From an uncultured Verrucomicrobiales bacterium (GTDB taxonomy: Bacteria > Verrucomicrobiota > Verrucomicrobiia > Verrucomicrobiales > Akkermansiaceae), in contig CALGZA010000031.1 in the NCBI GenBank assembly GCA_937934595.1, forward strand, positions 1 to 64,000: a stretch of 64,000 nucleotides of DNA, written 5' to 3'. This document shows positions 1-64,000 of this stretch, in pieces (positions within the stretch are counted from its first letter, which is position 1; each line of letters opens with the position of its first letter). A program made the position numbers and the translations under genes. The notes under the pieces are model-generated. The model saw only the letters and a program-made list of their open reading frames with translations. It had not been told where the DNA came from and ran no database searches.

Positions 1-41
1 CTACCCGAGAGGTTATTTATGCTGGTGTAATAGACCGAAAA

Positions 42-683
42 ATGAAAGCTATACTCACATTATTTCTTCTCTTGATCGGACTAGTCTCAGGTCTTGGTGC
101 CGATGCAGCTGATGTGTCCAAGGTTGTTGGTGTGGAGGTTAGGATGTCCGTTGGTATTTACGGTGGAGCTGCCTGTTATTTTGGTAGTGATGGCTCTGTG
201 GTCTATCAGCGTGTTATTCCAGCTAGAGAAGCTGGACATGGTATGATAGAGAAGCGTTATGCCATGAGGGAACCACTTACGATGGACTGGAGTAGTCTTA
301 ATCAAGATTTTGATTTTTTGAGGATACTTAATGCCAAAAGGAAGGCTAATGTCGTTGTAGCAGGCGAGTCTAACTATACGTTGATTCTGTATTTTTCAGA
401 CGGAACTCATAAGGAGCGATGGGCGTTTACCGATGACCCGATAACAGGGCTGTGGATGCGTATGGCAAAGAAAGCTTGGGATCGAGCTGATTATTACGTC
501 CCTAGACTTATTCCTTATGATGAGAAGAATTTTGGTCAGCTCCGGCGGTATACAAAAAAATTAAACAAGGTGGCATTGAGCTACCCGCTAACGATCCTGA
601 GTCGAAGCTGGAGGGGCAAAAGAAACTTAAACCAGATACGGAGGTGCGCTCTCAGTAGCGGTTGCTGGATCTTTAACGTTTAG
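42..683 (+). CDS. Secreted hypothetical protein with a possible frameshift near its 3' end
   Basis: I do not recognise the family. Residues 1-20 form a typical signal peptide (Lys, then a run of Leu/Ile, then Gly-Ala-Asp), so the 213-residue product is probably exported. The middle has no motif I can name. The last 40 residues read poorly (basic and Ser/Cys-rich). The -1 frame after a run of seven A at 554-560 gives a hydrophilic tail of about 32 residues that starts IKQGGIELPANDPESKLEGQ and ends at the TAG at 656-658, which looks more like real coding sequence. The tract lies in phase as A AAA AAA, a classical -1 slippery heptamer. A base missing from the read, a pseudogene or real slippage are all possible. 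Confidence 0.6.
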   Translation: MKAILTLFLLLIGLVSGLGADAADVSKVVGVEVRMSVGIYGGAACYFGSDGSVVYQRVIPAREAGHGMIEKRYAMREPLTMDWSSLNQDFDFLRILNAKRKANVVVAGESNYTLILYFSDGTHKERWAFTDDPITGLWMRMAKKAWDRADYYVPRLIPYDEKNFGQLRRYTKKLNKVALSYPLTILSRSWRGKRNLNQIRRCALSSGCWIFNV

Positions 684-715
684 GCTAAAAATTCACTTTT
701 ATAGGCTCTCTAAGT

Positions 716-1066
716 ATGCAAATAATTTTTTTCATCATAGCTCTAATTATATTACCTATTTGTTATTTTTATGTCATTGAGCGAATGGAGGTTAAAGCTA
801 TTAGCAATCCTCCTAGATTCATGGTCTTTTGCATTTTTGGAACTTTTGGTGGATGGTTTTTAGCTTTAGCTCTTTCACCGTCTGGTTTAGCTGCGATATG
901 CATGATGTTTCTACTTACGGTCTCCCCAATAGCTCTGATTATGACTTCTGCGGTAACTTGGAGTAAGCGTAAGCAGTCCATCTATCATAGAATATCTGCG
1001 TTGATTGGTTTCACTTATCTTGTTTTATTGATTATAGGCATCATTACAGCAGTAATTATGAGGTAA
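716..1066 (+). CDS. Small integral membrane protein of unknown function
   Basis: The product of 116 residues is almost entirely hydrophobic, with about four predicted membrane segments (roughly residues 2-20, 33-52, 57-80 and 93-115) joined by short basic loops such as SKRKQS. No family is recognised. It follows the secreted protein gene by 32 bases on the same strand and may share its transcript. The 160 bases after it hold no further gene and are G/T-rich up to the hairpin at 1228. Confidence 0.6.
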   Translation: MQIIFFIIALIILPICYFYVIERMEVKAISNPPRFMVFCIFGTFGGWFLALALSPSGLAAICMMFLLTVSPIALIMTSAVTWSKRKQSIYHRISALIGFTYLVLLIIGIITAVIMR

Positions 1067-1227
1067 ATAAGCTTCCAAATAAAGCACAACAAAAGAGCTT
1101 CGAAGGTTCTGGTTGTTGGGTGGGTTAATGGTAGCTGGGGTAGGAGGGTGATTGGTTTGTATTTGAGTGGGGGTGATTTTTTGGTGCTTATGTTGGGGTT
1201 TAGTTATTTTTATGGAGGCATGAAAAA

Positions 1228-1251
1228 GAGCCACTCTGTGGAGAGTGGCTC
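1228..1251 (-). terminator. Intrinsic terminator of the histone H1-like gene
   Basis: A perfect 10-bp stem (GAGCCACTCT / AGAGTGGCTC) with a 4-base loop. On the minus strand it is followed by five T. It lies 40 bases beyond the stop codon of the H1-like gene. Confidence 0.85.
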
Positions 1252-1291
1252 TATGATGAGTTAAGTGTTAGCTTAGGAGTGTATGTGAGTG

Positions 1292-1774
1292 TTACTTCTT
1301 TTTAGCGGCTTTTTTCTTAGTCGTTTTCTTTGCTTTTTTTGTAGTTTTTTTCTTCACTACTTTTTTAGCTTTTTTAGCTACCTTTTTCTTGGTTGCTTTT
1401 TTAGCGACTTTCTTTTTAGCGACTTTCTTTGCTTTTTTAGTAACTGTTTTCTTGGCTTTTTTAGCTGTCTTTTTCTTTGCTTTTTTAGCTGTCTTTTTCT
1501 TGGTTACTTTTTTAGCGGCTTTCTTTTTTGCTTTTTTAGCAGTTTTTTTCTTGGCTACTTTTTTAGCTTTTTTAGCGGTTTTTTTCTTAGCGGCTTTTTT
1601 GGTTACCTTTTTCTTGGTTACTTTTTTAGCTACTTTCTTTTTCGCTTTTTTCACCACTTTCTTTTTGGATGTTTTTTTAGCGACTGGTTTTTTCTTGGTA
1701 AGCTTCTTAGCTGGTTTTGAAGTTACTTTTTTCTTGGTTGCTTTTTTTGCTTTTGGTTTCTTTTTTGCTGCCAT
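1292..1774 (-). CDS. Histone H1-like Lys/Ala-rich DNA-binding protein
   Basis: The 160-residue product is built almost only of Lys, Ala, Thr and Val in repeating units such as KKTAKKAKK and KKVTKK, with no hydrophobic core. This is the composition of the C-terminal tail of eukaryotic histone H1 and of bacterial H1-like (Hc1/Hc2-type) nucleoid proteins, which bind and condense DNA through charge. The start is the ATG at 1774, followed by AAKKKPKAKK. The gene stands alone and ends in a strong terminator. An inverted repeat (TCACTAC / GTGGTGA) at 1820-1841 lies in its upstream region. A similar Lys/Ala block occurs in the N-terminus of Rho at 40045-41787. The long open frames on the opposite strand are artefacts of the repeat. 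Confidence 0.85.
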   Translation of the reverse strand: MAAKKKPKAKKATKKKVTSKPAKKLTKKKPVAKKTSKKKVVKKAKKKVAKKVTKKKVTKKAAKKKTAKKAKKVAKKKTAKKAKKKAAKKVTKKKTAKKAKKKTAKKAKKTVTKKAKKVAKKKVAKKATKKKVAKKAKKVVKKKTTKKAKKTTKKKAAKKK

Positions 1775-2010
1775 GGCTTTTTGGTTGGTTGGGATGAGGT
1801 TTAGTGATTGATAATCTATTCACTACCTAAGTTAGTGGTGAGTCTTTAATCTGGAAAGTATAAAATGATATAAATTCAAATTGTTAGATTATTTATAGTT
1901 GGTGATTTGATGAACTTATTCAAGTAAATCACTTGTATCTACTCATTGTTAGAAGTTTAAGTCAAGGGTAAAACTATTGGCTGTGGCGGTGGGGGGATGT
2001 TGGTGATGGA

Positions 2011-2958
2011 TTAGGGTGTGTTTTTTGTGTTAGGTTTTAGGAGTGATGGTTCTATCTTTGTTAGGTTGTCCCAGAGTGATTTGTTGTTTGGTGGGCCGTG
2101 ATAGGAAATTTTTCCTTCTTTTGTGATGATGACGATGGTGGGTAGGTCTGATATGCGAAGTTGTTTAGCTAGTGATTTTTTGTTAGAGTCCATGAGCCAT
2201 ATGCTGGGTAGTTTATTGGCTGCGTGAGCTATGGATTCTTTGGCTGCGGTTACGAGTTGTTTGTCTTGTCCGGTGATGATGGATGCGAATGTTACTTTGG
2301 AGTTTTGGCATTGTTTGGCGAGGTTTTCTATTATGGGGTAGGTGGTGTCTGGTTGTTGGTTCCATGGAGACCAGAATCTGAGTATGACGGCTTCTTTGTT
2401 ATTGATGAGTTGTTTGAATGTGGTTGAGTTAGGATCGAGAAGGTTAGGGATGATTCTATCTTGTTGGATAGTGATTTGCTTCATGATTTTTTTGTTTCTG
2501 TGGTTTGTGATGTGATGTGAGAATGCAGATGCTGTTTCTGGGCTAAGCCAGTATGCTTCTGTGATGTGTTTTTTGAATTTTACGTGATCCTTGTTGTGGA
2601 GGGCTTGGAGTGCGAGGGAGTATTGGATGACTGATTGCCATTGTTCTTTCGTTGCGAAAATTTTTGATGTGTCGAGGTTGAATTTGTTGAGGTGTTCTTT
2701 GAATGTTTCGCTTAGTGATGCGATGCCTTTGTTGTTTTCGTTATCGACGAAGAATAGGAATGTGGCTTCGAGGATGATTTGTTTGTGGATGCCGAGTTTG
2801 GTTGCTTTGGTGACAGCGTTTTGGAATTTAATTTTGTCTCTTTCTGTGAAGAGTTCTGCTTCGCATTTTTGGATTTGTTCTTTTAGGTTTTGTTTATTTG
2901 CGTTTAGCGTGAGGTTGGCGGTTATGAGTGCTATTAGGATTAGGTAGATTGGTTTCAT
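2011..2958 (-). CDS. Secreted thioredoxin-like protein lacking both active-site cysteines
   Basis: The 315-residue product has an N-terminal signal peptide (MKPIYLILIALITANLTLNA), a helical region to about residue 175 and a TlpA/thioredoxin-like domain to the end. The domain keeps the strand before the active site (VILRFWSPW, residues 191-199) and the cis-proline loop (DLPTIVIITKEGK). The usual WCxxC is WNQQP: the two cysteines align with Asn200 and Pro203. It therefore cannot act as a dithiol oxidoreductase and may be a structural or binding domain. It lies downstream of the LysM lipoprotein gene on the same strand but is separated from it by a strong hairpin terminator. Confidence 0.75.
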   Translation of the reverse strand: MKPIYLILIALITANLTLNANKQNLKEQIQKCEAELFTERDKIKFQNAVTKATKLGIHKQIILEATFLFFVDNENNKGIASLSETFKEHLNKFNLDTSKIFATKEQWQSVIQYSLALQALHNKDHVKFKKHITEAYWLSPETASAFSHHITNHRNKKIMKQITIQQDRIIPNLLDPNSTTFKQLINNKEAVILRFWSPWNQQPDTTYPIIENLAKQCQNSKVTFASIITGQDKQLVTAAKESIAHAANKLPSIWLMDSNKKSLAKQLRISDLPTIVIITKEGKISYHGPPNNKSLWDNLTKIEPSLLKPNTKNTP

Positions 2959-2982
2959 GGTTTTATTTGGTGGGTTAAATAT

Positions 2983-3029
2983 AAAAGGTGATAACTAGGC
3001 TGTTAGAAACAGATTCGTTATCACCTTTT
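2983..3029 (-). terminator. Hairpin terminator between the LysM and thioredoxin-like genes
   Basis: A perfect 13-bp stem (AAAAGGTGATAAC / GTTATCACCTTTT) encloses a 21-base loop that itself contains CTGTT-AGA-AACAG. On the minus strand the stem runs into TTTTATATTT, which suits termination after the LysM gene. Confidence 0.75.
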
Positions 3030-3062
3030 GTGAGGTTTATATTGTTGTGGGTTGTTGTTATT

Positions 3063-3551
3063 TTATCTGGTTGGGATGACGAGTTTTTGACCTACCCAGA
3101 TGGTGTCTGATGTTAGGTTATTGGCTTGGCGGATATCGTCACCTGTGACGTTATATTTTCTGGATAGTCCCCAGATGGTGTCCCCTTTGATTACTGTGTG
3201 TGATGATGCGATTCCACTGGGTTCAGGTGGTAGCGGAGTGTATGGTTTATCTGGGTTAGGTAGGTTTTGAACGATGGGTGGTGTGTTTTGTACTTCTGGG
3301 ATACTCTGGTAGGGGGCTCCTGTTTCTCCGTTATTTCCTGGGACTGCGTATGGGTTAGGGTTGTTGTTTGCTGATGGTGCGCCGTATGGGTTTGTTGCTT
3401 GTGGAGTTTTAGTGGTGGTGGCTTGGGCTTGAGCTTGTTGTTTTTTAAATGCCTCGTATGCAGGGTCTATTGGAGTGCATGAAGAGGATAGGGCTAAGGT
3501 GGCTGCGGTGGCGCTTATGGCTACTGTTTTAATTATGTTATGAGTATTCAT
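3063..3551 (-). CDS. LysM-domain lipoprotein
   Basis: The 162-residue product begins with a lipoprotein signal peptide ending LALSSSC, so Cys25 is the probable lipidated residue. Residues 30-115 form a low-complexity Gln/Ala/Pro/Asn linker (QQAQAQATTTK, PNPYAVPGNNG). A single LysM domain occupies about residues 117-162 (HTVIKGDTIWGLSRKYNV ... VGQKLVIPTR). LysM binds N-acetylglucosamine polymers, so the protein probably tethers to peptidoglycan in the periplasm. No catalytic domain is present. A 14-bp palindrome lies just upstream of the start. Confidence 0.85.
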   Translation of the reverse strand: MNTHNIIKTVAISATAATLALSSSCTPIDPAYEAFKKQQAQAQATTTKTPQATNPYGAPSANNNPNPYAVPGNNGETGAPYQSIPEVQNTPPIVQNLPNPDKPYTPLPPEPSGIASSHTVIKGDTIWGLSRKYNVTGDDIRQANNLTSDTIWVGQKLVIPTR

Positions 3552-3563
3552 TGCTGTTATTTT

Positions 3564-3577
3564 AGCATTTAAATGCT
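3564..3577. promoter_or_regulatory. Palindrome upstream of the LysM lipoprotein gene
   Basis: AGCATTTAAATGCT is a perfect 14-bp palindrome 12 bases from the start codon at 3551. The position would suit an operator or a 5'-leader hairpin. Nothing identifies the factor. Confidence 0.3.
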
Positions 3578-3673
3578 TAATGTAAACTAACTATTTTTTG
3601 TGGATGTGAGGAGGTGTTTTGGATGTGGGGATTTTTGGTTTGTGCTTTTTGTGGTTGTGATTAGTTTTCTGGC

Positions 3674-4732
3674 ATGTCAATCGATGTTAAATTACTCAGT
3701 AGGATATGTAAGGCTCCGGGAGCACCTGGATTTGAAATTGAAATAAGGAAGTTAGTGCTGTCTGAGCTCGAGGGCTTGGTAGATGAGGTGCGGGTAGATA
3801 ATATGGGGAATGTGATAGCACTTAAGAGGGGGAAGAGTGATGAGAAGAAGAGTATGGCGGCGGCGCATATGGATGAGATAGGTTTTATTGTATCGCATAT
3901 TGATGATAAGGGTTTTGTGCGGTTTAATCCGCTTGGTGGTTTTGATCCTAAGACGTTGACGGCGCAGAGGGTGATTATACATGGAGTTGAGGATGTGGTG
4001 GGTGTGATGGGGTGTAAACCGATTCATATTATGAAGCCTGAGGAGCGGGGTAAGAAGATGGAACTTTCTGATTTTTACATTGATACTGGTTTGAGTAAGG
4101 AGCAGTTGGATGAGGTGATTGAGGTTGGGAGTCCGATTACACGGGAGAGGGAGTTGATAGAGTTAGGAGACTGTGTGAATGTGAAGTCTCTAGATAATAG
4201 GGTTTCTGTTTTTGTTTTATTGGAGACGTTGAGGTCGCTTAAGAAGAGCCGTAGGAAGCCGGCGTATGATTTTTATGCGGCGTTTACGGTTCAGGAGGAG
4301 GTGGGGATACGTGGAGCGAATGTGTCTGCGATGGAGGTGAAGCCTGATTTTGGTTTTGGTTTGGATACGACGTTGGCGTGCGATACTCCGGGAGTTCCGC
4401 CGCAGGATGTGATTACTCGATTAGGGGAGGGGGCTGCTATTAAGATAATGGATAGTTCTACGATTTGTGACTATAGGATGGTGGCATACATGAAGAAGGT
4501 GGCTGATGAGAAGAAGGTGAAGTGGCAGCATGAGTTGCTTCCTGCTGGAGGTACTGATACTGCGGGCTTGCAGAGGATGGTTCCCGGGGGGTCTATTGCT
4601 GGGGCTATTTCTATTCCTACTCGATATATTCACCAGTCGATAGAGATGGCTCACACTGCGGATATTGAGAACTGTATAAAATTACTTGTGGCATGTGTCT
4701 GTGATTTGGATAAGGGGGACTGGGAGTTGTAG
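3674..4732 (+). CDS. M42-family metallo-aminopeptidase (glutamyl aminopeptidase/FrvX type)
   Basis: The 352-residue product has the full set of M42 landmarks. AHMDEIGF at about 64-71 supplies the first metal His and the catalytic Asp. LDNRVSVFV supplies the bridging Asp, EEVGIRGA the general-base Glu and further metal ligand, GLDTT a metal Asp, and RYIHQSIEMAH the final His. These enzymes are cytosolic di-zinc or di-cobalt aminopeptidases that form large tetrahedral particles and trim peptides. Length matches the family and there is no signal peptide. The gene overlaps no neighbour and precedes two small membrane protein genes on the same strand. Confidence 0.9.
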   Translation: MSIDVKLLSRICKAPGAPGFEIEIRKLVLSELEGLVDEVRVDNMGNVIALKRGKSDEKKSMAAAHMDEIGFIVSHIDDKGFVRFNPLGGFDPKTLTAQRVIIHGVEDVVGVMGCKPIHIMKPEERGKKMELSDFYIDTGLSKEQLDEVIEVGSPITRERELIELGDCVNVKSLDNRVSVFVLLETLRSLKKSRRKPAYDFYAAFTVQEEVGIRGANVSAMEVKPDFGFGLDTTLACDTPGVPPQDVITRLGEGAAIKIMDSSTICDYRMVAYMKKVADEKKVKWQHELLPAGGTDTAGLQRMVPGGSIAGAISIPTRYIHQSIEMAHTADIENCIKLLVACVCDLDKGDWEL

Positions 4733-4845
4733 GAGGGGGTCTGGTGTGTCTGCCTGCGATTTTATGTGGGCAGGCATATTTATGGTTGTTGTTATCGTTA
4801 TTGTTATCGTTGACATGGGTGGTGTCTGTGTTTAGTTGGTTGCTA

Positions 4846-5310
4846 ATGAAGGAATCATTTAATCCTTATGAGGCGGGTCAGTCGCATTTAATTGCTGGTG
4901 ATGGTGGTGGTGATGCTATCAAGGGTGTGCCTGTGTCTGAAAAGGCTATGGGTAAGATGTTTGCGACTAGGGTGTGGGTGGTGATTGTTTTGGTTGGTCT
5001 GGTGGTTAATTTGGGTTTAAATCTGTATGAGATTTATGTCAGTGTGTCTGTTGCTGGCGGGTATTTTTTTCAGGAGGAGTTGATTGGGGTGTTTGTTTCT
5101 GTTGTTTTTGGGGTGATTATGACGGTATTTGTTGCGCGTTATTGCAAGGCGCTGGGGCGATTTAAGGAGAGAGCTACGGAGGAGAGTTTTGAGAGAGTTG
5201 TGGTGACGCAATCAAAGGTTTGGAGGGTGTTTGGTGTGTTATTATTAAGTTGTATTGTTTTTATTCTTATGATGATGATGGTAGGTTTGATTCTAGCTTT
5301 TAGAGTATAA
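4846..5310 (+). CDS. Small membrane protein, paralogue of the next gene
   Basis: I chose the ATG at 4846 rather than an upstream GTG at 4744. It gives a start (MKESFNPYEAG) that matches the neighbour's MENPYDEVS, while the upstream extension is an out-of-place hydrophobic stretch. The 154-residue product has a soluble N-terminus, three membrane segments (roughly 43-63, 75-98 and 130-152) and a cytoplasmic stretch rich in Arg/Glu. No known family is recognised. It ends 4 bases before the next gene, so the two are co-translated. Confidence 0.6.
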   Translation: MKESFNPYEAGQSHLIAGDGGGDAIKGVPVSEKAMGKMFATRVWVVIVLVGLVVNLGLNLYEIYVSVSVAGGYFFQEELIGVFVSVVFGVIMTVFVARYCKALGRFKERATEESFERVVVTQSKVWRVFGVLLLSCIVFILMMMMVGLILAFRV

Positions 5311-5314
5311 TATT

Positions 5315-5773
5315 ATGGAAAATCCTTACGATGAGGTTTCAAAGTCCTCAGATTTTGAAAAAAATATGGGTCGGGCGGCACTAGGAGATTTTTCTAGTTT
5401 ATCTGATGGGCTTGAAGCAAACTCTGTGGCTCAGGCTGAACTTTACCGTTCAAAGGGGTGGGTTCGGTTCTTGAGTGTGATTTGTTTTATTTATTTTGGG
5501 GTAATGGCTGTGGCTGCTATTTGGGTGACGGTGATGTCACTGGCTGTGGCAGGAGGTAGTGCGTTTTTTGTTGTTTTGATTATTATAGTTATGGGGTTTG
5601 TTGTTTTTAGGGTGGCTTTAGTGATGTCTCTTATTTCTAGTGCGCTAAAGAGGCTAGAGGGAAGTCGCTCGTTTTGGGATTTGGAGGCGGTGATGGGTGA
5701 GAATTTGAAGGTGTGGCGGATAGTTGGTATTTTGAGTTTATTGGGTGTAGTTTTAAGGTTTCTCAAGTTGTGA
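5315..5773 (+). CDS. Small membrane protein, paralogue of the preceding gene
   Basis: The 152-residue product starts MENPYDEV, has a soluble N-terminal region of about 48 residues, two long hydrophobic segments (roughly 50-75 and 80-108) and a final one near 133-152. The layout (NPY near the N-terminus, a Leu-Lys-Arg loop, then KVWRIVGILSLLG at the end) parallels KVWRVFGVLLLS in the upstream protein, so the two look like a tandem duplication that has diverged. Function is unknown. The 170 bases after it hold the palindrome upstream of the respiratory operon. Confidence 0.6.
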   Translation: MENPYDEVSKSSDFEKNMGRAALGDFSSLSDGLEANSVAQAELYRSKGWVRFLSVICFIYFGVMAVAAIWVTVMSLAVAGGSAFFVVLIIIVMGFVVFRVALVMSLISSALKRLEGSRSFWDLEAVMGENLKVWRIVGILSLLGVVLRFLKL

Positions 5774-5888
5774 TTATTAGTGGATGTTAGTGGGTGGGCT
5801 ATTAGTAAGGGTAGGTTAAGTATATTATGTTGCTTTTGATGGCTTGGTTTTAGGTGTTTACTGAGGTTCTGAAATAACTCGAAAATAA

Positions 5889-5910
5889 GCTTGTGAAATT
5901 TTTCACAAGC
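5889..5910. promoter_or_regulatory. CRP-type palindrome upstream of the respiratory operon
   Basis: Two perfect 10-base arms (GCTTGTGAAA / TTTCACAAGC) are separated by TT. The core is TGTGA-N6-TCACA, the exact consensus layout of CRP-family sites. It lies 33 bases before actA. There is no T-run on its downstream side, so it is not an intrinsic terminator. A TATAAC lies at 5936-5941, but no matching -35 box is visible. Regulation of the operon by a CRP/FNR-family protein is an inference. Confidence 0.45.
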
Positions 5911-5943
5911 GGATACAAGCAAGTCATCTAAGCATTATAACTC

Positions 5944-6687
5944 ATGGCTAATTACTTTCCTCGCTGGACAAATATAATACCTCTGAAAATCGCAATATGC
6001 ATTGGTGCGCTTGGTATGGGGGTTGTCACGGCATTCACCTATTACGGAACTCCAGAGGCTCAGCGTGTAGGTTACATGCCTGATCAGCCTATTCCATTTG
6101 ATCATGAACTTCATGTTACTCAGTTGGGTTTAGATTGTAGGCATTGTCACAGTTTCGTTGAGAAGACTGGTCATGCGAATGTTCCTACGGCGAATACATG
6201 TGCTAATTGTCATGATAAGGGAGGCATTCAGTCAGATAGTCCAAAATTGGCACCGTTGTTTGATGCGTTGGAGTCTGGTGAGCCTATTAAGTGGGTGCGT
6301 ATTCACAAGGCGCCTGACTATGTTTATTTTAATCACTCTGCGCATTTGGGGCGTGGGATTTCATGTGTTGAGTGTCACGGTCAGGTAGATGATATGAAGG
6401 TTGTTTATCATGCTAAATCATTGAGTATGGGGATGTGTATTGATTGTCATAGGAGTCCTGAGGAGGCGCTTAGGCCTTTAGAGCAGGTGTTTAACCTTAA
6501 ATACAAGGCTGCTGACTATCTAAAGAAGAATGCTTCAGCTGCAGAGCAGGTAACTGCATACATGAAGAGTAACGATCTCGATTTGAATATAACTAAGAGT
6601 GATGACGCGCAGAGGGCTATGGGTCTGATGCTGAAGGATCACTGGAAAGTGCAACCTAAGGAGAGTTGCTTCACTTGTCATAGATAA
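5944..6687 (+). CDS. actA: Alternative complex III subunit A, pentahaem cytochrome c
   Basis: ActA carries electrons within alternative complex III, the quinol:electron-acceptor oxidoreductase that replaces the bc1 complex. The 247-residue product has one N-terminal membrane anchor (about 12-32) and five CxxCH haem c sites: CRHCH (65-69), CANCH (86-90), CVECH (141-145), CIDCH (165-169) and CFTCH (242-246). Five haems and one anchor are what the family shows. It opens a run of 15 genes on the same strand. As in all of these genes, no Shine-Dalgarno sequence precedes the ATG. Confidence 0.93.
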   Translation: MANYFPRWTNIIPLKIAICIGALGMGVVTAFTYYGTPEAQRVGYMPDQPIPFDHELHVTQLGLDCRHCHSFVEKTGHANVPTANTCANCHDKGGIQSDSPKLAPLFDALESGEPIKWVRIHKAPDYVYFNHSAHLGRGISCVECHGQVDDMKVVYHAKSLSMGMCIDCHRSPEEALRPLEQVFNLKYKAADYLKKNASAAEQVTAYMKSNDLDLNITKSDDAQRAMGLMLKDHWKVQPKESCFTCHR

Positions 6688-6723
6688 TTTTCCACTACAA
6701 TTTAATTTAATTTTTCGTCAGAA

Positions 6724-9700
6724 ATGAGCAAACGTAAATGGCATCACCCAGAGGTTCCTGCAGAGGAGCGAGGAATAAAGGCATGGCGTAGCGCCGGAGA
6801 ACTTGAGGATACTCCTGGTATGCGCCAGTGGGTGGATAAGGAGTTTCCGCGAGCTGCTGAGATGATGCGTGATGAGGATGATCAGGAGAATTCGCGTCGT
6901 GACTTTTTGAAGCTGATGGGGGCTTCTACTGCACTTGCTGGTTTAGGAATGGCTTCATGTCGCAGACCTGAAGCATTGATTGTTCCTTACCTTGATTCGG
7001 TGGAGTGGACGATTCCAGGTAAAGTTACTTATTATGCTACTTCAATGCCAAGTGCGACTGGGGCGATACCTTTGGTGGCGGCAAATCATGAGGGGAGGCC
7101 TACTAAGTTGGAGCCAAATAAGAAGAATCCTTCATCGAATGGTGTGGATGCTAGGACGCAGGCGTCTATTTTGGGGCTGTATGACCCGGCGCGGTCACGT
7201 TATTTCTTAGAGGGAGGTAAGTCTATTACTAGGGCAGCTGGTATAAAAAAGTTGGATGCATTTACTAAGGGTGGTAAGTTTGGTATTGTTTTTGGTGAGG
7301 ATGATTCGTTAACGCGGACGGCGCTAATGGAGAAGATTAAGGCGAAGCATTCAGGTGCTAAGTTTTATGCATATGAGGCATTGGCTGGAGCAGGTAAGAA
7401 GGCTTCTGATGCGGGGATTTTCGGGAAGCATGCTGTTGTTAAGGCTGATTTTGCTAAGGCTGGTAAGATTCTTTCGCTGGATTGTGATTTCTTGGAGCTT
7501 GATTTACAGGGAGAAACCAAGGCTTTCTATGATCGACGTCGTCCAGAGGGTGAAGGTTATAACAATGATCCTATAGCGTATCAAAAGGAGCTAAATCGCC
7601 TTTATTGCGTGGAGCCAACTTATTCTGTTACAGGAGGTATGGCTGATCATCGTGCGCCTCTAGCGCCGAGTCAGATGGGGAGGTTTATTGGATTATTAGC
7701 GAGTTTTGCGGGAGTAGGTCAGGCGCCATCAGAGGCGTTTGATGCGAGTAAGACGAAGTGGGCTAAGGCTTGTTTTGAGGATTTGAAGTCTGGAGGTGGT
7801 GTTATTCTTTTGGGGAGTCGTTATGCTAAGGAGTTGCATGATGTTGTTTTCCAAATTAATACTGCTTTAAAGGCTTATTCATCTGGGGTTTTGGTTGCTC
7901 GTAAGGGTAGGCAGCACGCTGATCTAGGGACAATGCAGGATTTTGCTAAGGATGCGGGTTCTCTTGATACGGTTATTTTGATGACGCCAGCTAATCCAGT
8001 TTATGAGAACCCAGTTGTGAATGGTAAGTCATTCACAGAGTTGGTTTCTGGTAAGAATTTGGTTCATTGGGGTGATCAGGTGAATGCTTCTGCGAATGCT
8101 GCGGCATTGCATATTCCTGCGGCTCATTATTTAGAGAGCTGGGGAGATGGATTTAGTGGTAACGATGGGCTTTATACTGTTGTTCAGCCGATGATTTATC
8201 CGTTGTATGGTGGGATTCAGGCGCTTGAGTTGCTTGTTGCGCTTGGGCAGGATAAGATGGATTTGCATGATTCTTCAGATACGGATGCGGTATCTCCAGG
8301 TTATGATGCTGTGAAGTCAGTGTTTGAGTCAAAGGTTAAGCCTGGGGGAAGTGCTGCTTCCAAGGCGGAGAGTTGGGGCACGCTTTTGAGGTCAGGTTTT
8401 TATCAAGATTTCAAGTATGATGTTGTAGCAACTGGGAAAGCACCTAGCTCTCGTATTAAGGTTGAGTCTGTGCCAGGGTCTGCGAGTCAGCCGGATATAG
8501 TATTTGCAACTGATTACTCTGTTTTTGATGGTCGCTACGTAAACAATTCATGGCTTCAGGAGGCGCCGGATCCGATTTCTAAGCTTACTTGGGATAATGC
8601 GGTTTATATGTCACCGAAGACGGCGAAGGATTTGGGGCTTTATGAGGATATAGTTGAGCTAGAGAAAGAGGAGAAGGCTTGGTGGGCTAATTTAGGTATA
8701 CCGACTGAGACTGGTGTTAAGACAACTTCGGTTTCTGAAGATGGTGAGGGTCCTAGTTTATTTGGTCCTATGGTGAAGTTGACTGTGGGGGATAAGAGTC
8801 TTGATGCTGTAGTTATTGTAGCATTTGGTATGGCTGATAATGTGGTTTCATTACCACTTGGTTATGGTCAAGGCTATGACAAGCACTGGAGAGAGAATTT
8901 CATAGGTAATAAGCAAGATTATGTTGCTGATGCTGCCAATGTTTCATCAGTGGGTGTTAATACAGGATTCAATGGTTATTCACTGAGGGGAGCGAGTGAT
9001 TATTATGCAGGTGGAATTACTTTGGAGAAGATTGTAGACCGTCGTTATAAATTAGCGAGGACGCAAGAGCACCACTCCATGTATGGGCGTGCGTTAGCTC
9101 GTGAGATCTCTACGATGGATACTGAGCCAGATGGGCATGAGCACAAGAAGGATTACAAAAAGCAGTTAGAAACAGTTCGCTTACAAGGCATGGACTCACA
9201 CATTCCTCAGAATGTGGATCAGTATAAGCCTGTGGGTAATGCTAAGGACAAGAATGGAGACAAGATAGACCGTGAGCATTTGTGGGATAAGTCTCATCAG
9301 TGGGCGATGTCTATTGATCTTAGTACTTGTACTGGATGTAGTGCTTGTTTAGTGGCATGTCAGGCGGAGAATAATATACCTGTGGTGGGTAAAGTTCAGG
9401 TAGCTATGGGGCGTGAGATGCATTGGATTAGGATGGATCGTTATTTTGCTGAGTATCATGATCATGGAACGGATGAGAATGGTGATTACAAGAAGCATGA
9501 GGCGGTGAATCCATCTGAGGACTGGGATAAGCCCTTGGAAATGATTCCTAATCCTGTTGCTTGTGTTCAGTGTGAGAGTGCTCCATGTGAGACTGTATGT
9601 CCGGTAAATGCGACGGTTCACTCTGAAGATGGTCTTAACACTATGGCGTATAACCGTTGTATTGGAACACGTTACTGTGCGAACAATTGTCCTTATAAGG

Positions 9701-10272
9701 CGAGACGCTTTAATTTCTTCGATTACAATAAGCGTAACCCATTACTCCATAAGAATCTTTACAAGGGTCCCTTTGGTGAGAAGCAGCAAGGAGATGCGAA
9801 GTCACTGCAGCGTAACCCTAATGTATCGGTTCGTATGCGTGGTGTGATGGAGAAGTGCACATACTGTGTGCAGAGGCTGCAGACGGCTAAGATCGATGCG
9901 AAGCAGAATGTTAAGCGTGGTGTTCAAGAGTCAGGCAAGCCGTCTACTCAGTTCAAGGTAGATCATGAAATGTTAATGGCGCCGGCTAACAGTGTAACAG
10001 TAGCATGTCAGGACGCCTGTAGTGCGGGAGCGATCATGTTTGGTAACCTACTTAATAAGAAGGATAATATCCAGAAGACGAAAGCGCTAAGAGAAGAGGA
10101 TAAAGATTTACCGTCACACGTGCAGGGTGAGTTTAATAACCCTAGAACTTACGATTTACTCAGTTACCTAGGGACACGTCCAAGGACATCTTACATGGCA
10201 CGAGTGAAGAATCCGAATCCGAAGATGGCAGGTGCTACTAATGTGGGTAGAGCGACTATCAACATGCACTAG
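6724..10272 (+). CDS. actB: Alternative complex III subunit B, molybdopterin-oxidoreductase-like plus iron-sulfur domain
   Basis: The 1182-residue product is the fused form of ActB. A twin-arginine motif SRRDFLK (57-63) is followed by a hydrophobic stretch and a lipobox-like MASC at Cys79. Residues of about 80-840 form the molybdopterin-oxidoreductase-like domain, which in this family carries no cofactor. The C-terminal ferredoxin-like domain has four Cys groups for the expected 3x[4Fe-4S] and 1x[3Fe-4S]: C869/872/875/879, C947/950/955/959, C979/985/989, and C1045/1048 with C1095/1099. It acts on the periplasmic side and passes electrons from the quinol site to the haems of ActA/ActE. It lies 36 bases downstream of actA. 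Confidence 0.93.
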   Translation: MSKRKWHHPEVPAEERGIKAWRSAGELEDTPGMRQWVDKEFPRAAEMMRDEDDQENSRRDFLKLMGASTALAGLGMASCRRPEALIVPYLDSVEWTIPGKVTYYATSMPSATGAIPLVAANHEGRPTKLEPNKKNPSSNGVDARTQASILGLYDPARSRYFLEGGKSITRAAGIKKLDAFTKGGKFGIVFGEDDSLTRTALMEKIKAKHSGAKFYAYEALAGAGKKASDAGIFGKHAVVKADFAKAGKILSLDCDFLELDLQGETKAFYDRRRPEGEGYNNDPIAYQKELNRLYCVEPTYSVTGGMADHRAPLAPSQMGRFIGLLASFAGVGQAPSEAFDASKTKWAKACFEDLKSGGGVILLGSRYAKELHDVVFQINTALKAYSSGVLVARKGRQHADLGTMQDFAKDAGSLDTVILMTPANPVYENPVVNGKSFTELVSGKNLVHWGDQVNASANAAALHIPAAHYLESWGDGFSGNDGLYTVVQPMIYPLYGGIQALELLVALGQDKMDLHDSSDTDAVSPGYDAVKSVFESKVKPGGSAASKAESWGTLLRSGFYQDFKYDVVATGKAPSSRIKVESVPGSASQPDIVFATDYSVFDGRYVNNSWLQEAPDPISKLTWDNAVYMSPKTAKDLGLYEDIVELEKEEKAWWANLGIPTETGVKTTSVSEDGEGPSLFGPMVKLTVGDKSLDAVVIVAFGMADNVVSLPLGYGQGYDKHWRENFIGNKQDYVADAANVSSVGVNTGFNGYSLRGASDYYAGGITLEKIVDRRYKLARTQEHHSMYGRALAREISTMDTEPDGHEHKKDYKKQLETVRLQGMDSHIPQNVDQYKPVGNAKDKNGDKIDREHLWDKSHQWAMSIDLSTCTGCSACLVACQAENNIPVVGKVQVAMGREMHWIRMDRYFAEYHDHGTDENGDYKKHEAVNPSEDWDKPLEMIPNPVACVQCESAPCETVCPVNATVHSEDGLNTMAYNRCIGTRYCANNCPYKARRFNFFDYNKRNPLLHKNLYKGPFGEKQQGDAKSLQRNPNVSVRMRGVMEKCTYCVQRLQTAKIDAKQNVKRGVQESGKPSTQFKVDHEMLMAPANSVTVACQDACSAGAIMFGNLLNKKDNIQKTKALREEDKDLPSHVQGEFNNPRTYDLLSYLGTRPRTSYMARVKNPNPKMAGATNVGRATINMH

Positions 10273-10324
10273 GATTTGAGGACGCGGATAACATTTATTT
10301 AGTATTTAATAGAAATTCAACGAA

Positions 10325-11821
10325 ATGGCAGATAACGAAAACAAGGCAGAGGAAAACGATGGCAGCATCACTCTTCCCGTATTTGAGCGCGAGAAGCTGA
10401 TACTTAATCAACGTTCTTATGCTTGGATTACCGACCGTATTGCAGGAATTGTGGAGAAGCCTCAGCCGTTGTTATGGTGGTTGCTCTTTATTCCATCATC
10501 ACTTATTGCTTTGATTGGTGTTGTAGGAGGATTGACCTATTTGGTTTCAAGTGGTGTGGGTGTTTGGGGTAATACTAACCGCACAATGTGGGGTTGGCCG
10601 ATTGTTAACTTTGTTTTCTGGATTGGTATAGGTCATGCAGGAACATTGATATCGGCGATTTTGTTTTTGACGCGTCAGAATTGGCGGACATCGATTAACC
10701 GAGCAGCGGAGGCGATGACGATTTTTGCGGTTTGCTGTGCGGGTATTTTCCCAGCATTCCACGTTGGACGAGTATGGATGGCTTGGTTTTTAGCGCCGAT
10801 ACCGAATGCTAATGCTATTTGGCAGAACTTTAAGTCGCCGCTTCTTTGGGATGTTTTTGCGGTATCTACGTATTTTACTATTTCTTTGATATTCTGGTAT
10901 CTGGGCATGGTTCCTGATTTGGCAACGATCCGTGATAGGGCTAAGCCTGGGTTGCGTAAGTTTTTCTATGGTTTATTTTCTCTTGGTTGGAGGGGTGGTA
11001 ACCGCCAGTGGAGTCACTATGAGATGGCGTATCTTTTACTAGCTGCTTTATCAACACCGCTTGTTTTATCGGTTCACTCTATCGTTTCTTTTGACTTCGC
11101 TACATCGACTGTTCCGGGGTGGCACACTACGATTTTCCCGCCTTACTTTGTGGCAGGGGCGATTTTTGGTGGATTTGCAATGGTTATGACAATCATGATT
11201 CCAGCTCGATCCATCTATAATCTGCATGACATGATCACGATGAAGCACATCGAGAACATGAGTAAGATCATTCTCGCTACTGGAACGATCGTTGGATATG
11301 CGTATCTGATGGAGCTTTTTGTAGCATACTATTCTGGAGGTAAGTATGAGATGGAAGCGTTCAAGCTACGTATCACGGGGCCTTACTGGTGGGCTTATGT
11401 GGTGATGATGTTCTGTAACGTTATAGCACCTCAGGCGTTTTGGTTTAAGGCGTTCAGGGAGAATCTCTGGGTTGTTATGGGTGTTTGTATGCTGGTTAAT
11501 ATTGGCATGTGGTTTGAGCGATTTGTAATTATTGTGACTACACTTCCACGTATGTGGCTACCAGGTGACTGGAAGTATTATGAGGCGTCTCATGTGGATG
11601 TATTGACCTTTGTTGGGACTATAGGAATGTTCCTGACTCTGTTCTTACTATTTTTACGCTTCTTGCCATGTATAAACATAGCTGAGGTGAAGTGGACTCT
11701 TTTGGAGAGTGATGCACACTTTGATGACAAGCAGGCGCACCCGGATGAGGGTGTTAAGACACAAGCTGCCTATCAGTATGAGATAGACGACAATGGGGAG
11801 CACCGCAATATGGAGTGCTAG
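10325..11821 (+). CDS. actC: Alternative complex III subunit C, NrfD-type quinol-site membrane protein
   Basis: The 498-residue product is an NrfD/PsrC-family integral membrane protein with about ten helices (for example 50-75, 90-113, 135-160 and 180-200). The N-terminal extension is acidic and soluble, as in other ActC proteins. Family members form the quinol-oxidising site of the complex and sit next to the iron-sulfur domain of ActB. The sequence around [17 protein letters not shown] is typical of the family. It lies directly after actB, and ActF later in the operon is its paralogue. Confidence 0.92.
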
Positions 11822-11873
11822 GTAGGCACAGATAAACGATTTATTTTAAAACAACTAACCCAATCACAAGACA

Positions 11874-12428
11874 GTGAGCACATCAGTAAAAAGAGTATAC
11901 GGTTATCTAGCCGAATTCGAAAGCGCATCAGCCCTCTATAAGGGAGCTGAGAAGGTGCGTGATGCCGGATTTAAGAAATGGGACTGTTATTCCCCCTATC
12001 CTATTCATGGGATGGATGATGCGATGGGTATGAGGCGTTCTATTCTGCCTTACTTCGTGTTTTTTGGTGGATCTACTGGATTGCTTACTGGATTTAGTTT
12101 GGCTTACATCACACAAGTGGTGATTTATCCGACAGTGGTTCAGGCTAAGCCATCAAATATATTTACGACATCGGCGTTTTTTCCGATCATGTTTGAGCTA
12201 ACGATCTTGTTCTCAGGATTTACGGTTTTGTTCTGTTTGTTAGGGCTTATGGGGTTACCGAGGTTGAATCATCCGTTATTTGCGAGTCGTCAGTTTCACC
12301 GAGCGACTGATGATGGTTTTTTCATAGCGGTAGAGGCAAGGGATCCTAATTTTTCACCTGAAGACACAAAGGCTCTGCTTGAAGAAGCGGGGGGGACCAA
12401 TATAGAACTCGTCGAAGAAGAAGATTAA
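11874..12428 (+). CDS. actD: Alternative complex III subunit D (DUF3341 membrane protein)
   Basis: The 184-residue product begins with a GTG at 11874 (MSTSVKRVYGYLAEFES) and has two membrane helices (about 62-85 and 103-128). The soluble part FKKWDCYSPYPIHGMDDAMG is the hallmark of ActD/DUF3341. ActD has no cofactor and is a structural subunit packed against the NrfD-like proteins. It lies between actC and actE, the usual order. Confidence 0.92.
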   Translation: MSTSVKRVYGYLAEFESASALYKGAEKVRDAGFKKWDCYSPYPIHGMDDAMGMRRSILPYFVFFGGSTGLLTGFSLAYITQVVIYPTVVQAKPSNIFTTSAFFPIMFELTILFSGFTVLFCLLGLMGLPRLNHPLFASRQFHRATDDGFFIAVEARDPNFSPEDTKALLEEAGGTNIELVEEED

Positions 12429-12440
12429 ACTATTTATATC

Positions 12441-13112
12441 ATGCGCTACTTTTTTCTCATATATGCACTCGTTGTCGTTTTTGTTGTAAGCATCTTCGGC
12501 TTTAGAGGTAATAAATTCAAGCAACCGCCTATCCGTATTTTTCCAGATATGGATGATCAGGACTATGTAAAAGCACAGAAGCCGTCTAACTTTTTGAAGA
12601 GTGGGATGGGAGCACAGCGGCCAGTGACTGGTACGGTTCCTTTAGGTCATGTTGCTATTGAGGATGCAGATTCTGAGTTACGAGGGTATGGTAACAAAGA
12701 GACTTATCTTCATACTGGTAGGTTTAATGAGACGAACTTTGGAAAAGGTTTGCCTAAGGAGCTTGATTTAGGAGACGCCAAGAAAGTGACTGCTTTGGTA
12801 ACGCGAGGTCAAGAGGTCTATGGGTTCAAGTGCGCGGTATGTCATGGTGCGTCAGGAAATGGAGTAGGCACTGCCAAGGTGAATGGTTTTCTTTCAACTA
12901 TTAGCAACCTTAGGACAAGCAGTTTAGTAGAAGGTAGTATGTATGACGTCATAGTAAACGGCAGGGGTAATATGGGTCAGCAGGGCAGAGACCTTACACT
13001 ATATGATCGCTGGGCTGTGATAGCATATGTAAAGATGCTACAGGCGAGTGCGAAGGCTGACTATAGTAACCCGAAGATCAAAGAGATATTCGATGCAGGT
13101 AGCGAGAAATAA
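12441..13112 (+). CDS. actE: Alternative complex III subunit E, monohaem cytochrome c
   Basis: The 223-residue product has an N-terminal membrane anchor (3-22) and one cytochrome c domain with CAVCHG around residue 132 and a probable methionine ligand in RGNMGQQGR. The N-terminal region PPIRIFPDMDDQ with its Pro/Met-rich linker is typical of ActE. It carries electrons out of the complex on the periplasmic side. It starts 12 bases after actD. Confidence 0.92.
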   Translation: MRYFFLIYALVVVFVVSIFGFRGNKFKQPPIRIFPDMDDQDYVKAQKPSNFLKSGMGAQRPVTGTVPLGHVAIEDADSELRGYGNKETYLHTGRFNETNFGKGLPKELDLGDAKKVTALVTRGQEVYGFKCAVCHGASGNGVGTAKVNGFLSTISNLRTSSLVEGSMYDVIVNGRGNMGQQGRDLTLYDRWAVIAYVKMLQASAKADYSNPKIKEIFDAGSEK

Positions 13113-13158
13113 TCATTTTCATTTAATCAACAACCACACAATTTAATTTAACAGTCCC

Positions 13159-14556
13159 ATGGCACACAACGTCACATCTAAGGACCTCCCGGTGAAGGGA
13201 GAGAAGGTAAAGTCTGGTGATCTAGCCTTACCTAAGCTGATCTCACTGATTGCATTTGCTGTAGGAGCAGTGCTTAGTGTATTTCTTTTCACGAATGATA
13301 CATTTGGAGATGGGTATTCCTATTCTTGGCTGTTCGCTTTTATGTTTTTCATATCGTTAGCGTTGGGTGGGTGTTTCTGGGCGACCTTACATAATGTGAC
13401 TAATTCTGGGTGGGGTGTTTCTGTGAGACGTTTGATGGAGAATCTAGGATTTGTTTTTCCGTTCATGGCGGTTATCGCTATTCCATTGATGATACCTTCT
13501 GTTCAGAATGATTTGTATGAATGGATGGAGAGTCACAGGGAGGTGGCTCATCAGTATGTTGATGAGAATGGTGATGTGCACAGGAATGCCGCGCCGAGGA
13601 ATCAGATCATTACATTGGATCATGCGCATGTTCCTAAGCATGATCATGGTGCTTATACTTCTCCTGACGCTCAGACTTTCAAGGCTGCACACAAATCACT
13701 GCTAGCTGCTAAGAGCTGGTATATGAATTTACCGTTCTGGTTGTCACGTGTGATAGGATTTTTTGTTTTATTAGGTCTTGGTATATGGATTCAGAGAAAG
13801 TTATCTATTGATCAGGATACAGATCCGAAGCCAACCTGTGATCGATTAATACTGACACGTCGTTTATCCTGTTTAGTCATGCCGATTTTTGCTGTGGTAG
13901 CGACTTTCATAGCTTTGGACTTCATGATGGCGCTTGATTACAAGTGGTTTTCGACCATGTATGGGGTGTATTTCTTTGCTGGTTGTGCTTTGAATTCGAT
14001 GGCTGTGTTGATTCTTACGCTGACGTGGTTAAGGAGTAAGGGGTATTTACAGATAGTAACTAGCAAGGAGCATTATCACATTATGGGTAAGTTGATGCAT
14101 GCGTTTGTGATTTTCTGGGCTTATGTATCTTTTTCACAGTTCATGCTAATTTGGTATGCTAATATAACTGAAGAAACGACTTACTTCATTTTGAGAAATA
14201 CTGGGCCGTGGTGGCTGGGAAGTATGTCTTTGACTTTCCTTCATTTTGCACTGCCGTTTGTATTGCTCCTACCTCATTATGTGAAGAAGTCTACGAAGCT
14301 AATTGTTCCTATATGTGTTTATCTTTTATTGATGCACGTGGTTGATCTATACATTGCAGTGATTCCGGAGCGGGGTGTTTCTTTGACTCGTGGTGAGGAT
14401 CTGTTTGTAGCACATCATGCATTTTGGGGTGACATTATAGCGTTTATTACTGTGGGAGCGTTTTTCACATATGTGTTCCTTCGTAATTTGGGAAGTGCTA
14501 ACATTTATCCGAATCGTGATCCACGTATATTGGAGTCATCAAATCTTCATAACTAA
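13159..14556 (+). CDS. actF: Alternative complex III subunit F, second NrfD-type membrane protein
   Basis: The 465-residue product has about ten membrane helices and is a distant paralogue of ActC. It contains ALDFMMALDYKWFSTMYGVY and the His-containing FLHFALPFVLLLPH stretch, both typical of ActF. A charged, His-rich loop (about 125-170) links two of the helices and is longer than I would expect. ActF packs against ActC and may help proton movement. It closes the act block and is followed 20 bases later by a small membrane protein gene. Confidence 0.9.
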   Translation: MAHNVTSKDLPVKGEKVKSGDLALPKLISLIAFAVGAVLSVFLFTNDTFGDGYSYSWLFAFMFFISLALGGCFWATLHNVTNSGWGVSVRRLMENLGFVFPFMAVIAIPLMIPSVQNDLYEWMESHREVAHQYVDENGDVHRNAAPRNQIITLDHAHVPKHDHGAYTSPDAQTFKAAHKSLLAAKSWYMNLPFWLSRVIGFFVLLGLGIWIQRKLSIDQDTDPKPTCDRLILTRRLSCLVMPIFAVVATFIALDFMMALDYKWFSTMYGVYFFAGCALNSMAVLILTLTWLRSKGYLQIVTSKEHYHIMGKLMHAFVIFWAYVSFSQFMLIWYANITEETTYFILRNTGPWWLGSMSLTFLHFALPFVLLLPHYVKKSTKLIVPICVYLLLMHVVDLYIAVIPERGVSLTRGEDLFVAHHAFWGDIIAFITVGAFFTYVFLRNLGSANIYPNRDPRILESSNLHN

Positions 14557-14576
14557 ATTTAAAAGAAACTAACATT

Positions 14577-14903
14577 ATGGAAGCTAATCAACGCGACACA
14601 CCGTTACGCCGATTCAATACTTTTTTCTGGGGGCTTGCTCTCTTTCTGGTATTTGGGATTGCTTGTTTTGTGATAAAGAATTTTATACATAATGATGCGA
14701 AGTATGATGCTGCTGATGAGGCTGGGAGAGCGCGAGTATTGAAGCGTGAGCAGGTGGAGAAAGAGCAATCAGCTCTATTGAGTTATAAGAAAGAGGGGAA
14801 TTCCGTTCAACTGCCACCTAGCGCTTTATTTAGTATTGCTGGTGAGTTACTTGGCACAGAGCCTGAAGACTCTGGAGTTCCTCATAATAAGACATTCAAG
14901 TAA
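14577..14903 (+). CDS. Small single-span membrane protein of the respiratory operon
   Basis: The 108-residue product has one membrane helix (about 15-35, FFWGLALFLVFGIACFVIKNF) and a charged C-terminal domain with a helical stretch rich in Ala, Arg and Glu (AADEAGRARVLKREQVEKEQ). It has no cofactor motif. Its place between actF and the cbb3-like gene suggests an accessory subunit of complex III or of the cbb3-like module. I cannot assign it to a named family. Confidence 0.7.
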   Translation: MEANQRDTPLRRFNTFFWGLALFLVFGIACFVIKNFIHNDAKYDAADEAGRARVLKREQVEKEQSALLSYKKEGNSVQLPPSALFSIAGELLGTEPEDSGVPHNKTFK

Positions 14904-14945
14904 GAGTTTACCGTATTAACCATTTAGACGAACACAAATAATTTC

Positions 14946-16454
14946 ATGTCAACAATAACGAGTCCAGTCCTAGAAGACACGAAGCTGAGAGCTGATATAG
15001 ATCGTTCTCTGCGTCATCCTGTGATGTTTTTCTTTGCTAGCGGAGCAGTATGGTTAGCGATATCCCTTCTTTTAGGGACTATGGCATCCATAAAGACACA
15101 CGCACCAGATTTCATGAGCTGTTGTTCATTTCTGAATTATGGGCGGACAATGCCTGCTCATATGAGTGCATTGATTTATGGCTGGGGAGCGCAGGCTGCG
15201 TTTGGGGTAATCATATGGTTGATGTCTCGCTTGTCACGGCAGGAGTGTAAGAAGTCAGGCATTATATTAGCTGCTGGGCATTGGTGGAATTTGATGGTAG
15301 CCATTGGGACGGTATGTGTATTATCAGGTTCAGGCACGGGTGTGGTTTGGATGGCGTTTCCTCAAGCGATAATGATATCTTTAGTGCTGACTTATTTTTT
15401 CATAGGCATATGGGCGGTGATTGCTTTTCGAGTAAGGAGAGGTGGTCATATTTATATTTCGCAGTGGTATCTACTGGCTGCATTATTTTGGTTTCCCTGG
15501 GTAGTGATTTCAGGATTAATGTTTGGTCAGCTTTTCTTGGGTGACGGTGATGCCTTGATGGTGACAGCGTCAACTGCTTGGTTTAGGTCTGCCTTGATGT
15601 TTTTGTTCTTCACTCCTGTAGCGGCTGCATCAGCGTATTATATAGCGCCTAAGGTGACTGGGCGTCCTGTTTACTCATACCACTTGGCTATATTTGGATT
15701 TTGGGCATTAGCGATTGTAGGGCCATGGACAGGTATGGACAGGATGATGGGTGCTCCCATTCCTGCCTTTATGCAATTTTTGAGTGCGGGAGCTGCTGTA
15801 TTATTAGTTGTTCCAGCGATAGCGCTCTTTATAAACATTATCAAGACGGCTGCTAGTAATAAAGATGCACTGGCTCATTCACCTTCTTTACGATTTACTG
15901 TAGCTGGCGCTATGGGGATGTTGATATTTACTTTAATGGGAGCTGTGATGTCATTACCATCGGCGCTCAAGTATACACAATTTTCGATAGCTCAGTATGG
16001 TCTTGAGTTGACTGGTTTACTGGGGTTCTTTTCGATGTGTATGTTTGGAGCTATTTATTTTATTGTTCCGCGTATAACGAACCGTGAGTGGATATCTGCT
16101 AAGATGATTAGTCTGCATTTCTGGTTATTTATCTATGGGATAGTTTTCATAGCTATTTTCTACACATTTCTTGGTGGATTCATGCATGGTTATGCACTTG
16201 AGCAGGTAGGTGAGTCTATCATGGCTTCCTCTGGGAGACTCTATCCTTATGCAATTGGTCTCACTACGGGGTTTGTTTTTCTATTGTTTGCTATCTTTAT
16301 GTTCTGTTGCCACCTGTTGTTTATGTGGTTGAGGCTTGGGAGAAGGAGCAATCATCCCACACTTTTGTCGAGCCATTCACCGTCAATGCCTCATGGGCCT
16401 GAGGGTGATCTGGATAAGCTAGAGCCGATGGATAGCAATCAGGTAGCGCACTAA
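14946..16454 (+). CDS. CcoN-like haem-copper oxidase subunit I lacking its metal ligands
   Basis: The 502-residue, 12-helix protein aligns end to end with cbb3 oxidase subunit I (CcoN). Shared blocks include GRxxPxH, HIYxxxW, GRPVYSYxL, VPRxxxRE and HFWL. It lacks the catalytic residues. The CuB His of WYGHN is Arg214, the CuB His pair of GPHH is Trp261-Thr262, the haem b3 His is Leu353, and the distal low-spin haem His is Leu355. Only His72, the other low-spin ligand, remains. It should not be able to reduce oxygen. It is intact and in frame, and sits in a conserved-looking operon, so it is probably a working non-catalytic subunit. The comparison was made from memory of CcoN sequences. Confidence 0.85.
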   Translation: MSTITSPVLEDTKLRADIDRSLRHPVMFFFASGAVWLAISLLLGTMASIKTHAPDFMSCCSFLNYGRTMPAHMSALIYGWGAQAAFGVIIWLMSRLSRQECKKSGIILAAGHWWNLMVAIGTVCVLSGSGTGVVWMAFPQAIMISLVLTYFFIGIWAVIAFRVRRGGHIYISQWYLLAALFWFPWVVISGLMFGQLFLGDGDALMVTASTAWFRSALMFLFFTPVAAASAYYIAPKVTGRPVYSYHLAIFGFWALAIVGPWTGMDRMMGAPIPAFMQFLSAGAAVLLVVPAIALFINIIKTAASNKDALAHSPSLRFTVAGAMGMLIFTLMGAVMSLPSALKYTQFSIAQYGLELTGLLGFFSMCMFGAIYFIVPRITNREWISAKMISLHFWLFIYGIVFIAIFYTFLGGFMHGYALEQVGESIMASSGRLYPYAIGLTTGFVFLLFAIFMFCCHLLFMWLRLGRRSNHPTLLSSHSPSMPHGPEGDLDKLEPMDSNQVAH

Positions 16455-16489
16455 TACTTCTTAATTATTTTTCACCTAAAAGACATACG

Positions 16490-17308
16490 ATGACAGTTAA
16501 AACATTTTTCTACGGACTTATTGCCAGCTTTGGAGTGCCATGGCTTGTTATGCTTGTTGTGCCCTATGGGTCTATGCGTTCCATGGAGCCAGTTCGTTAT
16601 GACGAGATAAATGATGAGCGTACGGATCTTTTTCAAGCGAAGCGTAGTGGTAGGACTAGTAATGGGTCATTGGTATATGCGCAAGAGGGATGTGCTATGT
16701 GTCACTCACAAGTGACTCGGCCTAGTTATGCTGGTGTAGATGTTTTCCGTGAGGGCCAGGGAGGGACTAAGAGTCACCCAGAGAGAGGTGACACACGAAG
16801 GATTACGCATGCATGGGATTTTGAGAGAGAAGACAGGGCGCATATAGGTGAGGCTAGGATAGGTCCTGATTTGGGTAACTTTGGTAATAGGTTAGCAGCG
16901 CTGGAGGTTTCTGAGAATGAAGCGACTGCAGTTGCTATGGGTGTGAAGATAGTGAAAGAAGATAAGTCTAGGTTGACACAAAAGGAGATCATAGCAGCTC
17001 TTGGTGACAAGGCTTTTGACAAGGAGCTATATCTTTATAAGCACCTGTATAATCCAAGGGAGGAAGGTCTGAATGACCCTGGTGATGAGAATGCATGGTC
17101 AGTTTGTCAGTCGAATCCTCAGTTTTTCAAGAAAGTAGGTAATTTTGGACAAGGAGCGGCGACAGCTGTAGATGTTAAAGATGGTCAGCAAGTAGTAGCG
17201 AATGATCGCTGCAAGTCTTTAGTTAACTACCTCATCAATCTCAAGAAAGATGGAGCTGTTCCTTATGCAATGCAGTATGCAAAAAATAAGAAGAAAGCAG
17301 GTAAGTAG
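16490..17308 (+). CDS. CcoO-like monohaem cytochrome c, partner of the degenerate CcoN
   Basis: The 272-residue product has an N-terminal anchor (about 5-26) and one haem c site, CAMCH at 68-72 within YAQEGCAMCHSQVTRP, which matches the CcoO signature GCYNCHSQxxRP. The RIGPDLGNFGNR block corresponds to GPDLARVGGR in CcoO. The C-terminal half is Lys-rich and less conserved. In true cbb3 oxidases CcoO hands electrons to CcoN. Here CcoN has lost its acceptor haem site, so this protein may instead relay electrons between complex III and the aa3 oxidase. It starts 35 bases after its partner. Confidence 0.87.
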   Translation: MTVKTFFYGLIASFGVPWLVMLVVPYGSMRSMEPVRYDEINDERTDLFQAKRSGRTSNGSLVYAQEGCAMCHSQVTRPSYAGVDVFREGQGGTKSHPERGDTRRITHAWDFEREDRAHIGEARIGPDLGNFGNRLAALEVSENEATAVAMGVKIVKEDKSRLTQKEIIAALGDKAFDKELYLYKHLYNPREEGLNDPGDENAWSVCQSNPQFFKKVGNFGQGAATAVDVKDGQQVVANDRCKSLVNYLINLKKDGAVPYAMQYAKNKKKAGK

Positions 17309-17367
17309 TATTTGCATACTTGATAATTCCATCGTAAGTCACCCGTATTAATAGAAAATTTAACAAT

Positions 17368-18135
17368 ATGTCAGTTCAACCCATAGATCCGAAAAAACCT
17401 GATCTAGAAGAGTCCGTCAATGTAGCTGAGCAGCATGCTGCTGTAAAAAATGCTTCGTCAGCTGCGGCACGAGAGCAGCAACTCCGTGAGAATGGTTTAG
17501 AGCCAGTTTCTATATGGATATTTATTGCTGTTAGTTTAGTAGCTATTGTAGCTGGTAGCGTGTTATTTAGTAGTAATAATTTGTTTGGATATGATAAGTT
17601 TGTAAAATCTGGGTATGTTCAGGATGATGAGGTAAGTAGTGAAGTGCTGGTGCCTAAGGGTGATGTGGAGTCTGTATATATGGTAAAGGGCGCTGGAATC
17701 TATAAGCAGTGTATGGGATGTCATCAACCTGATGGAAAAGGGAATGCGAGCTATCCACCGCTGGCAGGTTCTGAGTATGTCATTGATTCTCCTGTATCTG
17801 TTCTTATGGCTGTGATCAACGGAGTTGATGGGCCTATAACAGTAGCTGGTAAGAATTACTCTGGGCAGATGGCTAAGCAGATTAACAAGAGTACGAGTAA
17901 TTTGGAGTTAGCCTCTTTGGCATATTTCTTGCAGAACAGTTTTGGTAACAAGGTTGGCAAGATTTATACTCCTGATCAAATGGAGCAGATTAAAATCCTT
18001 AATAAAGACAGGTCAGAAGGCTACTGCACCGCAGCTGAACTTGACAAATACAGGGATGTTCAGCTTGAAGGAGATTTATTTGAGCCTGGCACGATTATCA
18101 ATAAGAAGACTGGAGAGGTCATTGCACCAGAGTAG
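17368..18135 (+). CDS. Membrane-anchored monohaem cytochrome c
   Basis: The 255-residue product has a soluble, acidic N-terminus, one membrane helix (about 48-68) and a cytochrome c domain with CMGCHQPDGKG at 115-125 and a probable Met ligand in NYSGQMAKQ. CcoP of cbb3 oxidases sits at this place but has two haems, while this protein has one. It could equally be the electron donor to the aa3 oxidase encoded next. The C-terminus (about 210-255) is hydrophilic and without motif. Confidence 0.85.
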   Translation: MSVQPIDPKKPDLEESVNVAEQHAAVKNASSAAAREQQLRENGLEPVSIWIFIAVSLVAIVAGSVLFSSNNLFGYDKFVKSGYVQDDEVSSEVLVPKGDVESVYMVKGAGIYKQCMGCHQPDGKGNASYPPLAGSEYVIDSPVSVLMAVINGVDGPITVAGKNYSGQMAKQINKSTSNLELASLAYFLQNSFGNKVGKIYTPDQMEQIKILNKDRSEGYCTAAELDKYRDVQLEGDLFEPGTIINKKTGEVIAPE

Positions 18136-18193
18136 TGACGAAGGATTTTAAAACTATCAAAACAACCATACCTAATTTTTACACCCGCACACT

Positions 18194-20056
18194 ATGAGCG
18201 CTGACGACCATCACGATCACCACAATCCTCCATTCTGGCAGAAATATTTATTATCGACCGATCATAAAATGATTGGGATGCAATACGGTATCACTGCGTT
18301 GTTATTTTTACTATTTGGTTTTTTCCTGATGATGATGATGCGCTGGAGTATAGCGTATCCTGACGAGCCTGTTCCGACATGGATTAGCTGGGTATTTTCT
18401 GATGATTGGAAGGCAAGGTGGCTAACCTCTGGTAAGGTAGAGGGCGAGACCTATAATATGTTTGGTGCGATGCATGGGACAATCATGGTATTTTTGGGTG
18501 TAGTTCCGCTAGGATTTGGTGCCTTTGGTAACTACGTGACGCCGCTTCAGATAGGTGCTCCTGATATGGCATTTCCTAAGCTTAACTGTGCGTCATACTG
18601 GACTTATCTTGTTGGTGGTCTCATGATGTGTGGGTCTTTCTTTTTAGAGTCTGGTTCTGCTAAATCTGGATGGACAAATTATCCACCGCTATCTGCATTT
18701 GCTGATGCACAACATCCGAATCAGTTTTTCACGGGTCAGACGCAGTGGTTATTAGGCTTGGTGATGTTGATAACGTCTTCATTGTTAGGTTCTGTGAATT
18801 TCATTACGACTATTATCAACTTGAGAGCTAAGGGGATGACGTGGATGCGTATGCCTTTCTTTGTTTGGGCGATGTTAGTTACAGGTTTTCTTCTACTACT
18901 AGCGTTCCCTCCGCTTGAGGTAGCTGGCATAATGCAGCTAGTGGATAGAACAACCGGTTCTTCATTTTTCCAGCCAACTGGTCTTTACACTGATGGAGCT
19001 GCAGCTGACTATGCAGGAGGTGGATCACCACTCTTGTATCAGCATTTATTCTGGTTCCTGGGTCACCCCGAGGTTTATGTTCTATTATTGCCATCTATAG
19101 CTTGTGTAGCTGAGATCATACCAGCTAATACAAGGAAGCCGCTGTGGGGGTATAAGTCTATGGTTTATGCAGTTCTGGTACTTGGATTTTTATCCTTCAT
19201 AGTATGGGCACACCATATGTATTTGACTGGAATGGGAAGCTCTGTCTCAACTTTCTTCCAGATTACGACTGTATTGATATCGATTCCGTCAGTTGTTCTT
19301 ATAACCTCGTTATTGATTTCACTTTGGGGAGGATCTATACGGTTCACGATGCCGATGATCTGGGCCTGTGCGTTTTTGCCGATGTTTGGAATTGGTGGTC
19401 TTACAGGATTACCGCTTGCGTTTAACTTGGTTGATTTACACTTGCATGATACCTATTACGTTATTGGTCATTTCCACTATGTTGTAGCGCCGGGTATTCT
19501 ATTTGGACTATTTGCTGGTATCTATTACTGGTATCCTAAGATGTTTGGTCGTTATATGAATAAGACGCTAGGTCATTTTCACTTTTGGCCGTCGTTGATC
19601 TTTATCAATCTCGTATTTTTCCCGATGTTACTCCAGGGAATGGCTGGTTTCCACCGTCGATGGTATAATGGAGGTGAAGGCTATTTACCGGCTGAGGGGT
19701 CTGAAGATGTTTTTGCATTGACTGTTCAGGAGTGGATTCCTCTCAATGTATTGATGTCTGTCTCTGTATTCTGTTTAGCGGCGGCACAGATTCCGTTTGT
19801 TATCAATCTATTTACTGCGTGGAAGACGGGTAAGAAGGTAGAGAATGATAATCCATGGGATGCGACAACGCTTGAGTGGGCTACACCGACTCCTCCGGGG
19901 CATGGTAACTTTACCTTTGATGTAGCAGTTTATAGAGGTCCTTATGAATACAGCCGGCCTGACTGTGATAAAGATTTCTATCCTCAGTGGCATGAGCCAA
20001 AGGAGGAAACCTCATCTGATCTAGATGCTGGGATTAAGCCAGATGAGAATCATTAA
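18194..20056 (+). CDS. coxA: aa3-type cytochrome c oxidase subunit I
   Basis: The 620-residue protein is the catalytic subunit of a type A haem-copper oxidase, which reduces oxygen to water and pumps protons. All ligands are present: His94 (haem a), His291 with cross-linked Tyr295 and the His340-His341 pair (CuB), His426 (haem a3) and His428 (haem a). The D-channel is represented by GNYVTPLQIGAPDMAFP and the gating glutamate by Glu293 in HPEVY. The N-terminus is His-rich (DDHHDHH). It therefore supplies the oxygen chemistry that the CcoN-like protein upstream cannot. Confidence 0.95.
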   Translation: MSADDHHDHHNPPFWQKYLLSTDHKMIGMQYGITALLFLLFGFFLMMMMRWSIAYPDEPVPTWISWVFSDDWKARWLTSGKVEGETYNMFGAMHGTIMVFLGVVPLGFGAFGNYVTPLQIGAPDMAFPKLNCASYWTYLVGGLMMCGSFFLESGSAKSGWTNYPPLSAFADAQHPNQFFTGQTQWLLGLVMLITSSLLGSVNFITTIINLRAKGMTWMRMPFFVWAMLVTGFLLLLAFPPLEVAGIMQLVDRTTGSSFFQPTGLYTDGAAADYAGGGSPLLYQHLFWFLGHPEVYVLLLPSIACVAEIIPANTRKPLWGYKSMVYAVLVLGFLSFIVWAHHMYLTGMGSSVSTFFQITTVLISIPSVVLITSLLISLWGGSIRFTMPMIWACAFLPMFGIGGLTGLPLAFNLVDLHLHDTYYVIGHFHYVVAPGILFGLFAGIYYWYPKMFGRYMNKTLGHFHFWPSLIFINLVFFPMLLQGMAGFHRRWYNGGEGYLPAEGSEDVFALTVQEWIPLNVLMSVSVFCLAAAQIPFVINLFTAWKTGKKVENDNPWDATTLEWATPTPPGHGNFTFDVAVYRGPYEYSRPDCDKDFYPQWHEPKEETSSDLDAGIKPDENH

Positions 20057-20095
20057 TTTTACTCGAATCAATTTCAACACACACACTTATAAGAC

Positions 20096-21835
20096 ATGGA
20101 AATTCCATATATCGTAAATGCTCGTAAGGACACGGGACTGAATAACTCGAAGATAGCTATTTGGTTGTTCTTGGCATCTGAAGTTATGCTCTTTGGGGGG
20201 CTATTTTCATCCTATATTTTCCTGCGTATCTACGCAGACTACCCATGGCCAGAGCGTGCTCTTCCTGTTTTACCTGGACTGGTTAACACGTTTATATTGA
20301 TAGCTTCGTCTGTTACTGTTGTTTTTGCATGGGCATCTCTTAAGTTGCTGCAATGGAGGAAGTTTGTGGGCTACATGTCATTCACTCTAGTTTGTGCTGT
20401 GGTATTTATGGTCCTGAAGGGTTTTGAGTATAATGCGAAGCTTCATCACCAGTCTATTCAGTATAATGACTGGACGTCCATTGAGGGTCATACTCATTAT
20501 GATGAGAATAAGAAGGCGGATAATTATTATACTATCAATGCTACGTCAGTGGCGTTTGATCTTGGTAGTTATTATGAGCCTTATTTGGATACTATTATTG
20601 ATAGCATCGGTAACAGTAAAGTGACGGCTAAATCTTCTATAGTCATCAATGATTTTGATGGTGATAAAGTTATGCGTATACCTCTTGTTAAGCAGGGAGA
20701 AGGTATTAATCTTGAAGGGGATGACGAGGGGTCATTACGTTATATTTTAGAGCTTGCTAAGGAGTCCTTTATTGAAAGCAGAAGGCATAATGAGCAGGTT
20801 AGGGAGTCTGCTCTGCGCAAGGCGTGGGCAAATGTTAAGGGCAATGATGATTTTCGTTTTAATGCTGTTGATGAATTGACTCAGTATGATAAGGCAAAGA
20901 AAGAGGCGGCTACTGAAGAAGCTGCGGCTATCGTAGAGAGCGGAGTTTATGGTACTATAGTTCCTAATGCAGGAGCACTGGAGGTAGTTGTTGATGGGGC
21001 GGAGATCAAGATTACCCCTAGTTGGGGCAAGATGTCTGTGGCTAAGCAGGGTGAGAAGTCTATGCTGAAGTTAAAAGATCAGACCGTGATCCGCGGTATA
21101 GCTGGTGATTCAGGTATTAGTATAGATGTAGATGCTGTGGATCATAGGCATTTGGTGATGAAGGCACGTGACCGCAATTATAGCCAAGAGAAAATCGATG
21201 AAATGATTGAAGATTGGTATAAGAGTCTAGGGGATAGTAAGGGTGCAGAAAAGTTACGTGAGCATTGGGTAAGTCATAAGAAGTGGCGTGAGCTCTGGGC
21301 TACGTATTTAAAAGATGAGTATGGGCCTAATGAGGATGGAGAGCCGAAGCGAGTTCCTACTGATGTTGAGTGGTACCGAGTGACTTGGAAGCATATGGTG
21401 GCTTATGAACAAATTTCACGAGATAAAGACATCGAGCTTTCATTGGACACGGTTAAGCAGTTTACGCCTGGGATGGTTGCTGGTTTTGTGGGTGCTAATC
21501 ATGGCAAATACAATCCTGTAGGGGATGACGGCAAGGTGAAGGAGTCTGAACGTCACTTTCCGGTTATTCACGTAGCTAGGGAGGACATTAGATTTGAGTC
21601 TGTTTTCTCTCCTAAGATGAACAATTATTATGCGATTTACTTTACGGTTACTGGCTTACACGGTTTGCACGTGATTGGTGGGGCGCTAGTATTAGGATAC
21701 TATTTATTCTTTGGTTATGGTATGTATAAGGAAAATCCTGAGTGGTTGGCTAACCGAGTTGAGGTAGGTGGACTGTTTTGGCACTTTGTTGATCTGGTAT
21801 GGATCTTTGTATTCCCTATCTTCTACCTGATGTAA
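20096..21835 (+). CDS. coxC: Cytochrome c oxidase subunit III with a very large hydrophilic insertion
   Basis: The ends are ordinary subunit III. Residues 1-118 give three helices with WLFLASEVMLFGGLF and KGFEYNAKLHH. Residues 509-579 give the last two helices with YFTVTGLHGLHVIGG and WHFVDLVWIFVFP. In typical CoxC these halves are joined by a few tens of residues. Here about 390 residues lie between them, hydrophilic and rich in Asp, Glu, Lys and Tyr, with no membrane segment. The reading frame is unbroken and codon use is like the rest of the gene. I cannot assign the insert to a family. It may dock onto other parts of the operon's complex. Confidence 0.88.
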   Translation: MEIPYIVNARKDTGLNNSKIAIWLFLASEVMLFGGLFSSYIFLRIYADYPWPERALPVLPGLVNTFILIASSVTVVFAWASLKLLQWRKFVGYMSFTLVCAVVFMVLKGFEYNAKLHHQSIQYNDWTSIEGHTHYDENKKADNYYTINATSVAFDLGSYYEPYLDTIIDSIGNSKVTAKSSIVINDFDGDKVMRIPLVKQGEGINLEGDDEGSLRYILELAKESFIESRRHNEQVRESALRKAWANVKGNDDFRFNAVDELTQYDKAKKEAATEEAAAIVESGVYGTIVPNAGALEVVVDGAEIKITPSWGKMSVAKQGEKSMLKLKDQTVIRGIAGDSGISIDVDAVDHRHLVMKARDRNYSQEKIDEMIEDWYKSLGDSKGAEKLREHWVSHKKWRELWATYLKDEYGPNEDGEPKRVPTDVEWYRVTWKHMVAYEQISRDKDIELSLDTVKQFTPGMVAGFVGANHGKYNPVGDDGKVKESERHFPVIHVAREDIRFESVFSPKMNNYYAIYFTVTGLHGLHVIGGALVLGYYLFFGYGMYKENPEWLANRVEVGGLFWHFVDLVWIFVFPIFYLM

Positions 21836-21871
21836 TTTCACTTTTATTATTAACTTATAACGCAAAAAATT

Positions 21872-22222
21872 ATGGCTGATTCACCTGAAGCGATTAAAAA
21901 ATCTATCAAGCTCTATTTCTGTATTGGGATGTTGTTGTTTATGTTCACTGTTTTGACAGTGTTGGTAGCAACAGTGCCTGCGCTTGATTTTGGGGCGCAT
22001 GGGTTTGACGGTATAGACGCTATTATTGGAGTGGCAATTGCTTCTGTTAAGGCTGGGCTTGTGGCTTTTATATTTATGCATCTCAATCATGAGAAGAAGG
22101 CGATCTATTGGATTTTCTTTGGAGCGATTGCATTTGCGGTGATATTGATTCTTTTATTTGCGCTCTCCTTTATCGATCCTATTATATTTAAAGGCATGAT
22201 GCCAGATAGGATTGGTCAATAA
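21872..22222 (+). CDS. coxD: Prokaryotic cytochrome c oxidase subunit IV
   Basis: The 116-residue product has three membrane helices and the family signature KAGLVAFIFMHLNHEKK. Family members (CyoD/COX4_pro type) stabilise the oxidase core and have no redox centre. It follows coxC by 36 bases. Confidence 0.88.
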   Translation: MADSPEAIKKSIKLYFCIGMLLFMFTVLTVLVATVPALDFGAHGFDGIDAIIGVAIASVKAGLVAFIFMHLNHEKKAIYWIFFGAIAFAVILILLFALSFIDPIIFKGMMPDRIGQ

Positions 22223-22240
22223 CCTTTGATTTTATTCACT

Positions 22241-22444
22241 ATGTCACTTAGAGCATTCCATATACTATTTATTAGCTTCGTCTCACTATTTTGTTTGGGA
22301 GTGGCTGTATGGGCTCTGTATATGGAGAGAGATAGCTTGGATCTTGCTGTTAAGATATTAGGTTATTCCTGTGCATTAGCGGCTCTATGCCTTCCTCTTT
22401 ACGGGTATAGGTTTTACAAGAAATCTGGAAGTGACTTCAACTAA
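22241..22444 (+). CDS. Tiny two-helix membrane protein of the oxidase operon
   Basis: I chose the ATG at 22241 (MSLRAFHILF) over an in-frame TTG at 22226. The 67-residue product has two membrane segments and a basic tail (YRFYKKSGSDFN). No family is recognised. Its tight place between coxD and coxB suggests a small oxidase subunit or assembly factor. Confidence 0.65.
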   Translation: MSLRAFHILFISFVSLFCLGVAVWALYMERDSLDLAVKILGYSCALAALCLPLYGYRFYKKSGSDFN

Positions 22445-22456
22445 CTACACATTATT

Positions 22457-22696
22457 ATGCAATTATTATTACTATTTACGAATCATCTTACTTTAGCGTG
22501 TCAGGCGTGTAGAAATGCTTTTATGCACGGTGGTAAAGATGCAGCGGGGTGGGCAATTATGGTGATGCTATGTATCATTATACCTATGCTGGCAGCTGTT
22601 GGTTATTTTGTAGTACGCATTGCAAAACGTCAGAATGCTCATGTTGACAGTCAGTTTGACGATCCTTTTTTAAAAGACAATAACTCTAAATCATAA
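22457..22696 (+). CDS. Tiny membrane protein with a CxxC near its N-terminus
   Basis: The 79-residue product has a hydrophobic start (MQLLLLF), a CQACRN motif at about 15-20, one clear membrane helix (about 30-55) and a charged tail. The CxxC could bind a metal or haem or form a disulfide, but there is no CxxCH. It ends 8 bases before coxB. Its position suggests an oxidase accessory or assembly role. Confidence 0.6.
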   Translation: MQLLLLFTNHLTLACQACRNAFMHGGKDAAGWAIMVMLCIIIPMLAAVGYFVVRIAKRQNAHVDSQFDDPFLKDNNSKS

Positions 22697-22704
22697 TAGA
22701 ACCT

Positions 22705-23532
22705 ATGTTTCTTCAAAATACATTTAATACTATCGCCTTTTCACCGGCTGAGTGGATGGGACTACCTAAAAATTACTCTGCTCATGGAGATTCAGTGGGT
22801 CATATGATAGATGTTGTGACGTGGTTCATGATTGCACTATTTGTTGGTTGGACTTTATTCTTTTTATATTCGTTGTTTCGTTTTTGGCATAAGAAGAATC
22901 CTGAGGCGTCCTATTATGGTGTTAAGAGTCATCTTTCTACGCATTTGGAGGTGGGAGTTATTATTGTTGAGGCGGTATTATTACTGGGTTTTGCTTTACC
23001 TTTATGGAGTAAGAGGACCGATACTTTTGAGCAGGTGCTAAAGGAGAATCCTGTTCGTGTAAGGGCTATAGGTTTTCAGTTTAACTGGAAGTTTCACTAT
23101 GCGGGAGAAGATGGGAAGTTTGGTTATATTGACCGATCATTAGTGTCTGCACCTGGGGATCCTTGTATTGTGCCTGAAGATCCGAATGGGTGGGATGATT
23201 TTGTGACTGAGAAATTAAGGATACCTGTGGGTAAGCCAGTGATTCTTCAGGTGACGTCCACTGATGTGATACATAACTTCTCGATAATACCTATGCGTAT
23301 TCAGTCTGATGCTTTTCCTGATAAGGATATACCGATGTGGTTTACACCGCTGGAGGAGATGGAGACATCTGTGGTCTGTGGTCAGCTCTGCGGTTTAGGA
23401 CATGCTAATATGGTGTCTACATTGGTTGTGGAGTCAGAGAAAAGCTTTAATGAGTTTAGTAAGCAAAGAAGTGATGAGTCTAAGGCGGAGTCAAAGAAGC
23501 TGCATGGAGAAAAGGTAGCTGTGGCTGAGTGA
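22705..23532 (+). CDS. coxB: Cytochrome c oxidase subunit II with CuA site
   Basis: The 275-residue product has two N-terminal membrane helices and a periplasmic cupredoxin domain. The CuA ligands are visible: the His of DVIHNFSI and CGQLCGLGHANM (CxxxCxxxHxxM). The aromatic path residues are in FQFNWKFHY. There is no fused cytochrome c domain, so electrons must come from a separate cytochrome, possibly those encoded upstream. The gene sits last, after coxA, coxC and coxD, whereas coxB commonly precedes coxA. Confidence 0.94.
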   Translation: MFLQNTFNTIAFSPAEWMGLPKNYSAHGDSVGHMIDVVTWFMIALFVGWTLFFLYSLFRFWHKKNPEASYYGVKSHLSTHLEVGVIIVEAVLLLGFALPLWSKRTDTFEQVLKENPVRVRAIGFQFNWKFHYAGEDGKFGYIDRSLVSAPGDPCIVPEDPNGWDDFVTEKLRIPVGKPVILQVTSTDVIHNFSIIPMRIQSDAFPDKDIPMWFTPLEEMETSVVCGQLCGLGHANMVSTLVVESEKSFNEFSKQRSDESKAESKKLHGEKVAVAE

Positions 23533-23571
23533 TCTGGTCTGTTTTTTAACGGATAGAATGCATTAATTTTT

Positions 23572-23606
23572 AAGGGGCTTAATTTTGTTAGGCTCCTTAT
23601 TTTTTT
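23572..23606 (+). terminator. Intrinsic terminator of the respiratory operon
   Basis: An 11-bp stem (AAGGGGCTTAA / TTAGGCTCCTT, two G-T pairs) with a 5-base loop is followed by a run of seven T. It lies 40 bases after the coxB stop codon. The 200 bases from here to the next gene show nothing else that I can name. Confidence 0.85.
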
Positions 23607-23810
23607 AGTGGCGATGGTGTTGAGTGTTATCTGTTGATTATTTCTATGTATTTACTGCTGTGGTTTAGTGCGTGGTAGTGTCACATAGTAGCTATTGGAA
23701 TAGTTGTGGAGTTGGTCAAAAGTCTGATTCTAGGGTGTAGGATGTTTATGTGGGTGGATTTTTAGTGTTTCATTCTTTATCTTGGAGTTACAAGGTGCTA
23801 AGGTGCTTGA

Positions 23811-24911
23811 ATGATTAATCTATGTAAGTTGATTTTACTGCCGATGCTTTTCATTGGGGTTTTATATGGTGAGGAGAAGGTGATAAAAGATTCTGAGGGG
23901 ATGGCTTGTCATGTGTATTTGCCGGATGACTTTGATGCGGGTAAGACTTATCAGTTGGTGGTGGGTGTTCATGGTTATAGAGGAAATGGAAAGCGAGCAG
24001 GGGGGCTTGCGCGTTGGGCTCAGCGTGGTGATGTGATAGTAATAGGTCCATCTTTTAGGTCTAAGGGTGATAGGCCTTATCAGAATGGGGATGGAGTTCA
24101 CTCAAAGAAGTTAATAACGCTTTTTAATGAGCTTAAGAAGACCTATAAGCTTAGGGAAAAGATGTTCATCCACGGTTATTCTGGTGGGAGCCAGTTTGCG
24201 CATCGATTTGCGATGTTTCACCCTAAGTATGTGTGTGGGGTGTCTGCTCATTCTGGTGGTTCATGGGCAACGAATGGTTACGGTAAGATTAACCGCAAGG
24301 CGAAGAAGATACCTTTTGCGATCTCTTGTGGCGAAAAAGATACTTCTCGATCTTTTAAAGGAGCTATTTTGGGGCGGTTGGATTGGTTTAAGCGGTTTCG
24401 AAATGAGATGGTTAAAGGTAAGTTCTGCCATATTGGTATAGTGATACCTGGGGCTGGTCACCGACCTTCAGGGCAAGTTGACAATTTGATGCGGCAGTGT
24501 TTCCAGCTGGCTACTGGGCTTCCTGGTGGAGGAGTAGATAAACGGGTTGAGATTAGTGCAGAGTGGAAGAATCTGGGTGATCTGGCTAAGGAGGCTAGGA
24601 AGGGTAATAGTGGTTCAGTGAAGAAGGATCTTAAGGGGGGGAGAGCGGTAGTGCCTGCGCAGCTTGATAAGGTGGCGCGTAAGGCGTTCAAAATTGCGGA
24701 TGAGGGGGTGGTGCCAGATGCTAAATTGATTACTTTTATGAAAAAGTATCCACCTGTTTTGTGGAAGGATAAAGATGGAGCCAAGAATTTACTGATGCAG
24801 TGTGAGGAGGCGGCGAAGCGATGGCGAGCTATGGCGATAAAGAAAAAACGTTTTAGGGGTGCTGTTTTGAAGCAGTTTGAGAATTTTAGTAAGGGGCTTA
24901 TTTTGCTTTAG
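23811..24911 (+). CDS. Secreted alpha/beta hydrolase (esterase, polyhydroxybutyrate-depolymerase-like)
   Basis: The 366-residue product starts with a signal peptide (MINLCKLILLPMLFIGVLYG). The alpha/beta-hydrolase domain spans about 25-240. The nucleophile is in HGYSGGSQ, the oxyanion region is VVGVHGYRGNG, the acid is in CGEKDTS and the catalytic His is in GAGHRPS. The C-terminal 120 residues are Lys-rich and unassigned. Secreted members of this family cleave esters such as feruloyl or polyester bonds. The substrate here cannot be told. A weak Shine-Dalgarno-like AAGGTG precedes the ATG. Confidence 0.8.
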   Translation: MINLCKLILLPMLFIGVLYGEEKVIKDSEGMACHVYLPDDFDAGKTYQLVVGVHGYRGNGKRAGGLARWAQRGDVIVIGPSFRSKGDRPYQNGDGVHSKKLITLFNELKKTYKLREKMFIHGYSGGSQFAHRFAMFHPKYVCGVSAHSGGSWATNGYGKINRKAKKIPFAISCGEKDTSRSFKGAILGRLDWFKRFRNEMVKGKFCHIGIVIPGAGHRPSGQVDNLMRQCFQLATGLPGGGVDKRVEISAEWKNLGDLAKEARKGNSGSVKKDLKGGRAVVPAQLDKVARKAFKIADEGVVPDAKLITFMKKYPPVLWKDKDGAKNLLMQCEEAAKRWRAMAIKKKRFRGAVLKQFENFSKGLILL

Positions 24912-24963
24912 TTGTGCAGGTGATTTTTAAAGCTTATGTTTTTTGTTAGAATAGATCAGGCAA

Positions 24964-25113
24964 GGTTGATGTGAGGTATTTTAGAAAGTGTTTCAGACAT
25001 ATAGTGGATGTGGCTGTTTGTTTTCTATGTTTGGGTTATATATTAGTGATGATGTCTGTATGTGTTAGGAGGATGCTAACCTCACTCGCTACACCTTTAT
25101 AGAAACCAAAAAA
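24964..25113 (+). repeat. Dispersed 130-150 base repeat, copy A
   Basis: This copy matches 38112-38240. The first 65 bases align without a gap and include the identical block GAAAGTGTTTCA and, 25 bases on, TTTTCTAT. The far ends (ATAGAAACCAAAAA here, ATAGAAGCAAAAA there) also match. Between them both copies have a 5-bp hairpin with different but paired bases: GTTAG/CTAAC here (25064-25068 and 25076-25080) and CGTAG/TTACG there. Each copy sits between convergent genes. A structured RNA or a small mobile repeat would fit. The rest of the 386-base gap 24912-25297 shows no gene. The strand given is arbitrary. Confidence 0.5.
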
Positions 25114-25297
25114 TGGTGGGCAGTTGTCTGATTTTCTCTACCACTTGGTCTTTGGAGGTGAGATAGATAGTTCCTGTGAGCTCTGCGGTTTAAAGCGTTT
25201 ATAGATTGTGATTACAGTGTGCAGGCATGCTTGTGAGTGATAAGTGATGGAAGTGACTTAGTAAGGTTATTTGTAGATTTGGAGATTATGGTTGTGT

Positions 25298-26035
25298 CTA
25301 CTTTTCAGATAGTTCTTTTATTTTGACGAAGCAGGCGTTGGATCCAGAGGCAATGATTTTGCCTTCTTTATCGATGAGGTTGTATTCTGGTACAAATTTG
25401 GTTTTTTTGAATTGGCGTAGTTTTGAATTTTCTACTTTTTCTGGAAGAATGTGGTACCATGGGAGCTTGGCTTTAGCAGCCCAATTTTCTGCTGCATCTT
25501 TGCTTCTGTCTAGTGAGACTTGGAGCATTACTGTGTTGGAACTGTCTGCCAAGAGTTTGTTGTATTTGGCCACTAACTGTGGAGCACCGCTACGACAAGG
25601 TCCTCACCATGAAGCTGAAAAATAGAGCAGGTAATACTCTGGGATGAATTGGAATTCAGCTTTTTTAAGTTTGCTGCCTTTAAGTTGAGTGAGATTTTTA
25701 TAAATGTTTTTAGCAATGGGTTGTTCTTCTAGAGTATCCCCAATGTTTGCCTTAGCTTTTTCTTTTTCCTCGGCTTTCTTTTTTTCTTCCTCTTCTTTGG
25801 CTTTAGTGGCGATCCAGTCTTTGTCTGCTTGAGAGAGCATGTCTATTTTAAAGGTTGTTTTACGTCCATTGCTGCGGGCGATGGTGACTTTTTTGCTGTC
25901 TGCATCGTAATTCTGGTATGTACCTCTGAATGTTTTACTTTTGTCGCTATTGCTCCACATACGGGCACATAGTTTTGTGGATAGCAGGCTGGCAACACAA
26001 AGTGAGGTGAATAATGTTTTTCTTAATAGGTTCAT
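25298..26035 (-). CDS. SHD1 plus thioredoxin-like probable selenoprotein (UxxC)
   Basis: Read through the in-frame TGA at 25604-25606, the gene encodes 245 residues: a signal peptide (about 1-24), an SHD1-like domain (MWSNSDKSKTFRGTYQNYD ... LSQADKDWI), a Lys/Glu-rich helix and a thioredoxin fold. The TGA falls exactly at the first active-site cysteine: FSASW-(TGA)-GPCRSGAPQL, giving Sec144 and Cys147. After the TGA the frame continues as good thioredoxin-like sequence with the cis-Pro loop KFVPEYNLIDKEGK. The gene at 39393-39959 has the same TGA position. I therefore read it as selenocysteine, not as two separate genes or a pseudogene. It would be a periplasmic redox protein. Confidence 0.78.
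25570..25582 (-). promoter_or_regulatory. SECIS-like hairpin downstream of the TGA codon
   Basis: The mRNA has CCAC-AGUUA-GUGG, a 4-bp stem with a 5-base loop. The loop begins 26 bases after the TGA. A further GG/CC pairing is possible across a 4-base bulge. The second TGA-containing gene has the same loop at the same distance. Bacterial SECIS elements lie at this kind of distance and have a GU in the loop. The shared Gln-Leu-Val codons could also explain part of the match. Confidence 0.45.
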
Positions 26036-26121
26036 AATTTAAGGTGTTACTTAGTGATTCTTAATAAATTATAATAGTCGTTTTTAGGATGTCTAGTAAA
26101 AGGTTATATTTGTAGGGGATG

Positions 26122-26937
26122 CTAGGGTGTGATGCTTGATGAGAGGACGATGATTTGTTTTGTTTTGGGTTGCTTTTTGTTGGTGATATCTGACTGGGGG
26201 AGGTTCATGGCTAGGGTGCGTTTGGTGTATTTAGCGATGGATTTTTGGTGCTGAGTAGTGTTTGGGATGTGGATGGTGCCTTGTTTGATGATTCCGCCGA
26301 GGGGGTCTATGTATTTGATGGGGAATGAGGTGGCGTTTGAGGGGATGGATGATGGGAGCTGATAGAGGGTGACGAGGTGGCCTTCGATTTTGTTGGTTTT
26401 TAGGTGTTTGATGCTGAGGATGGGTGGGAAGCCACTTTTGAGTGAGGATTTTAGGTGTAGGTGGGTGCGTTTTAGGAGTGTGGTGTGGTTATCGTTATTT
26501 TGGGTGAAGTGGGTTGTGAGTTTGAGCTGAGGTAGCTTGAGGTTGTTGGTGTTTTGGTATTCGTTTGCTAGGTCTTTGAGGTTTATGGAGCTGATTCCTG
26601 AGTTGGGGTTCCAGCGTCTGGTGGTGGGTGTGTATTTGGATTTGGTGTATCCGAAGTTCTTGGTTATGTGATGGAACTTTTGTGCGTCTGATGTGCCGGG
26701 TATGGCTTGAGATGCTTTTTGCCATTTGGGTTTGGCGAATCTGTAGGCGTTGATGAGTGATGAGATGCCGCAGCCATTTTTGTGAATGGTGTTTTGGTTT
26801 ACAGCTTTAGCGCTGGGATTAGGTGCGGTGGTGTTTCCGCTGATGACTGAGCAGTTAGTGAGGCAAAGGAGGGTGGATGCAGTGGCTAGGATGGCGATTG
26901 CATTTTTGAGGAGGGTTGTTGTGGGAGTGTTTTTCAT
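26122..26937 (-). CDS. Lipoprotein with papain-like (C39-type) cysteine peptidase signature
   Basis: The 271-residue product has a lipoprotein-type signal peptide with Cys29 (LCLTNC; the Asn before Cys is unusual). A probable catalytic Cys56 lies in NGCGISSLINAY, the His in EGHLVTLY and an Asp in KYIDPLGG. These have the order and spacing of C39-like peptidase folds. The body is rich in Asn, Thr, Lys and Pro, as are other minus-strand proteins here. It starts 8 bases after the ffh stop and is probably co-transcribed with it. Peptidase activity is inferred from motifs only. Confidence 0.6.
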   Translation of the reverse strand: MKNTPTTTLLKNAIAILATASTLLCLTNCSVISGNTTAPNPSAKAVNQNTIHKNGCGISSLINAYRFAKPKWQKASQAIPGTSDAQKFHHITKNFGYTKSKYTPTTRRWNPNSGISSINLKDLANEYQNTNNLKLPQLKLTTHFTQNNDNHTTLLKRTHLHLKSSLKSGFPPILSIKHLKTNKIEGHLVTLYQLPSSIPSNATSFPIKYIDPLGGIIKQGTIHIPNTTQHQKSIAKYTKRTLAMNLPQSDITNKKQPKTKQIIVLSSSITP

Positions 26938-26945
26938 TTGTTTTT

Positions 26946-28343
26946 TTATTGGAATGGTAGTCCTCCTCCTTTTCCGCCTTTTCCTCCGAGTCCTTTCATC
27001 ATGTCTTGCATGCCTTCCATGCCGCCCATTTGTTGCATCATTTGTTTCATTTTTCCGCCTTTTCCACGGAACATTTTGCGCATTTCTCCGAACTGCTTGA
27101 GGAGTTTGTTTACTTCGATGATGGTGGTGCCGCTGCCTTGTGCAATGCGTTTTCTGCGGGTGCCTTTGATGATTTCTGGGCGTTCGCGTTCTTTGGGTGT
27201 CATGGATAAGATGATGGCTTCCATGTGTGCCATTTTTTTACCGCCGAGTAGGTCGGTGGGGATTTGTTTTTTGAGTTTTTTCATGCCTGGGAGCATGCCT
27301 AGGATGCCGTCTAGAGGTCCGAGGTTTTTGATCATGTTCATTTGGCCTAGGAAGTCATTGAAGTCGAATTTTCCGCTTTGCATACGCTTGGCGGCATTCA
27401 TGGCGTCTTTTTCGTTGATTTTGTCTGCCATGTTTTCGACCATTGAGACGACGTCTCCCATGTCTAGGATACGTCCAGCCATGCGGTCTGGGTGGAATTC
27501 TGCTAGGTTGTCTAGTTTTTCACCTTCACCGATGTATTTGATGGGTTTTCCTGTGACGGCGCGCATGGATAGGGCTGCTCCGCCGCGGGCGTCGCCGTCA
27601 AGCTTGGTGAGGACGATGCCTGTGATGCCAACGGCATCGTCGAAGTGGGTGGCGACGGAGACGGCTTGTTGTCCTGTGGCTGCGTCTGAGACGAGGAGGG
27701 TTTCTTTGGGGTTTAGGAATTTATGGAGTTCTTTGAGTTCTGCGATGAGTTTGTCATCGATTTCTTGTCGGCCTGCGGTGTCGAAGATGAGAACGGTGCC
27801 GTTTTGTGTTTCAGCCCATTTGATGGCTTCTTTTGCGACTTTGATGAGGTTTTTTTCACCGGGTTGTGGTTTAAAGATGGGGACATCGACTTGTTCTGCG
27901 AGTGTGGCGAGTTGTTCGACTGCGGCTGGGCGGTAGAGGTCACATGCGATGAGTATAGGGCGGCGTCCTTCTTTTTTGAGTCTTTTTGCAAGTTTGGCGG
28001 AAGTGGTGGTTTTACCTGCACCGTTGAGTCCGACCATGAGGATGCGGGCTGGTGGGTTGAGGTCAAGTGGTGCTTGGTCTCCACCGAGTAGGGTGGTGAG
28101 TTCGTCGTGGAAGATTTTGACGATTTGTTCACCTGGTTTGATTGATTTGAGGACTTTTTCACCGAGTGCTTGTTCTTTGACTTTGGCGATGAATTCTTTG
28201 GCGACTGAGAATTCGACGTCTGCTTCTAGTAGCGCGAGGCGGATTTCACGGAGTGCGTCGGTGATGTTTTTTTCGGAGATTTTGCCTTGTCCTCGGAGTT
28301 TTTTGAATACGCCTTCGAGGTTATCTGAGAGTGAGTTGAACAT
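26946..28343 (-). CDS. ffh: Signal recognition particle GTPase Ffh
   Basis: Ffh binds signal peptides and the 4.5S RNA and targets ribosomes to the membrane with FtsY. The 465-residue product shows the N domain, the G domain with GLNGAGKTTTSAKLA (P-loop), DTAGRQ and TKLDGDARGG, and the Met-rich M domain. The C-terminus is a Gly/Met-rich tail (MQQMGGMEGMQDMMKGLGG). Length and motifs are standard. Confidence 0.96.
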   Translation of the reverse strand: MFNSLSDNLEGVFKKLRGQGKISEKNITDALREIRLALLEADVEFSVAKEFIAKVKEQALGEKVLKSIKPGEQIVKIFHDELTTLLGGDQAPLDLNPPARILMVGLNGAGKTTTSAKLAKRLKKEGRRPILIACDLYRPAAVEQLATLAEQVDVPIFKPQPGEKNLIKVAKEAIKWAETQNGTVLIFDTAGRQEIDDKLIAELKELHKFLNPKETLLVSDAATGQQAVSVATHFDDAVGITGIVLTKLDGDARGGAALSMRAVTGKPIKYIGEGEKLDNLAEFHPDRMAGRILDMGDVVSMVENMADKINEKDAMNAAKRMQSGKFDFNDFLGQMNMIKNLGPLDGILGMLPGMKKLKKQIPTDLLGGKKMAHMEAIILSMTPKERERPEIIKGTRRKRIAQGSGTTIIEVNKLLKQFGEMRKMFRGKGGKMKQMMQQMGGMEGMQDMMKGLGGKGGKGGGLPFQ

Positions 28344-28409
28344 GATGGTTGATGGTTATGTGTTGATGGATGTGGGTGTAGGGAGTGTGGATCTTTTAGT
28401 GAAAGTGTG

Positions 28410-29567
28410 TTATGGGAGTGCTGGTGCTGTTTTTGGGGTGTATGCGGCTTCTTTGTCAATGACGAATGTCCATTGTAGGGCAGGTTGGTAGGATTTTGAG
28501 TCGATGAGTTTCCATTGTATGGATACTGAGCATTGGTTTGTTCTGAGGCGGCGGTTTACTTTCCATTTGATGGTTTTTGTTTCTTTGTCAAAGGTGGCTG
28601 GGACGGATCCGAATCCTGCGATACGCATGGTGATGGATGCTGGGTTGAGGTTTTGTATTTTTGATAGATTTGCTGAGATGGTGGGCATTCTTTCTGTTAT
28701 TTTTTCACCTGCTTCTGGGGATACTGGGTGTGGTGTTTTTTTGTGAACGATGGCACCTGATGAGCTTCTGTAGAGGGCATTAGCTGAGAATGTGGTGGCG
28801 TGTTTGAAGATGTAGTCGTGTTTATCTTCGCCTAGGATGATGTATCTTGGGATGGTGCTGTTAATGGATTTTCTGGTGACTTTTCCTGGTTTGACGGTGA
28901 AGAGGTGTTGGTAGCCGAGTTGTTTTGCTATGCTGTGCATTTCTGGTGTGTGGAGGCCGCCTGGGTAGACGTATGTGTTGATGGGTTGTTTGAATTTGTT
29001 TTGAAGGATTTGTTTTGATTTACCGAATTCGAGGTTGAGGAATTTGTTAAATGCGTCAGGTCCTCTTTTTTTTTGTTTTCTGACTGTTGATGGTGCGGGG
29101 TGTGAGACGGAGTGAGATCCGATGGAGCAGCCGTGTAGCATCATTTCTTGAATCATTTTTGTGGACATGGAGCTGCCACCGCGGTCGATGTAGTTGGTGT
29201 AGAGGTATATGGTGAATGGGAAGCCGAATTCTTTGAGTATGGGGAATGCGTCTGTGTAGACTGACTTCCAGCCGTCATCGATGGTGATGAGTATGGATTT
29301 GTCAGGGATGTTTTTTTTGCCTTGTTTCCAGAGAGTGAATTCTTGGAGTGTTATGACGTTGAGGTTGAGGTCTTTGATGGCTTGCATTTGCTGGCGGAAC
29401 TTAGCAGTGCGGATACGCATTTCTGTGACTTTTTTGTTTGATGAGAAGTCGTGGTAGCCGAGGATGGAGACGCGGACGTGGTCATCGGCAGGCTCTGAGC
29501 TGTTAGCCTGTGCTAGGCAGAGATTGATAGAGATGAGTGAGCAGAGGATTTTTTGGATAATGTGCAT
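28410..29567 (-). CDS. Secreted polysaccharide deacetylase (NodB family)
   Basis: The 385-residue product has a signal peptide (about 1-24) and a NodB-homology domain (about 30-255). ILITIDDGW supplies the metal and catalytic Asp pair, IGSHSVSHP is the HxxxH metal motif, and YVYPGG is the third motif. Such enzymes remove acetyl groups from N-acetylglucosamine polymers, such as peptidoglycan or a surface polysaccharide. The C-terminal 120 residues look like a small beta-sandwich domain. It lies 66 bases upstream of ffh on the same strand. Confidence 0.85.
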   Translation of the reverse strand: MHIIQKILCSLISINLCLAQANSSEPADDHVRVSILGYHDFSSNKKVTEMRIRTAKFRQQMQAIKDLNLNVITLQEFTLWKQGKKNIPDKSILITIDDGWKSVYTDAFPILKEFGFPFTIYLYTNYIDRGGSSMSTKMIQEMMLHGCSIGSHSVSHPAPSTVRKQKKRGPDAFNKFLNLEFGKSKQILQNKFKQPINTYVYPGGLHTPEMHSIAKQLGYQHLFTVKPGKVTRKSINSTIPRYIILGEDKHDYIFKHATTFSANALYRSSSGAIVHKKTPHPVSPEAGEKITERMPTISANLSKIQNLNPASITMRIAGFGSVPATFDKETKTIKWKVNRRLRTNQCSVSIQWKLIDSKSYQPALQWTFVIDKEAAYTPKTAPALP

Positions 29568-29700
29568 GGGGGTGTGTGGTGTGGTCTATGTGTGTTAGGC
29601 TAATACTGGAGTGTTATAATGCAAGCTAGGAATGAGGTGTTGATGTTGTGTGAAGTAGGCTGTTGCGTTCATGGGGGAGTGTATGTATAAGGACGCTGTG

Positions 29701-31239
29701 ATGGATAAGAAACCTGTAGTTTTAATAATAAGAGATGGATGGGGTGTTAACCCTGGTGGTAGTATGACGGCTTCTAAGGATGGAAATGCGCCTGAGTTGG
29801 CTGCGACTCCCTTTCATGATGCTTTGTATGAGAAGTATCCTAAGGGGATGTTGAGTGCGTCTGGGTTGGATGTGGGTTTGCCTGATGGGCAGATGGGAAA
29901 TAGTGAGGTGGGGCATCTGAATTTAGGAGCAGGTAGGGTGGTTTATCAAGATCTTACTAGGATTAATAAGTCTATTGATGATGGTGAGATGGTGGAGAAT
30001 GAGGTTTTGCAGAGGGCTTTTGCGGTTGCTAGGGAGGGTGGTAAGCGGTTTCATTTTGTGGGGTTGGTTTCTGATGGTGGTGTGCATAGTCATCAGGATC
30101 ATTTGGCTGCATTTGTGAGGGCTGCTGATGATGCGGGCTTGGAGGATGTTTTCATTCATGCGATTACTGATGGGCGGGATACGTCACCTAGTGGTGGTGT
30201 GGGTTATATGGAGCGGCTACAGAGTGATATTTCTGGTACTAGTGCTAAGATAGCTACGGTTGTGGGAAGGTATTATGCGATGGATAGGGATACGCGCTGG
30301 GAGCGTAATAAGCTGGCATGGGATGCTATTGTTCTGGGGAGGGGAAGGGTGTGGGAGGACTCGGCGAGTTGTGCTGTGGCGGATGCTTACGCGAGGGAGG
30401 AGAGTGATGAGTTTATTCAGCCGTATGTTTTGGAGGCTGTAGATGAGCAGCGTATTCATGATGGAGATGTGGTGTTTTGGTTTAATTATAGGGCGGATAG
30501 GGCGCGACAGATATCTAGTGCGTTTTTGGATGGTGAGGGTTTTGAGGGTTTTGATAAGGAGGTTCATCCTGCGACGCATTATGTGACGCTGACTGAGTAT
30601 GATGCTAATTATGACTGTGAGGTGGTATATAAGCCGAGTGGTATGAAGAATGTTCTGGGCGAGGTGGTGTCAGCTGCGGGTAGGACGCAGTTGAGGATAG
30701 CTGAGACTGAGAAGTATCCGCATGTTTCTTATTTCTTTAATGGTGGTGAGGAGGTTCCGTTTGCTGGTGAGGACCGGTATGTGGCTCAATCTCCTAAGGT
30801 GGCTACTTATGATTTGCAGCCTGAGATGAGTGCGCCTGAGGTTACTGAGACGTTGGTATCGCGTTTGAAGGGTTATGATTTGGTGATTTTGAATTTTGCG
30901 AATCCTGATATGGTGGGGCATACTGGTGTTGTGAAGGCTGCGATGAAGGCTTGTGTGGCTATTGATGCTGGGGTGAAGGCTGTGGTTGAGGAGACGCTTA
31001 GGTTAGGAGGTAAGTTACTAATTACTGCTGATCATGGTAACTGTGAGAAGATGATAAATGAGGATGGTTCTCCGCATACTGCGCATACTACGAATTTAGT
31101 GCATGCGATTTATGTGGCTGATAATGCTGGTTCTGTGCGTGTGAATGATGGGATTTTGGCTGATGTGGCTCCTACTTTGTTAGATATGTTAGGTGTGGAT
31201 AAGCCGGAGGAGATGACGGGTAATTCGCTTTTGGGGTAG
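29701..31239 (+). CDS. gpmI: 2,3-bisphosphoglycerate-independent phosphoglycerate mutase
   Basis: The enzyme interconverts 3- and 2-phosphoglycerate in glycolysis using two manganese ions and a phosphoserine. I chose the ATG at 29701 because AAGGA lies 7 bases before it and the protein then starts MDKKPVVLIIRDGWG at the usual place. An upstream ATG at 29671 would add ten unlikely residues. The 512 residues include the catalytic Ser region MGNSEVGHLNLGAGRVVYQD, HAITDGRDTSPSG, the NYRADRAR motif and the metal motifs NPDMVGHTG and ITADHGNCE. Confidence 0.95.
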   Translation: MDKKPVVLIIRDGWGVNPGGSMTASKDGNAPELAATPFHDALYEKYPKGMLSASGLDVGLPDGQMGNSEVGHLNLGAGRVVYQDLTRINKSIDDGEMVENEVLQRAFAVAREGGKRFHFVGLVSDGGVHSHQDHLAAFVRAADDAGLEDVFIHAITDGRDTSPSGGVGYMERLQSDISGTSAKIATVVGRYYAMDRDTRWERNKLAWDAIVLGRGRVWEDSASCAVADAYAREESDEFIQPYVLEAVDEQRIHDGDVVFWFNYRADRARQISSAFLDGEGFEGFDKEVHPATHYVTLTEYDANYDCEVVYKPSGMKNVLGEVVSAAGRTQLRIAETEKYPHVSYFFNGGEEVPFAGEDRYVAQSPKVATYDLQPEMSAPEVTETLVSRLKGYDLVILNFANPDMVGHTGVVKAAMKACVAIDAGVKAVVEETLRLGGKLLITADHGNCEKMINEDGSPHTAHTTNLVHAIYVADNAGSVRVNDGILADVAPTLLDMLGVDKPEEMTGNSLLG

Positions 31240-31309
31240 AGCTTTTGGTGGGTGATATTTTTATGAAAAGTTTTTGCTATGGCGTGGAAATGGTGTAATT
31301 TTTTTGCAT

Positions 31310-31762
31310 ATGAATATTAAACGAGTAAAATTATTTTTAGGAACCATTGCGCTAGGTTTCATAGGGACTGCTTCTGCGGTAGCTGACCATCACGGTGATA
31401 AGGAGAAGACTCCGATGCAGAAGGAGTTCAAGATAGTGAGTTCTAAGCTTAAGTATCTTCGGAAGCTGGATAAGGAGGATAAAGGTTATTATGCAGATGC
31501 GGCGAAGGCTGTGCGTGAGGCTGGAGCGGCTATGCTGCGTACGATGGCCTATAGTCCTAGTATGGTGAAGGAAATGCCAGATGGGGATGAGAAGTCAATA
31601 GCACTTGCTGATTCACGTAGGCTTATGGGTCTGACTTATGCGATTCTTTGTGAGATGGAGGTAGCTTATCTTAAGAAGGATGACAAGTTAGTGCGTGAGC
31701 TTTCTAAGAAGTGGAAGGGGCTGAAGAAAGAGGGCCATAAGAAGTATAAGGCTGACGATTAG
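31310..31762 (+). CDS. Periplasmic cytochrome b562-like helical protein
   Basis: I chose the ATG at 31310 because it opens directly onto a signal peptide (MNIKRVKLFLGTIALGFIGTASA). The mature part is four amphipathic helices. Met36 in the first helix and His143 in the last (GLKKEGHKKYK) sit where cytochrome b562 has its haem ligands Met7 and His102, and the C-terminal HKKY matches that family. It may bind haem b non-covalently or be a copper/zinc-binding relative. The match is by pattern only. Confidence 0.55.
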   Translation: MNIKRVKLFLGTIALGFIGTASAVADHHGDKEKTPMQKEFKIVSSKLKYLRKLDKEDKGYYADAAKAVREAGAAMLRTMAYSPSMVKEMPDGDEKSIALADSRRLMGLTYAILCEMEVAYLKKDDKLVRELSKKWKGLKKEGHKKYKADD

Positions 31763-31805
31763 TCGTTCTGGATGGTATTTATTTATCAAGTATCTTGTTA
31801 GGCTG

Positions 31806-32309
31806 TTAGATTTTCTTACGGTCTAGCAATGATGCTTTTAGTGGGTCTGATGCGGAGAGGTGAGCGATTCCGATGGCGAGTGCGTCTGCGGCATCATGAG
31901 GGGGTGTTTCTGAGAGACCTAGAAGTGCTCGGATCATGAATGCGACTTGTGCTTTGTCTGCGTTTCCGTTACCTACCACTGCTTTTTTGACTTTTTTTGG
32001 TGCGTATTCGTAGATATCTAATCCTTGTTCAGCAGCTGCGATCATGGATGCGGCTCTTGCTGCTCCCATAGATATGGCAGTTCTGATTGACTGGACGAAG
32101 ATGATGGCTTCAACAGCTACTTCGTCTGGTTCGTATTGTTTGATGAGGTTTGTGAGTCCTGTTTTGACGGCAGCGAGTGCTCCTGACTGTGAGATTTTAT
32201 TGGGGATGGAAATGACGCCGAAGTCGATGACGATTTGTTTGTGCTGGTCTCCTTCAAGGATAGCGTATCCTGTGTTTCTGACAGCGGGATCTATGGAAAG
32301 GATTCTCAA
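31806..32309 (-). CDS. ruvC: Holliday junction resolvase RuvC
   Basis: RuvC cuts Holliday junctions made by RuvAB. The 167-residue product has the four acidic catalytic positions: Asp in ILSIDPAVRNTGY, Glu in VAVEAIIFV and two Asp in HDAADALAIG. The usual DPG reads DPA. It starts 6 bases after the stop of the DEAD-box helicase gene and is probably co-transcribed with it. No ruvA or ruvB is in the window. Confidence 0.93.
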   Translation of the reverse strand: MRILSIDPAVRNTGYAILEGDQHKQIVIDFGVISIPNKISQSGALAAVKTGLTNLIKQYEPDEVAVEAIIFVQSIRTAISMGAARAASMIAAAEQGLDIYEYAPKKVKKAVVGNGNADKAQVAFMIRALLGLSETPPHDAADALAIGIAHLSASDPLKASLLDRKKI

Positions 32310-32315
32310 GGTGGT

Positions 32316-33569
32316 TTATCTGCGTCTGCGTTTGGGAGCTGGGCGCTTTTTACGAAGGGGCTTGGCTGGATTTTCATCGAGCATGGCTGTGTATTTGTAA
32401 TCAAATCCTTCGAGTTTTTTGCGTTCTACCTTACGTTTGATGAGGACTTCTACGGAAAGTGCGTAGTCTAGTTCATCTGCTGTTAGGATAGTGAAGGCGT
32501 CACCTTCTGCTTCTGCTCGGCCTGTTCTGCCGATACGGTGGACGTAGTCTTCTGCGTTTTCGGGTACGCGGTAGTTGATGACGTGAGAGACGCTTGAGAT
32601 GTCGATTCCGCGGGCTGCGACGTCTGTAGCAACGAGGATGTTGTAGGTGTTGTCCTTGAATCCTGCTAGCGCTTTCATGCGGTCTTTTTGTCCTATGTCT
32701 GAGTGCATGGCGATGACACGAGCGTCACTTTTTTCGTTTAGCATGGAGCAGACTGTGTCTGCTTCTTTGCGAGTGCGCGTGAAGATCATGAGTGACTGGT
32801 GGTCTGTTTTCTTGATGAGGGCAAGGAGAAGGTCATCACGCTGGTCCATGGATACTGGGTAGAATGCGTGTTTGATTGTGGATGCGACTTCTGAGCGTGC
32901 GATTTCGATTGATGCGGGATCGGTTAGGCAGAAGTCTGCGAATCCGCGAATGGCGGGAGGCATGGTGGCGGAGAAGAAGAGTGTTTGGCGTTTGCTGCCT
33001 TTGTGGAATCTTCTGATGGATCCATTGCGCATGATGTTTTCTTCTGCGGGCATGTTCCAGGGGCAGAGGTTTACAATTTTTCTGACTATGGGAAGGAAGC
33101 CCATGTCTAGCATGCGGTCAACTTCATCGAGGATGAGTATTTTTACTTCTCTGAATGACATGGAGCCGCGGAAGAAGTGGTCTACTAATCTTCCTGGGGT
33201 AGCGACAACGATGTCTGCGGTTTTTAGTTGGTCAAGCTGGGCGCCGTATCCGACTCCACCGTATAGGAGAGCTACGGTCATACCTGTGTGCTCTCCGTAG
33301 GCTTCAAATTGTTCTGCTACTTGGTGAGCGAGTTCTCTGGTAGGTTCTAGGACTAGGATCTGAGGTTTACCTGTTTTTGTTATTCTGCTGAGTGAGGGTA
33401 GCGCGAATGCGGCTGTTTTACCTGTGCCTGTCTGAGAAGCTCCTACGAGGTCACGGCCTTCGAGGATGATGGGTATGGCTTGTTCTTGAATGGGGGTGGG
33501 TTTCTCGTAGCCTGCTTGTGTAACGGCTTTGAGGATAGGCTCTGAAAGTCCTAGTTCATTAAATAACAT
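32316..33569 (-). CDS. DEAD-box-family ATP-dependent RNA helicase (RhlE-like)
   Basis: The 417-residue protein has the helicase motifs in order: Q-motif (GYEKPTPIQEQ), ASQTGTGKT, PTRELAHQ, DEVDRMLDMGF (motif II is DEVD, not DEAD), FFSATMP, TDVAARGID and HRIGRTGRA. A short basic tail (RKKRPAPKRRRR) resembles the RNA-binding tails of RhlE proteins. It probably remodels RNA in ribosome assembly or decay. Confidence 0.92.
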   Translation of the reverse strand: MLFNELGLSEPILKAVTQAGYEKPTPIQEQAIPIILEGRDLVGASQTGTGKTAAFALPSLSRITKTGKPQILVLEPTRELAHQVAEQFEAYGEHTGMTVALLYGGVGYGAQLDQLKTADIVVATPGRLVDHFFRGSMSFREVKILILDEVDRMLDMGFLPIVRKIVNLCPWNMPAEENIMRNGSIRRFHKGSKRQTLFFSATMPPAIRGFADFCLTDPASIEIARSEVASTIKHAFYPVSMDQRDDLLLALIKKTDHQSLMIFTRTRKEADTVCSMLNEKSDARVIAMHSDIGQKDRMKALAGFKDNTYNILVATDVAARGIDISSVSHVINYRVPENAEDYVHRIGRTGRAEAEGDAFTILTADELDYALSVEVLIKRKVERKKLEGFDYKYTAMLDENPAKPLRKKRPAPKRRRR

Positions 33570-33645
33570 GTGGTGGTGTTACTGTGGTAATGATGAATTT
33601 AAAAGGAAAAACGGAACAAAGGCTAAAATCTGTGATGTCGTGGTG

Positions 33646-34122
33646 TTAATCTACCATGAGGCGCATGGGGATCATTTTGGAGGTGTGGAAGCCTTGTGCT
33701 CTGAAAAAGTTCTGAGAGTCTGCGCTGATTTTGTCGGTGAGGAGTGTGATGCGTTTGAATTTTTTGTCTTTAGCGAATTGTCTAACGTGATTTAGCATGA
33801 GTTTTCCGTAGCCTTGGCCGCGGTGGTCTGGGTCGATGATGAAGTCTTCTAGGGTAATGACCATACCGCCTACTGCGGTGGAGATGGTGAATAGAAGGTT
33901 AACGATGCCGATGATGCAGTGGTCATTTCTGAGGATGAATATCCTGCCACGGCTTGGGGACTCGAGAATGAGTCTGATGCCGTTTTGTTGATTAGCGCGG
34001 ACGGGAGTGAAGTCTCCTTGGGTTTCAAGGAGCACCATGACGAGTTCTGTGACTTCTTCGAGGTCCTCAATGGTTGCGGTCTCGATTCTGGGTTCGTTAT
34101 TGGCGATGATAGAATCAGTCAT
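33646..34122 (-). CDS. GNAT-family N-acetyltransferase
   Basis: I chose the ATG at 34122 (MTDSIIANNEPRIETATIED), since the longer frame would run into the fabH stop. The 158-residue product has the acetyl-CoA loop DHRGQGYGKLMLNHV (R/QxxGxG/A) and the typical end of the fold, FFRAQGF. The substrate is unknown. It lies 13 bases after fabH on the same strand and the two are probably one transcript. Confidence 0.82.
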   Translation of the reverse strand: MTDSIIANNEPRIETATIEDLEEVTELVMVLLETQGDFTPVRANQQNGIRLILESPSRGRIFILRNDHCIIGIVNLLFTISTAVGGMVITLEDFIIDPDHRGQGYGKLMLNHVRQFAKDKKFKRITLLTDKISADSQNFFRAQGFHTSKMIPMRLMVD

Positions 34123-34135
34123 GGTGATTAGAGTT

Positions 34136-35137
34136 TTACCATTCGATGGCAATAGCGGCCCATGTGAGTCCGGCTCCGAAGCCTACTAGTATAATGTTGT
34201 CACCTCGTTGGATTTTGCCTTCACGGTGGGCTTCATCGAGAGCGATGGCGACTGCGGCGGCAGAAGTGTTTCCGTATTTGTGTAGGTTTACGAAGATTTT
34301 TTCGTTGGGTATAGTGAGTCTGTCTGCGATGGCATCGATAATTCTGATGTTCGCTTGGTGCGGTACGACGAGTTTGATGCTGTCAGCGTTAAGTCCTGCT
34401 TTTTCGATGACAGCCTCTGCGGAGTTTTTCATTGCATTAACGGCGTGCTTGAATACTTCTCTGCCTTGCATGGATAGGAAGTTAAGTTTATCTTGAACGT
34501 TTTCTGCTCTGATGGGGCAAGCAGAGCCGCCACCTGGGATGTTTAAGATGGATGTCTGGGATCCGTCAGTTCCAAGTTCTGTGGCGAGGATGCGGCCTGT
34601 GTTTTCTGAGCCTGCGGTGAGAACGGCTGCACCGGCGCCGTCACCGAAGAGGACGCATGTGTTTCTGTCTTCCCAGTTTATAACTGATGAGAGTTTTTCG
34701 GCTCCTATGATGAGAGCGTTTTTGTAGTGGCCGTCAGAGATCATGCGCTGGGCGAGTTCCATGGCGTAGAGGAAGCCAGTGCATGCTGCGGAGATATCGA
34801 ATGCGAGAGCTGATTTAGCACCGATGTTGTGCTGGACGTAGCATGCTGTGGATGGGGTGGTTGTGTCTGGTGTGACTGTGCCTACGATGATGAGGTCTAT
34901 GTCAGCTCCTTTGATGCCGGCGTTTTCCAGAGCATTTTCTGCTGCTTTTGTGGAGATGTCTGAGGTGTTTTCGTCATCGGCGCAGATGCGTCTTTCTTTG
35001 ATGCCTGTGAGGTTGGTGATCCATTCGTCTGATGTATCGACGAGTTTTTCGAGGTCTTCATTGGTCATGATTCTCTCAGGTAGGTAGCATCCTGTTCCTG
35101 CGATGGTAACTGGTATCTTAGAGGTGTTTGCGCTCAT
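34136..35137 (-). CDS. fabH: Beta-ketoacyl-ACP synthase III
   Basis: FabH starts fatty acid synthesis by condensing acetyl-CoA with malonyl-ACP. The 333-residue product has the Cys nucleophile in ISAACTGFLYAM, the His of VPHQANIRIID and the Asn of GNTSAAAV. The N-terminus (VTIAGTGCYLPERIMTNEDL) is standard. No fabD/fabG/acpP genes lie beside it. Confidence 0.95.
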   Translation of the reverse strand: MSANTSKIPVTIAGTGCYLPERIMTNEDLEKLVDTSDEWITNLTGIKERRICADDENTSDISTKAAENALENAGIKGADIDLIIVGTVTPDTTTPSTACYVQHNIGAKSALAFDISAACTGFLYAMELAQRMISDGHYKNALIIGAEKLSSVINWEDRNTCVLFGDGAGAAVLTAGSENTGRILATELGTDGSQTSILNIPGGGSACPIRAENVQDKLNFLSMQGREVFKHAVNAMKNSAEAVIEKAGLNADSIKLVVPHQANIRIIDAIADRLTIPNEKIFVNLHKYGNTSAAAVAIALDEAHREGKIQRGDNIILVGFGAGLTWAAIAIEW

Positions 35138-35333
35138 TGAGATGTTTCTTAACTGTTCATGAGGCGCTGGTCAATAGTTTACATTTGTGTGGGGTGGTTG
35201 GAGGTTTTAAATGAGGAGGAATAAAAAAAGACTAAGAAATGGTGGTCAATGAACGTAAATTGATTCACATAGTGGGTAGACAATGGTTAGATCATTGTCT
35301 ATTGGCTAACTTATTGGATTTAACTTCAGTTTT

Positions 35334-35339
35334 AAGGAG
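35334..35339 (+). promoter_or_regulatory. Shine-Dalgarno sequence that fixes the start of the EboD-like gene
   Basis: AAGGAG lies 7 bases before the ATG at 35347. It is one of the few clear ribosome binding sites in the window and argues against the GTG-rich upstream extension of the frame to 35239. Confidence 0.7.
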
Positions 35340-35346
35340 CATTTTT

Positions 35347-36540
35347 ATGAACGGCAAGGACTATACTATTTCATTAGAGATTGAGCATCGGATTAGATTT
35401 ACGCGAGGGGCGTTTACTGGAGGTAATAGGATGCTAGCTGGTTTGTTGCAGGGCGGAGAGGCTGCTAGTGGAAGGGTGGTTAAGGTTCTGGTATATTTGG
35501 AACAGGCTGTGGCTATAGCTTTTCCGTCACTGGTTGATGAGATAGGTGCTTATTTTACTGACTGTCCGGGATTTGATTTTAGGGGTGTGAGGGTGGATGT
35601 AGGAGCTGAGGAGTGTAAGCGAAATGAGAAGGTTTTACGTAGGGTTTGGGATGGGATAGAGGAGGAGAAAGTGGATAGGCATTCATATGTTTTAGTTATT
35701 GGAGGAGGAGCTTTTCTTGATGTGGTGGGTTTTGGTGCTGCTACGGCTCACCGGGGAGTGAGGTTAGTGCGTTTTCCGACGACGACGCTGTCTCAGGATG
35801 ATAGTGGGGTGGGTGTGAAGAATGGGATAAATGCATTTGGTAAGAAGAACTGGATAGGCTCATTTGCGGTTCCTTATGCGGTTGTGAATGATTTTCAGTT
35901 TCTGCATACACAGCCTGAGGATATTAGGCGGGATGGCTTGGTTGAGGCGGTGAAGGTAGCTTTGGTGCGTGACGGGGATTTTTTTAATTGGCTGGAGGAT
36001 AATGCTGATTTTTTGTATGATTTGAAGCCTGTAGTATTAGAGGAGGCTGTTGAGCGATCTGCGATTCTTCATGCTGAGCATATAGCAATGGGAGGGGATC
36101 CTTTTGAGACTGGGAGTAGTAGGCCGTTAGATTATGGGCATTGGTCTGCGCATAAGTTGGAGCAGTTGACTGATTTTGCATTGAGTCATGCTGAGGCTGT
36201 GAGTGTAGGGGTGGCGCTGGATACTGTTTATTCTTGGCGAACTGGGAGGATAAGTGAGGAGGATGCTCATCGTGTATTGGATCTTTTATTGAATTTAGGT
36301 TTGCCTTTGTATCATGAGGCTTTTGAGCTTAGGGATTCTGAGGGTAAGCGTAAGGTTGTAGCGGGTTTGGAAGAGTTTAGGGAGCATCTTGGTGGTGAGC
36401 TCACGGTGTTGCTTTTGCGCGCAATAGGTAAGGGAGAGGATGTGCATCAGCTGGATGAGTGTTTACTTGATTTGTGTATTGAGTATAATTCTGAGTATGA
36501 GAAGAATAGCCATTTGTTGAAGGTTGATGTGGGGAGGTGA
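35347..36540 (+). CDS. 3-dehydroquinate synthase-family protein (EboD-like)
   Basis: The 397-residue product has the sugar-phosphate cyclase fold: an NAD site (LVIGGGAFLDVVGFGAAT), the phosphate/substrate stretch FPTTTLSQDDSGVGVKNGIN and zinc ligands in GLVEAVK, DYGHWSAHKLE and SHAEAVSVG. It differs from AroB in many places and opens with EHRIRFTRGAF, like EboD proteins of the ebo cluster, which help move or process natural-product precursors. None of the other ebo genes is beside it. A second shikimate-type role cannot be excluded. Confidence 0.75.
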   Translation: MNGKDYTISLEIEHRIRFTRGAFTGGNRMLAGLLQGGEAASGRVVKVLVYLEQAVAIAFPSLVDEIGAYFTDCPGFDFRGVRVDVGAEECKRNEKVLRRVWDGIEEEKVDRHSYVLVIGGGAFLDVVGFGAATAHRGVRLVRFPTTTLSQDDSGVGVKNGINAFGKKNWIGSFAVPYAVVNDFQFLHTQPEDIRRDGLVEAVKVALVRDGDFFNWLEDNADFLYDLKPVVLEEAVERSAILHAEHIAMGGDPFETGSSRPLDYGHWSAHKLEQLTDFALSHAEAVSVGVALDTVYSWRTGRISEEDAHRVLDLLLNLGLPLYHEAFELRDSEGKRKVVAGLEEFREHLGGELTVLLLRAIGKGEDVHQLDECLLDLCIEYNSEYEKNSHLLKVDVGR

Positions 36541-36573
36541 TATTATGTTTTTAGGGTTAGTAAGTTATAATTG

Positions 36574-36601
36574 TTGACATGCTTTTTCTTTGATCTAGAA
36601 T
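36574..36601 (+). promoter_or_regulatory. Sigma-70-type promoter of the SHD1 protein gene
   Basis: TTGACA at 36574-36579 and TAGAAT at 36596-36601 are separated by 16 bases. Both are close to consensus. The predicted start of transcription is about 14 bases before the ATG at 36622, which supports that start codon. Confidence 0.6.
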
Positions 36602-36621
36602 ACAAAATACATACAAAAAAT

Positions 36622-37857
36622 ATGAAATTACTTAATAAAACGATATTGATATTTATCTCCTCCTTGATGATCAGTGGAGCTGAGGAGTTTAGAATCTGGA
36701 CCTCTCAGAAAGGCCCGAGCGTGAAAGCGCAGGCTATTAAGTTTGATAAGGATGTTGCATACCTTAAGACTGAGAAGGGTAAGGAGCTAAAGGTCAAGCT
36801 TGAGGATCTGAGCCAGACCGATAGACAGTATCTGATAGATACGTTGGAGGCGGACAAGGATCTGTTGAAGGAGGGTAAGCTTGCGGTGCCTGAGAAGTCA
36901 TGGAGAAAGCCCAAGAACTTCATCAAGAAGTTAGATGAGACGTTGATGTTTGATGGGACTCAGTATTATTTTGATTTATATGAAACTGAGCATTTTTTGT
37001 TTGCAGCAGAGAAGGGTATAAAGCCTCATGCGTTGGCTGTGACTGCGGAGGGTTGTTGGCATGGTATGGCATTTCAGCATTTAGATTTTAGAGATAGCTG
37101 GGGGACAACCAAGAAGCTTATTATTATACCTGAAGGCCCTGAAGGCTATCTATCAGTGGGTAAATATGAACATAAGAGGCTTTTGGATGAGGGGCAGAAT
37201 GATGAAGCTCGAAGATCTAAGGAGATGTGGCCGCTCGTAGGAGTGGGTAAACTAGGGCTTAAGGATGATTTGATGGAAAAGTATAAGCTCAAGAAGAGGG
37301 CTTTAGCTTTCCATACGAAGAGAAAACAGGATTTCAAGAAAGCTTGGAAGCCATTTCATACTCACATTATAAGTAACAGTCTCATCAGAGAGCAGTTGAG
37401 CGGTATGCCAACGGGCAAAGGGGCTTTTGCTTTAGTTAGGGGGCATTCTTACTACAAAGAGATACTTTTAACACGTAAGACTGAGACTCATCTTATAGAT
37501 AAAATATCTAGTGGTGACATTGATACAAAGAAAGGTTTTAAAGATGGTTCTGCGTGGCCTCAGATTCTGAGACAGCAGGTTAAGAAGGGTAAGATAAAGC
37601 CTAGATTGTTACAGACTATGTTGCTGACTAGGCCGCAGGATTTAGATCCAGAGTCATTGGTAACTATGTATTCGTTATCTTATTTCATGCAGAGTTCTCA
37701 GAAGATGCTTACTTCTTATATTAAGTTGGTAGAGGATGTAAGTGGTGGTGGGCAGATGCCATCGCCTCAGGAGTGGGTGAAATATTTTGGGTATGAGAAT
37801 GTGGTGGATTTTGAAAAAGCTTGGAAGGAGTTTATTATTTCACGTAATTTCAAGTAA
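36622..37857 (+). CDS. Secreted protein with an SHD1 domain
   Basis: The ATG at 36622 opens a signal peptide (MKLLNKTILIFISSLMISGA) and follows a good promoter. An upstream frame extension to 36571 overlaps that promoter and is not used. The 411-residue product has an SHD1 domain directly after the signal (FRIWTSQKGPSVKAQAIKFD ... LEDLSQTDRQYL), found in many secreted proteins of Verrucomicrobia and Planctomycetes. The remaining 330 residues include ETEHFLFAAEKG and resemble the non-catalytic peptidase-MA-like domains only loosely. Function is unknown. The same SHD1 type sits in the probable selenoprotein at 25298-26035. Confidence 0.7.
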   Translation: MKLLNKTILIFISSLMISGAEEFRIWTSQKGPSVKAQAIKFDKDVAYLKTEKGKELKVKLEDLSQTDRQYLIDTLEADKDLLKEGKLAVPEKSWRKPKNFIKKLDETLMFDGTQYYFDLYETEHFLFAAEKGIKPHALAVTAEGCWHGMAFQHLDFRDSWGTTKKLIIIPEGPEGYLSVGKYEHKRLLDEGQNDEARRSKEMWPLVGVGKLGLKDDLMEKYKLKKRALAFHTKRKQDFKKAWKPFHTHIISNSLIREQLSGMPTGKGAFALVRGHSYYKEILLTRKTETHLIDKISSGDIDTKKGFKDGSAWPQILRQQVKKGKIKPRLLQTMLLTRPQDLDPESLVTMYSLSYFMQSSQKMLTSYIKLVEDVSGGGQMPSPQEWVKYFGYENVVDFEKAWKEFIISRNFK

Positions 37858-37882
37858 TACCGTAAAGAGTCAATTAATGGAG

Positions 37883-37923
37883 CCGGATCTAGCTTATTTA
37901 GTTAGATTCGGTTTTCTGTTTTT
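37883..37923 (+). terminator. Intrinsic terminator after the SHD1 protein gene
   Basis: An 11-bp stem (CCGGATCTAGC / GTTAGATTCGG, with G-T pairs) and a 7-base loop are followed by TTTTCTGTTTTT. It lies 25 bases beyond the stop codon. Confidence 0.8.
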
Positions 37924-38111
37924 GATGATAATGCTATGCCTATGAATGAGACAATTTGTTGATGTGGATTGTTTTTCTTTGTGTTTCTGATTTGCAGAGG
38001 AGGAGGGTGATTTTTCTTTGATTTTCTGATGAAAGCTAATTTACCTGGTGTATTGTCTTTTTTGTTTTACTGTGTGTTATATTTCCAATCTGTATAACAG
38101 ATCAGATGCAT

Positions 38112-38240
38112 GGTTGTTTTGAGGTGTTTTGGAAAGTGTTTCACATTGAGAGTTGATGCAGGGGTTTATTTTCTATCTGGGGTATTCTTCAGTCATGATG
38201 CGCGTAGGATTCTTACGACTTACCGTGATAGAAGCAAAAA
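38112..38240 (+). repeat. Dispersed 130-150 base repeat, copy B
   Basis: This copy matches 24964-25113 (see that entry for the alignment). It contains GGAAAGTGTTTCA, then TTATTTTCTAT, a 5-bp hairpin CGTAG-GATTC-TTACG (38203-38217) and ends GATAGAAGCAAAAA. It is about 21 bases shorter than copy A. It too lies between convergent genes, 40 bases from the tdh stop codon. Between the terminator at 37923 and this repeat I see no gene, so the 422-base gap 37858-38279 holds only these elements. Confidence 0.5.
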
Positions 38241-38279
38241 CTAGTTCTTTATTTGTCAGGTTTGTTAGGCTGTTTGGCG

Positions 38280-39305
38280 TTATTGCCAGTCTAGGACGAT
38301 TTTGCCTGATTGACCTGATAGCATGGTTTGGAATCCTTGGTTGAAGTCTGTGTAGTGCATTTTGTGTGTGATGACGGCGCTGGTGTCCATACCTGCACGG
38401 ATCATGGATGTCATTTTATACCAGGTTTCGTACATTTCTCTGCCGTAGATTCCTTTGAGGACAAGGCCTTTGAAGATGACTTTGTCCCAGTCGATGGCTA
38501 CGTTGTCTGGGAAGATGCCTAGGAGTGAGACTTTGGCTCCGTTTGATGTGTGCTGGAGGATGTCATTTAGTCCGCTTGGGTGTCCTGACATTTCGAGTGC
38601 AACGTCAAATCCTTCGTTCATTTTGAGTTCTTTTTTGACGTTAGCGAGAGATTCTTTGGCGACGTTTACGGTGCGGGTGGCTCCTAGTTTTTCTGCTAGT
38701 TTGAGTCTGTATGGGTTAACGTCTGTAATGACGATGTGACGAGCTCCGGCGAATTTAGCGACGGCTGCTGCCATGCATCCGATGGGGCCAGCTCCTGTTA
38801 TGAGGACGTCTTCTGCTACTAGATCCCATGAGAGTGCGGTGTGAACGGCGTTTCCTAGTGGGTCGAAGGTGGATATGATGTCTTCTGGGATGGAGGGGTC
38901 TACTTTGTAGGTGTTAGCGGCTGGGATGGATAGGTATTCTGCGAATGCGCCTGTTCTGTTGACTCCGACTCCTTTGGTGTTTGGGCAGAGGTGGCGTCTG
39001 CCTGCGAGGCAGTTTCTGCAGTGTCCGCAGACGATGTGACCTTCTCCTGATACTAGTTCGCCGACTTGAAAGTCTTTCACTCCGGTGCCAACGGCGGCTA
39101 TTTCTCCACAGAATTCATGGCCAATTGTCATGGGGACTGGTATGGTTTTTTGAGCCCATTTATCCCATTTGTAGATGTGGATGTCTGTTCCGCAGATGGA
39201 TGTTTTTTTGATTTTGATCATGACGTCCATGGGCCCCATTTCTGGTTCTGGGACGTCTTCTAGCCAGAGGCCTTCTTCTGCTCTAGATTTTACAAGCGCT
39301 TTCAT
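38280..39305 (-). CDS. tdh: L-threonine 3-dehydrogenase
   Basis: The enzyme oxidises threonine to 2-amino-3-ketobutyrate with NAD. The 341-residue product has the catalytic zinc region [18 protein letters not shown] and GHEFCGEI, the structural zinc cysteines [15 protein letters not shown], and the NAD fold [10 protein letters not shown]. The IYKWDKWAQ stretch is specific to Tdh among medium-chain dehydrogenases. The partner gene kbl is not next to it. Confidence 0.93.
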
Positions 39306-39335
39306 TTTGGTGGTTATGTGTAGGAATAAAAAAAT

Positions 39336-39360
39336 AGAAGCGACGTATTTTGTCGCTTCT
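39336..39360 (-). terminator. Intrinsic terminator after the second probable selenoprotein gene
   Basis: A perfect 9-bp stem (AGAAGCGAC / GTCGCTTCT) with a 7-base loop. On the minus strand it is followed by ATTTTTTTATT. It lies 33 bases beyond the stop codon at 39393 and ends the transcript before tdh. Confidence 0.85.
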
Positions 39361-39392
39361 ATTAAGGGTAGTGATCTTGGTGGTATTGTAAA

Positions 39393-39959
39393 TTATTTCT
39401 TCGTTAGATCTTCGAATTTTTTGATTAGGCTATTTGGTTCTCCACGCATCATTTCTTTACCTTCTTTGTCAATGAGTATGTAGGTGGGTACAAATTGGGT
39501 TTTGATGTCCTTGATGAATGTTTTGGCGATGTCTGACTTCATTAGCGTGGGCCATGGTAATGTTTCTTTTTTTGCCCATGCTGTTGCTTCGGTGACTGTG
39601 TTATCGAAGCTGACTTGAATAAGTTCTAGGTTATCTAGTTTAGTAAATTCTTTGTTATATTTTACCACTAACTGTGATATTGATTGACGGCAGGGTGGTC
39701 ACCAGCTTGCTGTGAAGTAGAGTATGAAGTAGTCTGGATTTCCTTTGATTTCGGTTTCGCTGTATTTTGTCCCGTCGAATTTTTTGATGACTGGAGCGAT
39801 GCTTTTGATTACTTTTGATTTGGCGTTTTGCTCTTTTTCTGTTGTTGATGTTTCATCAACAGCGGCCTGGACTATTTTTTGAGGAGTCTCAGTTTTGTCT
39901 TGTGCGGTTACTGACATCGTGAGTGATGCTGTAATGAGCGCGAGTATTTTATATTTCAT
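39393..39959 (-). CDS. Thioredoxin-like probable selenoprotein (UxxC)
   Basis: Read through the in-frame TGA at 39699-39701, the gene encodes 188 residues: a signal peptide (MKYKILALITASLTMSVTA), a Lys/Thr-rich linker and a thioredoxin-like domain. The TGA takes the place of the first active-site cysteine, FTASW-(TGA)-PPCRQSISQL, giving Sec87 and Cys90. The frame continues for 101 more residues with the cis-Pro loop QFVPTYILIDKEGK. It is a paralogue of the C-terminal half of the gene at 25298-26035 and lacks the SHD1 domain. Normal stop TAA and a terminator follow, so it is not a decayed gene. Selenocysteine is inferred. Confidence 0.78.
39663..39679 (-). promoter_or_regulatory. SECIS-like hairpin downstream of the TGA codon
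   Basis: The mRNA has UAUCAC-AGUUA-GUGGUA, a 6-bp stem (one U-G pair) with the loop starting 26 bases after the TGA. Loop sequence and distance equal those in the gene at 25298-26035, while the stem bases partly differ and still pair. Confidence 0.45.
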
Positions 39960-40044
39960 ATCTCTATTAATTTGATGCGGTTATTGGGTTTTTGCAAATA
40001 TAATTTATTTATATTAGTGGGAGCATGTTTGTGTGATGCTGAAT

Positions 40045-41787
40045 TTAGCCTTTGATTTCGAGTAGCATTTGGGCGTTGCTGTTGAAGCGTTTGAGGAAGA
40101 ATGCGAGTCTTTCCATGGCTTCTTCTGGGCGGTGACCTGCGAGGCCTCGTCTGATGAGGTGGATTTTATGGAGGCTGATTTCTGGTAGGATGAGTTCTTC
40201 TCTACGGGTTCCTGATTTAAAGATGTCTACAGCTGGGTAGATATATTTTTCTGCGATTCTGCGGTCTAGGACGAGTTCCATGTTTCCGGTTCCTTTGAAT
40301 TCTTGGAAGATGGCATCATCTGCTCTTGAGTTGGTGTGTACAAGTGCTGTGGCTACTATGGTGAGTGAGCCTGCTGTGCGGGTGTTTCTTGCTGCGGCGA
40401 ATAGTCTGCGTGGCATTTCGAGTGCGCCGGTGATGATTCCTCCGGATTGGATACCTCTGTTGTTTCCTTTTGATTTGTCACCTCCGAGGACGGTGTTGTA
40501 GGCGCGGGCTAGGCGGGTGATGGAGTCCATGAGGATGAAGACATGTTCTCCGGCTTCGACGAGGCGTTTGGCACGTTCTACGCAGAGTTCTGCAACGCGG
40601 CAGTGGTTTTTGGCGCCTGCGTCATTGGAGCTGGCGTAGATTTCTGCGTCTGGGAGGCTGTGTTTAAATTCTGTGACTTCTTCTGGTCTTTCGTCGACGA
40701 GTAGGATCATGAGGTGCATGTTTTCTTCATACTTGTCTTGGACGGCTTCTGCCATGTGCATCATGAGTGTGGTTTTACCTGAGCGTGGTGGTGAGACGAT
40801 GAGTCCACGCTGGCCTCTGCCGACTGGGGCGATGATGTCTAGGACTCTGGTGGTGAATCTGTCTGGGGATGTTTCTAGTGAGATTCTTTTGTCTGGGTTG
40901 ACGGCTTTTAGTTCTTCGAAGTGGGGGAGTTTACGCGCTTCTTCTGGGGTTTTGCCGTTGATGGTGGTGATGGTGGTGAGTTGTAGGCCTCTGCTTCCTT
41001 GCATGGCTTCTCCGTGGATCCAAACTCCGAGTCGGAGTCCGTGGCTACGGATGAGGTCTGGTGTTACGAAGATGTCGTCACTGGCTTGTTCGAGTCCTCT
41101 TTCTAGTTTTCTGAGGAATCCGAAGCCTTTGGGTGCGAGTTCTAGCATGCCGCTGATGGCGATAGGAGGGCCTGTTAGTTCGACTTTTTTTTCTGGGCGG
41201 TCTTGTTTGTTGTGATTGTTTCTGCCGCGGTTGTTGCGGTTGTTGCTTCGGTTGTTGTTGTTCCGCTCGTTGCGCTCTTTGTTGTTGTTGTTCCGTTCGC
41301 TGTTATTGTTCCTGTTACGGTTGTTGTTATTGCGGTTGTTGTTGTTGTTGTTGTTGCGACCGCGTTGATTTTTGTTTTGTGGATTTTTTGGTCTTCCTGA
41401 TGTTCTGCCGCGACGGTTGTTGTTGTTGTTGTCTTGCTCAGTGGTTCTTTCTGAGTTTGTTTGAGTTTGTTCTGGTTGTTTGGTGGGTGGTTCTTGTTTT
41501 GGTGGGTTTTGTTTTTGTGTGTTTTCTTTGGGAGTAGTATCCTGGATTGGTGTGTTTTGCTTTGGTGGTATAGCTTGTTTGTTGTCTTGGGTTGTTTGTT
41601 GTGTTGCTGTTGGTGTAGTGTTTTTTTGTGCTGTTTTTTTGGCTATTTTTTTTGTGGCCTTACGAGCTGTTTTTTTGGCGGCTTTTTTAGCGGCTTTTTT
41701 TGCTTTTGGAGGGGTTGCCGAGTTGGCATTAACTTGAGGTGTGTCGCTTTTAGGCTGCTCAGAGTTTGGTGATGTTGTATCGCTCAT
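40045..41787 (-). CDS. rho: Transcription termination factor Rho with a 200-residue low-complexity N-terminus
   Basis: Residues from about 205 to 580 are standard Rho: RNA-binding GMLELAPKGFGFLRK, the P-loop SPPRSGKTTLM, LVDERPEEVTEF, the Q-loop/R-loop region and EFKGTGNMELVLDRRIAEK. The helical domain that begins E. coli Rho is missing. Instead residues 1-205 hold a Lys/Ala block like histone H1 (28-54), a Pro/Gln/Thr stretch and an Asn/Arg-rich tract with runs of up to seven Asn (119-193). Such disordered, prion-like N-termini are known in some Rho proteins and can bind RNA or drive condensation. The gene stands alone. The 252 bases upstream to 42039 hold only short hairpins, such as GGAGG/CCTCC near 41930. 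Confidence 0.95.
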   Translation of the reverse strand: MSDTTSPNSEQPKSDTPQVNANSATPPKAKKAAKKAAKKTARKATKKIAKKTAQKNTTPTATQQTTQDNKQAIPPKQNTPIQDTTPKENTQKQNPPKQEPPTKQPEQTQTNSERTTEQDNNNNNRRGRTSGRPKNPQNKNQRGRNNNNNNNRNNNNRNRNNNSERNNNNKERNERNNNNRSNNRNNRGRNNHNKQDRPEKKVELTGPPIAISGMLELAPKGFGFLRKLERGLEQASDDIFVTPDLIRSHGLRLGVWIHGEAMQGSRGLQLTTITTINGKTPEEARKLPHFEELKAVNPDKRISLETSPDRFTTRVLDIIAPVGRGQRGLIVSPPRSGKTTLMMHMAEAVQDKYEENMHLMILLVDERPEEVTEFKHSLPDAEIYASSNDAGAKNHCRVAELCVERAKRLVEAGEHVFILMDSITRLARAYNTVLGGDKSKGNNRGIQSGGIITGALEMPRRLFAAARNTRTAGSLTIVATALVHTNSRADDAIFQEFKGTGNMELVLDRRIAEKYIYPAVDIFKSGTRREELILPEISLHKIHLIRRGLAGHRPEEAMERLAFFLKRFNSNAQMLLEIKG

Positions 41788-42039
41788 AAGGGTATATGGA
41801 TGGGTATAAGTAGAGTTGTGAAGAGTGTGTGGATTTTGATTTGGTCCTCATTGAGGATTCATTGACTACATGGCACGTATTTTGTGATGATAGGCAGTGA
41901 TTGTTTGATTAAGAGCAAATCAATTTGGAGGGATTAACGAAAGACCTCCGTGTCGTTCAACGATTAGGGTTGTAACAAAAAAGGGAGTGTTGGCAAACTT
42001 TTTTTTTGATTGTATGTTGTGGGGTTGTTGCGTTGAATT

Positions 42040-45000
42040 GTGGATGTGGCATCTATAGAGAGTGTAATGATAAGGGCGTCTGCTGGGAGTGGCAAGACGT
42101 GGCAGCTAGCGAATCGTTATTTGGCGTTGTTGGTTCTGGGTGTTTTGCCTGAGAAGATCATAGCGTTGACGTTTACGAAGAAGGCTGCGGGGGAGTTTTC
42201 TGATAGGATTTTTACTAGGTTGGCTGAGGGTGCGCAGAGTGATTTGGCTGCTGGGGTGTTGAGGTCTGATTTGGAGGCGACGATTTTTGGGGATGGTGTG
42301 ATGGATGGTTTGGTGGATGGTGATGTTGTGTTGCCTGAGATGGATGTTGATTTTTTTCGTGGTTTATTGGGGCGTGTAGTGGGTGTGATGGATCGTTTGG
42401 CGTTGTCAACTTTGGATAGTTTTTTTATTAAGTTGTTGAGGAATTTTGCGTTTGAGTTGGGGATGTCTGGTTTTGAGTTACTTGAGGGTAATGATTTGGA
42501 GTTAGAGAAGTTGAAGGTTTTTGCGGATTTGTTTAGTGCGTCTTCTGGTGATGAGGGTATGTCTAGGAGTATGGAGAGTTTTGTTCATGCGTTTAGGCAG
42601 ACGAGTTTTGGTGATGAGGGTATAAGGGTGAATGATAGGTTGAGGGATTTTGTGAATGCGCATCAGCAGCGCTGGCTTAAGAATCCGGATTCTGGGGGCT
42701 GGGGTAGTGAGGAGGCTTTGTGGCCTGATGGATTACCTGGTCCTGGGGGAGGTGGTTATGTGGCGAAGTGTCAGCGTGTGGTGGATCTGGTGGAGGGTGC
42801 TGGTTTGGAGCGTAAGCAGCATGTGAATGTGTTGTTGAAGGGGGTGTGTGCTTTTGAGGGTAGAGATGGGAGGGTGGGTGCGCCGATAAAGTTGAACAAG
42901 GTGTTTTTGGATTTATTGGGGTGTTTGGGTGAGTTAAGGGATGGGGAGTGTAAGGTTGTTTCTCATAGGAAGGAGATGGTTCTGAGGGGTGAGTTGGCGG
43001 GGGCGCTTTATGATTTGTTGAGTACTTATGTGGCTGATGAGATTATGTTGAAGCTGGAGCGTACGCGCGGGGTTTATGAGGTGATAGAGGCTTATGAGGG
43101 GCGTTATAGTTCGCGAGTGCGTGGGCAGGGGAAGTTGGGTTTTTCTGATACGACTTTGTTGTTGTCTGGTCATGAGAGTATGGGGTTATGGGATGCGGTG
43201 AGTATGGATTTGGTGGAGTTTAGGTTTGATGGTAAGTATGATCATTGGATGCTGGATGAGTTTCAGGATACGAGTAGGCCGCAGTGGGATGTGATACGGA
43301 ATTTGATCGATGAGGTTGTGAATGATATTGAGGGTGAGCGTTCTTTGTTTGTGGTGGGTGATAGTAAGCAGGGTATTTTTGGGTGGAGGGGTGGGGATCC
43401 GAAGTTGTTTGATGATCTGTCTGAGAGGTATGCTGAGAGGTTAAGGGAGTATCCTATGGATAAGTCTTGGCGTTCGTCTGGTAGTGTTTTGGGGTTGGTG
43501 AACCGGGTTTGTGATGGTGGCTCGAGGGGGATGGGTTTATTTCCTGATGAGGCAGTTAGGCGGTGGAAGTTTCAAGAGCATGTGTCTGCGCGGCCTGATT
43601 TGATGGGGCATGCTTGGGTTTGTGAGATGGATGAGCATGATGGGATGGATGATAAGGAGGTGAAGATGGCGTGGATAGGGGAGCTGGTGAAGAGGTTAGA
43701 TCCTGTTAGGCGTGGGTTGAGCTGTGCTATATTGGTGCGAAAGAATTCTAGGGGGAGGGAGATAGCGGAGTATTTACGTGAGTGTCATGCTGGCATACCT
43801 GTGGCTGTTGAGGATGAGTTGCTGGTGGGTGAGGAGAATCCTGTGACGGCGGTGTTGGTGGATGCGTTTCGTTTTTTATGTTATCCGAATGATAGTTTGG
43901 CGTGGTGGCATGTGCAGATGAGTCCGTTTGGGGAGGTTTTTGGAGGCGATGGTGATGTTAGTGCGATGTTGGGAAGATGGTATTATTGGACGCGCGAGAT
44001 TTCAGCAAGGGGAGTGGATGTGGTATTAGGCGAGTGGTGTTCTGGTTTGGCAGGTGTTGTGAATTTGTCTGCTTATAGTGAGGGTAGGATGATGGAGTTA
44101 CGGCAGGCTGCTGCTGATTTTACTTTGAAGGGAGGGGGTTTAACTGACTGGCTGAGTGAGGTGGAGAACTGGAAGCAGCGTGAGGTGACCCGTGAGGGTG
44201 TGATTCAGATAATGACGGTGCATAAGGCGAAGGGTTTGGGTTTTGATACGGTGATTTTGCCTGATTTGGAGAATGCGGCGTTTGATTGTAATACGAAGTT
44301 GGAGGTGATGGAGTCTGATTATGAGGGTGCGGGTAGTCATTTACTATTGGCGCCTGTGAAGCAGATACGAAATGCTGATGATGTATTGAGGCGTGAGTGT
44401 GAGCGTTGGAGTGTGGAGCAGTGTTATGAGCAGTTTTGTGTGCTTTATGTGATGCTGACACGATCTGTGCATGGGACGTATTGTTTGCTGGATGGAAAGA
44501 AGAATAAGCCGGCTGAGAGGAAGCGTAATGAGGCTGATTGGATACGTGAGTCTGTAAGTGGTTCTGTGGAGCGGGATGAGGATATGGGGGAGTTTTCTGG
44601 TAGGGTGCTGTATGAAGATGGCGGGTGGGAGTGGCTGGATGCTAGACCTGTGGTTGATGTGGCTGAGGGTGAGTCTGGAGGTATTGTGATGTTACCTGAG
44701 GCGGAGGATAGGAGTGGGAGTGTTCTTGCAGGAGGTTATGGGGATAAGGGGTTTGGTAGTTTGTTGATGGATAGGTCTGGTTTAGAGTATGGGAATATGG
44801 TGCATGCTTGTTTTGAGAGTATTGAGTGGTGGGATGGTGTGCTGGATTGGGATGGTGATGAGGGGGTGAGGAATATGGTTATAGAGTGCATTGAGAGTCC
44901 TGGTGTGCGGCCTTTTTTTGATGCTAGAGATGGGTTGAGGGTTTATCGTGAGCAGCCTATAGAGTGTTTTCTTGATGGAGTGTGGGTTAGTGGTGTGATT

Positions 45001-45222
45001 GATCGGTTGGTGGTTGATTTTAGTGATTCTGGTGAGGTGTTGAATGCAGTTGTATTGGATTTTAAGACGGATAGTGTGGATGATGGTGATGAGTTGGTGG
45101 AGAGGTATGGTGGTCAGTTAAATCTTTATAAGCGAATGATTTGTGATTTGTATTCATTAGGTGAGGAGAGTGTGTATTCTGTTATACTTGCGACGCATTT
45201 GAGAAAGACGATAAATCTCTAG
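42040..45222 (+). CDS. UvrD-family helicase-nuclease (AddA/RecB-like)
   Basis: The 1060-residue product starts with GTG (an ATG 27 bases on would also serve). Helicase motifs are RASAGSGKTWQLANRYL (Walker A), ALTFTKKAAGEF, WMLDEFQDTSRPQWDVI (Walker B), VVGDSKQGIFGWRGGDPKLF and MTVHKAKGLGFDTV. A PD-(D/E)xK nuclease domain closes it, with VLDFKTDSV and GGQLNLYKRMI. This is the build of AddA, which with AddB degrades double-strand ends before recombination. No addB lies beside it: the upstream gene is rho on the other strand. Confidence 0.88.
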   Translation: MDVASIESVMIRASAGSGKTWQLANRYLALLVLGVLPEKIIALTFTKKAAGEFSDRIFTRLAEGAQSDLAAGVLRSDLEATIFGDGVMDGLVDGDVVLPEMDVDFFRGLLGRVVGVMDRLALSTLDSFFIKLLRNFAFELGMSGFELLEGNDLELEKLKVFADLFSASSGDEGMSRSMESFVHAFRQTSFGDEGIRVNDRLRDFVNAHQQRWLKNPDSGGWGSEEALWPDGLPGPGGGGYVAKCQRVVDLVEGAGLERKQHVNVLLKGVCAFEGRDGRVGAPIKLNKVFLDLLGCLGELRDGECKVVSHRKEMVLRGELAGALYDLLSTYVADEIMLKLERTRGVYEVIEAYEGRYSSRVRGQGKLGFSDTTLLLSGHESMGLWDAVSMDLVEFRFDGKYDHWMLDEFQDTSRPQWDVIRNLIDEVVNDIEGERSLFVVGDSKQGIFGWRGGDPKLFDDLSERYAERLREYPMDKSWRSSGSVLGLVNRVCDGGSRGMGLFPDEAVRRWKFQEHVSARPDLMGHAWVCEMDEHDGMDDKEVKMAWIGELVKRLDPVRRGLSCAILVRKNSRGREIAEYLRECHAGIPVAVEDELLVGEENPVTAVLVDAFRFLCYPNDSLAWWHVQMSPFGEVFGGDGDVSAMLGRWYYWTREISARGVDVVLGEWCSGLAGVVNLSAYSEGRMMELRQAAADFTLKGGGLTDWLSEVENWKQREVTREGVIQIMTVHKAKGLGFDTVILPDLENAAFDCNTKLEVMESDYEGAGSHLLLAPVKQIRNADDVLRRECERWSVEQCYEQFCVLYVMLTRSVHGTYCLLDGKKNKPAERKRNEADWIRESVSGSVERDEDMGEFSGRVLYEDGGWEWLDARPVVDVAEGESGGIVMLPEAEDRSGSVLAGGYGDKGFGSLLMDRSGLEYGNMVHACFESIEWWDGVLDWDGDEGVRNMVIECIESPGVRPFFDARDGLRVYREQPIECFLDGVWVSGVIDRLVVDFSDSGEVLNAVVLDFKTDSVDDGDELVERYGGQLNLYKRMICDLYSLGEESVYSVILATHLRKTINL

Positions 45223-45246
45223 CAGAATGCTGAAAGATGGTTTAGT

Positions 45247-46368
45247 TTGGATTTAATGAAAAAACATAGACATCATCCTGGTTCACAGGAAAAAGATTTT
45301 ACGGGTGGGCTGTCTTTGTCACCTCAGTGTTCTTATGTGGGAAGTACTGGTGAGAAGGCAGTGGACGATAAGATACGAGCCTTGGCTAATGATTTGAGTG
45401 ATGGGGATAGAGGGTGCATGTTGGCGGAGATGATGATTACTGCTGTTAGGTTGTCCCGAGGGGCATCGACTGATGGGGATTTTAAGATGTTGAACCGTGC
45501 TTTGAAGGAGATGCGTCATGCGAATGAGGTTTTTGAGCCGTATCGTAAGCAGCGCAAGGTGGCTGTATTTGGATCAGCTAGGACGAAGCCTGAGGAGGAT
45601 GAGTATCAGACAGCGGTGAAATTTTCAGAGCGTTTAAGGGAGGAGGGTTATATGACTATAACGGGAGCTGGGCCGGGGATTATGGCTGCTGGTAATGAGG
45701 GAGCTGGGAGAGATTATAGCTTTGGGTTGAACATTAGTTTGCCTTTTGAGACATCGGCAAATGCTTTTATTAATAATGATAAGAAGCTGATAGATTTTAA
45801 TTATTTCTTTACGCGTAAGTTATCGTTTGTGAAGGAGGCTGATGCGGCTGTGGCATTTCCAGGTGGGGTAGGAACTATGGATGAGTTGTTTGAGGCATTG
45901 ACGTTGATTCAGACTGGGAAGGCTACTGTTTATCCAATAGTATTAGTGGATGCAAAGGGTGGGAAGTATTGGAAGTTTTGGTTGCAGTTTATGTCTGAGC
46001 ATTTGATGCGGTTGAATTTGATTTCTGAGACGGATTTTGCTTTGTTTAAGGTGACGGATGATATTGAAGTAGCGATTAGTGAGATAGTTCAGTTTTATTC
46101 GAATTTTCATTCTTATCGATATGTTGGAGATAAGTTGGTTTTAAGGATAGAGAATGCTTTGTCTGATGGTGCGGTGAAGAAGTTGCAGAGTGATTTTTCT
46201 GATATAACGAATGATGGAGTGATAGAGCAGACTGTGATGCTTGATACGGAGAAGGATGAGAAGGATTTGACTCATATGACTAGGATTGTTTTGCGCCATA
46301 AGCGCAGGGATTTTGGTAGGTTGAGGATGTTGATCGATGCGATTAATGATTCTGAGTTAGCGGTGTAG
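45247..46368 (+). CDS. LOG-family protein (lysine decarboxylase-like, TIGR00730 fold)
   Basis: The central domain (about residues 95-265) has the nucleotide-binding Rossmann fold with FGSART, GAGPGIMAAGNEGA and the hallmark PGGVGTMDE. Proteins of this fold release free cytokinin-type bases from nucleotides or cleave AMP, and they are not decarboxylases. N-terminal and C-terminal extensions of about 90 and 100 residues make it longer (373) than the usual 180-220. The start follows the AddA-like gene by 24 bases and the stop precedes the next gene by 10. Confidence 0.82.
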   Translation: MDLMKKHRHHPGSQEKDFTGGLSLSPQCSYVGSTGEKAVDDKIRALANDLSDGDRGCMLAEMMITAVRLSRGASTDGDFKMLNRALKEMRHANEVFEPYRKQRKVAVFGSARTKPEEDEYQTAVKFSERLREEGYMTITGAGPGIMAAGNEGAGRDYSFGLNISLPFETSANAFINNDKKLIDFNYFFTRKLSFVKEADAAVAFPGGVGTMDELFEALTLIQTGKATVYPIVLVDAKGGKYWKFWLQFMSEHLMRLNLISETDFALFKVTDDIEVAISEIVQFYSNFHSYRYVGDKLVLRIENALSDGAVKKLQSDFSDITNDGVIEQTVMLDTEKDEKDLTHMTRIVLRHKRRDFGRLRMLIDAINDSELAV

Positions 46369-46378
46369 GTTATAGGGG

Positions 46379-47401
46379 ATGGAGGTGGATTTTTTGATAA
46401 TAGGCCAGGGGCTCGCTGGGAGTGCCTTGGCTATTTCTCTGATTGATTTAGGTGCTTCTGTTTTGGTTTTAGACCGAGGGGATGAGGATTCAGCTAGCCG
46501 GGTTGCGGCTGGTCTTGTTACGACGGTAGCAGGAAAGGGGATGAATGTGAGTTGGGGGCAGGCTGAGTATTTGTCAGAGGCTTTGGCGTATTATAGGAGG
46601 CTGGAGGGTGTATCTGGTGAGGTTCTTTTTCATGAAATGGAGACTTTGAGATTGTTTGATGATGAGAAGCAGCGGATTAAGTTTTTGAAGAAAAGGGATC
46701 AGCTTGAGGGGTGGGTTAGTGATGCATGTGAGGGTGATTTTGTGGGGTGGAATGCTGGATATGGGGGTTTCCTGATGAGTGGGGGTGGTAGGTTAGATAC
46801 GAAGGCTTATTTGAGGGTGGTGAGGGAGATGTTAGGTGAGAGTTATAGAGAGGGGGTTTTTACTGAGAGTGATATAGAGCTGAGGGATGATGGGGTGAGT
46901 TGGAGTGGAGTGAGTGCTAAACGGGTGATATTTTGTCAGGGAGCGAGGGGTTTATTTGAGAGTGGATTGTTTTCTTATTTAGATCACCGTTGTGCGAAGG
47001 GAGAGATTTTAGCGATTGAGATGCCGGGTGCGTGTGAGAGGAGGGTAGTGAATAGGAATGGGTGGATGATACCCATGGGTGGTGGTACTTGGCGAGTGGG
47101 GGCGACATATGAGTGGGAGGATATGAGTGGTTCTCTGACTGAGGGTGGGAAGGGCGAGATAGAGGCTAGGATAAGAGCTATTACTGATATGTCATATAGA
47201 GTGGTGGGCCATACTGCTGGTGTGAGGCCTATTATGCGTAATAGTCAGCCGTATGTGGGGTTTCATCCTGATCATTCGGCTGTGGGATTTTTTAATGGCC
47301 TAGGGAGTAAGGGGGTAACCACTGCGCCTAGTGTAGGGATGCATTTTGCGAGACATTTGGTGTTTGGGAGTGCGATTGATGATGCTCTTGCGCTGAAATA
47401 G
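46379..47401 (+). CDS. FAD-dependent oxidoreductase of the DAO family
   Basis: The 340-residue product opens with the FAD-binding motif FLIIGQGLAGSALA and ends with GFFNGLGSKGVTTAPSVG, both typical of D-amino-acid oxidase/glycine oxidase relatives. RVAAGLVTTVAG replaces the usual ASAAAGG stretch. The substrate cannot be told from the sequence. It follows the LOG-family gene by 10 bases, so the three genes from 42040 are probably one operon. Confidence 0.82.
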   Translation: MEVDFLIIGQGLAGSALAISLIDLGASVLVLDRGDEDSASRVAAGLVTTVAGKGMNVSWGQAEYLSEALAYYRRLEGVSGEVLFHEMETLRLFDDEKQRIKFLKKRDQLEGWVSDACEGDFVGWNAGYGGFLMSGGGRLDTKAYLRVVREMLGESYREGVFTESDIELRDDGVSWSGVSAKRVIFCQGARGLFESGLFSYLDHRCAKGEILAIEMPGACERRVVNRNGWMIPMGGGTWRVGATYEWEDMSGSLTEGGKGEIEARIRAITDMSYRVVGHTAGVRPIMRNSQPYVGFHPDHSAVGFFNGLGSKGVTTAPSVGMHFARHLVFGSAIDDALALK

Positions 47402-47617
47402 CAGTTTTAGAGTCTAAGTAGACAAATGGTTTTTTTATATGTGGCGCTAATATTTATCGAAGAATATGAGAAGAATAATGTTTTGTGGACATAGAGAGAA
47501 GGGGAGCTAGATGGGCTGAGGAGGAGTGGTGGTTGTTGATTGGTGGGTAGCAGGGTGTTTTATTTATTTATATGGTGATAGATGTGTGCTAGTTATATAG
47601 TAAATATATAGATATCT

Positions 47618-48622
47618 ATGAAATTAATTGCTACCCTTATCGTTTGTATCCTTACTTGCTCATTATTACCGGCTAAGAAATGGTCTATTGTGGTTTTGCC
47701 GGATACACAATATTATCCTAAGAGTCCGGCGAATGCGGTAGTGTTTGATAAGCAGACGGAGTGGATCAAAGATAATGTTAAGACTCGTAATATTCAGTTT
47801 GTTCTGCATGAGGGCGATATAGTTGATAAGAATACAGAGGCTGAATGGAAGAGGGCAAAGTTGTCTATGCGTGTTTTGGATGGTGTTGTGCCTTATGTTT
47901 TGTCTACGGGCAATCATGATTATGGTCCTAGAGGTAGGGCGAAAAATAGAATGACTTTATGTAATGATCATTTTACAATTACTGATAACCCTCTTAGTGA
48001 TCCAGCAAAGAAGGGTTCTATAGGAGGGGTGTTTGAGAAGGGTAAGTTAGATAACTCTTACCACACTTTTACGGCTCCTGATGGGAGGAAGTTGATAGTG
48101 ATATCATTGGAGTGGTTGCCCCGAGATGCGGCTGTAGCATGGGCTAATAAGGTGGTGGCGAGGTATCCGGATCATACAGCGATCTTACTGAACCATTATT
48201 ATCTGGATGGAAGGGCGAAGAGACATGAAGATAGTCCGGGGCATTTGGCTGGTGGTACTAATAGTGGTCAACAGCTATGGGATAAGTTGGTGGGAGTGCA
48301 TGATAATTTCCAAATGACTTTTAGTGGTCATGTGGTAGGCATTAATCATTCTACTAGTGTGGGGTCTGGGGGACAGGATGTAACTCAGATGTTATTTAAT
48401 ACTCAGAATGATCCAAATGGGGGTAATGGGTGGTTGAGGTTGTTAGAGTTTGATGGTGATACTGTGAAGGTTATAACGTATTCCCCATGGCTGAAAGAGT
48501 ATAGGAAGGATGCAAGGAACAGTTTTACGTTTAAGATTAAGCCGCATGTAGGGTCTTCTGAAAAGGCGGGGAAGGAAGGTTCTAAGCTAGAGTCTGAGAA
48601 GGTTCCTGTGGGGGCTAAGTAG
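47618..48622 (+). CDS. Secreted calcineurin-like metallophosphoesterase
   Basis: The 334-residue product has a signal peptide (MKLIATLIVCILTCSLLPA) and the metal motifs of the family in order: VLPDTQYY, HEGDIVD, GNHDYG, LLNHYY and FSGHVVGINH. It is therefore an exported phosphodiesterase or phosphomonoesterase with a two-metal centre. The C-terminal 40 residues are a Lys/Glu-rich tail. It converges with a PhoX-like gene, so both may serve phosphorus uptake (inference). Confidence 0.85.
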   Translation: MKLIATLIVCILTCSLLPAKKWSIVVLPDTQYYPKSPANAVVFDKQTEWIKDNVKTRNIQFVLHEGDIVDKNTEAEWKRAKLSMRVLDGVVPYVLSTGNHDYGPRGRAKNRMTLCNDHFTITDNPLSDPAKKGSIGGVFEKGKLDNSYHTFTAPDGRKLIVISLEWLPRDAAVAWANKVVARYPDHTAILLNHYYLDGRAKRHEDSPGHLAGGTNSGQQLWDKLVGVHDNFQMTFSGHVVGINHSTSVGSGGQDVTQMLFNTQNDPNGGNGWLRLLEFDGDTVKVITYSPWLKEYRKDARNSFTFKIKPHVGSSEKAGKEGSKLESEKVPVGAK

Positions 48623-48699
48623 GCTGTGAGCTTGTCTCGTTTTTTTAGATTTAGCCTGATTATTTATTGCTGGCGTGGTTTAAGCGGGCTTGATTTTTG

Positions 48700-50055
48700 T
48701 TAGGTTTTCCAGGGGCCTGTTATGGCTAGTGTGTAGCCGGGTCTCTGGATATTTGCGAATAGAATGGATCCGTCTGGTGAGAAGCATGAGCCAGCGAATT
48801 CTGATTTGTTAATGGCATTGCGGGCTAGGGTGTGGATGGTGCCGGACTGGGTGACGATGCGTAGGTGTGGGGAGGTGGATCTGCGGTATGTTGAGATGAG
48901 GTCCTCGCATATTACTAGGTGTTTGTTGTTAGGTGATACGCATATGTTGTCTCCATTTGTTAGTAAATCAGTTTTTGTGGGTTGGATGAAGAGGTTTAGT
49001 GCGTCATTTTCTTCTGGTTTGAGGGATGGGGTTAGCTTGAATATTTGGCCTTTTCTGGAGGGTCCACCGTCGGTACATGCTATGTAGAGGTGGTCGTCTT
49101 GAAATGTGATTCCTTCACCGCGGGCAAAGTAGCTAGCGCCTTTGGCGTGCCCTCTTACCCTTAAGTCGTCTTTGGGGGCGTCCGTGTTATCGAGAGTTAT
49201 CCAGGTGACGGGGTGGTCTATTCCAACGGGGAGTTGAGGTTGTGCTGCGTTGTAGTTACGAGGGTCTGGGCTGTCTTTCTTAAGGCAGAGAGCTTGGAGA
49301 GTTCCGCTGCTGAAGTCTTTGGGTTTATCTGGGATGAATCTGTAGAGGAGTCCATCATTGCGGTCTTCAGTGAGGTAGAGTATGTTGGTCCTGGGATCTA
49401 GAGCAACTGCTTCATGTCGGAATCTGCCAAGTGCTTTTAGAGGGATTGCTTTTTGGAGTGCGGTGTGTTCTGAGGCTTTGACTTCGAAGCAGTATCCATG
49501 ATTTATGCCACGTTTACTGGTGGTGTCTGCGGGTTCTTCACAAGTGATCCAGGATCCCCATGGCATGGCTCCGCCCGAGCAGTTTCGGTCTGTGCCGATG
49601 AGGGACATGAATTGTTTGATTGTTTTCTTATTTGTAGGGTCATAGATGACGGTAGTGGTGCCGCCTAGGAAAGGGGGATCATTGTCATTTCCTGGATCGT
49701 AGAAGTGATCTAGCTTTACTTGTTTATTGATGGGTTGGGAGGGGTCGATGCAGCTGTGTTTGAATCCTGATGAGAGTTCGTGATTTCTGATTAGGATGAG
49801 TTGTCCGTTTTTTGATTGGAAGCATGCCATGTCATCGAATATGCCTGGGACTTTTAAACCGTCGTCCATGGGTTGGGATTTTTTTGAAACTATTTGGTAT
49901 GAGAATCCTTGAGGGAGGTCTAATATACCATTTGGGTCTTTTTTGAGAGGGCCGTATAGGGAGGATGATTGTTTAGGTGAGGCTTCTGTGAGTTGGCGAA
50001 GGCCGAGGAAGATGGCGGAGTGTGATATTCCTTTGAGTAGTGATCTGCGTTTCAT
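48700..50055 (-). CDS. PhoX-like (DUF839) secreted phosphatase-family protein
   Basis: The 451-residue product starts MKRRSLLKGIS, a short twin-arginine-like signal. The beta-propeller domain carries the family stretches ITCEE (in PWGSWITCEEPAD), RFRHEAVALDP, EGITFQDDHLYIACTDGG and GDNICVSPNNKHLVICED. PhoX proteins are iron/calcium alkaline phosphatases exported folded by Tat, and not all DUF839 proteins have been shown to be phosphatases. The metal-binding Cys179-type residue of PhoX cannot be placed with certainty. Confidence 0.82.
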   Translation of the reverse strand: MKRRSLLKGISHSAIFLGLRQLTEASPKQSSSLYGPLKKDPNGILDLPQGFSYQIVSKKSQPMDDGLKVPGIFDDMACFQSKNGQLILIRNHELSSGFKHSCIDPSQPINKQVKLDHFYDPGNDNDPPFLGGTTTVIYDPTNKKTIKQFMSLIGTDRNCSGGAMPWGSWITCEEPADTTSKRGINHGYCFEVKASEHTALQKAIPLKALGRFRHEAVALDPRTNILYLTEDRNDGLLYRFIPDKPKDFSSGTLQALCLKKDSPDPRNYNAAQPQLPVGIDHPVTWITLDNTDAPKDDLRVRGHAKGASYFARGEGITFQDDHLYIACTDGGPSRKGQIFKLTPSLKPEENDALNLFIQPTKTDLLTNGDNICVSPNNKHLVICEDLISTYRRSTSPHLRIVTQSGTIHTLARNAINKSEFAGSCFSPDGSILFANIQRPGYTLAITGPWKT

Positions 50056-50159
50056 GATAAGATACTAATAGTTATCCTATCATATTCGTTCAGGGATGGT
50101 TGTGTGTCAAGAATGGAACGAAGGGACTGTGACTGATTGGGAGGTGGGGTGTTTTTTAT

Positions 50160-50972
50160 TTAGAGCTGGATATCACCTTCGAAAACGAAGTCAGCTGGGC
50201 CGCTGAGAGTGACGTTAGTGAATGTGTTATCTGATTTTTTTTGGAATCCGATTTCTAGAGTGTCACCGCCTGCGACGTCTACTTTTATAGGGGATGTGGC
50301 ATCTGTAAGAAGGTGATGGATGATAGCTGCAGCGCACATGCCTGTTCCGCAAGCGAGTGTTTCTCCCTCTACGCCTCGTTCGTAGGTGCGAATGGCGATG
50401 TGGCTAGGGGAAAGGACTTGGGCGAAGTTTGCGTTAGTTCCGTTAGGTGCGAATCTCTGGTGGTAGCGAATTGCTGCTCCGTTTTTGACGACATCGAGGT
50501 TTTCAAGGTCGTCTACAAAGGTTACTGCGTGTGGGACGCCGGTGTTAAGAACATGAACTGGGGATTTTAGTGATTCTATGTTGCAGTCAGCATTGAGGTC
50601 TAGGTCGAATGGGTCAGACATGGCGATACGGACATCTTCACCGATCATTTCTGCGGTGAGTGTGCCTGCGATGGTTTCGAAGCTGACTATGTCTTGAACT
50701 TCTTCACCGAGGTGGGCGGTGAATCTACCGAAGCAACGAGCGCCATTGCCGCACATTTCTGCTTCTCCTCCGTCAGCGTTGTAGTAGCGGAATTTGTAGT
50801 CTGCTCCTTTTTCTGCTGGTTCTACGACGAGTATTCCGTCTGCACCTATACCTCTGTGGCGGTCACAGAGTGCTTCGATCTGGTGGGCATTAAGATTGAT
50901 GGTGAGGTTGCGATTATCGATGACAACGAAGTCGTTGCCCGCACCGTTCATTTTGTAGAAATGGAGTAACAT
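50160..50972 (-). CDS. dapF: Diaminopimelate epimerase
   Basis: DapF turns LL- into meso-diaminopimelate for peptidoglycan and lysine. The 270-residue product has both catalytic cysteines: MCGNGARCFGRF and LACGTGMCAAA. The N-terminus FYKMNGAGNDFVVID is standard. It stands alone with no other dap gene near. Confidence 0.95.
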   Translation of the reverse strand: MLLHFYKMNGAGNDFVVIDNRNLTINLNAHQIEALCDRHRGIGADGILVVEPAEKGADYKFRYYNADGGEAEMCGNGARCFGRFTAHLGEEVQDIVSFETIAGTLTAEMIGEDVRIAMSDPFDLDLNADCNIESLKSPVHVLNTGVPHAVTFVDDLENLDVVKNGAAIRYHQRFAPNGTNANFAQVLSPSHIAIRTYERGVEGETLACGTGMCAAAIIHHLLTDATSPIKVDVAGGDTLEIGFQKKSDNTFTNVTLSGPADFVFEGDIQL

Positions 50973-51134
50973 GTTTATGGATAGGTGTGTGAAAGTTAGT
51001 TTGGTGAGAGTTGTTTGTAAGCTAGGTGATCTATAGGTTTTGTCAATGCTGGGGTGGTGGTGTGGGTGATGTTAGAGTGGTTTAATTGGCTCGCTTTTGT
51101 GATGGTTCTGAGCGATGTTTTTAGGTGACTGGAT

Positions 51135-51881
51135 ATGAGAGATGCTGAGGGTGAAGCTATGGGCATTATAGGTCTACGATGTCATGATGACTTTGTGGTG
51201 CCTCGGTGCGATGATTTTTTGGAGATTCTTTATGAGGATGATGACATTTTACTGATTAATAAGCCCAGTGGGATATTGAGTTTATCTGGTAAGCATCCAT
51301 TGAACTGGGATTCTGTGCATTATCGTTTGGTGAATGGGCAGGATGGAGTGAGTGAGGGTTACCCGGAGGCGAAGCTACCGCATCGATTAGATTTAGGGAC
51401 ATCTGGGATCATGGTGGTGGGGCTTCACGATGGGGCTTCTCGTTGTCTGAATAGGCAGTTTCAGGAGCGGGCTGTTAGAAAGAGGTATATGGCTATGCTT
51501 GAGGGCTGGGTGTCTGATGATGTGGGGCAGATAGATTTGGCAATCGTTAAGGGTGGTGAGGATTTTCCGAGGGTTAAGCTATGTGAGGTGGAGGGTAAGT
51601 CAGCGGTTACTGATTATAGTGTGATTCGAAGAGTGGGGGATGTGGAAAGGAGCTTGGTGGAGTATCGTCCTGTAACTGGGAGGACTCATCAGCTTAGAAT
51701 TCATAGTGCAGCGATAGGGCATCCGATACTTGGGTGTGATTTGTATCATAGTGAGACTAGTAGGGAGAAGGCGGACCGATTATTACTGCATGCTTGTGAT
51801 TTATATTTTCATCATCCTGGGGATTATCATGGGGGGGAGGAGTTTCATGGTTTTTGCCCATGTCCTTTTGTGGATGTCTAA
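51135..51881 (+). CDS. RluA-family pseudouridine synthase
   Basis: The 248-residue product has the catalytic motif PHRLDLGTSGIMVVG with the nucleophilic Asp, the preceding DDILLINKPSGILS, and RPVTGRTHQLRIHSAAIGHPILG, all typical of RluA-type enzymes that isomerise uridine in rRNA or tRNA. It lacks the S4 domain. An ATG at 51159 could also be the start. Its last four bases overlap the end of the convergent alcohol dehydrogenase gene. Confidence 0.9.
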   Translation: MRDAEGEAMGIIGLRCHDDFVVPRCDDFLEILYEDDDILLINKPSGILSLSGKHPLNWDSVHYRLVNGQDGVSEGYPEAKLPHRLDLGTSGIMVVGLHDGASRCLNRQFQERAVRKRYMAMLEGWVSDDVGQIDLAIVKGGEDFPRVKLCEVEGKSAVTDYSVIRRVGDVERSLVEYRPVTGRTHQLRIHSAAIGHPILGCDLYHSETSREKADRLLLHACDLYFHHPGDYHGGEEFHGFCPCPFVDV

Positions 51882-53020
51882 TGCTGTGGTAATGGGTTTG
51901 GCTCTTGTTTTATGATGAGGACGCCTTTGGCATTTTTTCCGGCGAGTAGGTCCTGGAAGGCGAGGGGTAGTTTGTCTAGTGTGTAGGTGGTAGTGACTAG
52001 TTCGTCTATGAGGAGTTTTTTTTGATCGTATAGAGCTAGTATGCGAGGGAAGTCTACTTGTGGTTGGCAGCAACCGTAGAGGGGGTTTATGTAGATTTTA
52101 TCCCATTCGAAGAGCGTGGCATCGAAGGAGATGGTTTGTTCTATTCCGCTGCATTGGACGGCTGTTCCTCCGTTACGGATGAATGCAAGTGGGGCGTCTC
52201 CGAGAACTGGTATGGCTGTGCTTTCGAAGCAATAGTCTGCGCCGCGGTCAGCGCATATTTTTCTGACTGTGGCGGCACATTTTCTGAGGCTGGAGTCATC
52301 TGGGGCGGCGAGGAGTGTGTGTGTTGCGCCGAATTTTTTGGCGATGGGGAATTTGGTTTCGTCTATGTCGACAGCGATGACTGTATTGGCGCCGCTGATG
52401 GCGGCTGCTTGGATGGCGTTTAGGCCGACTCCACCGCAGCCGAGGACGACGACGCTGGTGCCGGGTTTGACTTTAGCTGCATTTACGACGGATCCGAATC
52501 CTGTCATGACTCCACAGCCGATGAGGCATGCTGATGAGAAGGGAATGTTGTTGTTGATTTTTACGACTGCTTGTTGTTTGACCAGTGTGTGTGTGGCCAT
52601 GGTGCCTAGGTGGAATGAGCGGGCGATGGGTGTGCCGTTGTGCAGGGTGCTTTGGAGTGTGGCGTGACCTGACATGCTGCCTGTGACTGGGGAGTTTTTT
52701 TCACAGATGGCGGTTCTTCCGCTGTTGCATTGGAAGCATTCGCCACATGGGATGGCCCAGTTTAGGAGGACGCGATCTCCGATTTTGACGTTAGTGACAT
52801 TGGGCCCTATTTGGCTGACGATTCCTGCTCCTTCGTGGCCTAGAATGTAGGGTTTGCCCCAGTTGAGGGAGTCGTAGTCTGTGTGACATATGCCTGCTGC
52901 GTGAATCTCTATGAGGACTTCGTCTGCTTGTGGTGGTGATATGGTGATGGGCTCGATGGAGAAGTGGCCTTTTCCGTCAGTGATGGCGGCTTTTGCATTG
53001 GTAATGACTGGTTGTGTCAT
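51878..53020 (-). CDS. Zinc-dependent alcohol dehydrogenase (class III-like)
   Basis: The 380-residue product has the catalytic zinc residues in GICHTDYDS and LGHEGAGIV, the structural zinc set CGECFQCNSGRTAIC and the NAD fold VVLGCGGVGLNAI. The insertion after the zinc loop (MSGHATLQSTLHNGT) and the overall layout resemble class III (formaldehyde/glutathione) dehydrogenases, but the exact substrate cannot be set. No formaldehyde-pathway partner is adjacent. Confidence 0.85.
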   Translation of the reverse strand: MTQPVITNAKAAITDGKGHFSIEPITISPPQADEVLIEIHAAGICHTDYDSLNWGKPYILGHEGAGIVSQIGPNVTNVKIGDRVLLNWAIPCGECFQCNSGRTAICEKNSPVTGSMSGHATLQSTLHNGTPIARSFHLGTMATHTLVKQQAVVKINNNIPFSSACLIGCGVMTGFGSVVNAAKVKPGTSVVVLGCGGVGLNAIQAAAISGANTVIAVDIDETKFPIAKKFGATHTLLAAPDDSSLRKCAATVRKICADRGADYCFESTAIPVLGDAPLAFIRNGGTAVQCSGIEQTISFDATLFEWDKIYINPLYGCCQPQVDFPRILALYDQKKLLIDELVTTTYTLDKLPLAFQDLLAGKNAKGVLIIKQEPNPLPQH

Positions 53021-53056
53021 TGTGATGTTTGGTGGTTGTGATTTGGTTATGGCAGG

Positions 53057-53626
53057 TTATTTTTTTGGATCTGATTTTGGATCTGATTTTGTTTCTTTTT
53101 TTGTTGGGTTGTCTGGGACGAATTTTAGTACGATGCCATTGATGCAGTATCTTTGGTTAGTGGGGGTGTTGAAGCCTTCGCCTTTGAATAGGTGTCCGAG
53201 GTGTGCATTGCATTTTGCGCAGAGTACTTCTGTGCGGACGGATCCGTGAGAGCGGTCTATTTTGGTGGTAACGTTTTCAGCTTTAGCAGGGTCGTAGAAT
53301 GCGGGCCATCCGCAACGAGCGTCGAATTTTTCTTTTGATGAGAAGAGTTTGGCGTTGCAACCTGCGCAGTGGTAGGCGCCGGCTCCTTGTTTTTTAAATT
53401 GCTTATAGGTATCACCATTTGGTCTTTCTGTTCCTGCTTTTCTGGCTACACGGAACTGTTCTGGGGTGAGGATTTTTTTCCATTCTTCCTCGGTTTTTAC
53501 GATTTTTTTAGTGGGTTCTTCAGGTGTCGCGTTTAATGTTTCCATGGGTTTGGTGTTTTCTTTTGCCTCGCATGAGGATATTGATGTAATGATGATGGAT
53601 AAAATGAGTTGAGTTAATAATTTCAT
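53057..53626 (-). CDS. msrB: Lipoprotein methionine-R-sulfoxide reductase B
   Basis: MsrB repairs oxidised methionine. The 189-residue product has a lipoprotein signal with Cys19 (SISSC), zinc cysteines CAGC and CAKC, GWPAFYD, and the catalytic Cys in NQRYCING. Most MsrB proteins are cytosolic, but this one should be anchored facing the periplasm. The C-terminus is a Lys/Asp tail with a small repeat (DPKSDPKK). The catalytic residue is Cys, not the selenocysteine seen in some MsrB. Confidence 0.92.
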   Translation of the reverse strand: MKLLTQLILSIIITSISSCEAKENTKPMETLNATPEEPTKKIVKTEEEWKKILTPEQFRVARKAGTERPNGDTYKQFKKQGAGAYHCAGCNAKLFSSKEKFDARCGWPAFYDPAKAENVTTKIDRSHGSVRTEVLCAKCNAHLGHLFKGEGFNTPTNQRYCINGIVLKFVPDNPTKKETKSDPKSDPKK

Positions 53627-53734
53627 AGTAGATGGTATGAGCTTTGTGGATTTATATTATTCCAATATTTATGAAGATGCAACTCAGCAAATGCTTGATG
53701 CTTATTCTTGTTCGTGTTACTATATAGTTTGATT

Positions 53735-55465
53735 ATGAATTATTTTAGTTTTGAAATACTTGGGGCAGGTGGAGCGGTTCCACCAATTTTTGTTTTACTG
53801 ACTCTTGTTTTGAGTTCGGTAGTTTTGGTGTCTTTAGTGTGTTCGCAGTTGAAGCAGTCATTGTTGGTGGGGTATTTTGTTTGTGGTTTGGTTTTATCGA
53901 ATAGTGGGTTACTCGATTTGGCTGGCGTAGGGGATAATGCTCTTGTGGAGAATTTGTCGGAGATAGGTATTGTTTTGTTGTTGTTTACTTTGGGGATAGA
54001 ATTTTCTGTTAAGGAGTTGAAGGCATTACGTAGGCCTGCTTTGCTGGGTGGTGGGTTACAGGTTGGGCTTTGTATATGTATAGCGATGGGTTTAGGTCTG
54101 CTGTTGGATCTGGGCTGGCAGGCGTCGCTTTTGTTAGGTTTTATGTTTTGTTTGTCGTCTACAGCGGTTAGTCTTAAGACGTTTCAGGATTTAGGGTTAC
54201 CGGAGAGTCCACAGGCGAGGGTGACATTAGGGATGGCATTGTTTCAGGATTTGATGACGATATTGTTTATGGTGTTGTTACCGGCTATAGTGAGTGAATC
54301 TAGTGATTCTGCGAGTCATTTGCTTTATGCTTTATTGAAGGGCGTGGGTTTTACTGTGTTTTTAGTAGTGATAAGTCGATTTGGTTTACCACAGATGTTA
54401 GATGCGGTTGCTAAGTCCAAGAGTAGGGAGTTATTTACAGTGACGGTTATAGGTCTATGTGCAGCTGTTGCTTTGTTGAGTGGGGTTCTGGGATTGAGTC
54501 CTGCTTTGGGGGCGTTTGCGGCTGGGGTGGTAGTTAGTGAGTCTATTTACTCACATCGGGTGTTGTCTGATGTTTTGCCGTTTAAGGATTTGTTTTTGAC
54601 GATATTTTTTGTATCTGTTGGTTTGTTGATTGATTTGGATGTGGTGATGAATGAGTGGGTTTTGGTGTTGCTCATTTCGCTTGTTATGCTTTTGGTTAAG
54701 GGGGGTATTGTTTTTATGGCTGCTCGAGTGTCTGGATTGCAGACGAATAGGAGTTTGGTAGTGGCTGCAGCGCTGTGTAGCATGGGTGAGTTTTCGATAG
54801 TGGTGCTGAATAGGTCTATGGATTTGAAGGTGTTTGACCCTCGTTTAGAGCAGTTGATTTTAGCTAGTACTGCGTTAAGCATGGCATTGGTTCCTACTTT
54901 GATGAAGCGAGGAGTGAAGTTTTGTATGTCACGAAGTGATAGGAATGTTTTAGGGGGAAAGAAAGGTGGTGGGAAGAAGGAGACTAAGTGGGAGAATGAG
55001 ATAGGGATGATAGGGCAGATAGAGCATCTACATGATCATGTGATTATCTGTGGTTATGGGCCTGTGGGGCAGAATCTGCATAAGAATTTGGAGTCGTTGC
55101 ACATACCGGTTGTTGTGCTGGAGATGAATCCTGGGACGGTGAAGGAGCTTATAAAGGAGGGGCATTTTGCTTTGTTTGCGGATGCTAGGGATAGGGAGGG
55201 GCTCAGAGCGGCTAGGATAGAGCATGCACGTGGTTTAGCCGTGACGTTTCCTGATAAGCCTATTTCTTTATCTATTGTGCATACGGCGAGGGAGATGAAG
55301 GAGGAGTTGTTGTTGTATGTGAGGTGTAAGTTTAAAGCTGATTTGGCGGATTTTGAGGCGGCGCGTATTGATCACGTTCTGCTGGATGAGGAGCAGAGTG
55401 GTAGGGCGATGATTAAGCGTGTGATGTTGAGTTACTCTGAGGAATTTGATGAGAGCTGGATGTAG
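53735..55465 (+). CDS. Cation/proton antiporter of the CPA2 (Kef) type with TrkA-N domain
   Basis: I chose the ATG at 53735 (MNYFSFEILG) over the TTG at 53708. The 576-residue product has about twelve membrane helices in the exchanger domain (FTLGIEFSVKEL, GLSPALGAFAAGVVVSES) and a C-terminal NAD-binding regulatory domain (HVIICGYGPVGQNL, RDREGLRAARI). KefB/C-type proteins exchange potassium or sodium for protons and are gated through this domain. Whether it responds to glutathione cannot be told. No kefF/kefG-type gene is adjacent. Confidence 0.88.
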   Translation: MNYFSFEILGAGGAVPPIFVLLTLVLSSVVLVSLVCSQLKQSLLVGYFVCGLVLSNSGLLDLAGVGDNALVENLSEIGIVLLLFTLGIEFSVKELKALRRPALLGGGLQVGLCICIAMGLGLLLDLGWQASLLLGFMFCLSSTAVSLKTFQDLGLPESPQARVTLGMALFQDLMTILFMVLLPAIVSESSDSASHLLYALLKGVGFTVFLVVISRFGLPQMLDAVAKSKSRELFTVTVIGLCAAVALLSGVLGLSPALGAFAAGVVVSESIYSHRVLSDVLPFKDLFLTIFFVSVGLLIDLDVVMNEWVLVLLISLVMLLVKGGIVFMAARVSGLQTNRSLVVAAALCSMGEFSIVVLNRSMDLKVFDPRLEQLILASTALSMALVPTLMKRGVKFCMSRSDRNVLGGKKGGGKKETKWENEIGMIGQIEHLHDHVIICGYGPVGQNLHKNLESLHIPVVVLEMNPGTVKELIKEGHFALFADARDREGLRAARIEHARGLAVTFPDKPISLSIVHTAREMKEELLLYVRCKFKADLADFEAARIDHVLLDEEQSGRAMIKRVMLSYSEEFDESWM

Positions 55466-55502
55466 TTTATGAGAGGTTAGTGTGTAAGGTGGTTACTTCA
55501 TT

Positions 55503-57692
55503 TTAGCTGGCTTTGTTTGCTATCTCTATCCATGTGCCCTCTTTGTTGAGTGGTAAGGCAATGATGTTGTTTTCATAGTTACGTTCTTGCCAGGTGTGAA
55601 GGGCGTTAATTTTGATGAGTATGAATTTTGCTTTGTTGGCTATATGTTCATTTTTCAAGTCTATTTGGAAGACGTGTTTCATTTGGAAATCTCCATTTTC
55701 CAGTTGTTCTTTTGCGTTATGGATGCCACACCATTCTGTGGAGAATCCTCCAGCTGCGATATCTTTGTTGATAGTGGGATTGGCGTCTGGGTTAGCGTTT
55801 CCGCCGGCTATGAGTGTGTCCCATTTTTCATCAATTGAGTATGCAAATTGGAAATGAAACGCATTATCGTCAGAGATGTTTTTTGATGATTTTTTGAGAT
55901 CTGTGATGTGGTGACTGCGTTTATTTTCTGTGATTCCTAGTTGAGCGAAATCATTATTCAAAAATAATTCCTGATGTTTTTTTTCTGATTTATTGTTGAT
56001 TCCAAAGTTTAATAGAATGAGTGCTTTTTCAGAGTTTCTGTTTATCCATGCTTTTTTGATGATTAAGTCTACTGCATCAGCGATGGGCTTTGGTTTGTTG
56101 TCAGGGGGTGTGGGTGAGTTATTTTTGATGGGTAATTTTTTATTGATAGGTGATTTAGTATATTCAGTTAGTGAGTAGGGCTCGGAGATACAATATAGGT
56201 TGTTATTTGTATTAGTGATGTTTAGTGTGATGTTTGATGTTTTTTTGTTAGATGATTGGTTTTCTATGAGTATGTTTTTCTGGATGTCTTCTGAAGATGT
56301 TATGATTTCGTTGAAGAGCTGTATTTGGTCATCTCCTGTGATGGTTATATGGTAGCTGGTATTGTTGTTGGCATCAGTCTGGGTTGATTCTTGTGGTGCA
56401 TTAATGTGAGAAAGAACTTCGTTTAGATTGGTTATATTTATTAAGATTTTAGGTGTTTTTTCATTTTCATTTATTGTTTTAAGCGAGAGTGTTGGTTTGG
56501 TTTTTTCTAGGTAAGTTGGTGGGGTTTCTTTTTCTTTTGGGTGAGTGATGGTTTTATGTATTGTTGGTGATGATTTGGTTTGTTTTGATTTTGTATTATT
56601 GTTTTGATTAAGTTTTCTAGTGTATTCGATATCTTTCATGATTTGGAGTTTTTCTATTTGTGATTTGTCAGCTCTTATTAGGAGATAAATGATTGATCCA
56701 AGTAGTAATGATGCGATTAAAACGATAGAGCTGACACTAGAAAATTGTCTGAAAGAATTAAGGGTTTTCTTTTTTCTGCGGTTTTTTCTGGTGTTTACAA
56801 TGGGGGTGGTTTTTAATGGAGGGTGTGGGTTGTTTATAGTTAGGTGGTTATTGGCTGCAGGTAGTTCGATATTAATGCCAGGGTGGTGGTGTGTGGGTAG
56901 CTGGTTTGGAGTCTTATTGTTTTCAAATGTAAGCAGTGTGTTTAGAAAAGATGGCATTGAACATGCACGTTGCGTTAAGTCTGGTTTTAAGTTGTTGGCT
57001 ATGAAATCGATTATTTCATAGAAGTAGTGTGAGGGGTGGAGGTTGTGTGTTAATGGTTCCTCTGGCAGGTTTCCTGTGGTTGCTTCCCATAGTATTGCTG
57101 CAAGTGAGTAGATGTCAGATTTTTCATTTTTCTGATTGTTTGTTTTTATAAGAGGGTCTTGATACTTAGAGTTTACTGTTATTGAGTAATCATTTAGATC
57201 GTCATCATTAAGTATGGCTTCTATACTGATATCAGAGAGGTGGGCTGTTCCTTCAGAGTCTATGAGGATAGTTTCTGGGGTGATGATGTGTTTGAAGAAA
57301 AAGGCATTATGACTTTCTATTAATGATTCTGCGATTGAGCAGATTACTCTGAGAATGTTGTGGTGACTGATTAAGTTTTCATTAATACATTGTAGAAGTG
57401 TTTTGCTGTGTATTTCTTCTGTAACGACGTATACAATGTTATTATGTGTGATGTCACAATCAAGGACTCTGACTATTCCTTTTGCATTCAGAGCGGCATG
57501 ATCACGAGCATAGATGATGAATCTGTCTAGGAATTTTTTATTTTGAGAGATGGCGGGAGATAATACTTTGATTAATACATTTTTAGAAAGGAAATTTTGA
57601 GTGGCTCTGTATGTTTTACTAAACTGGTCTTCATGTTTTAATGCTGTAAAGGTGTAGTTATTTATTTGATGGTTTAATGATTCGATAGTCAT
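55503..57692 (-). CDS. Transmembrane pseudokinase (protein-kinase fold without catalytic residues)
   Basis: Residues 10-260 have the protein-kinase fold. Lys42 of beta-3 (VLIKVL) and the DIYSLAAILWEATTG helix are kept. The catalytic loop HRDxKPxN reads KHIITPET: Asp is Ile136 and the metal Asn is Thr141. DFG reads DIS (154-156), and the alphaC Glu position is Tyr61. It should not transfer phosphate. A Lys-rich stretch and one membrane helix (about 310-335) follow, then an extracytoplasmic region of some 390 residues, Asn/Thr/Lys-rich, unassigned. It starts 25 bases after a gene for a large secreted protein, its probable partner. Confidence 0.8.
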   Translation of the reverse strand: MTIESLNHQINNYTFTALKHEDQFSKTYRATQNFLSKNVLIKVLSPAISQNKKFLDRFIIYARDHAALNAKGIVRVLDCDITHNNIVYVVTEEIHSKTLLQCINENLISHHNILRVICSIAESLIESHNAFFFKHIITPETILIDSEGTAHLSDISIEAILNDDDLNDYSITVNSKYQDPLIKTNNQKNEKSDIYSLAAILWEATTGNLPEEPLTHNLHPSHYFYEIIDFIANNLKPDLTQRACSMPSFLNTLLTFENNKTPNQLPTHHHPGINIELPAANNHLTINNPHPPLKTTPIVNTRKNRRKKKTLNSFRQFSSVSSIVLIASLLLGSIIYLLIRADKSQIEKLQIMKDIEYTRKLNQNNNTKSKQTKSSPTIHKTITHPKEKETPPTYLEKTKPTLSLKTINENEKTPKILINITNLNEVLSHINAPQESTQTDANNNTSYHITITGDDQIQLFNEIITSSEDIQKNILIENQSSNKKTSNITLNITNTNNNLYCISEPYSLTEYTKSPINKKLPIKNNSPTPPDNKPKPIADAVDLIIKKAWINRNSEKALILLNFGINNKSEKKHQELFLNNDFAQLGITENKRSHHITDLKKSSKNISDDNAFHFQFAYSIDEKWDTLIAGGNANPDANPTINKDIAAGGFSTEWCGIHNAKEQLENGDFQMKHVFQIDLKNEHIANKAKFILIKINALHTWQERNYENNIIALPLNKEGTWIEIANKAS

Positions 57693-57701
57693 AATTTTGT
57701 A

Positions 57702-57727
57702 GGGTTACTGGTTAGGGTTACTGGTTA
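57702..57727. repeat. Exact 13-bp tandem duplication at a gene end
   Basis: GGGTTACTGGTTA occurs twice in a row across the stop codon of the 853-residue protein gene. It adds a few bases to the short spacer before the pseudokinase gene. Confidence 0.8.
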
Positions 57728-60279
57728 GGGAGCGTGAGTTTTCCTTTTATGATATCGAATAAGGCTAAGAATGGGGTTGTTTTTTTAGGTTTAGCTTTCA
57801 GTGATTGGTAAATTAATTTGGTAGAGTTTTTTTTGTTATCAGGAGTGATGTTTATTCCGATCATGTATAGTTCATCTTTATTTCCTAGGTAAGCAGTGTA
57901 GTTTTCATTAAGTCTCGGGACGGGAGAATTTCTGTGTATTATTTTGTTTTTTGCTAAGAATGATTTTAGTAGGGCTGTTATTTCTGTGTTGTTTTTGTTG
58001 AACACAATGGTGCCTCCTTTGAGTGTGATGTAATCTAGAATAGCTGCTGATGCGTTATCAAATTCTCCTTGGGTGGTGGATTCCGAAATGTATAGGAATG
58101 GGATGCGGTGAATTTCTTTAATGCTTGGGTCTGTTGCTTTAACAATTACCGAATGAAAGTCATCATTTGGTTTTATGGTTGAGCATTTAATGAAAAGGTT
58201 TTCTAGAGGGAATTCAGTTGATGGATCCCAATACATGTAAGTGTGGGGTAGAGGTTTGTTTTTGATGAAGCACACTAGTGCAGACCTCCAGCATAGGCCA
58301 TGGTATAGGCTGAATAAGCTGTTTTCGTAATCGATGGGTGCAGCGAACATTCCATCTTTTCTTACTGCTTTAGATTCTACTTCTTTCATTAGTCTTACGA
58401 TTTGGGGGAATCGTTTGTATTCTATATCAGCATCTAGATTTTTATTGATGTGGCTTGCTACATGATTACCTATCTCGTGCCAGAGATTTTGTGCTGCTGG
58501 TGCTAGGTTTAGGATTATTGTTATGTAGTGTAAGTCTGTTGATTCTCTGCTGGTAAAGGTTTCTACATCGTTCAATATGTTAGAGCGCAGTGACTGGATT
58601 AAGGGAGTTATGTTTTTATTAAATATGACGCGGTGTTTTTTTACGTAGTGGTCACCTAGTATTTCTGAGCAGTAAGCTAATGATGCTGTGTTTTTTATGG
58701 CGTTGAACCAGCATGGCTCTGGAGATATTTTTTCATAAATGGTTTGGTCGAATCTTGTTAAGACGTTTGATTTCCTGCATTCGTCATGTTTGACAATGCT
58801 GATGAGAGGATTATTTTTTAGATCAGGTTGTTTCCACACTTGCTCTAGTGACCGGAAGCATTCTCTGAGTATGCTTTTCGTGTTTATGGAGTGGGCGATG
58901 GGTTTATTGTTGTATGTAGGTCCTGAGATAGTAACTGGGAGTAAGTTGTTGAGATTAGCTTCTCTGAGAGCGAATAGGGCTATAGCGGTAGAGTTTAGGT
59001 CGGTGGTGTAATACTGGTAAACATCATATGGCAGCCCTGGGATCCATGCTTTGGTTATTCTTTGATGGTTTATATCGTTTTTGTTGCATGGGAATATTGA
59101 AAAATTAATACGAGAATTGGCGATGAATCGCATGGAGATGCCCCACTGTCTGTTTAGATCAAAAAATTCGTCATACTCTTTCATTTTCTGTTCTAATTTT
59201 TTATTGAGTTTAGCAAGTTTTCTTTTTGCTTTGGGGTTGTTCATCATTTTGGCATTGGCGATTTGTTCTTCGATGGGGGTGATGTGTTTTTCTAGATACC
59301 GATTACCTAGTTTGGTGATTATCTGTGCATAGATGGGATTGACACAGACTTCTCCCCAGAGGCCTTTTTTGTCACCTATGGGAACATTTCCTGAGATTAA
59401 TTTACCTACAAGCTGAGAAGTGATTTTACTAATGGAGTCGTCGTTTTGAGGCAGGTTAACGTAGAGGGCGGTTAGCCAGGCCAGGTCTTGTGTAGTGTCA
59501 GGAAGCCCGAAGGATTTTAATAAGTTAGTTAATACTTCTATTGAGTAGTTATGCTGTTTATCTGTTGCTGGTATTCCGGCTTTGAGCTGTGTGTAGAGAA
59601 TCTGAGCGTTATTAGCATACCAGCCGTTTGGTATTTCAATGCATCGAATACCTTCAAAAATGGGAACGTATGTAATCTCTTCATGTTTACCTTTAGGGGA
59701 GTAGATTTTTTTTTCCAATTTAACGGTTTTGTGGCCGAGCACTTTGGTGCTGATGAGTTTTTTCTTTTTCACTCTTTTTCTTTTCATTTTGGGAGGTTTG
59801 CCTGGAATGATTATTGAAGCGTATGGGTATTTGGAGCTTTTTACTGTTTTAGCCGGTGTTCCGGTTCCATAAATGGGTACGAATTCGTCTGTATAATATG
59901 TTTTCCATCTTGATTTTACTCTGGGTATTTTTACTTTGATTATTTCGATGTCATATTTTTTTACTATTTTTCTTTTTCCTACTTCAGCGAAGTCACCGAA
60001 GACGTCTAGGTCTATGGGTAGTTTGTTGTTATTGGCGGAGCTGATGTATCTTAGGGTGTCTAAATGAGCTGTTACGTATTCTAGTAAGGTTTTATCGTCA
60101 TAAAGTATGTCTTCGGTATTGTTGACTCCGTGGCTTTGGAATGTGTGAGAATTTACTTGTTCGTTAGCCCTTAAAATTCCGTCATTGATAGTAGGTGTTT
60201 TCTTTAATGGCTCATCTGCGGAGAGCGATAGAAACGTTGTTATTATAGTGATATGTATGAGTATGATTATTCTGTCCAT
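57718..60279 (-). CDS. Large secreted protein of unknown function
   Basis: The 853-residue product has a signal peptide (MDRIIILIHITIITTFLSLSA), a Lys-rich region with many basic runs (KMKRKRVKKKKL), a central helical part with alternating hydrophobic repeats (about 250-640), and a C-terminal stretch IPFLYISESTTQGEFDNASAA with LKGGTIVFN. This end recalls the DUF4159 fold of Planctomycetes and Verrucomicrobia, but I am not sure. It opens the operon with the pseudokinase and is divergent from the TAXI-type gene. Confidence 0.6.
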   Translation of the reverse strand: MDRIIILIHITIITTFLSLSADEPLKKTPTINDGILRANEQVNSHTFQSHGVNNTEDILYDDKTLLEYVTAHLDTLRYISSANNNKLPIDLDVFGDFAEVGKRKIVKKYDIEIIKVKIPRVKSRWKTYYTDEFVPIYGTGTPAKTVKSSKYPYASIIIPGKPPKMKRKRVKKKKLISTKVLGHKTVKLEKKIYSPKGKHEEITYVPIFEGIRCIEIPNGWYANNAQILYTQLKAGIPATDKQHNYSIEVLTNLLKSFGLPDTTQDLAWLTALYVNLPQNDDSISKITSQLVGKLISGNVPIGDKKGLWGEVCVNPIYAQIITKLGNRYLEKHITPIEEQIANAKMMNNPKAKRKLAKLNKKLEQKMKEYDEFFDLNRQWGISMRFIANSRINFSIFPCNKNDINHQRITKAWIPGLPYDVYQYYTTDLNSTAIALFALREANLNNLLPVTISGPTYNNKPIAHSINTKSILRECFRSLEQVWKQPDLKNNPLISIVKHDECRKSNVLTRFDQTIYEKISPEPCWFNAIKNTASLAYCSEILGDHYVKKHRVIFNKNITPLIQSLRSNILNDVETFTSRESTDLHYITIILNLAPAAQNLWHEIGNHVASHINKNLDADIEYKRFPQIVRLMKEVESKAVRKDGMFAAPIDYENSLFSLYHGLCWRSALVCFIKNKPLPHTYMYWDPSTEFPLENLFIKCSTIKPNDDFHSVIVKATDPSIKEIHRIPFLYISESTTQGEFDNASAAILDYITLKGGTIVFNKNNTEITALLKSFLAKNKIIHRNSPVPRLNENYTAYLGNKDELYMIGINITPDNKKNSTKLIYQSLKAKPKKTTPFLALFDIIKGKLTLPNQ

Positions 60280-60469
60280 ATATGTATCTATAGGTTTTTT
60301 AGTTAGTTAGGTTACACGATCTCTTTTTTTAGTCTGTGGGTGGTGTTCGGTTTGAGTGCGTATGAGTTGTTGCTTTTTAGGTGTGGTTGTATGGAGGTCT
60401 TGTATAGGGTATGATGAGAGAGGTTTGGGGTTGGATGATTTGTTTTTATGATCTAGAGTGGGGAAGCGT

Positions 60470-61759
60470 ATGAGAAGATATGGTCAGATTTATTGGAAGG
60501 TGGTTTTTGCTTTAGTTGCACTGGTGGGGATTTTTTTTTATTGGTATTTGGCAAATAGCTGGAAGTCTAAGATTTATAGTGTGGCGAGTGGGCAGCCTGG
60601 AGCTGGTTATCATTCAGTAGTTGAGGGTTTGATGGAGGTTTCTGCAGGTAAAGATATTGCGTTTATGTTAGAAGAGAAGCCTAGTCATGGTAGTGTTGAG
60701 AATGCTAGGCTTGTGGTGTCAGGATTAGCTGATTTTGGTTTGGTCCAGCTTTGTGGTGAGGTGGATGATGATTTACGATCGATTTCTCATGTGTATGATG
60801 ATGTTTTGCATATATTGAAGCGAGTTGATAATAGGGTGGAGCGAATTTCAGATTTTAAAGGTAAACGACTTGCTGTGGGTTTACCTGGTAGTGGAACGCG
60901 CGTTGTGGCGAAGCAGTTGTTAGATCATTATGGGCTGGGTGATGATGTGGTTATAGTGGATGCTAGCCCTGAGTCATCTGTTAAGAAGTTGATCAGTGGT
61001 GAGGTGGATGCAGTTATATTAGTAACTGCTGCACAGGCTCCTGTGGTGGTAGATGCTATTTTATCTGGAGTGGTAGATCATTTTTCGCTTGGAAGTGTGG
61101 GGGAGAGTGCGAATGAGGCGGAGGGTTTTTGTCAGAGGCATCAGGTGTTTAAGGCGACTACTGTTCCTAAGCATCTTTATGGGAGGAGAGAGGGTATGGG
61201 GTCTGCTTTACCAAGGGAGGCTGTGTCTGTGGTATCTGTGCCTTCAATTATTGTTTGCAGGAAGGATATGGATACTAAGGTTGTATATGAATTTACGCGT
61301 GGTTTGTATGCGAATAAGCATGTGTTGGCCAAGCATTCTGTATCGATGCAGCATTTGTCAGAGCCGGTGAATTTTGATTCATTTATTTATCCTTTGCATG
61401 ACGGGGCGAAGAAGTATTATCAGCGACGGGCACCAGGATTTTTGGTGGTTTATGCTGAGGTGATTGCTTTAATGCTTTCTGGTAGTATTGCGCTGATAGG
61501 TTTAATGTCAGCTGTGAGGCAGTGGTCAGCTGTAAGACATAAGAACCGTATTGATGAGTATTATAAGAAGTTAATTGTTAGTTTGAGGAGGCTGCGTGCT
61601 GGAGAGGTTGACGGGTTAGAGGAGGAGAAGATGTTAGTAGATTTACGAGCGCAGGCTTATGAGGAGCTTGTGAGTGAGAAGCTTTATGCGAATGAGTCAT
61701 TCCGTATTTTTCAGGATCTGTTAGAACAGTGTTTGCGGGAGGCGAGAAGGGTGAGGTGA
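60470..61759 (+). CDS. TAXI-family solute-binding-like protein with two membrane anchors
   Basis: I chose the ATG at 60470 over an upstream GTG at 60458. The 429-residue product has an N-terminal helix (about 8-27), a TAXI-type periplasmic binding domain (IYSVASGQPGAGYHSVVEG, ISDFKGKRLAVGLPGSGTR, SGEVDAVILVTAAQAP), a second helix (about 325-348) and a charged helical tail. TAXI proteins usually serve TRAP transporters, yet no TRAP permease is adjacent, and the second helix puts the tail in the cytoplasm. A sensing role is possible. Confidence 0.75.
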   Translation: MRRYGQIYWKVVFALVALVGIFFYWYLANSWKSKIYSVASGQPGAGYHSVVEGLMEVSAGKDIAFMLEEKPSHGSVENARLVVSGLADFGLVQLCGEVDDDLRSISHVYDDVLHILKRVDNRVERISDFKGKRLAVGLPGSGTRVVAKQLLDHYGLGDDVVIVDASPESSVKKLISGEVDAVILVTAAQAPVVVDAILSGVVDHFSLGSVGESANEAEGFCQRHQVFKATTVPKHLYGRREGMGSALPREAVSVVSVPSIIVCRKDMDTKVVYEFTRGLYANKHVLAKHSVSMQHLSEPVNFDSFIYPLHDGAKKYYQRRAPGFLVVYAEVIALMLSGSIALIGLMSAVRQWSAVRHKNRIDEYYKKLIVSLRRLRAGEVDGLEEEKMLVDLRAQAYEELVSEKLYANESFRIFQDLLEQCLREARRVR

Positions 61760-61776
61760 TGTTTTTAGTGGGTTTA

Positions 61777-62949
61777 TTATTGTTGGTAGATTGTTACGTG
61801 ATGGGCCTCGTCTAGGTGTGGCCATTCCATGCGTTCGATTTGGTGCATTAGTGCTTTTAGTGGGATAGGGTGTTGGCGTTTTTTATTTCGTTTAATGAGT
61901 TCGTTTATTGGGGACTGGATGGTTATGATTTTTGTGTGTGCTCCGTAGTCTTTGGCTAAGTTGATGACCCATTTTCTGCCGTCTTCTCGGGTATTTGTGG
62001 CGTCCCATATGATGTTTTTTTTATCACGAAGTGCTTGCTTGAGTGCTTCTTTGGCGGCTTGCATGACTTGTCCGTTTTTTGATTGGTCATCACGTTTTCC
62101 TGTGATTTTTTTTCTTATTTCATCTAGTGAAATGATGGTTTCGTTGGTTCTGTTTTTTTCAATCCAGGATGATTTGCCTGATCCGCTGGGGCCGCAGAGC
62201 AGGGTGGTGGTGTAGGTGTTAGTGGGAATGTTGAACGCTCTTGGGATGGCTTCGTGGATGCTTTTTATGATGCCGTCTTCGTAGTCTAGTATGGATTTAG
62301 CGAGGGCGTGTTGGTGGAAGAGGTCTGGGTGTTTTGGGAAGGCATTTTTTATGGCTGTGTCCCAGCCTGAGTGGGGGTTTGTATCCCAGCATTGCCATTC
62401 TTGGGCTTGGATTTTGAATAGTTCTACTTGTTCGATTTGGGATTCTTGGTCAGGGCATGTTCTGCCAAGCATGTCTGCACGGCAGAGGTGGTATAGGAGT
62501 GGGACGTTACAGATTCTGGCTAGTCTGGCGTATTTTGCTCTTGGGGAGTTATCTGAGATTAGTTTTCGGATATCGTGGTGGTGTCCGACGAGGGCGATGA
62601 TGGTTTCTATGTCGTCTGGGGTGATTATGTTTGATCCTGATAAGTGAGTTGCTAGATAGCTTCTGCCTATGGGTGCGTGGCGAGGGGAGACGATGCGTTT
62701 TATGCCGTTTATTTCTCTTTCGCGGGTTGTTATTGGTTTTGCGATGTCGTGGAATGCGGCAGCGTAGTTAAGGGTTTTGATGTTGTTTTTGAGATGGGAT
62801 TCCTTGGCTGCTGCGTCCATTACCATTTGAGTGTGGGTGGCTACATTTCCTTCGGCGTGCCATTCTGGGTCTTGAGGGGTTTGCTCAAGTTTGTTTAGTA
62901 AGGGTAATATATGGCTGAACTGAGTAATGATGTCTGTTAGTTTATCCAT
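61777..62949 (-). CDS. HD-Pnk: RNA end-healing HD phosphoesterase fused to 5'-OH polynucleotide kinase
   Basis: The 390-residue product has an N-terminal HD domain (His/Asp pair at 67-68 in AAFHDIAKPI, with HTQMVMDA and VGHHHD) and a C-terminal P-loop kinase (CGPSGSGKSSW, SLDEIRKKITG, IWDATNTREDGRK). Together with the RNA ligase encoded just upstream, it matches the HD-Pnk repair enzymes known from Runella slithyformis. The HD domain removes 2',3'-cyclic phosphate ends and the kinase adds a 5' phosphate, so the ligase can seal. The start overlaps the ligase gene by 8 bases, so the two are translationally coupled. Confidence 0.88.
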   Translation of the reverse strand: MDKLTDIITQFSHILPLLNKLEQTPQDPEWHAEGNVATHTQMVMDAAAKESHLKNNIKTLNYAAAFHDIAKPITTREREINGIKRIVSPRHAPIGRSYLATHLSGSNIITPDDIETIIALVGHHHDIRKLISDNSPRAKYARLARICNVPLLYHLCRADMLGRTCPDQESQIEQVELFKIQAQEWQCWDTNPHSGWDTAIKNAFPKHPDLFHQHALAKSILDYEDGIIKSIHEAIPRAFNIPTNTYTTTLLCGPSGSGKSSWIEKNRTNETIISLDEIRKKITGKRDDQSKNGQVMQAAKEALKQALRDKKNIIWDATNTREDGRKWVINLAKDYGAHTKIITIQSPINELIKRNKKRQHPIPLKALMHQIERMEWPHLDEAHHVTIYQQ

Positions 62950-63586
62950 TTTGGGATGACTTTAGTTTGTTGGGGATTATTGGTGCGTGCATCCAGTGTT
63001 GATCTGTTTGGACGTGTTTTGGTCTGACCCATTTGGCTACGGATTTGGCGAAGTTGTCATAATGGAATTTTTGTTTTAGTCTTACGACGTATCCTTCTGA
63101 TTTTTCGGTGTTTACTTTTAATTTACGGATGAGTGATTCATCCCAGGTGCCTGTGTGGAGTTCTTTAGGGGTGGGGCAGTTTAGTAGTTCTGCCCATTGT
63201 TTAGTTTCTTCCCAGTCTAGGCAGGTGTTAGATTGGTCCCAGATGGAGAATAGGTAGAAGTAGCTGTCTAGATTTTGGTATATGACGGAGTGTTGTGCGT
63301 ACATATTTTCTCCGCAGAGTCTCCAGTTTTCTGGGATGTCTTGTGCTATGGTGGCGTGCCATGATTTAACCCAGTCTCTGGAGGGGTGGTGGCGGCCGTC
63401 TAGAGAGCGAGCATGAATGTCATTGTTATACATGCTGGTGTTTTCCCCGTCCATTTTCTCTGTGACTACTACTTCTTGGCCAATGAAGTGGTCGAGATTT
63501 AACTGATAGATATCGTCATCAGTTACGCTAGATGACCAGGGGAGGTGCGGGGTGCGGGGGTATTTTTTTAATGCTGAGTGCTGCAT
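62942..63586 (-). CDS. ATP-dependent RNA ligase of the RNA repair cassette
   Basis: The 214-residue product has the nucleotidyltransferase motifs: Lys44 in TEKMDGENTSMY (KxDG, the adenylated lysine), the motif III-like LCGENMYAQHSVIY, EGYVVRL (motif IV) and AKWVRP (motif V). It is short, lacking extra domains, like the small Rnl-type ligases found next to HD-Pnk genes. It should seal RNA 3'-OH to 5'-phosphate ends made by its partner. Start is the ATG at 63586. Confidence 0.87.
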   Translation of the reverse strand: MQHSALKKYPRTPHLPWSSSVTDDDIYQLNLDHFIGQEVVVTEKMDGENTSMYNNDIHARSLDGRHHPSRDWVKSWHATIAQDIPENWRLCGENMYAQHSVIYQNLDSYFYLFSIWDQSNTCLDWEETKQWAELLNCPTPKELHTGTWDESLIRKLKVNTEKSEGYVVRLKQKFHYDNFAKSVAKWVRPKHVQTDQHWMHAPIIPNKLKSSQNG

Positions 63587-63709
63587 TTTATGCTCTTGAT
63601 TAGGTTATGGGCCTAAATCGAGCATGAATTTTTTTATTCTATGGATTTCTCAATTTGCTGGATTTGGTGGGCCTTATATTTTTGGGAGGTGTGCTTGTTG
63701 CTATGGTTG

Positions 63710-64000
63710 CTAATAGGGGATTGATTCCATTGTTGGGATGGCATCAAGTAGTTTTTGAGTGTAGTTGTGTTCTGGGTTATTGAAGAGTTGTTCAGCTTCT
63801 CCGTATTCTACTATTTTTCCTTTGTACATGACAGCGATGTTGTCAGCGATGAAGCGGACTACAGAGAGGTCGTGAGAGATGAAGATCATGGTTAGGTCTA
63901 GTTCTTCTCTTAGTTTGAGTAGGAGGTTTAGAATTTGTGACTGTATGGATACGTCTAGTGCTGACACTGGCTCGTCAGCGATGATGAGTTTAGGTTCTGG
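63710..64000 (-). CDS. Peptide ABC transporter ATPase, C-terminal fragment at the window edge
   Basis: Only the last part is inside the window; the gene continues past base 64000. The visible part has Walker B ([11 protein letters not shown]), the H-loop ([11 protein letters not shown]) and the OppD/OppF-type tail ([20 protein letters not shown]). It is an oligopeptide or dipeptide importer ATPase (Opp/Dpp type), located on the inner side of the membrane. Confidence 0.85.

Follow-up and report, generated by a model that had tools for sequence, protein, structure and literature searches.

The gene at 25298-26035 raises the question of whether a TGA codon inside an otherwise open frame is a stop, a defect, or a codon for selenocysteine (Sec). 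We examined it within the window (the whole stretch of 64,000 nucleotides that was analysed) and across related genomes. It is almost certainly a genuine selenoprotein gene, in which UGA would be decoded as Sec via a bSECIS hairpin to give an exported thiol-disulfide oxidoreductase. At the level of sequence, this reading is supported by the reading frame, by a complete set of Sec machinery, and by a UGA and a hairpin that are both conserved, the hairpin also with covariation. Sec insertion, export and a catalytic role are what we infer, as are a substrate and an electron donor.

Reading frame and predicted product

The gene lies on the minus strand, a point absent from the earlier note; the plus-strand frame at 25298-26035 is closed. 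Read from 26035 to 25298, the frame comprises 143 codons, a TGA (25604-25606), 101 further codons and a TAG, and the junction around the in-frame TGA is FSASW-TGA-GPCRSGAPQL. The TGA thus stands, as had been claimed, at the first Cys of a WCGPC motif (W-UGA-GPC) with intact coding on both sides. A scan of the 64-kb window found 29 TGAs flanked by at least 40 open codons on each side, and the motif W-TGA-x-P-C occurs at only two of them, 25604-25606 and 39699-39701. Homologues are alignable with the product over its whole length, at 37-46% identity. The features of the two genes are as follows.

25298-26035, minus strand: full-length gene for a predicted selenoprotein of 245 aa that includes Sec144, ending with TAG at 25298-25300 (open-frame reading; alignment of full-length homologues)
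25964-26035, minus strand: predicted signal peptide, about residues 1-24 (hydrophobic N-terminus in full-length homologues, then conserved A-R-x-W; read by eye)
25817-25963, minus strand: SHD1-like small beta domain, about residues 25-73 (PF03983 in 9 of 40 members; beta strands in the model at 25-29, 35-44, 49-54 and 59-63)
25301-25690, minus strand: TlpA/tryparedoxin-like thioredoxin domain, residues 116-245, with U144-G-P-C147 (PF13905; Foldseek)
25604-25606, minus strand: UGA codon, predicted to be read as Sec, first residue of the WUGPC active site (aligned at one column in all 58 distinct Sec-form sites; TGC/TGT in Cys homologues)
25568-25584, minus strand: putative bSECIS hairpin, loop AGUUA (CCAC/GUGG pairs, 25570-25582; loop starts 25 nt past the UGA; comparative covariation)
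39393-39959, minus strand: another predicted selenoprotein gene from this family, encoding 188 aa, with its TGA at 39699-39701 (FTASWUPPCRQS) and without an SHD1 domain
39663-39679, minus strand: putative SECIS hairpin belonging to the second gene, UAUCAC-AGUUA-GUGGUA (stem of six pairs, with compensatory departures from the family consensus)

The product matches PF13905 (Thioredoxin_8) at 9.7e-14 (51.9 bits, against a gathering score of 27), and the CxxC motif is present as UxxC. The AlphaFold model has a thioredoxin fold (mean pLDDT 92), for which the best Foldseek matches are the thiol-disulfide oxidoreductase 4grf, 4fyu and tryparedoxins (about 1e-7). The SHD1 label given previously holds for the family, in which 9 of 40 members match PF03983 (best 2.2e-9), although the product of this copy does not reach an E-value of 1 against PF03983 in Pfam. 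The window neighbours of the gene do not recur beside its homologues, and synteny gives no hint of function. From the predicted fold and the motif, we take the product to be, most probably, a thiol-disulfide oxidoreductase that is exported and in which Sec144 would be the nucleophile and Cys147 the resolving residue.

The following sequence of events may be envisaged. During translation, SelB and tRNA-Sec would decode the UGA at 25604-25606 as Sec, directed by the short bSECIS hairpin whose AGUUA loop starts 25 nt downstream. In the exported product, the SHD1-like domain would be followed by the thioredoxin domain and its Sec-Gly-Pro-Cys active site. Sec144 would attack and Cys147 resolve, and disulfides in the cell envelope would be reduced or exchanged.

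Recoding could instead serve mainly as a selenium-dependent switch, with the truncated SHD1 protein functional at low selenium. Decoding at bSECIS elements is generally incomplete, and termination at the UGA would leave an exported protein of 143 aa with, as predicted, the whole SHD1-like domain. However, truncation removes everything past the first thioredoxin strand of the model and would leave an unfolded tail, and the gene at 39393-39959 carries the TGA yet lacks an SHD1 domain. We consider a switch improbable. To read the stretch as two separate genes, one for an SHD1 protein of 143 aa and one, from a GTG start further downstream, for a protein of 91-101 aa, is highly improbable. The earlier note had expected the usual gene finder to split the gene, and a mechanical ORF finder does give two frames. 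This reading was rejected because the break would lie within the modelled thioredoxin fold, between its first strand (134-140) and the active-site helix (145-161), and because Cys homologues are single continuous chains across the same span; the downstream start also loses the active-site motif.

Conservation of the UGA codon and selenocysteine machinery

Of the family's 145 genomes, 138 have a homologue. In 59 of the 145, a homologue carries a TGA in frame, and others are without the stop. Among the relatives that have the TGA gene are the cultured Rubritalea marina and Rubritalea profundi. In a first set of sites, which were read directly, the first residue of the active-site motif is TGA at 34 non-identical sites. 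A second, named set holds 54 TGA sites at the same motif position beside 29 Cys sites, and is biased towards SHD1-bearing members since it was gathered partly by a peptide pattern from the SHD1 region. At all 58 distinct sites read, the TGA occupies the first residue of the active-site motif, W-U-x-x-C. The Cys homologues that had been proposed as a check were found, with TGC or TGT at the TGA position. A few further Sec sites have the variant motifs WUGGC or STUGPC; for example, the active site is W-U-G-G-C rather than W-U-x-P-C in L089, L093 and L094.

A pseudogene or sequencing error, in which TGC or TGT became TGA and the gene was broken, would need one substitution only, and a lone in-frame TGA usually means a broken gene. 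We rejected this explanation, to which we give almost no weight, as refuted in practice by the conservation of the TGA: dozens of divergent homologues, at 37-46% identity, share the codon and have frames intact on both sides, the second copy in the window also has it, and the downstream half is under protein-level constraint.

The earlier note had also proposed a search for selA, selB, selC and selD, and all four are present in the same genome. The tRNA-Sec (selC) scores 57 bits, above the Rfam cut-off, and ARAGORN calls the UCA-anticodon tRNA of the assembly as tRNA-SeC(tca). Matches for selA (510 bits), selB (301 bits) and selD (375 bits) are each above the NCBIfam cut-off. The selD gene (L018:1486-2526, contig C6) has one in-frame TGA at the usual Sec site, SCGG-U-ASKLD, and downstream of it a hairpin of 7 bp (loop AGUUC, -9.8 kcal/mol); selD itself is thus a predicted selenoprotein gene. 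A profile search of the genome with PF13905 and PF00578 returned the two window genes as the only TGA-bearing genes.

Across the family, selA was identified in 54 of the 59 genomes with the TGA form, versus 11 of the 86 others (Fisher P ~1e-22). Among the five TGA genomes without selA, two (G060 and G105) have tRNA-Sec above the cut-off and the rest are three MAGs that are 83-86% complete. Matches to tRNA-Sec in Cys-only genomes score 44-49 bits, under or barely over the cut-off, and were taken as other long-arm tRNAs. One such match (G107:C1:520752-520835), at 48.7 bits, only just exceeds the cut-off; the genome has a Cys form as its best homologue, and the match is probably another long-arm tRNA.

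General readthrough or a changed code, with UGA read as, e.g., Trp or Gly, might be suspected since only 3 of the window's 36 long frames end in TGA. Nevertheless, TGA is a real stop here, as had been stated, and it terminates the gene for cytochrome oxidase subunit II (22705-23532); the code is therefore standard and we rejected this reading. In addition, the in-frame TGA occurs only at the position of the catalytic Cys and with a specific hairpin, TGA forms are essentially confined to genomes with Sec machinery, and the UCA-anticodon tRNA carries the ARAGORN label tRNA-SeC, which together make a changed code or readthrough scarcely credible.

The SECIS hairpin

The hairpin previously placed just downstream of the TGA is real, at 25568-25584, though short in this gene: CCAC-AGUUA-GUGG, with four consecutive pairs and about -3.4 to -3.9 kcal/mol. 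Its weak energy results from the loss, in this copy, of the outer pairs seen in the family stem (U.C at 25583/25569). The case for its being real comes from comparison among relatives and not from its energy. A published bSECIS model has, as a search criterion, a minimum free energy of -7.5 kcal/mol or lower, which a subset of selenoprotein genes fails (PMC13188914). Neither this copy (about -3.9 kcal/mol) nor the second window gene (-4.6 kcal/mol) reaches that value; the consensus hairpin of the relatives is at -11.2 kcal/mol. The bSECIS geometry described in the same paper is present, with a 5-nt loop (AGUUA) in which G is second and U next, a 4-bp stem and 25-nt spacing.

In 58 distinct Sec-form sequences, the family hairpin has the consensus CUCCAC-AGUU(R/U)-GUGGAG at a fixed distance, its loop starting 25 nt after the UGA. 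RNAalifold returned no pairs on the alignment of these 58 sequences; pairing was assessed by an explicit pair count with shuffled and slid controls. Paired bases fill 89% of the hairpin cells and four of the six pairs have changes on both sides (compensatory), in counts that, like the codon counts below, treat related sequences as separate observations although the tree makes them not fully independent. The covariation score is 0.132, versus 0.055 when shuffled, and none of 500 shuffles scored as high. When partners were slid, pairing was lost and all scores were lower. The A, the G and the second U of the loop are invariant. In the second window gene, the outer three of the six stem pairs (UAUCAC/GUGGUA) differ from the family consensus and still pair.

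Codon usage within the hairpin gives a further line of evidence. The Leu codon is TTA or TTG in 49 of 49 Sec forms versus 2 of 22 Cys forms, and Leu is encoded by TTR in 16% of codons in the rest of the Sec genes. The Gln codon is CAG in all 56 Sec forms and the Val codon GTG in all 47. This shows a synonymous codon choice (CAG, TTR, GTG) that the hairpin would force on the Sec forms. The Cys homologues are without the SECIS hairpin, also those that look like reversions from Sec.

Apparent Sec-to-Cys changes and relation to known selenoproteins

In a quickly built tree of 86 sequences, four state changes suffice for the Sec forms, versus a shuffled mean of 24.6. Seven Cys forms (L071, L072, L101, L110, L111, L115 and L118), including those of Akkermansia, are nested among the Sec forms, and their codons no longer permit the SECIS hairpin. 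Because Cys forms lie among Sec forms and have lost the hairpin codons, Sec-to-Cys reversion is suggested, with a direction that depends on the rooting of a tree in which many forks are weakly supported. The Akkermansia SHD1-thioredoxin homologues (L110, L111 and L118) share the domain architecture of the window gene at about 28% identity and lie within the Sec clade, but they have TGC at the site and lack the SECIS codons. No Akkermansia-like genomes are among the selA-positive genomes.

Selenoproteins with a UxxC motif and TlpA-like or thioredoxin folds are already known (PMC13188914, table; PMC1088965). The TlpA-like or "Thiol-disulfide isomerase-like" selenoproteins (cd02966, UxxC) are listed in Table 1 of PMC13188914 and first came from the Sargasso Sea set (PMC1088965). 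They share with the family described here a fold of the TlpA/Thioredoxin_8 kind, Sec as the first residue of UxxC, and a bacterial and marine origin. Our family, a Verrucomicrobiota clade, is set apart from them by the N-terminal SHD1-like domain and the signal peptide, as judged from their descriptions, which mention no SHD1. The Sec-containing thioredoxins (PF00085, UxxC) have the W-U-G-P-C active site in common with the window gene, whose best Pfam match is however PF13905 rather than PF00085, and which scores 21.5 against the NCBIfam thioredoxin cut-off of 96.8. ResA, StoA, DsbE and tryparedoxins are alike in predicted fold and active-site position, but have Cys instead of Sec; the NCBIfam cut-offs for ResA, StoA and DsbE are not reached by the product. 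Against named NCBIfam selenoprotein families (e.g., TsoB, TUGYCR redoxin and SelL-related), the best scores are 12-19 bits versus cut-offs of 100-805.

We found no description of this Verrucomicrobiota SHD1-thioredoxin family in the open-access papers searched, and we file the family as a new subfamily of the known UxxC thioredoxin-fold selenoproteins. On balance we favor a broader view, in which exported SHD1-thioredoxin selenoproteins, encoded by single genes and tandem arrays, would make up a large and uncatalogued family and a main part of the marine Verrucomicrobiota selenoproteome. Such genes would use a simplified, lineage-specific SECIS (an AGUU loop shared with selD, and stems down to 4 bp) and would have undergone repeated Sec-to-Cys reversions that erased it.

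The use of Sec in Verrucomicrobiota is hardly described, and standard gene finders would split or drop genes of this kind. The family is widespread in Akkermansiaceae/Rubritalea/Roseibacillus genomes and so adds a sizeable group of predicted selenoproteins. It also offers a clean record, in nature, of how Sec is switched to Cys and the SECIS gained or lost, and its very short bSECIS should be useful for defining the real requirements of SelB. In Roseibacillus-like genomes (L049/L080, L070 and L076), two or three Sec paralogues stand in tandem arrays.

Follow-up and report, generated by a model that had tools for sequence, protein, structure and literature searches.

The 64-kb window analysed here, by which we mean the whole stretch of DNA under study, carries two paralogous thioredoxin-like genes, TRX1 and TRX2, each with an in-frame TGA codon. 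The features considered, including one in a DsbD gene elsewhere in the same genome, are as follows:

39393..39959, minus strand: TRX1, predicted thioredoxin-like selenoprotein gene, 188 aa (signal peptide, low-confidence linker and thioredoxin fold, residues 48-188)
39699..39701, minus strand: TGA of TRX1, predicted Sec87 of the U-P-P-C motif (from translation and aligned codon)
39663..39679, minus strand: upper hairpin of a predicted bacterial SECIS in TRX1, UAUCAC-AGUUA-GUGGUA, six pairs, 19 nt 3' of the TGA
39333..39363, minus strand: T-tailed hairpin 3' of TRX1, resembling an intrinsic terminator
25298..26035, minus strand: TRX2, predicted paralogous thioredoxin-like selenoprotein gene, 245 aa, U-G-P-C, with an extra N-terminal module (RMWSNSDKSKTFRGTY...)
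25604..25606, minus strand: in-frame TGA of TRX2, predicted Sec144
25568..25584, minus strand: predicted SECIS upper hairpin of TRX2, core CCAC-AGUUA-GUGG, 4 pairs, positioned relative to the TGA as in TRX1
L170:1165-1167 (genome G000, contig C37), minus strand: TGA replacing the first Cys of the C-terminal CxxC of DsbD

The frame FTASW-TGA-PPCRQSISQL reported in the first-pass annotation proved to be real: TRX1 runs from Met to TAA over 188 residues with a single in-frame TGA, at codon 87, and its protein reads MKYKILALITASLTMSVTAQ...YFTASW-U-PPCRQSISQLVV...LTKK (FTASW-U-PPCRQSISQL around the TGA). The corresponding region of TRX2 is FSASW-U-GPCRSGAPQL, also given as FSASW-U-GPCRSGAPQLVA. Conserved coding sequence flanks the UGA of TRX1 on both sides, as is required of a bacterial selenoprotein gene. 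When TRX1 was compared with three orthologues, the part following the TGA gave dN values of 0.24-0.29 versus dS values of 1.25-2.41; purifying selection acts on the sequence 3' of the TGA. Of 38 long genes in the window, 20 terminate with TAA, 15 with TAG and 3 with TGA. Each of the last 3 has a further stop 2-9 codons beyond, so outside the two Sec genes UGA serves as a normal stop in the window.

No recurrent neighbor of the Sec-thioredoxin genes could be identified except among closely related assemblies, and no partner or substrate was suggested. The alcohol dehydrogenase gene next to TRX1 is shared with one orthologue only. In a comparison of window 38280-39959 with L019, its product is 92% identical to that of genome G004, whereas the adjacent Sec-thioredoxins are only 55% identical, which suggests that the selenoprotein evolves much faster than its neighbor. 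A gene for cytochrome oxidase subunit II (window 22705-23532) lies near TRX2 on the opposite strand, with no link between the two shown. Scans of the 64-kb window found no Rfam match at gathering level and no tRNA (ARAGORN).

A candidate SECIS element follows the UGA in both genes. In a gapless alignment anchored at the TGA, columns 23-28 form pairs with columns 34-39 and enclose a loop AGUUR; across 58 distinct TGA-containing sequences 90.5% of the cells pair, and all six pairs show compensatory (two-sided) changes. None of 500 shuffles reached the observed pairing and covariation values, and a shift of register abolished the signal. The hairpin is absent from 21 Cys-containing homologs, in which 46.8% of the cells were paired and no pair had changed on both sides. 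According to the accessible text of PMC13188914, bacterial SECIS elements have a loop of 3-9 nt, a stem of 4-16 bp, a G in the first two loop positions and a spacing of 16-37 nt; the TRX1 hairpin fits these constraints, with a 5-nt loop (AGUUA, G second and U third), a 6-bp stem and 25 nt between UGA and loop. A covariance model gave E values below 1e-10 for TRX1 and TRX2 and nothing below 0.009 in six SelA-less genomes, with strong matches confined to Sec-utilizing genomes; in the source genome only the two window genes had low E values, the model being too family-specific for SelD or DsbD. We also scanned 84,980 species for the exact pattern TGA-N4-C-N-TGY-N12-CCACAGTTRGTGG. All 44 occurrences fell in thioredoxin-like U-x-x-C frames, W precedes U in all but one of them, and the hosts were Verrucomicrobia with the exception of one Planctomycetota bin. 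The signature was also found in a bin labelled Akkermansia muciniphila (L134, WGIN-U-GPC) and reads EW-U-GAC in the Planctomycetota bin (L130), both hinting at transfer or a wider spread.

To decode such a codon the organism needs the Sec machinery, and the first-pass annotation had proposed looking for sel genes. All of them are there: the source genome (3.15 Mb in 123 contigs, completeness 95.9%) contains SelA (510 bits against a cut-off of 268), SelB (301 against 242), SelD (G000:C6:15481-16407) and a tRNA-Sec that exceeds the Rfam cut-off and is also called by ARAGORN (anticodon TCA). The selD gene contains an in-frame TGA of its own, as it does in most Sec-utilizing relatives.

The occurrence of TGA was then compared with that of SelA by searching 98 related genomes with TRX1 and extracting the aligned codon, all counts being among the matches listed. 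TGA was found at the Sec codon in 40 of the 98 genomes (58 distinct homologous sequences), comprising 38 of 46 genomes with SelA and 2 of 52 without it. The two exceptions, G008 and G063 (83% complete), both have a SelD with TGA, and G063 also has a tRNA-Sec. Cys homologs (21) have TGC or TGT at this position, and so did all of those examined from the other SelA-less genomes. The count of TGA versus TGC had been suggested beforehand, with TGA in genomes devoid of sel genes as the outcome that would speak against selenocysteine; as the only such cases are two incomplete genomes with other Sec genes, the selenocysteine reading withstood this comparison. It should be noted that eight SelA-containing genomes had no TGA-bearing copy among the matches listed, and that tRNA-Sec was undetected in some SelA-containing genomes. 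In G066 and G073, which lack SelA, tRNA-Sec matches lay barely above the cut-off and are possibly false.

The two TGA codons of the window had been described as independent and therefore very unlikely to be errors. That they are not errors agrees with the 58 homologs, spread over 40 of the 98 genomes, that share the codon, and the presence of TGA in both TRX1 and TRX2 is far beyond chance; their independence could not be upheld. On a tree of 79 domains only 3 changes between Sec and Cys were needed, versus 18.7 when the labels were shuffled; the two TGA codons belong to paralogs, cluster on this tree and thus go back to common inheritance. In some genomes the TGA-bearing gene is present as a tandem array of two or three copies (L042, L022, L027 and L028), which suggests repeated duplication of the Sec gene. 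It had also been claimed that TRX2 has an SHD1 domain which TRX1 lacks, the selenocysteine-bearing half thus being shared between two architectures. SHD1 (PF03983) gave no Pfam match to TRX2 at E values up to 10, so the gathering score was not reached; one Cys homolog scored E=0.0032, below the Pfam cut-off (17.7 versus 23.7 bits). The part of the claim that holds is that the Sec domain is combined with several kinds of N-terminus: a short linker (TRX1 type), a module starting at about R-x-W-[TS]-x-x-D-G (TRX2 type) and longer N-terminal stretches. Since Cys homologs possess a similar module, it is not tied to Sec.

On the basis of these results, we consider it almost certain that TRX1 is a genuine selenoprotein in which UGA is decoded as selenocysteine. 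A sequencing or assembly error, or a decaying pseudogene, could be imagined in a genome split into 123 contigs, and standard annotation routinely truncates selenoprotein genes; however, the same codon is TGA in 40 of 98 genomes (among the matches listed) and in cultured strains, selection acts beyond it and the hairpin covaries. This explanation was rejected on the conservation of TGA across independent assemblies and is hardly conceivable. In favor of a reassignment or leaky reading of UGA, with Trp or Cys inserted by a near-cognate tRNA, homologs have Cys at the Sec position, so a Cys-inserting suppressor would also yield a working protein. On the other hand, TGA is a normal stop in neighboring genes, its presence tracks SelA, and the covarying hairpin is missing from Cys homologs. 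Code reassignment was rejected on these grounds as highly improbable.

Regarding the protein itself, TRX1 is predicted to be an exported oxidoreductase of tryparedoxin/ResA-like type. Its N-terminus resembles a signal peptide, and orthologs L020 and L021 have lipobox-like starts as judged by eye. In the AlphaFold model, which shows a thioredoxin fold, residues 51-188 have block pLDDT values of 91-98; confidence is low at the N-terminus. The closest solved chains were a nematode thioredoxin (4fyu, Z 14.9), tryparedoxins (Z 12.5-13.7), StoA (13.1) and ResA (about 12). As in thioredoxin-fold oxidoreductases, the motif is W-[U/C]-x-x-C, and positions 87, 90 and P158 (the cis-Pro position) are conserved. 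In Pfam, AhpC-TSA (4.6e-13, 49.6 bits) ranked narrowly above Thioredoxin_8 (6.6e-13, 49.2 bits); the latter (PF13905) is well above its gathering threshold of 27 bits, yet AhpC-TSA scores the same. TRX1 did not reach the curated NCBIfam cut-offs for ResA/DsbE and, with W-U-P-P-C, lacks the TxxC/TxxU motif of peroxiredoxins.

A candidate partner was found in the same genome. The only DsbD_TM match belongs to a DsbD of 744 residues containing DsbD_N, DsbD_TM and, at the C-terminus, a thioredoxin domain, the last of which reads VDFTADN-U-LTCKANENS. A SECIS-like hairpin (GAGAAC-AGUGU-GUUCUC) follows its UGA with a spacing close to that in TRX1. DsbD with TGA was found in 17 genomes (the source and 16 relatives) among the matches listed, all of them containing SelA except the incomplete G008, and in those sequences that were read the TGA lies in the same CxxC. 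Proteins of the DsbD type take electrons from cytoplasmic thioredoxin and hand them on to exported reductases of thioredoxin fold. Because the family feeds such reductases, this DsbD is the likeliest electron donor for TRX1; the pairing is drawn from co-occurrence and known DsbD-family biochemistry, and on balance DsbD probably supplies the electrons.

Two alternatives concern function rather than the identity of the residue. TRX1 may be a selenoprotein that acts as a peroxiredoxin-like peroxidase, since AhpC-TSA is its top Pfam match, though by a narrow margin, and Sec enzymes often reduce peroxides. However, its motif is UxxC and not the TxxU of the Sec peroxiredoxins in the accessible text of PMC13188914, and the closest structures are tryparedoxin, StoA and ResA. 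We therefore regard a peroxidase as improbable, and thiol-disulfide reductase is the likely activity predicted from motif and modelled fold. A second alternative is that electrons come from another source, such as another thiol carrier of membrane or lipoprotein type. In many SelA-containing relatives with Sec-thioredoxins a DsbD match is present but lacks the TGA, and G001, G003, G004 and G009 yielded no DsbD match passing an E value of 1e-30, which favors such a source; the presence in the source genome of a single DsbD_TM match, with a UxxC terminal domain, makes it rather unlikely here.

Our leading candidate mechanism is an electron relay of two selenoproteins into the periplasm. The hairpin 19 nt past the UGA would recruit SelB with Sec-tRNA(Sec), hairpin and machinery both being present, and Sec would be inserted at the UGA of TRX1. 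Outside the cytoplasm, Sec87 could attack an oxidized substrate and Cys90 resolve the selenenylsulfide, making TRX1 a fast thiol-disulfide reductase, as fold, motif and conservation suggest. Its electrons would most likely come from the single detected DsbD, itself with UGA at the C-terminal CxxC. In its fullest form, a selenium-to-selenium relay across the inner membrane, running from Sec-DsbD to a radiated family of exported tryparedoxin-like Sec thioredoxins in a genome in which no Cys copy of this thioredoxin was detected, the model is tentative, and we would put it at somewhat less than an even chance.

The general kind, a UxxC selenoprotein of thioredoxin fold, is already known, while the lineage-specific family and the Sec-carrying DsbD appear not to have been described before. 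No earlier description of the TRX1 family was found in the main texts searched, and it may be listed in supplementary tables of earlier surveys. A search combining DsbD, selenoprotein and selenocysteine returned only one 2026 review that looked relevant, and a paper mentioning selenocysteine together with Rubritalea bears a title on another subject. This large, multicopy family occurs almost exclusively in Verrucomicrobia, a phylum that the 2026 survey of prokaryotic selenoproteins (PMC13188914) does not mention in its main text; nor do the terms PF13905, tryparedoxin and nucleoredoxin appear there. Standard annotation would end its genes at the UGA. As Rubritalea marina, R. profundi, Roseibacillus persicicus, R. 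ishigakijimensis and Persicirhabdus sediminis are cultured carriers, the selenoprotein prediction is directly testable, and a Sec-containing DsbD raises the question of why selenium should be used on both sides of periplasmic electron transfer.

Compared with known systems, the source DsbD shares the DsbD_N, DsbD_TM and thioredoxin domains of DsbD/TsoB proteins, and among NCBIfam models it matches TsoB best, a rhodanese/DsbD fusion-like selenoprotein; unlike these, its scores of 147 for TsoB and 112 for DsbD fall short of the respective cut-offs, 805 and 330, and no rhodanese domain was found. The UxxC selenoproteins in the accessible text of PMC13188914 (thioredoxin, PF00085; Prx-like thiol:disulfide oxidoreductase, PF00578; redoxin, PF08534; and thiol-disulfide isomerase-like, cd02966) have in common with TRX1 the thioredoxin fold, Sec as the first residue of UxxC, a closely spaced downstream bSECIS and Cys homologs, whereas most of the tested TRX1-family members score best with Thioredoxin_8 and resemble tryparedoxin. 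With ResA, StoA and DsbE (CcmG), TRX1 shares a signal peptide, the fold (Z about 12-13) and a plausible supply of the DsbD/CcdA type, but it stays far below the NCBIfam cut-offs (36 versus 170 bits for ResA and 25.4 versus 123 for DsbE) and has no adjacent cytochrome-c maturation gene. Tryparedoxin (PDB 3s9f, 1fg4 and others; E about 1e-25) is the best-matching solved family besides the one nematode thioredoxin. TRX1 differs from it in having Sec in place of the first Cys, in its predicted export and in being bacterial. TRX1 shares the W-x-P-P-C motif of tryparedoxin.
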